From a virus, in the IMG/VR virus record IMGVR_UViG_3300025101_000073, positions 1 through 35,560 of that record: 35,560 nt of DNA; one strand, given 5' to 3'. This document shows, piece by piece, positions 1 to 35,560 of the stretch. How positions within the stretch are numbered: position 1 is the stretch's first letter; each line of letters begins with the position of its first letter. The notes under the pieces are model-generated. The model did no database searches, was not told where the DNA came from, and worked only from the letters and a program-made list of their open reading frames with translations. A program made the translations under genes and the position numbers.

Positions 1-160
1 CTATTTTTTCAAATTCATAACTTAACCATGCTTCATTATCATGAACTGTAGTATCAAACCATGTAAAACTAGTAGAACCACTAGTATTCCAATTAAGATC
101 AACTGTAATAACTAACCTATCCTCTTGGGCAGATTGTGCTATGGACCCAAACATGCTCAT
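1..160 (-). CDS. Partial CDS at window edge, probable fibre-region protein
   Basis: A reading frame opens with ATG at 160 (start of protein MSMFGSIAQSAQEDRLVIT) and stays open for 53 codons to the window edge, so the C-terminus is missing. It starts one base after the stop codon of the fibre gene upstream, which fits co-translation. The visible part has alternating hydrophobic and polar residues with several Trp and Thr/Ser-rich stretches, as in beta-rich virion proteins, but no family is recognised. Its place directly after a fibre gene suggests a fibre partner or chaperone; this is inference only. Confidence 0.55.
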   Translation of the reverse strand, partial: MSMFGSIAQSAQEDRLVITVDLNWNTSGSTSFTWFDTTVHDNEAWLSYEFEKI

Positions 161-161
161 G

Positions 162-1109
162 TTATATTGTTAAATCTCCAATTAAATGAAATGTTTGGCC
201 TGATATATATTTTAATGTTCCAGCTGAACCTACGGCTGCTAATCTTTTATTTGAATTTCTTGATATTATTTCTACCCCTGTACCTTGTGTAAAAGTAAAA
301 CTATCTCCTGATGATGTTTGGAAAAAATCCCATTCCATTCCAGGTTCAAGATTGGTTGGTGAACTTCCTGTTGTAACTGTTATTGCTAAAGTTCCACCTA
401 CTATATTATAACGACCTGCATATATTAAGTCTGAACTAAAATTAGATGTATGAGTAACTATAGGTTTATAATTAACTGGTGGATCTAATCTTGAAGCAGT
501 CATCGCATATGATGCTGTTAATTGGTTTACTATGCTTGGGGTAGCATTAAATGATGAGGCTGAGATATGGTTACTTGCACTTATAGCACCTGATGCCGTT
601 ATACTATTTGTAACCTTAAGAGGTTCTCTTAAAGCATAAGAAGGATTAATCATTATTTCATTACCTCCTAAGATAGCTAATACAGTAGTATTATTTTTTA
701 CAAAATTTATTTCTCCTGCAGTAGCTAATTCAATACCATGAGCATTAGTAGTTAAGGTGTTGTAAGTTGTTGAATCAAAAGTTGCTAATATTCCATCTGG
801 AATATTATAAGGTTGAAAATATACAATTATTGCACCAACATCTGCTGAGGTGTTACCCATATCAATATCAATAATATAACTACCAACATTTCCACTTCCA
901 CTAATATTACTGCCACATGGCACTGGACACTCACAATTTGCCGCAGTTCCTAAAACACCACCAGTTTGTTGTCGGTATGTAACTGTAGTTTCTGTGGGTG
1001 CTTGATACCACCCGTCTGGTGCTTTTGTCGTTAATGCACTATCAGACCACACCGCAGTTGCAGTTGAAAACAAATTAGTGTCTATGTAATATGTGTTATC
1101 TGTAGCCAT
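162..1109 (-). CDS. Tail fibre / receptor-binding type protein
   Basis: This 315-residue protein looks like a phage tail-fibre or appendage protein. The N-terminus has a short module of the type seen in Bacteroidota phage fibres (YYIDTNLFSTATAVWSDSAL, then a DGWY element and a Cys-rich CECPVPC segment near residues 59-65). Residues about 165-205 contain repeats of the ITASGAISAS / HISASSF kind, typical of fibrous shafts. The C-terminal ~90 residues (GMEWDFFQTSSGDSFTFTQG and FHLIGDL) form a terminal beta-domain pattern common in marine phage fibres. It lies downstream of the early genes, far from the other tail genes. In the same frame, one stop codon upstream, is a remnant of a second copy of the N-terminal module (see 1113-1252). 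Confidence 0.75.
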   Translation of the reverse strand: MATDNTYYIDTNLFSTATAVWSDSALTTKAPDGWYQAPTETTVTYRQQTGGVLGTAANCECPVPCGSNISGSGNVGSYIIDIDMGNTSADVGAIIVYFQPYNIPDGILATFDSTTYNTLTTNAHGIELATAGEINFVKNNTTVLAILGGNEIMINPSYALREPLKVTNSITASGAISASNHISASSFNATPSIVNQLTASYAMTASRLDPPVNYKPIVTHTSNFSSDLIYAGRYNIVGGTLAITVTTGSSPTNLEPGMEWDFFQTSSGDSFTFTQGTGVEIISRNSNKRLAAVGSAGTLKYISGQTFHLIGDLTI

Positions 1110-1112
1110 TAT

Positions 1113-1252
1113 TTAGCAAGTTAATAAATTTTCTACCATACCAGAACTGTTAACATATATTACTTCTGTAGCACTTAGTGAATAATATCCCGCAGCCAGA
1201 AGAGTAGTTCCAGTGTTATCAGAATATACAAAATTATTTACAACTGTGCAAA
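1113..1252 (-). pseudogene. 5'-truncated remnant of a fibre N-terminal module
   Basis: In the gap before the fibre gene, the minus strand encodes a start-less frame reading FVYSDNTGTTLLAAGYYSLS, then VIYVNSSGMVENLLTC and TAA. This matches the vYsD...TTLL..GYYS...V...G.V....C pattern at the N-terminus of the fibre gene downstream (VWSDSALTTKAPDGWY...C). It is in the same frame as that gene, separated by TAA-ATA-ATG. No ATG, GTG or TTG start is in frame before the module. It is either a degraded tandem copy, a protein with a non-standard start, or the result of a sequence error. Confidence 0.5.
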
Positions 1253-1450
1253 TTATTTTACATATGTTTTCTTTCTCAGTATCATATTTATGATGGGCTG
1301 AGATACATTATACTTTTTAGCAAGTTGGTTTTGAGAGATGCCCCCCTCGTCATATTCACATCTTATTTCTTCTGCCTCTTGCAAAGTAAACTTGCGCTTT
1401 GCAAAGCCACCACCCCTACTGTCTTTTCTTTCAAATGGATTTACACTCAT
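1253..1450 (-). CDS. Small HTH DNA-binding protein
   Basis: This 65-residue basic protein has a helix-turn-helix at about residues 22-58: FTLQEAEEIRCEYDEGG, then ISQNQLAKKYNVSQPIINMI, then a basic end (LRKKTYVK). The pattern of a helix, 'QLAKKYNVS' turn and recognition helix is that of resolvase/Hin-type HTH domains without any catalytic part. The N-terminus is rich in Arg, Lys and Gly (FERKDSRGGGFAKRK). It overlaps the upstream DUF3310-like gene by 20 bp, so it is in the same early operon. Likely a small regulator or DNA-structuring protein; the target is unknown. Confidence 0.7.
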   Translation of the reverse strand: MSVNPFERKDSRGGGFAKRKFTLQEAEEIRCEYDEGGISQNQLAKKYNVSQPIINMILRKKTYVK

Positions 1451-1733
1451 CTTCTAATATTTCTAGTTCAAACTTTAAATGCGCAATGGCTTTCTTCAAG
1501 TCCTCTATCCCCCCATCATTATGCTTGTTCTTGCTTCGCAAAATGTAGGTCGTTGCAGTTCCACAGTTGTAAGACAAATCAAAGTTAGCTACTACATCTT
1601 TAGCCATATATCCATTCTTACCTTTATAGTAATCAGGAATATCAGGGTTGTCATCATCTATTCTTCTGCACAGACAAGCACCCCCACAGGAACAGTTTCG
1701 TGTGTAGTCATAGTAGTATTTACTTTTACTCAT
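1431..1733 (-). CDS. DUF3310-family protein
   Basis: The 100-residue protein carries the DUF3310 pattern: a YYKG element near residues 36-39, then a helix leading to ATTYILRSKNKHNDGGIEDL and KKAIAHL (about residues 60-85). In the family this reads as 'GN.iKYl.R...K...... edL.KA..yL'. The family is common in phage early regions and is sometimes labelled nucleotide kinase-like, but no enzymatic function is firmly established. The N-terminus is unusual, rich in Tyr and Cys (YYYDYTRNCSCGGACLCRR), with five Cys that could bind a metal. Its ATG overlaps the stop of the VRR-NUC gene by 4 bp, showing translational coupling. Confidence 0.75.
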   Translation of the reverse strand: MSKSKYYYDYTRNCSCGGACLCRRIDDDNPDIPDYYKGKNGYMAKDVVANFDLSYNCGTATTYILRSKNKHNDGGIEDLKKAIAHLKFELEILEDECKSI

Positions 1734-2128
1734 AGTTCTTCGTTTAAGTATTTATCAATTAGTTCTTTGCACTCGCTGAAACCTTTTGCACAGGTAGCGT
1801 AGTACCCCCTGTCCGAAGCCCTTGATATAAATCGCTTTTGTTCTGCAGTAGGATAACACTTTCTGTCTCGCTTTAACTCTATAAACAAACCACAATACCC
1901 ACCTCTCGGCTCGAATATAAGAAGGTCTGATACCCCCTTCAAATATCCTGTACGCTTTGCTTTTAACCTTTGTGAGTAGTGTCTTTGAAACTGACCACCC
2001 ATTGTTGCAGTAAACAACAGATTTGGATATTGTAGTTTTAAGTATTCTACTATACTTATCTGTATGTTTTCTTCTGTTAACCTTACTTTTATGTCCTTCG
2101 ATTTCAAGCTTTCTAATTCTTTCTGCAT
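1730..2128 (-). CDS. VRR-NUC domain nuclease
   Basis: This 132-residue protein matches the VRR-NUC family of PD-(D/E)xK nucleases, which act on branched or damaged DNA in phage replication and recombination. Visible motifs: an N-terminal helix with TEENIQISIVEYL (E20, Q23), the G65-VSDLL segment with D68, then GLFIELK giving E84-x-K86 of the catalytic core, and a C-terminal helix (EQKRFISRASDRGYYA). The length is that of a minimal stand-alone VRR-NUC protein. The start sits inside the frame of the membrane-protein gene upstream, overlapping it by about 370 bp. It is coupled to DUF3310 downstream. Confidence 0.85.
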   Translation of the reverse strand: MQKELESLKSKDIKVRLTEENIQISIVEYLKLQYPNLLFTATMGGQFQRHYSQRLKAKRTGYLKGVSDLLIFEPRGGYCGLFIELKRDRKCYPTAEQKRFISRASDRGYYATCAKGFSECKELIDKYLNEEL

Positions 2129-2258
2129 TATACAGAGATGTTGACTTCAATTCATCTATCTGATAATGTAAGTCATTAACCTCTGCAACAATACATCTGT
2201 GCTGAAATATAAGGTATAAAGTAATAATAGACAAGAAAATTATAAGGATAGTTTCCAT
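1755..2258 (-). CDS. Small membrane protein with coiled coil, overlaps VRR-NUC
   Basis: An ATG at 2258 overlaps the stop of the peptidase gene as TAATG, the coupling used repeatedly in this genome. The product begins METILIIFLSIITLYLIF (one membrane segment, residues 3-18) followed by a heptad-like stretch (IVAEVNDLHYQIDELKSTS; residues about 23-50). The frame stays open for 167 codons but its last ~125 residues overlap the VRR-NUC gene in another frame; that part is basic and low in obvious domains, so it may be a shadow. A short membrane/coiled-coil protein is credible; its true C-terminus is uncertain. Function unknown. Confidence 0.5.
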   Translation of the reverse strand: METILIIFLSIITLYLIFQHRCIVAEVNDLHYQIDELKSTSLYNAERIRKLEIEGHKSKVNRRKHTDKYSRILKTTISKSVVYCNNGWSVSKTLLTKVKSKAYRIFEGGIRPSYIRAERWVLWFVYRVKARQKVLSYCRTKAIYIKGFGQGVLRYLCKRFQRVQRTN

Positions 2259-3295
2259 TAGTCGTAAGATTGTATCATATCCCTTCCTATAAGGCAATCA
2301 CACCCATTGCAATACCCATAGTCATCCCCCATATCGTTAGAGCCATAGACCTCATCTAAACAATACTCACAACTACCTATGATTTGTAAATCACCTATGT
2401 CTTCTTCCTTTTCTTTTTTTTTAACACCAAACGATTCGTTCCAATTATCTAGCTCATCTTTCCAATAGCTTGGCTCGTAGTTGAAGTCATAGTCCCAATT
2501 ATACTTTCTTTTCTTAAAGGATATGTTTTTTCTTTTGGCTTTGTGTTGATACAGATTGCAACCAAGAACATCAATGAGATTTGATATAAGGTCAAAGCAG
2601 TTGATAGCATCTGCAACATCTACAACCTCTTTGTCCGTGTGTGGTGCATAGTAACCACTAGACATATTAGCAACACATACCCCTAAGCCATTTAGCTTGA
2701 GTTGATACACATCTGTCAATGCACCTGATGTTTCTTTGTAGCCGTGTGTACGAAGTGTCTTGGATATAGCAAGAGAGAAGTCCTCGCTGAATAGTTGTAC
2801 GCCATAGATGTCTCTGACAAAGTCACGATTACCTCTACGGTCTGATTGAAAGCAGTAGCCAACATCTTTGAAGAAAGACATATCTGCAGCAGAGCTACCA
2901 ATGCAACCAACTTCTTCACTATGAAAGAAAGCACACTTGACAACATCTTTGTCAAGAAGCATCTGCAAACCAATCCATACACCAACCTTGTCGTCACCAC
3001 CGATACCGACCTGCTGCTCTACATCATTACTGAAAGCAAACAATACGCCATCTCTGTTGTAGATACCGAAGTCTTGGTACATATCGTGTACTGTATCTGT
3101 GTGTGCAACAATACAAGGATAGTATTCTGCCTGTCCTTTGGTTACATATACATTTCTGTTTTTTACTTTTACAACTGCATCAGGAACATACTTAGAAACA
3201 AACTGCCTGATGTAAGCAATCATCTTGTCTTCTTTGCCTGATGTAGTCTGAATTGAAAGGGTGTCCTTGAGTAAGGACAAATAATTGTCTGTCAT
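2258..3295 (-). CDS. M20-like zinc metallopeptidase with C-terminal zinc ribbon
   Basis: The 345-residue protein resembles M20/M42-type di-zinc peptidases (PepT-like). Ligand motifs in order: H65-T-D67 (CIVAHTDTVHD), the bridging Asp in GGDDK (D101 or D102), E127-E128 (FFHSEEVG; catalytic Glu plus ligand), D152 (FQSDRRG), and a final His in YYAPHTDKE (H219). Only about 240 residues hold the catalytic part, so the usual lid/dimerisation domain is absent or very small. After a charged linker (KKKEKEED) the C-terminus has C309, C312, C329, C332 and C334, a zinc-ribbon arrangement not usual for this family. It heads an early operon behind a -7 box at 3325 and a conserved leader. Substrate unknown. 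Confidence 0.75.
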   Translation of the reverse strand: MTDNYLSLLKDTLSIQTTSGKEDKMIAYIRQFVSKYVPDAVVKVKNRNVYVTKGQAEYYPCIVAHTDTVHDMYQDFGIYNRDGVLFAFSNDVEQQVGIGGDDKVGVWIGLQMLLDKDVVKCAFFHSEEVGCIGSSAADMSFFKDVGYCFQSDRRGNRDFVRDIYGVQLFSEDFSLAISKTLRTHGYKETSGALTDVYQLKLNGLGVCVANMSSGYYAPHTDKEVVDVADAINCFDLISNLIDVLGCNLYQHKAKRKNISFKKRKYNWDYDFNYEPSYWKDELDNWNESFGVKKKEKEEDIGDLQIIGSCEYCLDEVYGSNDMGDDYGYCNGCDCLIGRDMIQSYD

Positions 3296-3302
3296 ATATT
3301 AG

Positions 3303-3318
3303 TGTTTTAGGGTTAATA
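3303..3318 (-). promoter_or_regulatory. Conserved early-operon leader element, copy 1
   Basis: On the minus strand this reads TATTAACCCTAAAACA and ends 7 nt before the peptidase ATG. The same element precedes the genes starting at 4664 (gap 7 nt) and, slightly altered, at 6920 (gap 6 nt). It would lie in the 5' UTR just after the predicted transcription start. It may be a translation enhancer or an operator. Confidence 0.6.
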
Positions 3319-3324
3319 ATAGTA

Positions 3325-3356
3325 CAAAGGTAAGAAATTATTTCGTAACTACCAAA
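3325..3356 (-). promoter_or_regulatory. Predicted Bacteroidota-type promoter, peptidase operon
   Basis: The minus strand has TACCTTTG at 3332-3325, matching the Bacteroidota -7 consensus TAnnTTTG, and TTTG at 3356-3353, matching the -33 box, with 20 bp between them. It lies in a 77-bp intergenic gap directly before the leader element and the peptidase gene. Confidence 0.7.
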
Positions 3357-3372
3357 CTTTTTTACATAAAAA

Positions 3373-3606
3373 TTAAAATAGTTGTGCTTGTTGATATTGT
3401 CTTTCCAATGTGTATCTAGCATATTTACAGGGCTCACCAAATCTATTTGTGCTTTTTTCTGTGTCAGACTTAATGTTATACCCCTCGTCTCTTAGGTTAA
3501 ATATAATTGCACTCAATCTCATTATTGCATAGTCTCTAAATGCATCTAATGGTGTTATAGTACCATAGTGCTCAAGGTGTCTTAATACTTTATCTCTTTG
3601 TGTCAT
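3373..3606 (-). CDS. Small winged-HTH protein
   Basis: The 77-residue protein begins MTQRDKVLRHLEHYGTITPL and continues DAFRDYAIMRLSAIIFNLRD, the layout of the small 'helix-turn-helix domain' phage family in which Q-R-D-K-V-L leads helix 1 and R-L-S-A-I-I forms the recognition helix, followed by a wing (EGYNIKSD). It overlaps the gene upstream by 17 bp and ends the unit that starts with the replication initiator. Likely a DNA-binding early regulator; target unknown. Confidence 0.7.
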   Translation of the reverse strand: MTQRDKVLRHLEHYGTITPLDAFRDYAIMRLSAIIFNLRDEGYNIKSDTEKSTNRFGEPCKYARYTLERQYQQAQLF

Positions 3607-3997
3607 CTATTCTTTTTGCTTTAGTTATCGTGGCATCAATAAGCTTTTGATTTCTTTGATGCTTTTGATAGTCGGTTATTAACTTTTGTTGTCTATTTAA
3701 TTGTGCTTTGGACTTGTGTTCCTTGAGCCATATGTTCCAATTACGAACATTGATAAAGCCACCGTGCTCAGAGTTTCTTATACCCTGTTCAAATGCAAAT
3801 GAAACTTCATCCATATCCATAGAGCCATAGTACCTTGATAAATCATCTACTAAGAACTTAGCCATCATTACAACTTGTTGTGTGTCAGGTCTTTGCCCCA
3901 ACATCATATAACACTTGCTAAGTAAGTCAACACAATCTAGATTAAGTTGTTCTATGTCATTACTAAATCTATACCATATCTGTCTAGTCTTATCCAT
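3590..3997 (-). CDS. Hypothetical replication-associated protein
   Basis: The 135-residue protein is not assigned to a named family. It is helical, with a central segment DEVSFAFEQGIRNSEHGGFINV followed by NWNIWLKEHK and a basic C-terminal coiled region (KAQLNRQQKLITDYQKHQRN). The 'F..G.......inv..w..WL..H' arrangement resembles small phage proteins found beside replication initiators. Its start overlaps the end of the initiator gene by 8 bp, so a helicase-loader or primosome-accessory role is a reasonable guess from position only. Confidence 0.6.
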   Translation of the reverse strand: MDKTRQIWYRFSNDIEQLNLDCVDLLSKCYMMLGQRPDTQQVVMMAKFLVDDLSRYYGSMDMDEVSFAFEQGIRNSEHGGFINVRNWNIWLKEHKSKAQLNRQQKLITDYQKHQRNQKLIDATITKAKRIDDTKR

Positions 3998-4664
3998 TGT
4001 TTATCATATGTCTTGCCTCTTGCCAAGTGTTAAGAGACTGTTCTACTTTGCTTTTTGTTTCTTCTTTGGTATTCTTTTCCCAAGTTCTAACTGCAGCCCT
4101 CCAATCCTTCATAGGATTTTTACCTACCTTCCAACCATTACTTTCATAATAGTTAAAGAACTTTTGAATATCAACCTTGTTGTTTCTTTCAATACAATAA
4201 TGTTCTAAGTCATTTAAAGTTGGCTTAACAAACCTTTTAGCTTTAGCTTTATCTTTAACTATAACCTTATCTTTATCTTGTACGGTATCAGGTAGGGTTT
4301 GTAAACCCTTCACATACCCTTCAAGGTTATATCTTTCCAATAACTGTATTACTGATTTGTGAACATTAGAGTTTGGATTTAGTTCGCCATATTGAAAGTC
4401 AATGAAGTCAGGTATAAACCACTTGTCGCCATTATCAAATATTTGTATTTTTTCTAAAAAAGATTTTGGAAGCATATCCTCTGCAGGTATATCATACTCT
4501 AAATCTTCACCTATTCTAATAGAAGCCACCTCTAAATCTACTTCCCATATTCCTGCGTGATTGCAGTCGTCAAGTATATAAAACCACAGAAGTTTGTGTT
4601 GTGGTGATAGGTCACGGACAAATCTTTTCTTCCACTTGTCCGTATCGGTCATTCTTTTTGCCAT
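3990..4664 (-). CDS. Replication initiator / replisome organiser-like protein
   Basis: The 224-residue protein has a winged-helix-like N-terminus (residues about 8-50: WKKRFVRDLSPQHKLLWFYI, DDCNHAGIWEVD), a Lys/Asp-rich linker (VQDKDKVIVKDKAKAKRF, about 128-145) and a C-terminal helical domain with FFNYYESNGWKVGKNPMKDW and RAAVRTWEKN, as in DnaD/DnaT-like phage primosome proteins. This two-domain layout with a charged linker is common in Bacteroidota phage initiators. The DNA just before and across the linker (4294-4321) contains a perfect palindrome plus a related half-site, which recalls origins embedded in initiator genes such as lambda O. Preceded by a -7 box and the conserved leader. Confidence 0.75.
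   Translation of the reverse strand: MAKRMTDTDKWKKRFVRDLSPQHKLLWFYILDDCNHAGIWEVDLEVASIRIGEDLEYDIPAEDMLPKSFLEKIQIFDNGDKWFIPDFIDFQYGELNPNSNVHKSVIQLLERYNLEGYVKGLQTLPDTVQDKDKVIVKDKAKAKRFVKPTLNDLEHYCIERNNKVDIQKFFNYYESNGWKVGKNPMKDWRAAVRTWEKNTKEETKSKVEQSLNTWQEARHMINNG
4294..4321. repeat. Origin-like repeat element, copy A (inside initiator gene)
   Basis: AGGGTTTGTAAACCCT is a perfect inverted repeat (7-bp arms, 2-bp spacer, 4294-4309), followed after 4 bp by ATACCCTT (4314-4321). Next to it at 4240-4280 are repeats of the CTTTAT type. The same palindrome, half-site, spacing and flanking repeats recur at 8350-8377. Confidence 0.75.
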
Positions 4665-4671
4665 AATTATT

Positions 4672-4687
4672 TGTTTTAGGGTTAATA
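4672..4687 (-). promoter_or_regulatory. Conserved early-operon leader element, copy 2
   Basis: Minus strand TATTAACCCTAAAACA, identical over 16 bp to the copy before the peptidase gene and also ending 7 nt before an ATG (4664). Confidence 0.6.
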
Positions 4688-4693
4688 ATTTTA

Positions 4694-4701
4694 CAAAGAT
4701 A
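4694..4701 (-). promoter_or_regulatory. Predicted -7 box, replication-initiator operon
   Basis: Minus strand TATCTTTG fits TAnnTTTG and sits in front of the leader element at the same distance as the other early promoters. No TTTG is present at the expected -33 position, which falls inside the end of the upstream gene, so the promoter is weak or needs help. Confidence 0.5.
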
Positions 4702-4710
4702 GTAAATATT

Positions 4711-5124
4711 TTACAATCCTACATCTACCATCTCTTTTTCAATCTTATCTAATCTAGCATTTATATCTGCCCTTGCCTTACTCAATCTTTCAAACTCAAC
4801 TTCCCAACGCTTCAGCATAACATCTTGGTCTCCCAAGAACATAGACTTAACCTTTTCATAGTCATCAATGTAGTCTTGATAAAACTTAGGGTATTCGTAT
4901 GAGTTATTGTGTTGCTTTTGATAATGATAAAAACTACTTCTGTCTTTATTAAGATACTGATTCATCTTACCAATAGGTATCTGTAGCTCTCTCATCAATA
5001 TGTTTGAGTATATTACTCTAGCTCTAACAAACTCTTGTTCTCTACAACTTTTATCTAAAGCACTTCTAGGTATATTTAGTTGTATAGATATAATTTGTTT
5101 TAGCTTTGCTAATTCATTATTCAT
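4711..5124 (-). CDS. DnaA C-terminal-like DNA-binding protein
   Basis: The 137-residue protein resembles DnaA domain IV, the part of the initiator that reads DnaA boxes. Helices around FVRARVIYSNILMRELQI (residues 32-49) and IGKMNQYLNKDRSSFYHYQK (51-70) follow the pattern 'R..a.yL...l......iG.....rdHsTv.h', with D61-RSSFYH67 in place of the RDHSTV signature. A long helical/coiled C-terminus follows (about 85-134). There is no ATPase domain, so it is a stand-alone binding domain. It ends the operon that contains the SSB-like gene. It may bind phage or host origin DNA or regulate transcription. Confidence 0.6.
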   Translation of the reverse strand: MNNELAKLKQIISIQLNIPRSALDKSCREQEFVRARVIYSNILMRELQIPIGKMNQYLNKDRSSFYHYQKQHNNSYEYPKFYQDYIDDYEKVKSMFLGDQDVMLKRWEVEFERLSKARADINARLDKIEKEMVDVGL

Positions 5125-5134
5125 ATTTACTTAT

Positions 5135-5302
5135 TTATTTTATCATATTATATTCAATCTCTAGTAATCTTTTAAGTAACATTCTGTGTTTTCTTACTAA
5201 CTCACTACTGTCGTCTTTATACTGCTCAAGCTTTATAATAGTTCTTTGAACACTATGTATTAGTAGTGAAATTTCTTCTCTCATTAAAATGTTTTCTTCC
5301 AT
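5135..5302 (-). CDS. Small helical hypothetical protein (55 aa)
   Basis: An ATG at 5302 opens 55 codons ending with TAA at 5135. The product starts MEENILMREEISLLIHSVQR and is strongly helical, charged and Leu-rich (ends RHR-type to LLEIEYNMIK), so a short coiled coil is likely. It fills the gap between the SSB-like gene (14 bp upstream) and the DnaA-like gene (10 bp downstream) in the same direction, which supports it as a real gene. No family recognised. Confidence 0.65.
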   Translation of the reverse strand: MEENILMREEISLLIHSVQRTIIKLEQYKDDSSELVRKHRMLLKRLLEIEYNMIK

Positions 5303-5316
5303 AACTAAATATTTAA

Positions 5317-5622
5317 TTAAAAGGGAAGACCATCGTCTTCATCTTTTTGCACTTGCTTTGGTTTTGCATCTGAATCAATCTTCCAAGCTACAATGTTATT
5401 GTAGTATGTGCCTTCCCATAGCCTACCATTTATATTGATAGAGCACTTGATAAAATCACCAACACTTACACCATCAAGCTTATCTATATTATCCTTATGT
5501 GCTTCTAGTTTTATTGTCTGTGGGTAATCACCACCTGTGTTAATCACAAACTCTCTTTTCTTAAAACCACTTTGAAACTTCTTTGTTTCGTATTTAGCTT
5601 CTAACTTTCCTTCTAATTCCAT
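5317..5622 (-). CDS. DUF3127 / SSB-like single-strand DNA-binding protein
   Basis: The 101-residue protein matches the DUF3127 pattern: a strand with KKREFVINTGGDYPQTIKLE (residues about 21-40), a 'LDGVSVGDFIKCSININGR' segment (49-67), and 'NNIVAWKI' (75-82). This is an OB-fold layout. The last residues, DEDDGLPF, closely resemble the acidic tip of bacterial SSB (DDDIPF), which recruits repair and replication proteins. The combination indicates that it coats single-stranded DNA during phage replication. It lies in the early operon next to HTH and DnaA-like genes. Confidence 0.8.
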   Translation of the reverse strand: MELEGKLEAKYETKKFQSGFKKREFVINTGGDYPQTIKLEAHKDNIDKLDGVSVGDFIKCSININGRLWEGTYYNNIVAWKIDSDAKPKQVQKDEDDGLPF

Positions 5623-5623
5623 T

Positions 5624-5839
5624 TTACTTTATTAAATAAGTTAACAATTCATTTTCATCACACTCTATTTCATCTGCATTGGCCAAGCATTGTATGTGCT
5701 TTACCCTTAACAAAGATGGGTTTGCAAGATACTTATCTACAGTAGTACCTTTTGTTTCTGTGATTTCACCAAATCTTTTCTTAGTTATACCAAGAGTTCT
5801 TAGCATTATTTCAAAATCATTTCTTGCTTTATTTTTCAT
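5624..5839 (-). CDS. XRE-like HTH DNA-binding protein
   Basis: The 71-residue protein has a five-helix layout of small phage repressor-type domains: FEIMLRTLGITKKRFGEITE (helix 1-2 and turn), GTTVDKYLAN (recognition helix), then VKHIQCLANA and a C-terminal helix. No oligomerisation or cleavage domain is present. It starts 1 bp upstream-side of the SSB-like gene and belongs to the same operon. Likely a DNA-binding regulator of the early region. Confidence 0.65.
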   Translation of the reverse strand: MKNKARNDFEIMLRTLGITKKRFGEITETKGTTVDKYLANPSLLRVKHIQCLANADEIECDENELLTYLIK

Positions 5840-5841
5840 TT

Positions 5842-6039
5842 TTATTCTACAATTACTAATTCAACATCAAAGGTTTTTTTATACAGCTCCTCTATCTTAC
5901 TGTCTTCTAGTTGCATATACAAGTCTAAAAAAGTTTTTCTTATCCCTTGTATATTTTTACTATCAAGCTCTTTCACTTGATGTCTAGTGATGCAAAGTAT
6001 TGCACCCTCTTTTGTCATAGCGTGTTTTCTAATTGCCAT
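5842..6039 (-). CDS. Hypothetical protein (65 aa)
   Basis: No family recognised. The product is short and mixed alpha/beta by appearance, with an N-terminal basic part (MAIRKHAMTKEGAILCITRH) and a helical middle (IRKTFLDLYMQLEDSKIEEL) ending in a hydrophobic strand (FDVELVIVE). It overlaps the upstream gene by 11 bp and ends 2 bp before the HTH gene, so it is part of the early operon. Confidence 0.6.
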   Translation of the reverse strand: MAIRKHAMTKEGAILCITRHQVKELDSKNIQGIRKTFLDLYMQLEDSKIEELYKKTFDVELVIVE

Positions 6040-6253
6040 ATCTAAACATTCTTTTGTATTGTTCCTTTGGGTCTCTTGGATTGTCGTTTACATAAAGATG
6101 CTCTATAATTTCTTCTGCTTTCAGTATAGAAACATTTTCAAAGTCAATATCTTTATATTCATCTGCAACAGATGAGGTTTGCATCAGACCCTCTATAATA
6201 CTAATCTGATACAAATCACATCTATCATCTAATAAATCATCTATCCAATCCAT
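6029..6253 (-). CDS. Hypothetical acidic protein (74 aa)
   Basis: No family recognised. The protein is strongly acidic at the N-terminus (MDWIDDLLDDRCDLYQ) and helical, and ends with basic and aromatic residues (KEQYKRMFRYGN). Small acidic early proteins of phages often bind host proteins, but nothing here identifies a partner. Its ATG (6253) overlaps the stop of the upstream gene (TAATG), so it is translationally coupled. Confidence 0.6.
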   Translation of the reverse strand: MDWIDDLLDDRCDLYQISIIEGLMQTSSVADEYKDIDFENVSILKAEEIIEHLYVNDNPRDPKEQYKRMFRYGN

Positions 6254-6663
6254 TAGCTATCCATCATTTCGTCTTGACCATATATCCCCTGCTCATAGAA
6301 TCCTGTAAGCATCAATACTGCTCTAGACTTAGCTCTCTTTTCTGCCATAGCAACAGGATATTTACCTGCTAGACCCATAGTGTTTTCCTGTGAGCACTCA
6401 CCAAAGCTTTCTACTTTAGTCATACCAACTTCTTTGCCCTTTACCATTTGAGCAACACATCTTAGCACAACCCAATCCCTTTCCATTACAATGGGCTCAT
6501 ACTCAAGTTGTATAGAACGATTGCTTACAATCTTATCAATACCTGTTCTTGTAATAATAACAAAACCACGCTTGTCCTTATAAACATCTTCTTGCACAAG
6601 ACCATTTGCTTCAAACAATCTTCTTAGTGCTTCCTTTCTAGTTTCTTTTTTAATTTCTGACAT
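6253..6663 (-). CDS. Putative single-strand annealing (recombination) protein
   Basis: The start is placed at the ATG at 6663 (136 aa, MSEIKKETRKEALRRLFEAN), 2 bp after the preceding stop, although the frame is open to 6735. The middle has ITRTGIDKIVSN and a strand-rich part (IQLEYEPIVMERDWVVLRCV), then SFGECS and the segment YPVAMAEKRAKSRAVLMLTG followed by FYEQGIYGQDE. An 'A..RA.kRA.l.lTG' helix of this sort is typical of Rad52-superfamily and related annealing proteins. With the adjacent SSB-like gene, a role in recombination is plausible, but it is inferred from a pattern, not a firm family match. Confidence 0.5.
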   Translation of the reverse strand: MSEIKKETRKEALRRLFEANGLVQEDVYKDKRGFVIITRTGIDKIVSNRSIQLEYEPIVMERDWVVLRCVAQMVKGKEVGMTKVESFGECSQENTMGLAGKYPVAMAEKRAKSRAVLMLTGFYEQGIYGQDEMMDS

Positions 6664-6665
6664 AA

Positions 6666-6920
6666 CTATTTTTTTATTTCTGAGGTTAGTTGTTTTGATA
6701 GAATCTCTGTAGATATAAAAGCTAACTCTAGCCACGCCATATGATATGCGTGTGCTTCATCATACCTTTCCTCGTTATGAGCTTTTGTTTGCAGATTCTT
6801 AATTCTATCTTTTGCTTCTTCAATTACTTGCTCAACATTAGACATATATACATATACCTCTTTGTTTGAGACCTGCTCGTAGTAGTTTGGCAGGGATTTT
6901 TCGAATAGTTCTTTCAACAT
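6666..6920 (-). CDS. Hypothetical helical protein (84 aa)
   Basis: First gene of the early operon with the best promoter in the window. The product is helical and charged, with EQVIEEAKDRIKNLQTKAHN (about 30-49) and a His/Trp-containing helix (AHAYHMAWLELAFISTEIL). No family recognised. The ATG at 6920 is preferred over the internal ATG at 6845 because the conserved leader element ends 6 nt before 6920, the same spacing as in the other early operons. Confidence 0.6.
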   Translation of the reverse strand: MLKELFEKSLPNYYEQVSNKEVYVYMSNVEQVIEEAKDRIKNLQTKAHNEERYDEAHAYHMAWLELAFISTEILSKQLTSEIKK

Positions 6921-6926
6921 AAATTC

Positions 6927-6944
6927 TGTTTTTGTGGGTTAATA
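6927..6944 (-). promoter_or_regulatory. Conserved early-operon leader element, copy 3
   Basis: Minus strand TATTAACCCACAAAAACA, an altered copy of the leader seen before the genes at 3295 and 4664. It ends 6 nt before the ATG at 6920 and begins 5 nt after the -7 box. Confidence 0.55.
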
Positions 6945-6949
6945 CTCTG

Positions 6950-6980
6950 CAAATATACAACAAATTTACAAACCACCAAA
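6950..6980 (-). promoter_or_regulatory. Predicted Bacteroidota-type promoter, SSB operon
   Basis: On the minus strand, TTTG at 6980-6977 (-33) is separated by exactly 19 bp from TATATTTG at 6957-6950 (-7, TAnnTTTG). Both boxes and spacing fit the Bacteroidota housekeeping consensus. It drives the genes from 6920 down to 4711. Confidence 0.75.
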
Positions 6981-7006
6981 CTTTTTTATGTTTTTTTTAC
7001 TTTTTT

Positions 7007-7768
7007 TTAGATATGTACTATTCTACTTCCTAAGTCCATAGGAATAAATAATGCAGTCTTTCCTTCGTCAAGAACTACACCACAACCAAGAGTTGGCTTC
7101 TTTGGAAAGTTTTTACCATATGAAAAAGCCATAGCATCTACATCAATACCACACCCCACATTCATACCATATATCAAATCATTACGAGAGGCCATATAGT
7201 TTACACCACCAAATGAGTGACAATGTCCTATAACTGTAGATTGTCTATTAGCAGTAGCTCTGTTAACTGCTGCTCTTGCTCCACTACTTCCTGTTCCGTG
7301 TTCATATAATACATTGTCTATTTGCCATTGCAACTGCCACTTCCAACCTTTAGGTGCGTTCCATATTTCTTCATAAGACTTCATAAATCTTTTAGGAATA
7401 CCTGCAGTTGTAGCCTGTCTAAATGGTAGAGCAGAATGATTACCAACACAAACTTTTACCTCAGGAAATGTTTTATACCACTTCTCCATAGCTAGTTGTG
7501 CCTTCTCTGCTTCGCTTTCAGCGTTTGGCATTTCAGTATGTTTTTCGTGATATGATAGAGCAGCATTATCTACCTCATCTCCAATGTGTACTATTTGAGT
7601 AACACCAAATCTGTTAAATACTTCGTAACAAAAATCTCTATAATTAGGGTGGCAGAAAGGCTCGTGAGTGTCTCCTATGATTCCTACATTGCTAGTGTTT
7701 CTATGGTTTTCCACCATTTCAACTTCTTGTGGAGTAAGCCTTAGTCTTTTACCATAAACCTTTTTCAT
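7007..7768 (-). CDS. Calcineurin-like metallophosphoesterase
   Basis: The 253-residue protein has all the metal-site motifs of the family in order: G-D33-x-H35 (IIGDTHEPF), G-D64-x-x-D67 (HIGDEVDN), G-N110-H111-S (in place of the usual GNHD/E), H157 in YEHGTG, and G-H182-x-H184 (IGHCHS). The length is that of a single catalytic domain. The family cleaves phosphomono- or diesters; in phages it has been linked to nucleic-acid or cyclic-nucleotide hydrolysis, but the substrate here is unknown. It lies between a terminator and the early promoter, so it may be expressed separately. No good promoter was found directly upstream. Confidence 0.85.
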   Translation of the reverse strand: MKKVYGKRLRLTPQEVEMVENHRNTSNVGIIGDTHEPFCHPNYRDFCYEVFNRFGVTQIVHIGDEVDNAALSYHEKHTEMPNAESEAEKAQLAMEKWYKTFPEVKVCVGNHSALPFRQATTAGIPKRFMKSYEEIWNAPKGWKWQLQWQIDNVLYEHGTGSSGARAAVNRATANRQSTVIGHCHSFGGVNYMASRNDLIYGMNVGCGIDVDAMAFSYGKNFPKKPTLGCGVVLDEGKTALFIPMDLGSRIVHI

Positions 7769-7798
7769 TAAATTGTTTTATTGGTTGTGGCAATATAT

Positions 7799-7837
7799 AA
7801 AAAAAAGTGAGAAATCAAACGGAAATCCCACTTTTTT
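7799..7837. terminator. Bidirectional intrinsic terminator after the lysis genes
   Basis: The minus strand forms an AGTGGGA / TCTCACT stem (one G-U pair) extended by A-T pairs, with a 13-nt loop and a run of eight T; A and T runs on both sides make it work in either direction. It lies between the last late gene and the metallophosphoesterase. Confidence 0.7.
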
Positions 7838-7852
7838 ACTAACCCTAAAACA
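7837..7852 (+). repeat. Leader-like element in opposite orientation
   Basis: TACTAACCCTAAAACA on the plus strand differs by one base from the early leader TATTAACCCTAAAACA, but points away from the genes and has no TAnnTTTG box or gene after it. It may be a relic of an inverted early promoter region or a protein-binding site. Confidence 0.45.
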
Positions 7853-7856
7853 TTGA

Positions 7857-7890
7857 TAAGCTGAATATAGCTTATTTGGAGTGCCAAATA
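7857..7890. promoter_or_regulatory. Two adjacent inverted repeats in the 7769-7922 gap
   Basis: TAAGCT-GAATAT-AGCTTA (7857-7874) is directly followed by TATTTGG-AGTG-CCAAATA (7873-7890), both with perfect arms. They lie between the 131-aa holin gene and the terminator. They could be operators or RNA hairpins that stabilise the 3' end of the late transcript. Confidence 0.5.
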
Positions 7891-7922
7891 TAAGTATATA
7901 TTTATAAATAAATTAGAAATTG

Positions 7923-8318
7923 TTAGAGTTTCTTTTTAATTTTTTCAACAGACCTTCCCCCAAAGTATGCTCCAAAGGCTGTGAGTGCTAAAAGTTGCCA
8001 AAGGTCAATCCAACTGTCTTTAATATGTAGGTCAACATAACCAAAGTCAACGAGAGTAAATACAGTAAGGATAATAAGCATAAAGGCCAGGCTAAGAGGT
8101 CTAATAGATTTAGTGAGCCAATTACCCTGCATATCTGCTTCCCAACGCTTTGTAACTTCTTTTTGTATATTGTAATCATAATCTAGTATCTTTTGCTTTA
8201 TTTCTGATTTTATCATTTCTTTTTCTTCTGAACTTGTATGAATCTTATCTATAGCACTACCTACACTTTCTACTAAATCTTTTGCACCACTACTAAATAT
8301 CTTACCTAAAATACTCAT
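7923..8318 (-). CDS. Holin-like protein (3TM GTA-holin type)
   Basis: The 131-residue protein fits the '3TM-type holin' layout. An amphipathic N-terminus (GKIFSSGAKDLVESVGSAID) and charged helix are followed by WEADMQGNWLTKSIRPLSLA, the conserved W...W....RP element, then membrane segments at about 77-96 (LAFMLIILTVFTLVDFGYV) and 106-122 (LWQLLALTAFGAYFGG), and a basic end (RSVEKIKKKL). Such proteins make membrane holes for endolysin release. It is the last late gene before the terminator. Confidence 0.75.
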   Translation of the reverse strand: MSILGKIFSSGAKDLVESVGSAIDKIHTSSEEKEMIKSEIKQKILDYDYNIQKEVTKRWEADMQGNWLTKSIRPLSLAFMLIILTVFTLVDFGYVDLHIKDSWIDLWQLLALTAFGAYFGGRSVEKIKKKL

Positions 8319-8349
8319 ATCTTTATCTTTATATTTATCTTTATTATAT

Positions 8350-8377
8350 AGGGTTTGTAAACCCTTTATATACCCTT
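8350..8377. repeat. Origin-like repeat element, copy B (intergenic)
   Basis: AGGGTTTGTAAACCCT (8350-8365) plus ATACCCTT (8370-8377) repeat copy A at 4294-4321 with the same 4-bp spacing; only the spacer bases differ. CTTTAT repeats follow on the same side as in copy A (8322-8343). It fills the 57-bp gap between two lysis genes. Confidence 0.75.
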
Positions 8378-8855
8378 AAAACTGTTTGTCAAAGTCTACA
8401 TATTCTATGGTTACTTCTTTACCACTTTCTAATTCTTTAGATATTTCATTGTAAACCCTTTTGTAGGCGTTGGTAGATTTACCAATAAATCCATCTTTAA
8501 TTATTTGATTGTTCTCTTGCGAATCACCGAGAAGCAAACATCCTGCAGTATTTTCATCAGTATTACCACAATGTAACAAAATGTAATCAAAGTTCGGAAC
8601 ATCCATAACTTGCAACATTCCTTTATGTATATTAGAAAAACGCTTACTATACTTATTATGGAAGCCACCCTCTTTTCTATACTGTATAAAATATTTTCCT
8701 TTTGGTATTCTTGTTTCACCTTTTACCTTTAAAACTCTATGTTCGTCTTCCAATGTATAACACAAAAACCGAAGCCCAAAGCTTTCGGTTTTTTCAAATA
8801 ATAGACCATTTGTGCTATCTGATTCACTACTAAATCTATACACAACTAAGTCCAT
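8376..8855 (-). CDS. DUF5675 family protein, probable lysis enzyme
   Basis: The 159-residue protein matches DUF5675: an N-terminal VVYRFSSESDSTNGLLFE, then FLCYTLEDEHR, the turn ETRIPKGKYFIQYRKEGGFH (about 69-88), GMLQVMDVPNFDYILLHCGN and the motif H-C-G-N-x(5)-A-G-C-L-L-L-GD (about 118-132), and a C-terminal tail. The H-G...GC core resembles that of L,D-transpeptidase/YkuD-type folds, suggesting action on peptidoglycan. It lies between holin candidates and no other endolysin is evident, so it is the best lysin candidate. Confidence 0.7.
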   Translation of the reverse strand: MDLVVYRFSSESDSTNGLLFEKTESFGLRFLCYTLEDEHRVLKVKGETRIPKGKYFIQYRKEGGFHNKYSKRFSNIHKGMLQVMDVPNFDYILLHCGNTDENTAGCLLLGDSQENNQIIKDGFIGKSTNAYKRVYNEISKELESGKEVTIEYVDFDKQF

Positions 8856-8856
8856 A

Positions 8857-9066
8857 CTAACTGTTTTTCTTAATAAACTCTAAGATAATATCTATCTTCT
8901 TTTTCATTTCCTCTATATTATCTGCTGCTCTTTCGTGATGTCGGCTAAATTGATTTTTTACTTCATATAAAGAAAAAACTAGGAAACGATAAAGAGCATA
9001 CAAAGCCCCCAATAATAAAACTAAAGGAAGTCCATAACCTTCGATAAGTTGTAAAGCTTGTTCCAT
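8857..9066 (-). CDS. Small holin-like membrane protein (69 aa)
   Basis: One strong membrane segment, YGLPLVLLLGALYALYRFLV (residues 11-30), follows a short N-terminus, and the rest is a charged helix (QFSRHHERAADNIEEMKKKIDIILEFIKKN). This layout resembles BhlA/UviB-type small holins. Its ATG overlaps the stop of the 31-codon gene upstream (TAATG) and it ends 1 bp before the DUF5675 gene. Confidence 0.65.
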   Translation of the reverse strand: MEQALQLIEGYGLPLVLLLGALYALYRFLVFSLYEVKNQFSRHHERAADNIEEMKKKIDIILEFIKKNS

Positions 9067-9161
9067 TATAAATTACAGTATTTACAGTTACCAAAACAAA
9101 CTTTTTTAAATGATATTTTATATAATAATATACACGCCAATACTTTTAGTTTTTCAATCAT
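9066..9161 (-). CDS. Micro-protein (31 aa) with Cys cluster
   Basis: An ATG at 9161 overlaps the end of the 74-aa gene by 8 bp, and its TAA overlaps the next ATG (TAATG). The product MIEKLKVLACILLYKISFKK ends VCFGNCKYCNL, with a short hydrophobic segment and C-x3-C-x2-C. Coupling at both ends argues that it is real. It may be a lipoprotein-like or membrane-associated lysis accessory, but there is no family match. Confidence 0.5.
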   Translation of the reverse strand: MIEKLKVLACILLYKISFKKVCFGNCKYCNL

Positions 9162-9378
9162 TTTTACAATTTTTTATTGTTGCTATTTCTTTTTCTAATT
9201 CTACTATTCTATCTTCACACTCGTTAATTATCTTAATCTTTTTTTCAAGTCTTTTGTCTAGAACATTTATGTCTTCATCAAGTTGTGCTATTTGACTGTA
9301 AGCAATACCCATTGTAAATATTATACCTATTATCCAAATAATATTACCTACTGATAGTGTCAAATCTTTTTGTATCAC
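9154..9378 (-). CDS. Membrane/coiled-coil lysis accessory (74 aa)
   Basis: The GTG start at 9378 overlaps the TGA of the basic 41-aa gene (GTGA). A membrane segment VGNIIWIIGIIFTMGIAYS (residues 10-28) is followed by a heptad coiled coil to the end (AQLDEDINVLDKRLEKKIKI, ECEDRIVELEKEIATI). A single-pass helix plus periplasmic-type coiled coil fits an i-spanin or holin partner, but no lysis function can be proven. Confidence 0.65.
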   Translation of the reverse strand: MIQKDLTLSVGNIIWIIGIIFTMGIAYSQIAQLDEDINVLDKRLEKKIKIINECEDRIVELEKEIATIKNCKND

Positions 9379-9500
9379 CTTCCCTGACCTCTATATTTTT
9401 TACTATATCCTTTTTTACCTTTAGATGCATTTTTGGAATGAACTCCTTTACGCTTTACTTTTGGCTTTGCTATAAAACTACTTACTACCTTTCTTGCCAT
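9375..9500 (-). CDS. Small basic protein (41 aa)
   Basis: The ATG at 9500 encodes MARKVVSSFIAKPKVKRKGV then HSKNASKGKKGYSKKYRGQGR, ending at TGA 9375. It is extremely Lys/Arg-rich with no hydrophobic core. Very similar 'VKRKGVHSK...YKKYRGQGR' micro-proteins are a familiar sight in Bacteroidota phage structural regions, so it is probably real. It could bind nucleic acid. It overlaps the genes on both sides. Confidence 0.65.
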   Translation of the reverse strand: MARKVVSSFIAKPKVKRKGVHSKNASKGKKGYSKKYRGQGR

Positions 9501-9651
9501 TTTTGTAATCTATAAATCTTTGTGTAGTATATATAATGGATATACACAATAATAAAATCTGTAATACTTGCTCAACCTCTGTAAGAGATATAAAAAGAGT
9601 TACACTATTCAATCCTAAAACATCTGCATTTTGAGCAAGTAAAGTTTTCAT
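9478..9651 (-). CDS. Small membrane protein (57 aa)
   Basis: The ATG at 9651 begins MKTLLAQNADVLGLNSVTLF; a membrane helix follows at about residues 27-44 (EQVLQILLLCISIIYTT) and a basic end (RFIDYKNGKKGSK). The layout resembles small class-II-like holin or lysis-cassette proteins. It starts 3 bp after the 208-aa virion gene and overlaps the basic gene by 23 bp. Confidence 0.6.
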   Translation of the reverse strand: MKTLLAQNADVLGLNSVTLFISLTEVEQVLQILLLCISIIYTTQRFIDYKNGKKGSK

Positions 9652-9654
9652 ATC

Positions 9655-10281
9655 TTAATAATCAAAAGTTAATTCTAAAGTTCCGTTCCACCAAATAGAT
9701 TTACTACCTGCAGTTTGTTTTTTTAACACCTGTATTAAAACATCATTTTCTTCAAATGTTAATGTTCCTGTCAAGCCCATCTCCACTTTTGTAACAAACT
9801 TATTACCACTTGCACTATTTGTTAAATTTAATGTTTGACCTAACTTTGTAGGGTTTACATTAGCACCTGTACCTGATGTAACAGAAACCTTATATAATTC
9901 TAAATCCCAATCTGCACTAGCACTACCACCGTGCATACAAACCCATTTAGTAACTGTTCCTGAGTGACAACAAACAAACTCTGAGTGCATGTGTGCCCAC
10001 TTCATTCCAATATTTAATGTATTATTTGTTGCATCTAAAGGGTCAACAGCAACATTTAAGTTATGATAATCTGCAGAGAATTGTTTAGCATAACAAGTTC
10101 CTGCGTCACCACTACCATTATGATATCCACCTGTAGATATATAATGCCTTGTTTTATTTGCTGACCACTCTACTAAGCCACTTGAGTTTTTTGTTAGATA
10201 TGTATTATTTGCAGCATTAGCAAAACCTTTTGGGTTATGCAACTGACTATCATCTAAACTACTATGTAAATTACTTGCCAT
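9655..10281 (-). CDS. Virion protein candidate (208 aa)
   Basis: This is a beta-rich protein with a flexible Asn/Ser-rich N-terminus (HSSLDDSQLHNPKGFANAAN) and segments such as YISTGGYHNGSGDAGTCYAK, LNIGMKWAHMHSEFVCCHSG and a C-terminal strand pair (SIWWNGTLELTFDY). Similar jelly-roll-like patterns occur in minor structural proteins of marine phages. There is no catalytic motif. It is the last of the head-region genes and lies directly before the lysis cassette. Role (fibre, decoration or head spike) not determinable. Confidence 0.55.
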   Translation of the reverse strand: MASNLHSSLDDSQLHNPKGFANAANNTYLTKNSSGLVEWSANKTRHYISTGGYHNGSGDAGTCYAKQFSADYHNLNVAVDPLDATNNTLNIGMKWAHMHSEFVCCHSGTVTKWVCMHGGSASADWDLELYKVSVTSGTGANVNPTKLGQTLNLTNSASGNKFVTKVEMGLTGTLTFEENDVLIQVLKKQTAGSKSIWWNGTLELTFDY

Positions 10282-10282
10282 A

Positions 10283-10747
10283 TTATACTGAAGCTACTAA
10301 AATTTCTACATCTACATCATTACTTGCAGGATTTACCTTGATACTCGCTATATCAGACATTGTTCCAAAAGAGGGGCTTGTATCTGCCTCTGCTAACATA
10401 ATGTCATCAGGAGCTCCTAAAATATGTGATTCACCTGCACCTAATCTTACTTGATACAATGTTGCAGCACCAACAATAGCTAGTTCTACAGAATTAGTAT
10501 CATCAAGGTTTGTAACTCTTATATATTTTGCATCTTCGGTATCTATAGCGTTGTCTGAAGCAAAAGCGTTACCACTAAATGTAGCAATAGTTGTTGTTTG
10601 ACTATTAACACATTTTACTATTCTTTTGTAAGCCTCATTGATTCCTGAAATCTCTAGCTGTCTTGTGCCACCAAACTGAGTTCCACCAAGAGTTATTGAT
10701 TCTTGTATGGTAACTGTAAGTGTGGCTGATGTTATTGTTGAAGCCAT
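10283..10747 (-). CDS. Virion protein candidate (154 aa)
   Basis: The protein is beta-rich and has the pattern seen in small phage virion proteins: ATLTVTIQESITLGGTQFGG at the N-terminus, IKRV-type strands, KYIRVTNLDDTNSVELAIV and a C-terminal IASIKVNPASNDVDVEILVA. The 'ri.N......v.l......... .....s..l' layout is common in proteins that decorate the capsid or tail. Its ATG overlaps the upstream stop (TAATG). No specific role is assignable. Confidence 0.55.
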   Translation of the reverse strand: MASTITSATLTVTIQESITLGGTQFGGTRQLEISGINEAYKRIVKCVNSQTTTIATFSGNAFASDNAIDTEDAKYIRVTNLDDTNSVELAIVGAATLYQVRLGAGESHILGAPDDIMLAEADTSPSFGTMSDIASIKVNPASNDVDVEILVASV

Positions 10748-11823
10748 TATTTATCTTTTTTAATTATTTTTATTTCTGTTACTAATTCTTCTTTCATTAT
10801 ATTAAGAAACTTTAGAAGCTCTTTTTCATCTACTTCACTTCTGTAGCCACCACCACCATGTCTTTTTCCACACATCCAAGAGCCATCAGGCATTTGGTGC
10901 TCATATCCATCAGGACAATTTGGGTTTCTTCTTGCGTTATCTGTTTCTTTCATAGCCTTTTTCATTGGATGCTTTTCAGGAAGTAAATCAGTATCGTGAG
11001 TTCCACCTTGAAAACGACCTTTACGCATTACAAAAAGAAAAGAATTTACACGAGCATATGCCCATTGCTCCTCAGATTTTACATTGGGTCTAACCGATTG
11101 CCTATTTGTTCTGTAAGCACCGATACCCCTATCAAATACTTTTTCTAACTTAGCATAAGTAACTTTTGGATTCCAATCAACCTTTAAGTCCTTTACATCT
11201 TCATTATGCTTTTCTACCTTACCCTGCAAACCTTTTTTAACTGTTGGGCTTACATTCATAGGCTCATCAGTTTTTTTAGCATCATACATAAATTTTATTA
11301 CTATTGGCTCACCCATTTCATCAGTTGTCATTTCAAGCTCACCTTTTTCGTGTAGCTCTTTCATCATTTCTTGACTAAACTCTATATGTAAGTCGTGGTC
11401 TATATTATTTTTCATATTATCTTTTCTGCCTTCTAATTTTTTTGTTAGCTCTAATATCACATCCTTCATTCCCTGAACGCCAAGATTTCCAACAACACCC
11501 CACTTTATTTGTGCTACAACACCTGCTACATTTGACAAGTTTGGCTCTGCATCACCTTTGAACTTTTGACCATCTCTAAAATGTCTTTTAGCCCAACTCT
11601 CTCTTTCTTTTATCCAAGCTCGTATAGATTCGGTATCTTCACCTTTTCTTGCTCTACCCCACAACATAAAGGCATCATTACCACGAATGTTACCACCTGC
11701 TTTCCATATCTTTGGCTGCTGCTCTTTTAAGTTTTTAGCAAACTCATAAGGAAACTGCTTTTCTTCACTATTACGCAAAGTAATTTTTTTGTCATCACCT
11801 TTTTTTGGAAAGTTTGTAGCCAT
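10747..11823 (-). CDS. DUF5824-like head-region protein
   Basis: The 358-residue protein has two similar segments: QFPYEFAKNLKEQQPKIWKA..FMLWGRARKGEDTESIRAW (about 23-70) and the region KVFDRGIGAYRTNRQS, SEEQWAYARVNSFLFVMRKG (about 232-272). The latter resembles the DUF5824-type pattern 'G.GA......S....QWA.aRv.SFl'. The middle is charged, and near the C-terminus a Cys pair lies in NPNCPDGYEHQMPDGSWMCG. The function is unknown; such proteins sit near portals and connectors in phage genomes. Coupled to the connector gene by TAATG. Confidence 0.55.
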   Translation of the reverse strand: MATNFPKKGDDKKITLRNSEEKQFPYEFAKNLKEQQPKIWKAGGNIRGNDAFMLWGRARKGEDTESIRAWIKERESWAKRHFRDGQKFKGDAEPNLSNVAGVVAQIKWGVVGNLGVQGMKDVILELTKKLEGRKDNMKNNIDHDLHIEFSQEMMKELHEKGELEMTTDEMGEPIVIKFMYDAKKTDEPMNVSPTVKKGLQGKVEKHNEDVKDLKVDWNPKVTYAKLEKVFDRGIGAYRTNRQSVRPNVKSEEQWAYARVNSFLFVMRKGRFQGGTHDTDLLPEKHPMKKAMKETDNARRNPNCPDGYEHQMPDGSWMCGKRHGGGGYRSEVDEKELLKFLNIMKEELVTEIKIIKKDK

Positions 11824-12350
11824 TAGTAAAATATTATTCCGTTAAGTTTTGTAGCGTGGTCAACAGTAGGCATTGACGAATCTCCATCCTGCCCAAACAG
11901 AGGATATTTACCTGTTTGGTCTTCGTGTTGTATAAAAGCAATCATATCGTCAAGCATAACTTTTGCCTTTCTATATGTATCTTGCTTCATCTGATTGAAC
12001 TGCTCTACATTTACAGGGTTACTAAACTCTGATATGTTTGTTACAAGTCCTGCAGATGTTGTGTTATACTGTATCTCATTCATAACTTCAAACCTAACAA
12101 ACCAACAAAGAGCAGGTTTTAAAAAATCAGTTACGAGTGTATTGTTATCAGTAGTAAGAGATGAGTTATGATTTTGCGTTTTAAGTTCTTCATAAAAATC
12201 AAGACCAAGTTCAGGCTTGATGTGTGCTAACTCTGCAATATCTAATATGCTATCACTAATCAAAGCAGTATCTGTAGCTTGATTTGTGAAAGAGTTTTGT
12301 ATTACTTCTGATGCAGTAACAAAATTATTTAAGTTTCTTACATTACCCAT
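11823..12350 (-). CDS. Head-tail connector / adaptor (DUF6712-like)
   Basis: The 175-residue helical protein has the head-tail connector layout: LDIAELAHIKPELGLDFYEE (about 44-63), a core helix FLKPALCWFVRFEVMNEIQY (about 77-98) and a long C-terminal helix (MKQDTYRKAKVMLDDMIAFI). 'I.p.lG..f...l' followed by 'l.paL.....' is typical of DUF6712/gp6-like adaptors that sit under the portal. It directly follows the portal gene, which supports the role. Confidence 0.7.
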   Translation of the reverse strand: MGNVRNLNNFVTASEVIQNSFTNQATDTALISDSILDIAELAHIKPELGLDFYEELKTQNHNSSLTTDNNTLVTDFLKPALCWFVRFEVMNEIQYNTTSAGLVTNISEFSNPVNVEQFNQMKQDTYRKAKVMLDDMIAFIQHEDQTGKYPLFGQDGDSSMPTVDHATKLNGIIFY

Positions 12351-12351
12351 A

Positions 12352-13644
12352 TTAGTTTCTTGTTATAGTTTCTTGTTTCTCTACTCTAATCAGTTGTCTA
12401 TCTGCTAGTAACATATCTCCATCATCTAACTTAGCTAAATCCTTATGTAACATAGCTCTTTGCTCGTTTATAGTAAGAACTTGTTTTGGGTCTATGTCAG
12501 ACAAGAATGATATTGGTGGCTCATATATTACAGTTAAATCTTCTGTATCTATACCTAGCTCTTTGTTAATCACTCTTTTTATTGGCTCTAACAATATGTT
12601 AGTTGTATCTTTGATTACTGTTGACATAGCCAACTCATAAGCTATTCTAATCTCACTACCTGTGTTGTTCATCTTTCCTGAAGAAACAATACCACTTAAC
12701 GCAGGTTGCCATCTGTGAGCAGTAATTATATTTTGGTCAGTTAGCTTTTGTAAATCTAAGAAGTCACCATCCTCTTTGTTGTTAAGAATCTGAACATCAG
12801 TACCTCTACTTTCATCTGCGTTCTTAACTAAGAATAGTATCTTAGAGTTATTACCACTACCTGTTAAAGTGTCCTTAGCAGTTTCTACAAACTTTTCTGC
12901 TTCAGCTTCACCAAAGTCACCATTTACAGTAACTATAGCAGAAGGACTAAATCCATTTTTAAAGTTCGTATGATTAAACTTGCCAATTTCAAAATCTATT
13001 GCAATGTGTTCTAAGGCAGCTACATAGTCAGGTAAACCATAGAAGCTAAATGTACTTTCATAGTCCTTGTAGTGTATCACAAAACTACTGTTAGACATAT
13101 TAGGATAAATAGGAATAACCTGCTTCTTTTCAGGATTTCTCTTATAGTTATCCCAATCAGGATGAAAGCAAATACTTTTCTTGTTTTTGCTAACTCTGGC
13201 AGTAGCAGCATCTTTATGATAAAAGTTAATACCACCATCATAGACAACACCTTCTAGGTAGGCGTTACCATATGTATAGTAATCATCTGCTAGTTTCTTA
13301 AAACAATCCTTAAGAGATTCTCCATTAGCATTTACATCAGAGATGAACTCTGCTAACCTGTCGTTTTCTGTCTTAAATCCACTACCTGTTGTAAAAGTAG
13401 TTTTCTGTGCAAGTACAGAACGGTGTGTTGAAGAATGTCTTTTTAAATCTGCTAAATATTGTGGGAAAAGATTGTCTTTACCAAATGGTATATATTCTTC
13501 TCTTACCCTATCTATTTGCTTTACCTCTCTATCTACATTAGGTGTACTAATGTTTACGAAAGCATATTTAGTATTAAAACTACTCTTTGTCTGAACTGTC
13601 TTTACTTGACTTCTTTTTGCCTTTTGTTTTCTTTGGTGCTGCAT
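12352..13644 (-). CDS. Portal protein
   Basis: The 430-residue protein resembles phage portal proteins, which form the dodecameric DNA gate at one capsid vertex. Recognisable parts: a basic N-terminus (RKQKAKRSQVK), the entry segment EEYIPFGKDNLFPQYLADLK (about 51-70), a middle wing (LKDCFKKLADDYYTYGNAYL) and the late helix block MNNTGSEIRIAYELAMSTVI with EPIKRVINKELG. The C-terminus includes LTINEQRAML, characteristic of the portal clip. The start overlaps the upstream small gene by 65 bp; no other in-frame ATG is usable. Unusually the portal lies after capsid and tail genes. Confidence 0.8.
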   Translation of the reverse strand: MQHQRKQKAKRSQVKTVQTKSSFNTKYAFVNISTPNVDREVKQIDRVREEYIPFGKDNLFPQYLADLKRHSSTHRSVLAQKTTFTTGSGFKTENDRLAEFISDVNANGESLKDCFKKLADDYYTYGNAYLEGVVYDGGINFYHKDAATARVSKNKKSICFHPDWDNYKRNPEKKQVIPIYPNMSNSSFVIHYKDYESTFSFYGLPDYVAALEHIAIDFEIGKFNHTNFKNGFSPSAIVTVNGDFGEAEAEKFVETAKDTLTGSGNNSKILFLVKNADESRGTDVQILNNKEDGDFLDLQKLTDQNIITAHRWQPALSGIVSSGKMNNTGSEIRIAYELAMSTVIKDTTNILLEPIKRVINKELGIDTEDLTVIYEPPISFLSDIDPKQVLTINEQRAMLHKDLAKLDDGDMLLADRQLIRVEKQETITRN

Positions 13645-13780
13645 CTTCTACAAATTCTATGTGTTTTGTGTGACCAAGTTCATAGGCTTTTTTAAGTTCT
13701 TCTTGTGTAGCATCTGCCCACATAAAGCCTTTCATATTATTGAAACGAGCCTCACCTTTTTTTACTTTTGCTTTATACAT
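13580..13780 (-). CDS. Small Lys-rich protein (66 aa)
   Basis: The 66-residue protein has a folded-looking N-terminal half (MYKAKVKKGEARFNNMKGFM, then ADATQEELKKAYELGHTKHI) and a low-complexity Lys/Ser tail (PKKTKGKKKSSKDSSDKE). The N-terminal part with 'lk.ayelGht..ie' resembles small connector-type accessory proteins, but no family is assigned. It lies just after a terminator and overlaps the portal gene by 65 bp. Confidence 0.55.
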   Translation of the reverse strand: MYKAKVKKGEARFNNMKGFMWADATQEELKKAYELGHTKHIEFVEDAAPKKTKGKKKSSKDSSDKE

Positions 13781-13793
13781 ATTGCAATATATT

Positions 13794-13836
13794 AAAAAAA
13801 TACATAGCTAGGGGTATTAACCCCTAACTTGTGTAT
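13794..13836 (-). terminator. Intrinsic terminator after the tail-tube candidate
   Basis: TAGGGGT-TAAT-ACCCCTA is a perfect 7-bp stem, extended by an outer ATACA/TGTAT pair, followed by seven T on the minus strand. It lies between the 186-aa gene and the small gene before portal. Confidence 0.8.
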
Positions 13837-13850
13837 CTTAATTACTATAA

Positions 13851-14411
13851 TTATGCTATAGAGTATGAGCCATCAGAAGCATCAACAGTTACAGCAGGAG
13901 TTAGTAAGTATGGTAACTCACCTGACATAGCAGTAAATGTTAATGTAACTCCGTTCTCATCACCTAAAGCAGCACCTGTTGCAGCTTCAACACCTGATAG
14001 TCTAGCATACATTTGGTCATTTGAAATATCTCCTGTAAGAGAATACTTGTTAGATAGACCAACTACATAAGTAACATCATTGAAGTCAGTAGCAAAAACA
14101 ACTAAGTTCTCATTACTTAAAGTATCAATAGCAGACATATGTGCATCAGACATATTTGGTATATAAGCAGAAATAGTGTGTTCAAACATAATTGTTCCAC
14201 CCTCTTTTGTTCCTGAGCTAGTTAGTGAGCCTGTACCTTGCTTAAGTTCAAATAACTTAACATTTGTTTCTGTGATAGTAGTAATAGTATGATTTGATGT
14301 TGAATCAAAAGCCACAGAACTAATATCAGAAAACAAGCAAACACCCAAGTGCTTTAGACCACCTCTCCTTTCCAAGTCGGAGTGAACAACGCTAATTTTT
14401 TCTATTGCCAT
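13851..14411 (-). CDS. Putative major tail (tube) protein
   Basis: The 186-residue beta-rich protein is rich in Thr, Ser and Ala, with segments such as HTITTITETNVKLFELKQGT, GGTIMFEHTISAYIPNMSD and LVVFATDFNDVTYVVGLSNK. The size and composition fit the siphophage tube subunit. It sits between capsid and portal genes and is bounded on both sides by terminator hairpins, as expected for a highly expressed structural gene. A decoration protein is the main alternative. Confidence 0.55.
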   Translation of the reverse strand: MAIEKISVVHSDLERRGGLKHLGVCLFSDISSVAFDSTSNHTITTITETNVKLFELKQGTGSLTSSGTKEGGTIMFEHTISAYIPNMSDAHMSAIDTLSNENLVVFATDFNDVTYVVGLSNKYSLTGDISNDQMYARLSGVEAATGAALGDENGVTLTFTAMSGELPYLLTPAVTVDASDGSYSIA

Positions 14412-14433
14412 TTTATTTTGGTTTTATTGTGTT

Positions 14434-14467
14434 AAAAATTATTAGGGGGAGTATTTCATCCCCCTAA
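14434..14467 (-). terminator. Intrinsic terminator after the major capsid gene
   Basis: On the minus strand, TTAGGGGGA pairs with TCCCCCTAA (9-bp stem, 8-nt loop), followed by a short AT tract and TTTTT. It begins 5 bp after the capsid stop codon. It may set the capsid transcript level relative to downstream genes. Confidence 0.75.
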
Positions 14468-14471
14468 ATTA

Positions 14472-15491
14472 TTATGCCATATTATCAGGCGTATAGTAAG
14501 TAGCTAATTTAGCATCTTTCAAAGCAACAGCTACAGAGTAAGCCACTCTAAAACGATACTCTTTGTTATCGTTAGAATACCATTGCTCTACAGAGTTTTC
14601 GTTGAAGTCAGTAGCAACAACAAAAGCATCTTTAGTAGTCAACATAGCTCTGTGAGTTTCAGCAGCGTTAGAAGCACCGTTAATGTTTCCAACATTAGAA
14701 GCGATAGCCACATCCCAATCTCTACGAACAATAATAGGAATACCTCTATAAGTTAATTGCTGAACACCATTAACCAAAGCACCATATCCTGCAGCAGCAT
14801 ATCCTGAGCCTTCAAGAGTTTGCGCCATATAATCATCAGCAATATCACCTGATACAAAGTAAACATGATTTCCTGCTTCTAACAATTCAGGAGAAGCAAT
14901 GTCATATAAACCTTTCATAATTTTTAAACCATATCCACTATCTAAAGCAGCATCAGTTGTCTGCTCAGGAGTAAAACTACCTCTATTTAATTTGTTAGCA
15001 GTTACATTAAAAGCTGCATCAAACAAACCATCAAATTGGTCAAAACCACCTGTACCACCTGCAGCACTAGATAACCACAACTGCTTGTTGAAGTCAGACT
15101 TAACGCCTTGTCCGATTAGGTCTAATAAAATGTTTTTAACAACTGTTCCATCAACATTATCAAATTCGTGACCACCTCTCATAAGTTGTCCTTTGATTTT
15201 GTTGTATAAAGCGTTACCTGCAAACGCAACCTCTGCTTCTCTACGAACAGGAGTTATCGTTATTGTATCACCTATTTCACCTGCTGCTCCTGAGAAAGCC
15301 CCAAGAGGAGCAAGAGCTCCTGTAATTCCACCTAATTGTTTGAACTTGTCAATAACGATAGTTCCTGATACATTAGGCATTACATCCATATAAGACATAT
15401 AGTCTTGCCCCATAAATAGAGGCTCAATTATTGATTTACTTACATCATATTTTTCAACTGTAGGTAAATTTGCACTTGTTAAAGTCGCCAT
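14472..15491 (-). CDS. Major capsid protein
   Basis: The 339-residue protein is assigned as the HK97-fold capsid subunit by position directly after the prohead protease/scaffold gene, by size and by sequence type: N-terminal SANLPTVEKYDVSKSIIEPL, then GDTITITPVRREAEVAFAGN, a central IGQGVKSDFNKQLWLSSAAG, and late strands RGIPIIVRRDWDVAIAS and DKEYRFRVAYSVAVALKDAK. Codon and residue choice is cleaner than in neighbours, as in highly expressed genes, and a strong hairpin follows it. No sequence signature alone proves the fold. Confidence 0.75.
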   Translation of the reverse strand: MATLTSANLPTVEKYDVSKSIIEPLFMGQDYMSYMDVMPNVSGTIVIDKFKQLGGITGALAPLGAFSGAAGEIGDTITITPVRREAEVAFAGNALYNKIKGQLMRGGHEFDNVDGTVVKNILLDLIGQGVKSDFNKQLWLSSAAGGTGGFDQFDGLFDAAFNVTANKLNRGSFTPEQTTDAALDSGYGLKIMKGLYDIASPELLEAGNHVYFVSGDIADDYMAQTLEGSGYAAAGYGALVNGVQQLTYRGIPIIVRRDWDVAIASNVGNINGASNAAETHRAMLTTKDAFVVATDFNENSVEQWYSNDNKEYRFRVAYSVAVALKDAKLATYYTPDNMA

Positions 15492-15505
15492 AGTTTTTTA
15501 ATTTA

Positions 15506-16498
15506 TTATTTTAATAATGATTTAGCAAAAACATCCCACTCATTAACCACAACATCTGCTTCGTTAATTGCAGGGTCATTATCTGCCTCTACTTTAGTTT
15601 CTGTAGCATTTAGCTTCGCTAATTCAGCTTCTAATTCAGACACCTTGTTTTCTAACTCAGAGATAGAAACCTCTTTGTCAGAAATGATGCTTGATAGTTC
15701 TTCTTTCTCGTTTGACAAGTCTGTAAGTTTGTTTACAACTTCTTCGTTATCAGAAAGAACAACGGAAACTTCCTCATTAGCAGGGGCTTCAGCTACGCCT
15801 TCTCCCTTCACAGCGTTAATGATTTCTTCCTTAACACCGTTAAACCAATTTTTCAATTCGTCAGTCATTTTCGTTTTCTTAATATTACTAATTAGTTCCA
15901 ATCTATTTTTAACTTCTTTTTCATCTACATTAGTAAACTTTGAAAAGTTAAAACTAGCAGCTACTTTGATAGGCTCTGTTATAGTATCTATAAAACCCAT
16001 CTCTTTAGCCTCTTGACTTGTCAGCCAAGTCTCTTTATCCATCATATCCGATATTGTCTCCTCTGAAAGTTGAGTTTTGTTGGAATAGATAGACACAAGC
16101 TCTTGCTTGATTTTATCGAGTAAATCGGCAGTCTTACGCATATCATCTGCACCACCTGCAGACTTGCCAAAAGGATTGTGTATCATAAAGAATCCGTTTT
16201 CTGCCATCTCTATATTGTCACCTGCTAAGGCAATAATACTAGCTATTGATGCAGATAGTCCTTCAATCTTAACATTGACATATCCTCTGTGTGAACGCAA
16301 AACATTGTAGATTGCAAGTCCATCAAAAACACTACCACCTACGGAGTTCATTCTGATGTTTATATCCTTGTCACCTGCCGACTTTAAGTCGTCTATAAAT
16401 CTTTTTGCAGATGTGCCATAATCACCTATCTCATCATAGATAGATATCTCAACAGTTGCACTTTCTGCTTCATTCTGAAATTCGTACCAATTATTCAT
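15506..16498 (-). CDS. ClpP-type prohead protease fused to scaffold-like tail
   Basis: Residues 15-190 form a ClpP-like serine protease: INIRMNSVGGSVFDGLAIYN (47-66, oxyanion region), GLSASIASII with S84 as nucleophile, MIHNPFG with H107, and DKETWLTSQEAKEMGFID with D154 as the likely third member. Residues about 235-330 are an acidic coiled coil (VVNKLTDLSNEKEELSSIIS, SELENKVSELEAELAKL) ending in a short basic helix FAKSLLK, the pattern of a capsid scaffold. The enzyme would mature the prohead and the tail would direct capsid assembly. The major capsid gene follows after 14 bp. Confidence 0.85.
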   Translation of the reverse strand: MNNWYEFQNEAESATVEISIYDEIGDYGTSAKRFIDDLKSAGDKDINIRMNSVGGSVFDGLAIYNVLRSHRGYVNVKIEGLSASIASIIALAGDNIEMAENGFFMIHNPFGKSAGGADDMRKTADLLDKIKQELVSIYSNKTQLSEETISDMMDKETWLTSQEAKEMGFIDTITEPIKVAASFNFSKFTNVDEKEVKNRLELISNIKKTKMTDELKNWFNGVKEEIINAVKGEGVAEAPANEEVSVVLSDNEEVVNKLTDLSNEKEELSSIISDKEVSISELENKVSELEAELAKLNATETKVEADNDPAINEADVVVNEWDVFAKSLLK

Positions 16499-16541
16499 TT
16501 TGCAAATGTAATTATATCAATTATAGGTCTTTAGAAAAAGT

Positions 16542-16868
16542 TTACAAATTCTTTCTAATATTTGTTTTTGTGTAAAAATTAGACCTAGTTTTGTATAAAA
16601 TATTTTGTACTGTTCTTTCCGAAATATCATATTTAATACCTAAGTCAATCATAGTTACACAAATCTTACCATCATTCTTTTTTAAGAAATCAGCGTAATC
16701 TTTTATAATCATATAATCTCGTAATCTTCTAGGCTCTATCAGGCCTCTCTCTGCTAGGAACATTAAAACATCTTTTATTCCTGCTTCTTCAGAATGTCTA
16801 TTTTTGATATCTACATAAGCACTTTCGACAAATTCTTTGACAATAGTAAGCTTATTATTTTTTATCAT
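16542..16868 (-). CDS. HTH regulator between tail and head genes
   Basis: The 108-residue protein has a C-terminal helix-turn-helix: CVTMIDLGIKYDISERTVQN (about 71-90) followed by ILYKTRSNFYTKTNIRKNL. The N-terminal half is helical (IVKEFVESAYVDIKNRHSEE, DVLMFLAERGLIEP). The '..DLgikYdiSErTVqnil' pattern matches Mor/sigma-like HTH helices. It is preceded by a TAAATTTG box and the ACAnnnTGT palindrome. Located between the tape measure and the head genes, it is a good candidate for control of head-gene expression. Confidence 0.65.
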   Translation of the reverse strand: MIKNNKLTIVKEFVESAYVDIKNRHSEEAGIKDVLMFLAERGLIEPRRLRDYMIIKDYADFLKKNDGKICVTMIDLGIKYDISERTVQNILYKTRSNFYTKTNIRKNL

Positions 16869-16908
16869 ATCGCAATATATTCTTTTACAAAAACTATATA
16901 ATTTTATT

Positions 16909-16934
16909 CAAATTTATTTATCAACAATCTGTTG
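16909..16934 (-). promoter_or_regulatory. Predicted promoter with palindromic operator, head genes
   Basis: Minus strand TAAATTTG (16916-16909) fits TAnnTTTG. Five bp upstream is the inverted repeat CAACA-GAT-TGTTG (16934-16922). The same core, ACAGATTGT, sits 6 bp upstream of the -7 box at 34862. The -33 box is poor (TTTA). Confidence 0.5.
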
Positions 16935-19900
16935 TTAAAACGAAGCTTGGCTTTCTAAAGACGAAACTCTGTTCTGTGTTGAGGTAACATCACTCTCTAC
17001 CATTACAACCTTTTGTTTTAAATTACCACCTGAAACCATCTGTTGTATGTTTGCTAGTTCACCACCCATAGCAAACTTTTCTCCTGATGATATCAATCCA
17101 CCATCTGCAAACTTTACTCCATTACCGTTATATGAATTTATAGCAGATAGTATTGGTCTAAATCTTGCTGTTGAACGCTTATTTATAATAGCCTCACCAC
17201 CTTCTGCTTCGTGTATTCTGCCACCTACTGCAAACTTAACACCACCACTAGCGTGTGAACGACCTCTAAACATACCACCCTTTGTTAGACCACCCTTAGC
17301 AAATCTAACTTCTTCACCGATTTCATCTATACCACCACCAAAACCACCAATACCAAACAATGTTAAAGCAGATGTTATTGCTGCTATGGTTGCTGCGATA
17401 GCAGCTATGTTCATTGGAAATAGTTGTTTAGCCTGTGCAGCAACACCCACACCTGCTTCTGTCAATGCTGCTTTTGCTTTTGTTAAAGATTTTATCTTTT
17501 CAGAAGCAGTTTCTATATTATTAGCTAAAGCAGCAGCTTGAGAAAGCTTAATTCCTATTTTAGTAAGTGCGTGATTTTCTCCCATAACACCCCCAAGATT
17601 CTGCATCTCTTGACCTAAATTAGTAACTTCACCAATAGTTTCTTGAAATCTTTGTCTTTGAACTAAAGACAGCTCTCTTTCTGTATCTCTAATTTTTGCA
17701 TTTATATCTTCGTAATCGGTAGCGTAATCTTTGTGTAAATTAAGTTTATCCTTCAAAAACTGCATCTCTGAATTTAACTGCATTTCTTTAATTATAGTGT
17801 CAGAAACACCTGCATCTGTAAGTCTTTGTAACTCTATATCTTCTAGTGCTTTTTTATCTTGCAATACCTTAAGGTCATCTTTAAAGTCTTGCTCTCTTAT
17901 TTTAGACCTAACTTGAGCTAATTTTATTTGTGTTTGCTCAGAATCTTTCTTATGTTTTTGTTGTAGTTTGAGTAATTTTGTTAAGTGTTTTTCTTCTTCT
18001 TCTAATAACTGTAAATTTCTTTCTTCAGCAAACAACTTATCATTTTCAAGAATTTTAAGTTTAGCATTTTGAAATTCTTTCAAAAACTTTTCTGAAGTAA
18101 TAACAAAACCATCAGGCTTCTTTTTTTTCTTTTTATCATCACCAAAAATAACAGTAGCAGGGTCAATACCTGTTTCTTCTTGTATGTGACTTCTAAGCTC
18201 TGCAATCTCCTCATCATAAACCTCTTGAGTATCGTGAAAGAACTTTTTTATAGTTCCTACAGTTAAGCTGTTATCACTCATAAAGTCTTCTAGAAAATCT
18301 TTCATTTCATTTCTAGCTTCTGCAGAGGTATTTCCAAATGTATCTGCAATGTCATCAAGCGATTGTTTGAAACCTGCAGACCCTCTGCTCCCTAGCTCAT
18401 CTAACATTATTTGTAAATTTGCTAAAGCTTCAGCTTCACTTGAAAACGCTTTACCACCAAACTCTCCTTCGGCAAAGTCTTTCTTTAATTTTTCTATAGC
18501 TAAACTTGATTTTAGCATACCCTTAGATAGCTCCTCAAAAACTTGAACTGCTTGTCTTTGCCTCATTGTTTCTATAAGGGTTTGAGTAGCTTTTGTAATA
18601 TCATCTATACTTGACTTTTCAGTTAAAAGATGGTCAGTATATTTTTTCATATCTCTGTTCAACTTAACTATAAGAACAGATTCTTCTCTTTTTAGTACAT
18701 TGTATTTTTTATTGTTAAATGCAGAATCATCTAATAACTTACCTTCTTCATTAGTAAGTTTATTCAACTCTTTCTTTACCTCAATAAGTCGTTCTGCATT
18801 TTTAGCTTGTCCTTGATAAGCAACCTCACCTTCTGCAAGTTTATCATTAAAGTTTTTTATGTTATCTGCAGCTAAATTTATATCTTTATTGAAGAAAGCT
18901 AGTCTTGATAATATAGTACCTAAACCAACAACAAGTAAACCAATACCTGTAGAAGCTGCAGCACTTTTAATTGCTGCTGTAAAACCTGCTACAGCTTTAG
19001 TAGAGCCCAACAACGCCAACCTACTTCTTACGGCAAACAATCTTTTTAAAACTAAAGCCTTGTTAAATATAGCAGTACCTAATGCAGCAGCTTTTACACC
19101 TACAGTATATATACCAACGGCTATAGCCAAAGTTTTTATTGTTTTAGCTATTTGACCAAATCTTTTAATATTTTTCTCACTTGCAAGAGCATTGAAGCCT
19201 CTAGCAAAAGAATCAACTACAGTCTGCATCTTATCACCCAACCCATCCATCAATGCTATTCTAAAACCATCAACAGCCGACTTAAATCTCAGAAAAGCAC
19301 CCTGTAAACTATCTCCAACAATAGCAGCCATAGCTTCTGCTGCCCCTTCTGAGTTTCTTAAGGCATCTGTAAGTATATCTACAGATTCACCACTATCTAG
19401 TATTCTACCAAAGGCTGCTGCAGTTCTTCTGTCAGTAATACCCAAAACATCTGCTAAGTCAATATTAGCATCTTTCATCTCCTTTAGCTTAGGTATAAGC
19501 TCATCAACACTATCCACAGAGCCACCTAGTCTTTTTGATAAATCAGAAGTAGGGTCAGCTAATCTTAAAAAGATGTTTCTTAGAGATGTACCTGCAATAG
19601 AAGCCTCAATACCTGCATCAGTAAGGGAAGCTAGTAAAGCAGTAGTTCCTTCAATTTCAAAACCTGCCATCTTAGCAATAGGAGCAACCTTAGTCATTGA
19701 TGTTTGAAACTTCTCAATATCTAAAGCAGAACTTGTAAAAGCAGTAGCCATAACATCTGCTACTCTTGTTGCTTCACTAGCATCAAGCCCAAAACCTCGT
19801 ATAGCAGACCCCATAACTGTTGCAGTTCTACCTAAGTCTTCACCTGCTGCAGTAGCTGTTGCAAGTGTTGCTGCTTGTGCATCTAGTATCTCTATAGATG

Positions 19901-20429
19901 TAAAACCAAGCTTTGATAGGTTTGTTTGTAACTCTGCTACCTGAGTTGCAGTAAAGAATGTTGTTCTACCAAGTTCTTCTGCAGACCTCTTTAGTGCTCT
20001 AAACTCTGCATCTGTTGCACCACTAATAGCTCTAACCTTAGCCATCTGAAAGTCAAACTCCTTGAATACTACTACACTTTCTTTTATTTGGTCGCCAAGA
20101 AACTTTGTTGCTTTTTTAAGACCATCTACTGCTAATGATGCTACACCAAAAGCAGTAGCCATCTTCATAGTAAAGCTTGTACTCTTTTTAGTTTGTGCCT
20201 GTACTTCTTTTTGAACTTTAGAGCCTTCTCTAAATTCTTTTCTTTGCTGTTTTAGTTTATCAGTAAGTTCAAGAACAGACTTCATGTTTTCTTCTTGCCC
20301 CTGCTTATCATCTTTAAGAGCTTTTTTCTTTTTACGAAGGTCATCAGCGTTCTTTTGTATTTGCTTGTTAAGACTTACAAGCTCATCAATACCTAATACC
20401 CTTACTCTATACTTTAATTCTTCAGCCAT
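16935..20429 (-). CDS. Tail tape measure protein
   Basis: The 1164-residue protein sets tail length. It starts with a coiled coil (KNADDLRKKKKALKDDKQGQ), then a PhageMin_Tail-type core (about 110-310: FQMAKVRAISGATDAEFRAL, EELGRTTFFTATQVAELQTN, AGFEIEGTTALLASLTDAGI), membrane-like segments near 495-510 (IGLLVVGLGTILSRLAFF) and about 1010-1035 (NIAAIAATIAAITSALTLFG), and long coiled coils between them. The C-terminus is Gly-rich with repeats of the FAKGG/FAVGG kind and HEAEGGEAIINKRST. By the usual 1.5 angstrom per residue the tail would be around 170 nm. It overlaps the gene upstream by 8 bp. Confidence 0.9.
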   Translation of the reverse strand: MAEELKYRVRVLGIDELVSLNKQIQKNADDLRKKKKALKDDKQGQEENMKSVLELTDKLKQQRKEFREGSKVQKEVQAQTKKSTSFTMKMATAFGVASLAVDGLKKATKFLGDQIKESVVVFKEFDFQMAKVRAISGATDAEFRALKRSAEELGRTTFFTATQVAELQTNLSKLGFTSIEILDAQAATLATATAAGEDLGRTATVMGSAIRGFGLDASEATRVADVMATAFTSSALDIEKFQTSMTKVAPIAKMAGFEIEGTTALLASLTDAGIEASIAGTSLRNIFLRLADPTSDLSKRLGGSVDSVDELIPKLKEMKDANIDLADVLGITDRRTAAAFGRILDSGESVDILTDALRNSEGAAEAMAAIVGDSLQGAFLRFKSAVDGFRIALMDGLGDKMQTVVDSFARGFNALASEKNIKRFGQIAKTIKTLAIAVGIYTVGVKAAALGTAIFNKALVLKRLFAVRSRLALLGSTKAVAGFTAAIKSAAASTGIGLLVVGLGTILSRLAFFNKDINLAADNIKNFNDKLAEGEVAYQGQAKNAERLIEVKKELNKLTNEEGKLLDDSAFNNKKYNVLKREESVLIVKLNRDMKKYTDHLLTEKSSIDDITKATQTLIETMRQRQAVQVFEELSKGMLKSSLAIEKLKKDFAEGEFGGKAFSSEAEALANLQIMLDELGSRGSAGFKQSLDDIADTFGNTSAEARNEMKDFLEDFMSDNSLTVGTIKKFFHDTQEVYDEEIAELRSHIQEETGIDPATVIFGDDKKKKKKPDGFVITSEKFLKEFQNAKLKILENDKLFAEERNLQLLEEEEKHLTKLLKLQQKHKKDSEQTQIKLAQVRSKIREQDFKDDLKVLQDKKALEDIELQRLTDAGVSDTIIKEMQLNSEMQFLKDKLNLHKDYATDYEDINAKIRDTERELSLVQRQRFQETIGEVTNLGQEMQNLGGVMGENHALTKIGIKLSQAAALANNIETASEKIKSLTKAKAALTEAGVGVAAQAKQLFPMNIAAIAATIAAITSALTLFGIGGFGGGIDEIGEEVRFAKGGLTKGGMFRGRSHASGGVKFAVGGRIHEAEGGEAIINKRSTARFRPILSAINSYNGNGVKFADGGLISSGEKFAMGGELANIQQMVSGGNLKQKVVMVESDVTSTQNRVSSLESQASF

Positions 20430-20931
20430 CTTGGTTTGCTTTTTTTATGGTTTTTCTAAATTGTACTTTTATATTGTCTCCAATAGCCTTTTGTAATCTT
20501 TTTTTAATCTTAGCCTTTTTAGGATTTATAGCACGATTTATATAATCTGTTCTTTGTGTTGCTCCTGTTCTAGCAAAGCTACCTTTCGTTGGAGTTCCCT
20601 CTATCTCTATTCTTCTGATAACAGCAGTAGCTATTCTTGCTTTCTCTGCTTCGTTTGCATAAGCTATGCCCTTATCATCTATCCATTGCATTATTCTGTC
20701 AAATGGTGGTGAGTGTGGTCTTGTGCCTTTGTCTATAGCACTCCAATACTTTGCCTTTGATGTAATGCGTACTTCTGCTTCAGAGTTACTTACATTAACT
20801 TTATGCTTTGTTGTAGCAGCAAGTTTACCTGTAGCAATATGTTTTTGATTCATCAACTCATTGACAAGTGCCTTCTTGATATCTCTACCAATAATATCTA
20901 ATTCGCTATTTAGTATTGTTCTTATATCCAT
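20422..20931 (-). CDS. Tail completion / neck protein (HK97 gp10-like)
   Basis: The 169-residue basic protein has the HK97 gp10-like layout: an N-terminal helix, TGKLAATTKHKVNVSNSEAE (about 38-57), then AKYWSAIDKGTRPHSPPFDR (about 64-83) and IMQWIDDKGIA, and a long basic C-terminal helix (KKAKIKKRLQKAIGDNIKVQ). 'ig.GtrPH.ppf..I..Wi..Kg' is the family signature. It lies next to the tape measure, coupled to the LamG gene upstream by TAATG. Confidence 0.75.
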   Translation of the reverse strand: MDIRTILNSELDIIGRDIKKALVNELMNQKHIATGKLAATTKHKVNVSNSEAEVRITSKAKYWSAIDKGTRPHSPPFDRIMQWIDDKGIAYANEAEKARIATAVIRRIEIEGTPTKGSFARTGATQRTDYINRAINPKKAKIKKRLQKAIGDNIKVQFRKTIKKANQDG

Positions 20932-21878
20932 TAGTATGATATTACTAAATTTTGTTTTATAAGAGCACTTTCTATTTTATCTAATGACAAGCTTAACGCA
21001 CCATTCCAAAACTGAACACCACCAATACTACCACCGAAAAATTCAGAGCTATCTATTGCTCTACCTAATGTATTTATTACTAAATCATTGCTTGTAACAT
21101 TTGTTTCTGCTTGTTTTACACCATCAATTCTAGTAGTCAAAACATTTGATTTTCTTACCAATGTTAATACATATGACCTATTTAATTCTAGTTTTGTTGT
21201 AGTTGGTATAATGTATGTGTTTCCAGAGCCAAACCCAATATGTAAATTTTCATCTGAATTTTCATTAAAACTAACAAAAACATCTGCATCAGAATTATTA
21301 CCAAGAAGCCTTGCTTTTTGTTTTATTTCTAAATTAAACAAAGCAAATATTGTAAAGTTGTTTTGCAAAGTTATGTTAGCAGAACTTGTCATAAAAGAGC
21401 TTCCTTTATCAAAATAAGGTGTTGAAAATCCCACTCTACCACCACTTTTACCACCAACATATGGCTGATTTAATGTTGTAGATTGCGTAAAAGATAAATC
21501 TGATTTTATAGAGTTCCAATCACTAACTCTTATGCCTGAGTATTTTCCATCAGAATCATTACTTAGCACACCTCTTTTGTATGTAAAAAATGATGAATTA
21601 GTTACAGAAACATTTGCGCTTGTTGTTGTAGTGCCTTGTGCTGTTTGATTTATTAAAACCTCTATCTCATTAAAATTAGAGTTTGAATTGTCTCTATTAA
21701 CAACAAGTTGTTGCCTTGTTATTCTTTCAGGGTCGGTTACCAATACTTCACTATAGTAGTAGTTTCCATCTGTTTCTTGTTGCTCGTATAGCATAGGCGT
21801 AAATACACCATCTATAAGCGTGTATAGCTTATTTCTGTTTCTTCTTAATACTTTTCTTCCTGATATACCTGCCTTCAT
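20931..21878 (-). CDS. LamG-domain tail appendage protein
   Basis: The 315-residue protein has an N-terminal attachment part (about 1-75) and a concanavalin A/LamG-like fold at about 150-312: SSANITLQNNFTIFALFNLE, NLHIGFGSGNTYIIPTT, YVLTLVRKSNVLTTRIDGVK, and GGSIGGVQFWNGALSLSLDK. The 'fti..lf......r.dg........g.i.gvqfwn.als' order is typical. It would bind surface carbohydrate on the host or help fold tail tips. Coupled at both ends by TAATG. Confidence 0.75.
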   Translation of the reverse strand: MKAGISGRKVLRRNRNKLYTLIDGVFTPMLYEQQETDGNYYYSEVLVTDPERITRQQLVVNRDNSNSNFNEIEVLINQTAQGTTTTSANVSVTNSSFFTYKRGVLSNDSDGKYSGIRVSDWNSIKSDLSFTQSTTLNQPYVGGKSGGRVGFSTPYFDKGSSFMTSSANITLQNNFTIFALFNLEIKQKARLLGNNSDADVFVSFNENSDENLHIGFGSGNTYIIPTTTKLELNRSYVLTLVRKSNVLTTRIDGVKQAETNVTSNDLVINTLGRAIDSSEFFGGSIGGVQFWNGALSLSLDKIESALIKQNLVISY

Positions 21879-24622
21879 TATATATTCAATCCATTAACTA
21901 AATTCATAACATCTCCATCTAACACATCATCTTTACCTAAATCAAAGAACTCCATAAGCTCTACTTTTGTAGATTCTTGAACATGTGGCTTATAATCAAT
22001 AATTTTATTTATTCTATAATAAACACCATCTAAATAAACTAACCTTCTAAAATCTAACATTAGTATGTCTTGATAGCTTAATTTAAAAAAACAAACTCTG
22101 ATTTTTGGTCTTGATTTTAATTGTTTAAACATTCTGTTGTAAAAGTTGTAAAAAAGACCTCTTAACCTATGCGTATCATTAGGATTTGATGATGCAGTAA
22201 AACCATCAGCGAACTCACCACCTTCTTCGTGAAAATATACAACATCATTAAAAGATAGATTAGGGTCAATGTTTATATGTGTATTTAAAGGTATATGAAA
22301 CGCCTTTTCTCTAGTATATGACCCAATACTATATTGTAGTCTAAATCTATTACTTGCTCCATCAGGGTCTCCTGTATTATCAAATGTTATAAAATTAGCT
22401 CTAGTAAACTTAAAAGCAGCAGAGTTTGAAGGGTCGAGTTGATTTGTGTCATTATAGCTAAAAACTGTTGCAGCACCTGTGAGAGCACTATCATATTGAG
22501 TTAATACACCACCTGTATATAATGGTGCAGCTAATAGTATTCTTGCCCCTATCTGAAAGTTTTTATCTGCTCTATCGGCAAACCTTTCTGCCATTAGATA
22601 AGAATAATCTCTATGATATATTGGTATTAAAGGTGCTCTAGACTTAGAGTGACCAACATCAGAATCTATATATTCAGGCTCATACCAATTAAATGTTGGG
22701 CTAAAAAACTTATTTTCTATAGTATATGTTCCGTCTTGAAAAACACCTGATGTGTTGATTTCTTTGTACTCACCCCAATCTATTAGATTTCTAGAATTGA
22801 ATCTTTCTAAAAAGGCATCACTACTAGCGTTTTTATATTTTACCCTTATCTCTGATTTAAGTTCGTGTGGGAATTCTTCTACCGTGTTTTTGCTATAGTC
22901 AATTTTATCTGACCAATCAAAAGCTTTTAATTTTGATTCATAAAAAAAGTCATACGGCTCAACAAAAACTTTCTTTTGTATAGGGTCTGTATGAAACTGA
23001 AGATTATGCATTTGTGCTATTCCCATAACAAAATCAGATTGCTTTCCATCAGGAAGAAAAAAGTGTGGGTCATCTATTGGTTCTCCGACTGTCATATCTG
23101 CCTTGCCACTTATTTGCAAAAAGCTATCTGTGGTAAAGTTGAATGTAACACTATCTCCACTATTAGTATAATTAGGCCATACAGCTAGTGCTATTATATA
23201 TTTTTTACCCACTCCACTTACAGATATAGGGCTAGTAGGAGACCAAGTTCTTACAATATCTTGAGGAGCACTTGCATTAAAGCTTTGAAATTGATACCAC
23301 TTTAACTTGAAGTTTGCGTGTTCTGAGCCTGAGTTATTATATACAAAATTAGCTGTCTGATATAAACCATTTGCATTATCATCATCATCAGTAACTTCCC
23401 AAAGCTCTACTTTTGATTCAAAAGATAAATCATGGTTATTTCCACCTGTAGAAGAATCTCTTACAAATCTTGCTCTTATATTAAAATCTATTTCGTGGTC
23501 ACCTGCTTCATTTATACAAACCATAGTTCCACTATAAGCGTTTGTTATGTTTGAATTATTGGAGCTTGTTCCCATCTGCACATTACCTGTGCTTTGTGAT
23601 GATGGCTCATTGTAATCATCTATAAGTTCATTACCACCAAAAAGATACCTTGCTTTTACTCCTGAGCTACTACCACTAGCATAACTAAAATTACCATTTC
23701 GGTCGTTTACAGTTCCATCTCCAATCATAAAAGCAGGTGTGGTAGATGTGCTACCATTATCAAAATATGCGTTCAAAGAAGCTGTTTGAGGGGGGTCTAT
23801 ACTTGTCAAAGATATTTTTCCAAACTTATTATTTACTTGCTCTGCTCTTTTTTCAAATTCAAAAGGCATTATTAAGCTTTTAAAATATACACTATTACAA
23901 AAAGTGCTTTCTACAGTATATCCCTGACCTTCAAATATCTTATCCCAAATATTTTTTACATAAAAAGCAGGAACAAAATCACCAAAAGTAACTTGATTTC
24001 TATCACTTAACCCTTCGCCTACGGACATCAACGGCCATAGTATTCTGTCAAAGTTGCTTGAGAAATGATTGAAGTCATTACCTATATGATTCAAATCAGT
24101 ATTACTAGCGTTTGTATTATCACTAGGATTTGCAATGTTTAACTCAAAGCAGTTATCGTAAACATATCCTTGATTTGCAACATCAGATATAGAGCTAAAT
24201 CTCAAGTCTTTTAGCTCTAAGTTTTTTATTTCTGAAGCCCAATCCATATTATCCCCAACAAACTCACAACTATAGCTCAATGGGTTGTCAGACCTTGTTA
24301 CTTTAGTAACCCTTAACTTACCTGAAATTATTGGAACATTATCAGCGTATATTACTGCATCTATCTTACCAAACACATTTGTGCTTGTATCGTCATATCC
24401 TTGATGAAAGACATTTTTAAGTAATTTATTATTATTATTAGTTGCAGGTATTTCAAATGTTTTAGAAAAACTTCCTGACCTAGAGTTTATATCTCTTATG
24501 TCAAAGTTTTGAATTGTTAGGGATAAAGGAAAGTCTTCGCTAGATGTTACATCTAACACGCCTAAAACTTCTTTACTACTTGAAGTATCAAATTTTCTTA
24601 ATTCTATTGTAATTTCAGACAT
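21878..24622 (-). CDS. Tail baseplate/hub-type protein (914 aa)
   Basis: The protein opens with MSEITIELRKF and the segment LTIQNFDIRDINSRSGSFSK then TFEIPATNNNNKLLKN (about 34-67), a pattern seen in baseplate-like proteins of Bacteroidota phages and prophages. The long middle is beta-rich with Asn/Ser-rich loops; near 490-580 there is a structural part (FVMGIAQMHNLQFHTDPIQK, VFVEPYDFFYE, SDKIDYSKN) that resembles tail hub domains. No hydrolase motif was seen. With the 793-aa protein it likely forms the tail tip. Confidence 0.65.
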   Translation of the reverse strand: MSEITIELRKFDTSSSKEVLGVLDVTSSEDFPLSLTIQNFDIRDINSRSGSFSKTFEIPATNNNNKLLKNVFHQGYDDTSTNVFGKIDAVIYADNVPIISGKLRVTKVTRSDNPLSYSCEFVGDNMDWASEIKNLELKDLRFSSISDVANQGYVYDNCFELNIANPSDNTNASNTDLNHIGNDFNHFSSNFDRILWPLMSVGEGLSDRNQVTFGDFVPAFYVKNIWDKIFEGQGYTVESTFCNSVYFKSLIMPFEFEKRAEQVNNKFGKISLTSIDPPQTASLNAYFDNGSTSTTPAFMIGDGTVNDRNGNFSYASGSSSGVKARYLFGGNELIDDYNEPSSQSTGNVQMGTSSNNSNITNAYSGTMVCINEAGDHEIDFNIRARFVRDSSTGGNNHDLSFESKVELWEVTDDDDNANGLYQTANFVYNNSGSEHANFKLKWYQFQSFNASAPQDIVRTWSPTSPISVSGVGKKYIIALAVWPNYTNSGDSVTFNFTTDSFLQISGKADMTVGEPIDDPHFFLPDGKQSDFVMGIAQMHNLQFHTDPIQKKVFVEPYDFFYESKLKAFDWSDKIDYSKNTVEEFPHELKSEIRVKYKNASSDAFLERFNSRNLIDWGEYKEINTSGVFQDGTYTIENKFFSPTFNWYEPEYIDSDVGHSKSRAPLIPIYHRDYSYLMAERFADRADKNFQIGARILLAAPLYTGGVLTQYDSALTGAATVFSYNDTNQLDPSNSAAFKFTRANFITFDNTGDPDGASNRFRLQYSIGSYTREKAFHIPLNTHINIDPNLSFNDVVYFHEEGGEFADGFTASSNPNDTHRLRGLFYNFYNRMFKQLKSRPKIRVCFFKLSYQDILMLDFRRLVYLDGVYYRINKIIDYKPHVQESTKVELMEFFDLGKDDVLDGDVMNLVNGLNI

Positions 24623-27003
24623 TATGTAATTATTGCTCTTTTCTTTCTACTTTCTACATAATCTACTGTTACTGTTGTAGATTGCTCACTATCATAGCTA
24701 GTTAAGTTACCATCTTTTAGTAAAACAGGAACATAGTAGTTTCTATTCATAGATGAAAACTTTTGACTTTGACTAGGGTCATCAGTAGAATATTCTGTAA
24801 CCTTTATGTAATCAACAAAAGTTCTACCTGCTTCATCACTATGATTTAATATAAACAAAGGTGAAAAAAAACGCACATCTTTGTGAGCATATGCGTGACT
24901 AATAGGTCTATTTCTTTGACTACCATAACTACCACCCTCTTTATATACACCACTAATATATCCTCTATGTACTTTATATTTACCATTTGAATTAGTTGTT
25001 TCTGCACCAAGTGTTATATAATATTGTGATGAATAGCTATTAGCTCCATTTTGATTTACAAAAGTAGTTTTATCTGCTGCAAAACCTGCAAGACCACAAT
25101 ATATTAGGTCATTAGCCCCATCAGTACTTTTATACCTTATCTCTACTTCGTATAATTTATTTTTATCATACTTGAATTTATTTTTACTACGAGCCCAAAC
25201 TTCGTCATTACCTGAATTATCACCCTTTCTATAAACTTGTGTTCCTGTTATATGTCCTTCATTTGCAAAAAATCCTCCATCTGTAGTGAAGTCACCTTCA
25301 TCAGTGTCCCAATTATTTGATATTTCTGCAACAGAAGAATAGCCACCAAAGTCTTCTTTGAATATCTCTTTTGCTCTCCACCCTCTTTCTACCCATACAT
25401 TAGAGCTCATCATCATATCTTCCACCATCTGCCTTTCATCAAAAGTTATAGGTCTTGTAGTTGCGCTTCCGTTACCATAAGCATCAACCGTATGTTTTCT
25501 TATAGATGGATATTGGTCGTCTGTTAGTCCTGATATTCTAGGTATTAAAGCACCACCATCATCACCTGCAGTTGTGTTTTGTATGTGACTTCCCCTAAAA
25601 AGATTTATACCACTATCAGTACTTGATAGTTGTCCTCTAAATTTAGGATAAACTGTCTGCTGATATGTAGATGAGCTTGTTTGTAGTCCTCTAGTCATAG
25701 CTCCATCAAAAGTATAACTATCTATACCACCCAATCTACTTTGCCAATGAAATCTTGTTCTTTCATTATAGTTTCTTCTTTTGTGGTCAATGGTATATCT
25801 TATCGTTTGACCTATTTGTTCTTCATCATCAGAGGTGCTTCTAGTAAAAACCTCGTAGTATGCTACATTAGAAAAATCTGATAATGGTTGACTTTCATCA
25901 AATTGTGCTTCGTGCTCAAAAGCTGCTTCTTTTATATTTCTAGTTCCCACACCTATTTGCACAACTGCAAATGTAGGTTGAGCATTACCACCTTCACCAT
26001 AATGAAAAAAGCTATTTAAACCATCTTGAGATGTGCTTCCATCACCATCAGCAGTAGCATTTATTGTTAAGTTGTAAAAGCTAGGGTTTCCACTTGCATC
26101 TGTATCTCCATTTGATATAGGCAAACCATCAAAACCATAAAAAGTTATAAAAGCTTCAACGGTATCATCTGTGGATGTAGTACCAGCTTTTGCTGCAAAA
26201 GTCAAATATTCACATTCATTAACACCAATAATTCTATTTTGTGGTTTTACAGATAGATACTTCATTCTACCATAAAGATTTTCATCATCATTAGCATCGT
26301 GTAAGTATATTTTTTGAATTACTGTATGTTGTCCTTCAATCTGATTAGTTCCGTCAACTTCAGCGTAAGTTCTTCCGTGATATCCAAATATTTCTTCATT
26401 ATATGATAAAGCACTATTGATAACTCTTGGATAGCAGTACACTCTTAAATCAGGTCTGTTACCACTACCATCTGCTAAAACTAATTTTCCTGTAGTATCT
26501 ATGTATTCAGGTGTGATTGCTACTTGATAATATGTAAAAAGATTATATGCTATTTGTGCTAAGGTTATATCTCTTTTAACATTATTATTAAGAGTATCGT
26601 GAGAGCAAGGCCTTAAATTATAACTTAAATAGTTTCTCATCAAAGGAGCAACATCTAAGGTAAAGTATCTGTAAGTAGCACCTGTACTATTAGGAGTATT
26701 TTGTGAATTTGGAGTGCTATCTATAGACCATCCGTGAATAAATGGAGTAAAGGGAACATGCACAGCAAATGTTTCGTTAGGTAATGCAGTATTTGTATAA
26801 GAGTTGCTGATACCCTTATTTAACCATTGGTCAGTAGTTTCATTGTATGGTGTGAAATGAAACTTACAGCTAACAAAATCTTCTGTAGTGTCAGTCAATC
26901 CATCCGAGTCACTACCACTAATTCTTACAGTAAATTTTATGGGGCTATATACACTATTAAAATGATTATCAAGAGGAAAGTCTATTTTTTGTATCGTTGC
27001 CAT
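24622..27003 (-). CDS. Tail tip protein with carbohydrate-binding-like insert
   Basis: The 793-residue protein begins IQKIDFPLDNHFNSVYSPIK, with a 'YFTLDVAPLMRNYLSYNLRP' motif (about 112-131), a feature of Bacteroidota phage tail proteins that name a bound loop then a barrel. Residues about 560-730 look like a CBM/jelly-roll insert: WDTDEGDFTTDGGFFANEGH, KNKLYEVEIRYKSTDGAND and LIYCGLAGFAADKTTF. The C-terminus returns to tail-type sequence (FVDYIKVTEYSTDD). Overlap TAATG with both neighbours. It probably contacts the host surface; no enzyme motif seen. Confidence 0.65.
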   Translation of the reverse strand: MATIQKIDFPLDNHFNSVYSPIKFTVRISGSDSDGLTDTTEDFVSCKFHFTPYNETTDQWLNKGISNSYTNTALPNETFAVHVPFTPFIHGWSIDSTPNSQNTPNSTGATYRYFTLDVAPLMRNYLSYNLRPCSHDTLNNNVKRDITLAQIAYNLFTYYQVAITPEYIDTTGKLVLADGSGNRPDLRVYCYPRVINSALSYNEEIFGYHGRTYAEVDGTNQIEGQHTVIQKIYLHDANDDENLYGRMKYLSVKPQNRIIGVNECEYLTFAAKAGTTSTDDTVEAFITFYGFDGLPISNGDTDASGNPSFYNLTINATADGDGSTSQDGLNSFFHYGEGGNAQPTFAVVQIGVGTRNIKEAAFEHEAQFDESQPLSDFSNVAYYEVFTRSTSDDEEQIGQTIRYTIDHKRRNYNERTRFHWQSRLGGIDSYTFDGAMTRGLQTSSSTYQQTVYPKFRGQLSSTDSGINLFRGSHIQNTTAGDDGGALIPRISGLTDDQYPSIRKHTVDAYGNGSATTRPITFDERQMVEDMMMSSNVWVERGWRAKEIFKEDFGGYSSVAEISNNWDTDEGDFTTDGGFFANEGHITGTQVYRKGDNSGNDEVWARSKNKFKYDKNKLYEVEIRYKSTDGANDLIYCGLAGFAADKTTFVNQNGANSYSSQYYITLGAETTNSNGKYKVHRGYISGVYKEGGSYGSQRNRPISHAYAHKDVRFFSPLFILNHSDEAGRTFVDYIKVTEYSTDDPSQSQKFSSMNRNYYVPVLLKDGNLTSYDSEQSTTVTVDYVESRKKRAIIT

Positions 27004-27005
27004 AA

Positions 27006-28253
27006 TTAAGATATATTGTATTTATGATTTAAGTAATTCATTATTGATGTGGCTTGACTGTCCGTTACTGCATATTGAAATATCATAACCTCTTGCACAT
27101 TAAGTAAACCAAAGTTTGTTAAATCAGTACCCATCAACATATTATCTTGAGAAGAATAATCTACAGGGTTTAAATAATCTGTATCTGTTACACTTGCCAA
27201 GTTTGCACCGTTTAAAAAATATGATAATGTTTGACCACTAACTTTATGACCTCTAATAGCTATCTTTGTGCTTCCTGAAGCAACACCTGATGACAAAGCT
27301 AGAGCATCTGCACCTGAAGCAATAACATCACTAACCCTAGTTGCAAATTGTTTTTCACCACCATTATCTATTATGGAAATACTCATTTTAGCTGCACTAG
27401 CCTTTCCAAATCCCAAGCTTAAAAGAGGCTCACTTGATTCATTAGAATCAGTAGTTTTTGCTACATAGAATACACTATGGTTGCCCTTCAAGCTTCTTGT
27501 TGAAACAGGATTTCCAAAAGTGCTTTCGTCACATATCAAATTATCATTAACACCATCAAAACTTAAAAAAGGATATCTGTTATTTACATTCACAGAATCT
27601 GACATCTCATATTTGTATTCAGGCTGATTTTCAGATATTGATTGTGAAAAGTGATTGTTAAACCCACTTTGGTCTTTCCATTGACTAACAACCTCTTTAC
27701 CACCAAAGTATTTTGTTTTTACACCAATATCACTTCTTAGCCAAAGTTGAGGTGTTAAATCTCTAATAGATTGGTCATCAAAAGCAGCAAAAGCGTGTGA
27801 GAAACAATCTACAGTAAAATTCATTCTTACCTGAACAACCCTGTCATTATGTTGATTTGTTTCTCTTTCTATAGTTATTGGAACAGGAACAAGTGTCACC
27901 TGTTTGTTTGGATAACTATCAAGAAAGCTTTGCAACCAAAAATGTGCTTCTGACTCCAAAAGAGTATATATAACATCAAGGTTTGCATTAGTGTCATTAG
28001 CACCTGTATTACTACCACTTGTTCTGTATGGTTTAGCAAAGATAACTTCAAACTCATATTCCTCTTTCAAATGTGCGTTTATTGGGTCTTTTTCCGTAGC
28101 AGGAAGTGTTGAGGTTGGGGGTATAACTAAAAGCAAAGGATAGTCAATGTTGTGTAGCTCATTTATGTCATCTTCATAACCAAAAACAAACTGACCACTT
28201 GACCATTTGCTTTCCATTCTATCTCTTATATCTCTTAACCTGTTAAATGCCAT
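27006..28253 (-). CDS. Tail protein with C-terminal LamG domain
   Basis: Residues 1-150 form a small tail-type domain (FNRLRDIRDRMESKWSSGQF, YPLLLVIPPTSTLPATE, YEFEVIFAKPYRTSG, VQVRMNFTVDCFSHAF), as in tail terminator/completion-like proteins. Residues about 168-415 are LamG-like: TPQLWLRSDIGVKTKYFGGK, VSQWKDQSGFNNHFSQS, HSVFYVAKTTDSNES, and a last helix YAVTDSQATSIMNYLNHKYN. This looks like a fusion of a structural module with a carbohydrate-binding one. Its ATG overlaps the stop of the frameshift extension (TAATG). Confidence 0.7.
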   Translation of the reverse strand: MAFNRLRDIRDRMESKWSSGQFVFGYEDDINELHNIDYPLLLVIPPTSTLPATEKDPINAHLKEEYEFEVIFAKPYRTSGSNTGANDTNANLDVIYTLLESEAHFWLQSFLDSYPNKQVTLVPVPITIERETNQHNDRVVQVRMNFTVDCFSHAFAAFDDQSIRDLTPQLWLRSDIGVKTKYFGGKEVVSQWKDQSGFNNHFSQSISENQPEYKYEMSDSVNVNNRYPFLSFDGVNDNLICDESTFGNPVSTRSLKGNHSVFYVAKTTDSNESSEPLLSLGFGKASAAKMSISIIDNGGEKQFATRVSDVIASGADALALSSGVASGSTKIAIRGHKVSGQTLSYFLNGANLASVTDTDYLNPVDYSSQDNMLMGTDLTNFGLLNVQEVMIFQYAVTDSQATSIMNYLNHKYNIS

Positions 28254-28543
28254 TATTTAATATTTTTTTGACTTTCTTCTTTTACAGCTATTTCAAAATC
28301 AGACTTGGATGTTTTCCAAGCTATGTATGTTAAAACCTTATATAGTTTTTCATCTTTAACGCTTTGTATGGCATCTTTACCGTCTTTTGTAAACAAACCA
28401 TCCATAGCAACATCATAAAGGCTGTTAAGCCACCCATATGGCTTCATAATTCTACTAGCCTTTACGACTGCAACAGACTTTGAGTTTCCTGCTCTGAAAA
28501 CATTCGGATAGCGTTCAGACACATTGTTGTTCGTTTGTTCAAA
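28253..28543 (-). CDS. Tail assembly chaperone, -1 frameshift extension
   Basis: This frame has no ATG at its beginning (only a TTG at 28561) and overlaps the 217-aa gene in the -1 frame. A -1 slip on T-TTT-TTT at 28549-28543 would join residues 1-191 of the upstream product to 96 residues here, giving a 287-aa fusion like lambda gpGT. The extension reads FEQTNNNVSERYPNVFRAGN, then MKPYGWLNSLYDVAMDGLFT and a Lys-rich helical end. The position, upstream of tape-measure and tail genes, fits the role. Confidence 0.65.
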   Translation of the reverse strand, partial: FEQTNNNVSERYPNVFRAGNSKSVAVVKASRIMKPYGWLNSLYDVAMDGLFTKDGKDAIQSVKDEKLYKVLTYIAWKTSKSDFEIAVKEESQKNIK

Positions 28544-29115
28544 AAAAAACTGAACTCCCAAACGATATCCATTGTAAGTTTTCTAAATTTAGCGACTTTA
28601 TCGTCTATATTATCTAAATCTACTTCCTCATCAACTGCTTTGCACATTATAGCCATTTGTTCAGGCAAAATGTCAAACCTTCCGTTTTTCAAATACTCAA
28701 CTCCCATCTCTAGCTGATTTGCTTCAATGTATTCCCCAAATGTCCCTTCGCTAAAGAAATTCATTGGAAAATAGTGTTTTACGCCATCAACATCAAAACT
28801 ATCTATTCCCTTCGGCTCATAATCTTTCATTATATTATCTAATGAAGAAATTACAGCATCTACATCATCAACAGGATATTTATTTACATCTTTTTCGCTT
28901 ACTCCTGTCATATAGCAAAAAAGCTCTTTATACATCTTAGTTTGTTGAACAAAGAAAAACTTGCTCAAATCTTTTCCCTCATCCTCTTTTTTCTGCTCCT
29001 CTGTTCTTTGATACTTTTTGATTATCTGATAAATACCACAATAGTAATCTATTGTCATTTCTTCCCATTGACAAGGGATGGACTTTTCTTTACCGTTAAT
29101 CTCTAATACTAACAT
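28462..29115 (-). CDS. Tail assembly chaperone (gpG-like)
   Basis: The 217-residue protein starts MLVLEINGKEKSIPCQWEEM and TIDYYCGIYQIIKKY, a pattern common in Bacteroidota phage tail assembly chaperones; the remainder is helical and acidic (VDDVDAVISSLDNIMKDYEP, VDEEVDLDNIDDKVAKF). Near residues 189-192 the mRNA contains nine consecutive T; slipping there gives the longer product. Without slipping it ends NAIRMFSEQETQSLLQS. These chaperones bind the tape measure during tail assembly and are not in the virion. It overlaps the gene upstream by 20 bp. Confidence 0.7.
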   Translation of the reverse strand: MLVLEINGKEKSIPCQWEEMTIDYYCGIYQIIKKYQRTEEQKKEDEGKDLSKFFFVQQTKMYKELFCYMTGVSEKDVNKYPVDDVDAVISSLDNIMKDYEPKGIDSFDVDGVKHYFPMNFFSEGTFGEYIEANQLEMGVEYLKNGRFDILPEQMAIMCKAVDEEVDLDNIDDKVAKFRKLTMDIVWEFSFFLNKRTTMCLNAIRMFSEQETQSLLQS

Positions 29116-29533
29116 CTTCTCTAAGTTTGATAAACTCTTTTTCTAGGTTTTCTCTTTCTTCGTGCTCTTTTAGTAAATCAGAAAGGTTTCCTACTAAATT
29201 TAGTGTTGACTTTATGAATCTATCTTGTTCTTCTTCAAAATCAACAAAATTTTCTATTTTTTTGTTTTTTATACCTGTTAAAAACCCTAAACAAGCATAA
29301 AGACTTAAAGTTGGTATCATATACATCCACTCATCTTTAGTTCTTTGTTTTTCAGTAAAAGATTTAAAATCATTTGAATATGTTATAATTGTGTCTATAA
29401 TTTCTTGAAACTCCTTAAACTTACCATAATTTTTGTCGTGCTCAGTTATTTTATATAATCTAGACTGCAAAAACTTCAAATGACCTGAAATTAGTCTTTT
29501 ATGTGCTGTGTTTAATGCTTTTACCCTTTTCAT
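29096..29533 (-). CDS. Hypothetical helical protein (145 aa)
   Basis: No family recognised. The protein is helical and highly charged (NTAHKRLISGHLKFLQSRLY, FQEIIDTIITYSNDFKSFTE) with one hydrophobic stretch at about 73-87 (MIPTLSLYACLGFLTG), possibly a membrane-dipping helix, and a coiled C-terminus (DLLKEHEERENLEKEFIKLR). It sits between an Ig-like protein and the tail assembly chaperone and overlaps the latter. A tail assembly role is likely from position. Confidence 0.55.
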   Translation of the reverse strand: MKRVKALNTAHKRLISGHLKFLQSRLYKITEHDKNYGKFKEFQEIIDTIITYSNDFKSFTEKQRTKDEWMYMIPTLSLYACLGFLTGIKNKKIENFVDFEEEQDRFIKSTLNLVGNLSDLLKEHEERENLEKEFIKLREDVSIRD

Positions 29534-29538
29534 ATTAA

Positions 29539-30099
29539 CTATTGTATTGTAAGTTGAATACTTCCAAACACCCTGCTACCGTCTGTACTATTACATTTTA
29601 CATTTACCACTCTACCTCTTGTTTTGCTACCTGATGTTACTCTACACACAGAGCCTGTTGTATTTTGTATTGTTGCAAAAGACGAATCAATACTCCAATG
29701 AAGCTTAGTTTTTTCTGTAGCATTACTAGGCGTTATAACTGCTGTAACATCTATAGTGCCACCATTATCAACAAGTCTAGCACCTTTTGGTATTCTTAAA
29801 TCTAAGCGAGTGATTTTTTTAAAATTACTATCAACTTGTTCTACAACAGCTAACAGCTTTGCTTTTTCTTTATCTTCATTTTCAAAAACCCTAGTAGCTA
29901 ATACTTTAGTTTTTTCACTTGTGCTTAGGGCGTTTTTTTGTGTGCCTGTTTTTATAATGACTTCATATACATCATTTGCAGCATCAACAGCATAAGGTAT
30001 GTCAATACTTGTGCCACCACTATAACCTAATGCAGTATTAGCTTTTGCTATAACTGCGTTGCACTCTGACTGTGTTCCTGTAAAAATTTCTCTACCCAT
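29539..30099 (-). CDS. Ig-like (BIG2-type) virion protein
   Basis: Residues about 95-186 match a bacterial Ig-like BIG2 pattern: LRIPKGARLVDNGGTIDVTA, VITPSNATEKTKLHWSIDSS, FATIQNTTGSVCRVTSGSKT and VVNVKCNSTDGS. The N-terminal part (REIFTGTQSECNAVIAKANT, GYSGGTSIDIPYAVDAANDV) is a small beta domain. Ig-like domains on virions bind weakly to surface sugars or mucin. Its ATG overlaps the upstream LamG gene stop (TAATG). Confidence 0.7.
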   Translation of the reverse strand: MGREIFTGTQSECNAVIAKANTALGYSGGTSIDIPYAVDAANDVYEVIIKTGTQKNALSTSEKTKVLATRVFENEDKEKAKLLAVVEQVDSNFKKITRLDLRIPKGARLVDNGGTIDVTAVITPSNATEKTKLHWSIDSSFATIQNTTGSVCRVTSGSKTRGRVVNVKCNSTDGSRVFGSIQLTIQ

Positions 30100-30890
30100 T
30101 ATGTCATATTATGTCTTGCCTTCAAATCGGCTATTACTTCTGTCAGTTCGTTACCTGTTATTCTTCTGTTCCATATACACATTTCATCCATATATCCCTG
30201 TATGTATTGGTTAGTACTATTTAAGCCAACAGCAGTACAATTTAAAACCTCATCATTGCTATTAGCTGCCGTAGTGTTGTGTACCTGTGTTAAACTACCA
30301 CCATCTGCAACAGTTTCTATAGTAAAAGATGTATCGCCATCTGTACTACCACCACCATATCTGAATATTGAGATAGTTTTTGTGTTGTTAACAAGTTTAC
30401 CTGATGGTTGTGAAGTAGATATTCTACTTGTGCTATCACTAAAACCTGCTAATAACGATTGCCACAATTGGTTAGTAGTTGAACCTAATGTACCCCAAGA
30501 AATTGTATCTACAGAGCTACTAGAAGATGAACCGTTCAAATACCTACTTATCTTAGTTAGTAGCACTACTTCATGTTCTACTACTACTATAACGGTATAT
30601 GGTCTTGAATTTGGAACAGAGCCATTTTGAATATCCATAAAACTACTAGGAACATCTCCCCAATCAACTCTACCATTATTTTCAACACTAGGTCGTTTGT
30701 TGGTTGCACCTGTATTAGTTAAAGTGTGGCCATTACCACTACTATCACCCCAAGAAGCTAAAGCTCCACCATCAAGAGTATGTAGTGTATTGAATTTATA
30801 CCAAGCTTGTAACCCACTAATATCTGTCAAAGCAAATCCACTCCTAACTCTAGGGCTACCTACGCCCAAATGTAGTCCTAAACTAAGCAT
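30099..30890 (-). CDS. LamG-domain virion protein
   Basis: The 263-residue protein is nearly all a concanavalin A-like/LamG domain: ISGLQAWYKFNTLHTLDGGA, LASWGDSSGNGHTLTNTGAT, RPYTVIVVVEHEVVLLTKIS, and the closing YIQGYMDEMCIWNRRITGNE then LTEVIADLKARHNMT. The 'lq.WykfN...D...g...W.DsSgnghtl' start and 'g.mdEm.iWnr.l...E' end are diagnostic. Likely a surface-exposed receptor-binding or decoration protein. Confidence 0.75.
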   Translation of the reverse strand: MLSLGLHLGVGSPRVRSGFALTDISGLQAWYKFNTLHTLDGGALASWGDSSGNGHTLTNTGATNKRPSVENNGRVDWGDVPSSFMDIQNGSVPNSRPYTVIVVVEHEVVLLTKISRYLNGSSSSSSVDTISWGTLGSTTNQLWQSLLAGFSDSTSRISTSQPSGKLVNNTKTISIFRYGGGSTDGDTSFTIETVADGGSLTQVHNTTAANSNDEVLNCTAVGLNSTNQYIQGYMDEMCIWNRRITGNELTEVIADLKARHNMT

Positions 30891-30894
30891 AATT

Positions 30895-31173
30895 TTAGTT
30901 TCTAGGATATCCTATTACTACACCACTTGTAAGTCTTAATGCTGTTACATTTAGCATCAATGTAGTACCTGCAGGTAAAGTTGTCTGTAAACCTTCTGCA
31001 TTAGTAACCTCGCTATCGCAAGTTATAGAAGTAATAACAGTTTCAGTAACACAGTAAAGGCAATAGTAGTCCTTACCTGAATGAGAATTTCCATCACTAA
31101 TAACCTCAATGCCTTTAGTTTCACCCAACATTCTCATTAAAGCAATGTTATCATCTAAAAATTCGTAAGCCAT
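30895..31173 (-). CDS. Small virion protein candidate (92 aa)
   Basis: The protein is compact, with MAYEFLDDNIALMRMLGETK, a Cys pair in YYCLYC, and the closing strand pattern ALRLTSGVVIGY. The ending 'GTTL...vtAlrLtSGvviaY' is common in small phage structural proteins (spikes or decoration). No defined family. First gene after terminase, 5 bp before the LamG gene. Confidence 0.55.
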   Translation of the reverse strand: MAYEFLDDNIALMRMLGETKGIEVISDGNSHSGKDYYCLYCVTETVITSITCDSEVTNAEGLQTTLPAGTTLMLNVTALRLTSGVVIGYPRN

Positions 31174-31226
31174 ATCGTTTCAATTTTATATATTATTATC
31201 CATTTTTGCAAAATTGTCACTTTATT

Positions 31227-31245
31227 TTCTTCTATATTAGAAGAA
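31227..31245. promoter_or_regulatory. 19-bp palindrome after terminase
   Basis: TTCTTCTA-TAT-TAGAAGAA has perfect 8-bp arms. It lies in the 90-bp gap between terminase and the virion genes. No T-run follows on the minus strand, so an operator or RNA-processing site is more likely than a terminator. Confidence 0.55.
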
Positions 31246-31263
31246 TTGTTGTGAATTTACAAA

Positions 31264-32691
31264 TTATCCAAAATAAAGCACTTTTCCACCTCTAAAATGC
31301 TTATTTAGTGCCATAACTAAGCAATCTACCATATCGTCGTGCTTTGCAGCAGGAAATTGTTGACATTGCAACAAAAACTCCTCATTCCAAGCACCTTTGA
31401 GCAAAGATACCCTACCACTCTCTATACTAGCACTAATATCTTGAACTCTAGCCACTTTATCCTTTGTTGGTGGCTTATCTTCCTTAACATTCAGTCCTGT
31501 TTCCCTGATTAGTGTCTGAACAATGGATTTACCACTAGCTTTTGGCTCTACATATATTTTTGACCTACTTGAGTAGCCATTTTTATGCACAAACTTACCT
31601 ATGTGCTTAATTAAATCAGGAAACTCCAATCTCACATTTTGCACTTCTACAATTTGCCACTTGTTCTCAAAGAACTTATAAGCCATAAGTGCAGATGGGT
31701 CGTTCTTCTGACTAGCAGTATATGCAGGGTCAATAACAAAATGCACATCACCATCAATTTTATCAGTATCAATGTTAAACCAATTTTTTTGTATCATACC
31801 ACTATCTGCAGGTGTAGGTCTTTGTTGCAGTTGCCCTGCATACCCATAAGAGCCAAGAGCAGACTTATAGTCATCTAAAATCTCTCTACCAAACCTTTCT
31901 TCCCAAAAAAGTCCATTTTTATAATGTTCTTCTAAGTGTTGAGGTTTTAAATCATCAGATAATTCTGCAGGAATACATATATGCTTATGCTTATCAGGTG
32001 AGTTGTATAGCAGATACCCACTAAGGTCATCTTCGTGAACTCTCTGCATAATAATTATCCTTACTCCTGTCATTGGATTGTTAAGTCTTGAGTATAGTGT
32101 TGACTTATACCACTCATTAGCATTATCTCTTTCTGTTTCTGATGCTGCATTTTTTGGTGATGTTGGGTCGTCAACTAAAATTATATCCCCTCCCTGTCCT
32201 GTAACAGAGCCACCTACAGATGTTGCCCTGCGAACACCAAGAAAAGTGTTCTCATATCTAGCCTTGAGGTTTTGGTCTTTTTTGATTTGATATGTTTCGC
32301 CCCAATGATTTTGATACCATTCGCTTTGAATAATATCTCTACTCCTAGTTGCGTGTTCTATACTAATCTCTGCAGAATAGGAAGCAGTAATAAATCTCAT
32401 TTTGGGGTAAACAGCCCAACACCAAGCAGGAAACATAACTGTTACAAGAAGTGATTTGGTACTACGGAAGGGTATATTGATTATTATGTCTTTATCTTTC
32501 TTTCTACCTTCTTTGATTCTTTCTGCTTCTGATTGCAATATATCACAAAGGTATTTATGGTGAAAGTTTGTTGATAGGGGTACTGATGGCTCTGCTATAT
32601 CCCAAGCCTTGACAAAGAATTCGTAAAAGGATTTTTCACAAATGGCTTTTTCCATAGCCATCATCAGTTGCTTCTTATGATTTTCTTTCAT
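31264..32691 (-). CDS. terL: Terminase large subunit
   Basis: The 475-residue protein is a clear terminase motor/nuclease. The ATPase has a Walker A variant at residues 73-80 (I-P-F-R-S-T-K-S), Walker B IILVDDP with D174-D175, and the coupling motif MQRVHEDDLSG (about 215-225). The nuclease domain has D321 in FVIDPAYTA and the late acidic motif HDDMVDCLVMAL near the C-terminus. It cuts concatemeric DNA and pumps it into the prohead through the portal. Its ATG overlaps the small-subunit stop (TAATG). Confidence 0.93.
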   Translation of the reverse strand: MKENHKKQLMMAMEKAICEKSFYEFFVKAWDIAEPSVPLSTNFHHKYLCDILQSEAERIKEGRKKDKDIIINIPFRSTKSLLVTVMFPAWCWAVYPKMRFITASYSAEISIEHATRSRDIIQSEWYQNHWGETYQIKKDQNLKARYENTFLGVRRATSVGGSVTGQGGDIILVDDPTSPKNAASETERDNANEWYKSTLYSRLNNPMTGVRIIIMQRVHEDDLSGYLLYNSPDKHKHICIPAELSDDLKPQHLEEHYKNGLFWEERFGREILDDYKSALGSYGYAGQLQQRPTPADSGMIQKNWFNIDTDKIDGDVHFVIDPAYTASQKNDPSALMAYKFFENKWQIVEVQNVRLEFPDLIKHIGKFVHKNGYSSRSKIYVEPKASGKSIVQTLIRETGLNVKEDKPPTKDKVARVQDISASIESGRVSLLKGAWNEEFLLQCQQFPAAKHDDMVDCLVMALNKHFRGGKVLYFG

Positions 32692-33059
32692 TATACTTCT
32701 TCAAATTCTGTATCGTCTGCTTCCATCTCAGCCATCTTTTCTTTTAGCTGCTCAACACTCATTGAATCATCAAGTGTTATTTCTATTTTGGTATTACCAT
32801 TGGCACTAATCTCAGTTGCCTGTAATTTTGGTATAGCATAATTTAAAAGCTTGGCTACTGCACCAATATATGCTTCAGGATTTTTCTCTGCTAACTTCTC
32901 CAAAGCGTTCCTGATATTTTCTTCCTGCCCTGCTAAAGCCATAGTCAAAACCTCTCTTGAAAATTTTGTAACTCTATTCATTGAGCCCTTAGTTCTGCCC
33001 CCAACAGTATTGCCAACTGCAAAAGGTTTACCAACAACTTTCTTCTTTTTTTCTTCCAT
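32691..33059 (-). CDS. terS: Terminase small subunit
   Basis: The 122-residue protein has the N-terminal GNTVGGRTKGSMNRVTKFSR element followed by helices EVLTMALAGQEENIRNALEK and NPEAYIGAVAKLLNYAIPKL, the 'GGR.kGs.N..t' plus helix layout of a small-terminase family that recognises the packaging start and stimulates the large subunit. The acidic end (EKMAEMEADDTEFEEV) is the likely partner-binding tail. It is the first gene of the late unit. Confidence 0.8.
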   Translation of the reverse strand: MEEKKKKVVGKPFAVGNTVGGRTKGSMNRVTKFSREVLTMALAGQEENIRNALEKLAEKNPEAYIGAVAKLLNYAIPKLQATEISANGNTKIEITLDDSMSVEQLKEKMAEMEADDTEFEEV

Positions 33060-33382
33060 AATGCAACTATACTAATAAAATTGAAATATCTCTCACATTT
33101 TTATTGCAAACTGCACTTTTCACAATGCTTTTTCTAAAAATTAAGTTTTCTAAACGCTAACTTCGTATCTCTATTCCAAAGTGTTTTTATCTAAACAACT
33201 TTTCTAAAAATAACAACATATAAAATTGAATTAGGATTTGTTATGGCTGCGTATATGTGGCTATGTTGGTAATCCATATATAATGACGGATTTTGTTTGC
33301 CAAAATGTCAGTAAATCAATAAAAAAGTGCGTTAGATTTGTGATAATTTGTATAAATAAAGAAAATTTGTAAGCAATTATTT
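33060..33382. promoter_or_regulatory. Gap before terminase, with repeated TTTTCTAAA motif
   Basis: This ~320-bp stretch should hold the late promoter, but no TAnnTTTG box was found on the minus strand. Three copies of TTTTCTAAA occur on the plus strand at 33130, 33146 and 33200, which may bind a late activator. Only a 28-codon frame (33191-33277) is present and is not convincing. Confidence 0.4.
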
Positions 33383-33410
33383 AAAAAAAACGCCCTACGA
33401 AAGCAAGGCG
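33383..33410 (-). terminator. Strong intrinsic terminator after the 362-aa gene
   Basis: On the minus strand CGCCTTGC-TTTC-GTAGGGCG forms an 8-bp stem with two G-U pairs, followed by eight T. It separates the right-hand accessory unit from the packaging operon. Confidence 0.85.
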
Positions 33411-33499
33411 ATTATAATAACAATAATTAAAAATATTGTTGTCGGTGTGTAGTTTTCTAATTTGTTTATATCATAAGCAATTTAATTAAAGTTAATAAA

Positions 33500-34588
33500 T
33501 TAGTTTCGTATGTCATCATTATGCACATAGCTCTCAATGTTTCCATCTATATAGGTCACATTTTCTTCAGCATAAAAAACATCATCTACGCTTGACCATC
33601 TCGAACAATCTTCGCAGCGTGTTTCGTGTACATCTTCGCAAAATATCTCATAATCTTCATCTATTGAAGCACCACAACACTCGCAAACTATCTGCTCTAC
33701 ATCTTCATAGGTTCCGCCTGTGCAATTTAATTGGTATCTTGTATCTGAATCCTTATCAGTTTGTAAATAGTTACCACAAGAATATTGGAATGTATCTAAA
33801 TAGGGTACTGCTTCAAGTTCGTCAATTTCAATTTCATTCACAAATTTAATATAATTAAAAGTAGGGTGACAACAATAATTTGTATTCGGTTCCCAAATTA
33901 AGTTTCTGCAATTATAGGCGTTGATTTGGGTGTCTTGGCTTTGCTTCTCAATCTCTCGAATCTTAAAAATTATCTTTTTATACATAATTTTAGTTATTTC
34001 ATCATTCCCAAAAGAATAGATTCTATCTATGTAGATTTGTTTTTCTTTGTCGTTTCTCTTATTGTACCAAACAAGACAACGAGCAAGTAACTCATCATTT
34101 TCAATTAGTGCATATAGTTTAACGGGCAAATGTTCGTAAATCTCAAAATAGCTCTTATGTTTTTCTTGCATACAAGATTTTTCTCCAAATCGGTGTTGGC
34201 TCATATTGTAAATTTCTGCTATTTCTGAGCCCTCAAATGCTTTTAAATCAATTTTCTTTTGCTCTATGATATATTGGCTTAATTTATCTGCATAAGGCTG
34301 TAAATCGTCTGAATCAATATTAACAAACTTTTTTAATAATTTACTTGCTGAGGTATGATAAAAATATTTTTTCCTGTTTTCCTTTGTAAATTTCTTAGAC
34401 TTGACAACATTATTTTTAATTAGCTCATTTTGTCGCTTTTCTGTAATATAACTAATTTTTGTAAAGTCGCTTTGACTAATGCCCAATTTTATTGGGGTGG
34501 TTTCTGAATAAGGTTTCTTTGTGTATCCTTGATTCGTTAGCTCTAATATGATAGAATCTATTTTCTGTTTCAATGTTTGCTTTTTCAT
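33500..34588 (-). CDS. Zinc-ribbon protein with conserved SCMQ...DRIYS core
   Basis: The 362-residue protein has a basic helical N-terminal half (KKQTLKQKIDSIILELTNQG), a core SCMQEKHKSYFEIYEHLPVK and LLARCLVWYNKRND with YIDRIYSFGND (about 138-200) of a type I associate with uncharacterised phage proteins, and a Cys-rich end with C302, C304, C305, C317, C325 and C328 (ECCGASIDED, then CEDC). The CCGAS-x-DED motif is also in the 110-aa protein upstream. No function is assignable. It follows a membrane micro-gene by 4 bp and is closed by a terminator. Confidence 0.55.
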   Translation of the reverse strand: MKKQTLKQKIDSIILELTNQGYTKKPYSETTPIKLGISQSDFTKISYITEKRQNELIKNNVVKSKKFTKENRKKYFYHTSASKLLKKFVNIDSDDLQPYADKLSQYIIEQKKIDLKAFEGSEIAEIYNMSQHRFGEKSCMQEKHKSYFEIYEHLPVKLYALIENDELLARCLVWYNKRNDKEKQIYIDRIYSFGNDEITKIMYKKIIFKIREIEKQSQDTQINAYNCRNLIWEPNTNYCCHPTFNYIKFVNEIEIDELEAVPYLDTFQYSCGNYLQTDKDSDTRYQLNCTGGTYEDVEQIVCECCGASIDEDYEIFCEDVHETRCEDCSRWSSVDDVFYAEENVTYIDGNIESYVHNDDIRN

Positions 34589-34592
34589 AAGA

Positions 34593-34742
34593 TTAAAAAT
34601 TTAATTTGATTATAGCGTTGATAGTCGGTAGTAAAAATATAAATACAAAAGCTAGAAGCATCACCACATTAGTTCCACTTGGCTCGATTTCTGTTTGTCT
34701 TTTTACTTTGTCTAATAATTTTGGATTTGTGTGTAATTTCAT
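34593..34742 (-). CDS. Small membrane protein (49 aa)
   Basis: An ATG at 34742 encodes MKLHTNPKLLDKVKRQTEIE, then a membrane helix (NVVMLLAFVFIFLLPTINAI, residues 25-44) and a short basic end (IKLNF). It lies 28 bp after a TATATTTG box and 4 bp before the 362-aa gene, so it is the first gene of that unit. Unknown role; small membrane proteins at such positions can act in exclusion or signalling. Confidence 0.6.
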   Translation of the reverse strand: MKLHTNPKLLDKVKRQTEIEPSGTNVVMLLAFVFIFLLPTINAIIKLNF

Positions 34743-34769
34743 AATATATAATTTGATTAAAAACTTTAG

Positions 34770-34777
34770 CAAATATA
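34770..34777 (-). promoter_or_regulatory. Predicted -7 box, right-hand accessory unit
   Basis: Minus strand TATATTTG, 27 bp before the ATG of the membrane micro-gene. The -33 region has no TTTG, only T-rich sequence, so the call rests on the -7 box and position. Confidence 0.45.
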
Positions 34778-34861
34778 TAAAAAAATTATATAAATACTAA
34801 AAAAGTTTAGCCCCTTAACAAATCTTTTTTAATATCCTAATAAAAATTAAAAAATTTAATA

Positions 34862-34888
34862 CAAATATAAATTAATGACAATCTGTCA
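34862..34888 (-). promoter_or_regulatory. Predicted -7 box with palindromic operator
   Basis: Minus strand TATATTTG (34869-34862) is preceded after 6 bp by TGACA-GAT-TGTCA (34888-34876), a perfect 5-bp-arm inverted repeat. The core ACAGATTGT and the layout match the site at 16909-16934. Confidence 0.5.
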
Positions 34889-34893
34889 GAACG

Positions 34894-34922
34894 GTGTTTT
34901 TTTTTAAAATTTAGAAAAACAC
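34894..34922. repeat. AT-rich inverted repeat
   Basis: GTGTTTTT (34894-34901) and AAAAACAC (34915-34922) form perfect 8-bp arms with a 13-base loop. It lies between the promoter region and the iteron array. It could be a weak terminator or an unwinding element. Confidence 0.45.
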
Positions 34923-34942
34923 ACCCACCACATTTTTTTTAG

Positions 34943-35025
34943 CAGACCCTAGCAGTTACTTGGCAGTTTCTTCAGCAGTTACTTGACAGTTTCTTGACAG
35001 TTACTTGATGGTCGCAGTTTCTTAC
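34943..35025. repeat. 11-bp iteron array, possible replication origin
   Basis: Six copies of an 11-bp unit on the plus strand alternate between CAGTTACTTGR and CAGTTTCTTSA: starts at 34953, 34964, 34976, 34987, 34998 and 35015, with one 1-bp and one 6-bp interruption; a degenerate CAGACCCTAG copy precedes them. Flanked by A-tracts. The tight 11-bp period puts each site on the same helical face, as in iteron origins or cooperative operators. Confidence 0.7.
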
Positions 35026-35041
35026 AAAAAAAATATAGCAC

Positions 35042-35082
35042 AAAAAAAAGTAGGTGAGGAAATTACAAGTAAACCCACCTAC
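35042..35082 (-). terminator. Intrinsic terminator after the 110-aa gene
   Basis: Minus strand GTAGGTG...CACCTAC (7-bp stem, extended by GG/CC with one bulged base), followed by eight T. It lies 58 bp after the zinc-ribbon gene and next to the iteron array. Confidence 0.75.
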
Positions 35083-35140
35083 TCTACTGAACTCTAGATA
35101 AATCTAAAGTCACTAAAAAACAAACACTTTAATCAATCAA

Positions 35141-35473
35141 CTATAAACTTTCTTTACAATAACCACATCTTCTGATATCTTCATCAAATGATGCACCACA
35201 ACAAGCTGATTCTTTTTGGTCAGCATCTCTAAGATAATCTACAAGCTCAAAGTTTTCGTAGCTATCCCAATCCAAATCGTAGTGTGCATAGAACACACCC
35301 TCATATGTAAAAGAAATATCTAAATCGTTGTCACTTGTCATTACATCTATCTCATCAAAACCCATAGACTGTAAGTAGTTTTCTACTGATGAATCGCTTG
35401 GTCTGATATCAATAGTATGGTTTTCTCTCCAATCGCTATCGCAATATCCTATGTCACTTCCTGCTCTACACAT
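35141..35473 (-). CDS. Small zinc-ribbon protein (110 aa)
   Basis: The start is placed at ATG 35473 (MCRAGSDIGYCDSDWRENHT); the frame extends upstream to a GTG at 35524 but that part lies in low-complexity sequence. The protein is acidic with DIRPSDSSVENYLQSMGFDE and ends with a zinc ribbon: C91, C92, C103 and C106 (ACCGASFDEDIRRCGYCKES). The CCGAS-x-DED motif is shared with the 362-aa protein downstream, which suggests a common partner or duplicated ribbon. Function unknown. It is followed by a terminator. Confidence 0.6.
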   Translation of the reverse strand: MCRAGSDIGYCDSDWRENHTIDIRPSDSSVENYLQSMGFDEIDVMTSDNDLDISFTYEGVFYAHYDLDWDSYENFELVDYLRDADQKESACCGASFDEDIRRCGYCKESL

Positions 35474-35523
35474 AATAATAATTTTTTTTAAGGTTAGTTT
35501 TTTTGGCGTTTTTTCTAGGGACA

Positions 35524-35560
35524 CCCCCCCTGCTATCCCCTAGCATACCCCCCCCCTGAG
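35524..35560. other. C-rich window end with inverted repeat
   Basis: C7 (35524-35530), then TGCTA-TCCCC-TAGCA (perfect 5-bp arms), then C9 (35548-35556). The minus strand could form a G-quadruplex. Such a run in an AT-rich genome is odd and may mark a contig edge or a DNA end. Confidence 0.5.

Follow-up and report, generated by a model that had tools for sequence, protein, structure and literature searches.

The window analysed here is a complete IMG/VR record of 35,560 bp from a marine phage, and all genes discussed below are encoded on its minus strand. A 28-bp sequence, AGGGTTTGTAAACCCT-N4-ATACCCTT, occurs in it at positions 4294-4321 and 8350-8377, on one strand and without a mismatch, exactly as the original prediction had stated. 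The first copy (copy A) is embedded in the gene of a predicted replication initiator, and the second (copy B) is located between the genes for a DUF5675 protein and a holin. The features at the two sites are as follows.

3990..4664, minus strand: gene for a predicted replication initiator/replisome organizer, 224 aa (phrog_15768/phrog_28809; AlphaFold model)
4238..4277, minus strand: copy A hexamers, AAAGAT/AAGGTT/ATAGTT/AAAGCT, encoding the linker DKDKVIVKDKAK
4294..4321, minus strand: copy A iterons, AAGGGTATGTG, AAGGGTTTACA and AACCCT (gene sense), identified by the exact repeat and by synonymous divergence
4694..4701, minus strand: TATCTTTG, a -7 element of the Bacteroidota type in the initiator gene's own promoter
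7923..8318, minus strand: holin gene, immediately downstream of copy B (phrog_3427 holin, E = 8e-25)
8319..8349, minus strand: copy B hexamers, ATATAATAAAGATAAATATAAAGATAAAGAT, ending at the holin start codon
8350..8377, minus strand: copy B iterons, AAGGGTATATA, AAGGGTTTACA and AACCCT (gene sense), an exact repeat in an intergenic position
8376..8855, minus strand: DUF5675 gene, immediately upstream of copy B (PF18925, E = 2e-25)

Copy B had been described as having no coding role, which is correct except for 2 nt that it shares with the stop codon of the gene at 8376..8855. The host is presumably a member of the Bacteroidota, as suggested by promoter elements and distant relatives. The two ends of the window (1-100 and 35460-35560) suggest that this may be a permuted genome that is nearly complete. 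In one relative (L006), the sequence past the 1253-1450 gene leads on to the g127 gene and to a G-rich repeat resembling the one at the opposite end of the window; the window's contig therefore probably broke at a G-run.

Iterons and hexamers form a two-part element

A chance origin of the repeat could be ruled out, since none of 100 shuffled windows contained the 28-bp element (zero expected). The palindrome is also not spread over many other sites, the outcome that would have spoken against the original prediction: no third match was found in the window at up to three mismatches. Around the 28-bp element, the two copies are 78% identical over a 64-bp stretch. The inverted repeat that had been noticed is present, but it is part of a larger element, an array of iterons with an 11-bp period, AAGGGTN5 AAGGGTN6 ACCCT (gene sense), which comprises two direct units and one inverted unit. 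In both copies, the iterons are followed on their 3' side by AT-rich hexamers of the form TAWRGH (gene sense), repeated as 6-bp units; these are the CTTTAT repeats previously seen on one side of both copies. When the entire window was scanned under relaxed criteria, exactly two arrays with iterons and hexamers were detected, namely copies A and B; a reversed control had none.

The association of the two parts was then evident from 1.65 Mb of sequence, in which runs of at least three hexamers were counted on both strands. There were 124 such hexamer arrays (compared with 2 in 10.7 Mb of simulated sequence), of which 121 were located after intact iterons and two after a degenerate iteron, and one was cut off by a contig edge. 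Since hexamer arrays are nearly always found behind iterons, the iterons and hexamers can be regarded as one two-part element. An RNA hairpin or terminator was rejected as an explanation, because the inverted repeat does not preserve its inner pair (9 GG and 3 CC mismatches in 49) and no T-run follows. Cumulative GC skew, which had been suggested as a check, was uninformative and gave no origin signal, because every gene lies on the same strand and the 4-fold skew is flat.

Two further kinds of repeats were observed in the window. A half-copy, TTGTAAACCCTTT, is present at 8449-8461, at a distance of 94 bp from copy B and within the DUF5675 gene. In addition, boxes resembling TTAACCCTAAAAC are repeated at 3302-3318, 4671-4687, 6928-6944 and 7836-7852; three are located just 3' of TAnnTTTG promoters, ahead of start codons, and two include an AACCCT unit. 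These boxes might function as leader elements or each provide a single site for the initiator.

The initiator protein

The 224-residue protein matched PHROG families without known function (phrog_15768/phrog_28809). It had no significant match among Pfam and NCBIfam families, and sequence and fold searches against PDB revealed nothing significant. AlphaFold produced a poor model from close relatives only, and we used a diverse alignment, with which the pLDDT was 76.5. In this model, the N-terminal domain is a winged helix (residues 20-110, pLDDT about 90), the linker (residues 119-142) is mostly disordered, and the C-terminal domain is helical. Fold matches among viral proteins included DUF6291 (E = 5e-4); those named replisome organizer or replication initiator were weak (best E = 5e-3). 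The predicted layout, i.e., an N-terminal winged helix, a low-complexity linker and a helical C-terminal domain, fits that of phage replisome organizers and HTH initiators.

Copy A is constrained at the DNA level

The iterons of copy A span approximately codons 114-125, where the N-terminal domain of the initiator ends, and the hexamers approximately codons 130-142, where they encode a KDKDK linker with restricted codons. Thus, copy A is indeed located just before the linker-coding part of the gene, as had been proposed. We retrieved 80 relatives, and in all 80 the initiator gene has the array in the corresponding position. It occurs in two arrangements, one with a palindromic third unit and the other with a third direct and an inverted fourth unit.

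Among 54 non-redundant genes, synonymous divergence in codons 114-125 was 0.042, approximately 8-fold lower than the gene mean of 0.34; few if any parts of the gene have lower values. Codons inside the hexamer arrays were restricted to A[AT][AG]G[ACT]T. In the hexamer part, Ile was encoded by ATA in 65/65 cases (241/520 outside), Asp by GAT in 119/120 (430/757 outside) and Val by GTT in 103/111 (180/634 outside). The low synonymous divergence and the restricted codons indicate that the DNA itself, beyond the protein alone, is under selection. The hexamer array of copy A is likely a DNA unwinding element. Three initiator genes of the window's clade (L032, L039 and L040) keep the iterons and have lost the KDKDK-encoding hexamers; one of these relatives (L032) still has copy B and a third copy, which is described below.

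External copies in relatives

Copy B is a stable feature of its position: all 39 loci holding the DUF5675 gene and the holin/phosphoesterase gene (or the next gene) have an array there, and each of the 38 B arrays scored under strict criteria keeps at least two hexamers beside the iterons. In one locus (L033), the holin gene is present, the DUF5675 gene was undetected and copy B is absent.

A third array (copy C) is present in most relatives upstream of the small terminase gene (TerS), within 400 bp of it in the window's clade. It was found in 15 of the 16 loci reaching TerS and is degenerate in the remaining one. In the window, the place expected for copy C (33060-33480, before the small terminase gene) holds no array. 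Across 19 records from relatives, matches to the iteron pattern occurred at one to three places on the strand of the initiator (three in most long contigs), with one additional overlapping reverse match in G009 and none in a backwards control. Copies B and C bracket the early module, and within one genome they have a common motif layout and no extended identity. A role as a packaging site was rejected: copy C is near TerS, yet copies A and B are not. Strict covariation between the types of copies A and B was also considered and dropped, as the association was loose. The element is absent from the cultured flavophages P2559Y, P2559S and phi12:1, and literature searches for a similar origin in flavophages gave no relevant paper among the hits listed.

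A sister clade (L098 and L248-L298; 45 loci) has no array in its initiator genes (0/45). Four near-complete genomes of this clade (G025-G028), which have the same gene order, carry two external noncoding arrays: a B-like array ahead of the early genes and a C-like array ahead of the terminase gene (none in a reversed control). The B-like array stands where the early operon begins and not next to the holin gene. Some other contigs of the sister clade had no clear external array under the criteria used. The lack of copy A in this clade, together with the lack of copy A hexamers in L032, suggests that external copies seem sufficient without copy A.

More distant relatives (Pan5, L094-L097, L101 and L299-L302) have the N-terminal domain in common and mostly different C-terminal domains. 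They have an embedded array with the same layout and another core, CCCC..CCCC..GGGG (for example, two ATCCCCCATTT units followed by ATGGGG, or AAGCCCCTTGCAAGGGGCT), in most cases with hexamers after it; in the complete genome of Pan5 the palindrome is single. A Porphyromonas phage protein with a similar C-terminal domain and another N-terminal domain has AAAGAT hexamers and no such iterons. Since the embedded array tracks the N-terminal domain despite changes of the C-terminal domain, the iterons appear to go with the former, as would be expected if this domain binds them. In a midpoint-rooted tree of the N-terminal domain, each of the three groups formed one cluster.

Discussion

Judged by its conservation, the element is real and functional. 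Copies A and B are probably two complete origin modules that would be used by one initiator, and copy B could then serve as a second origin and perhaps as a fork barrier. We infer binding, melting, firing and fork blocking by the following scheme. The 224-residue initiator would bind the 11-bp iterons via its N-terminal winged-helix domain, the adjoining hexamer array would melt as an unwinding element, and the C-terminal domain of the initiator would recruit the helicase machinery. Within the initiator coding sequence, the hexamers of copy A would double as a flexible linker. Copy B would be a free-standing duplicate usable as a second origin and, when occupied by the initiator, may also block forks, as proposed for oriR of phage SPP1. 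The idea of an embedded origin with a noncoding duplicate, put forward in the original prediction, is well supported by the constraint on copy A, the presence of copy B in 39/39 loci, the co-occurrence of iterons and hexamers and the sister clade with external copies only.

Several known origins have some of these properties. In phage lambda, the origin is confined to a single locus in gene O, whose linker region contains four iterons (each about 18-19 bp); the iterons of copy A likewise lie near the linker of an initiator gene, but here the period is 11 bp and there are two loci. Control loci of iteron plasmids are extra initiator-binding iterons outside the origin. Unlike these, each extra copy here (B and C) also has unwinding-type repeats, i.e., neither is an iteron-only locus, as both carry hexamers. 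The lytic origin of phage P1 is postulated to be inside repL, with an AT-rich region, and synonymous base changes served as tests (PMC9948254). It resembles copy A in its place inside an initiator gene and in having an AT-rich region, but the abstract of that study describes no second copy for P1.

The closest described case is Bacillus phage SPP1, in which oriL is inside gene 38 and oriR is intergenic; both contain direct repeats and an AT-rich unwinding element and are bound by G38P, and it has been proposed that forks stall at oriR and that this triggers sigma replication (PMC6316719, PMC3485210). By analogy, copies A and B may be viewed as origin modules. A candidate origin under DNA-level constraint lies within the initiator gene (copy A), and a second, noncoding copy has direct repeats and an AT-rich region (copy B). 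The differences are the 11-bp GGGT iterons and TAWRGH hexamers, a spacing of 4 kb versus 12-13 kb in SPP1, the frequent third copy before the terminase gene and the sister clade without an embedded copy.

Of the three roles that had been envisaged for copy B, a second origin fits best. An unlikely alternative is that copy B is an initiator-bound fork barrier that does not fire, so that theta replication would start from copy A and forks would stall at copy B (and C), which would switch replication to sigma mode and concatemers. Such a barrier has been proposed for SPP1 oriR (PMC6316719, PMC3485210), and copies B and C flank the early module. However, if the element is an origin, an external copy must be the origin in the sister genomes without copy A, which favours firing at copy B over pure blocking; moreover, a barrier has no obvious need for the hexamers that copies B and C keep.

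It is improbable that copy B serves to titrate or handcuff the initiator and so limit its free amount, as the extra iterons of iteron plasmids do. Its iterons are the same binding units and lie outside the initiator gene, but titration alone leaves the hexamers at copies B and C unexplained. Hexamers are needless for titration and are kept in every strictly scored B array, which favours firing, and the sister clade has external copies only. Equally improbable is the use of copies B and C as operators, at which bound initiator, or some other factor, would regulate how the holin gene (B) or the terminase gene (C) is transcribed. Both copies do precede these genes closely and have a TATATAATAAAG-like sequence after the iterons. 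However, the 57-nt gap of copy B contains no Bacteroidota-type promoter (TAnnTTTG), the sister-clade array is not at the holin gene, and copy A has the same two parts inside a coding sequence. The absence of a promoter at copy B and the lack of the lysis context in the sister clade also led us to reject the proposed switch linking replication to lysis, for which there was no positive evidence; in addition, copy C precedes the terminase gene. Finally, copies B and C bracket the early module as would module-boundary sequences for recombination between phages, but such a role without replication is very improbable given their lack of extended identity within one genome and the site-by-site DNA constraint on copy A inside the gene.

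If copies A and B are origin modules, the origin may have moved by duplication, a scenario that we consider tentatively, at slightly less than even chances: from an embedded origin only (clade I), through two or three modules (the window's clade), to external origins only (the sister clade), which would be autonomous and bracket the early replication module. As the tree is midpoint-rooted, the direction of change among the three groups is presumed.

Many phages conceal their origin within the gene of the initiator, and it is hard to study the reasons for which, and the ways in which, it can move out. The phages described here offer a natural series, from inside to both to outside, that is tied to one DNA-binding domain and can be read from sequence. 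The 11-bp GGGT iterons and TAWRGH hexamers also provide a motif for finding origins in uncultured phages. Overall, it seems that a replication start site can leave the initiator gene, and origin relocation, multi-origin replication and a theta-to-sigma role such as that proposed for SPP1 oriR become testable in widespread marine phages.
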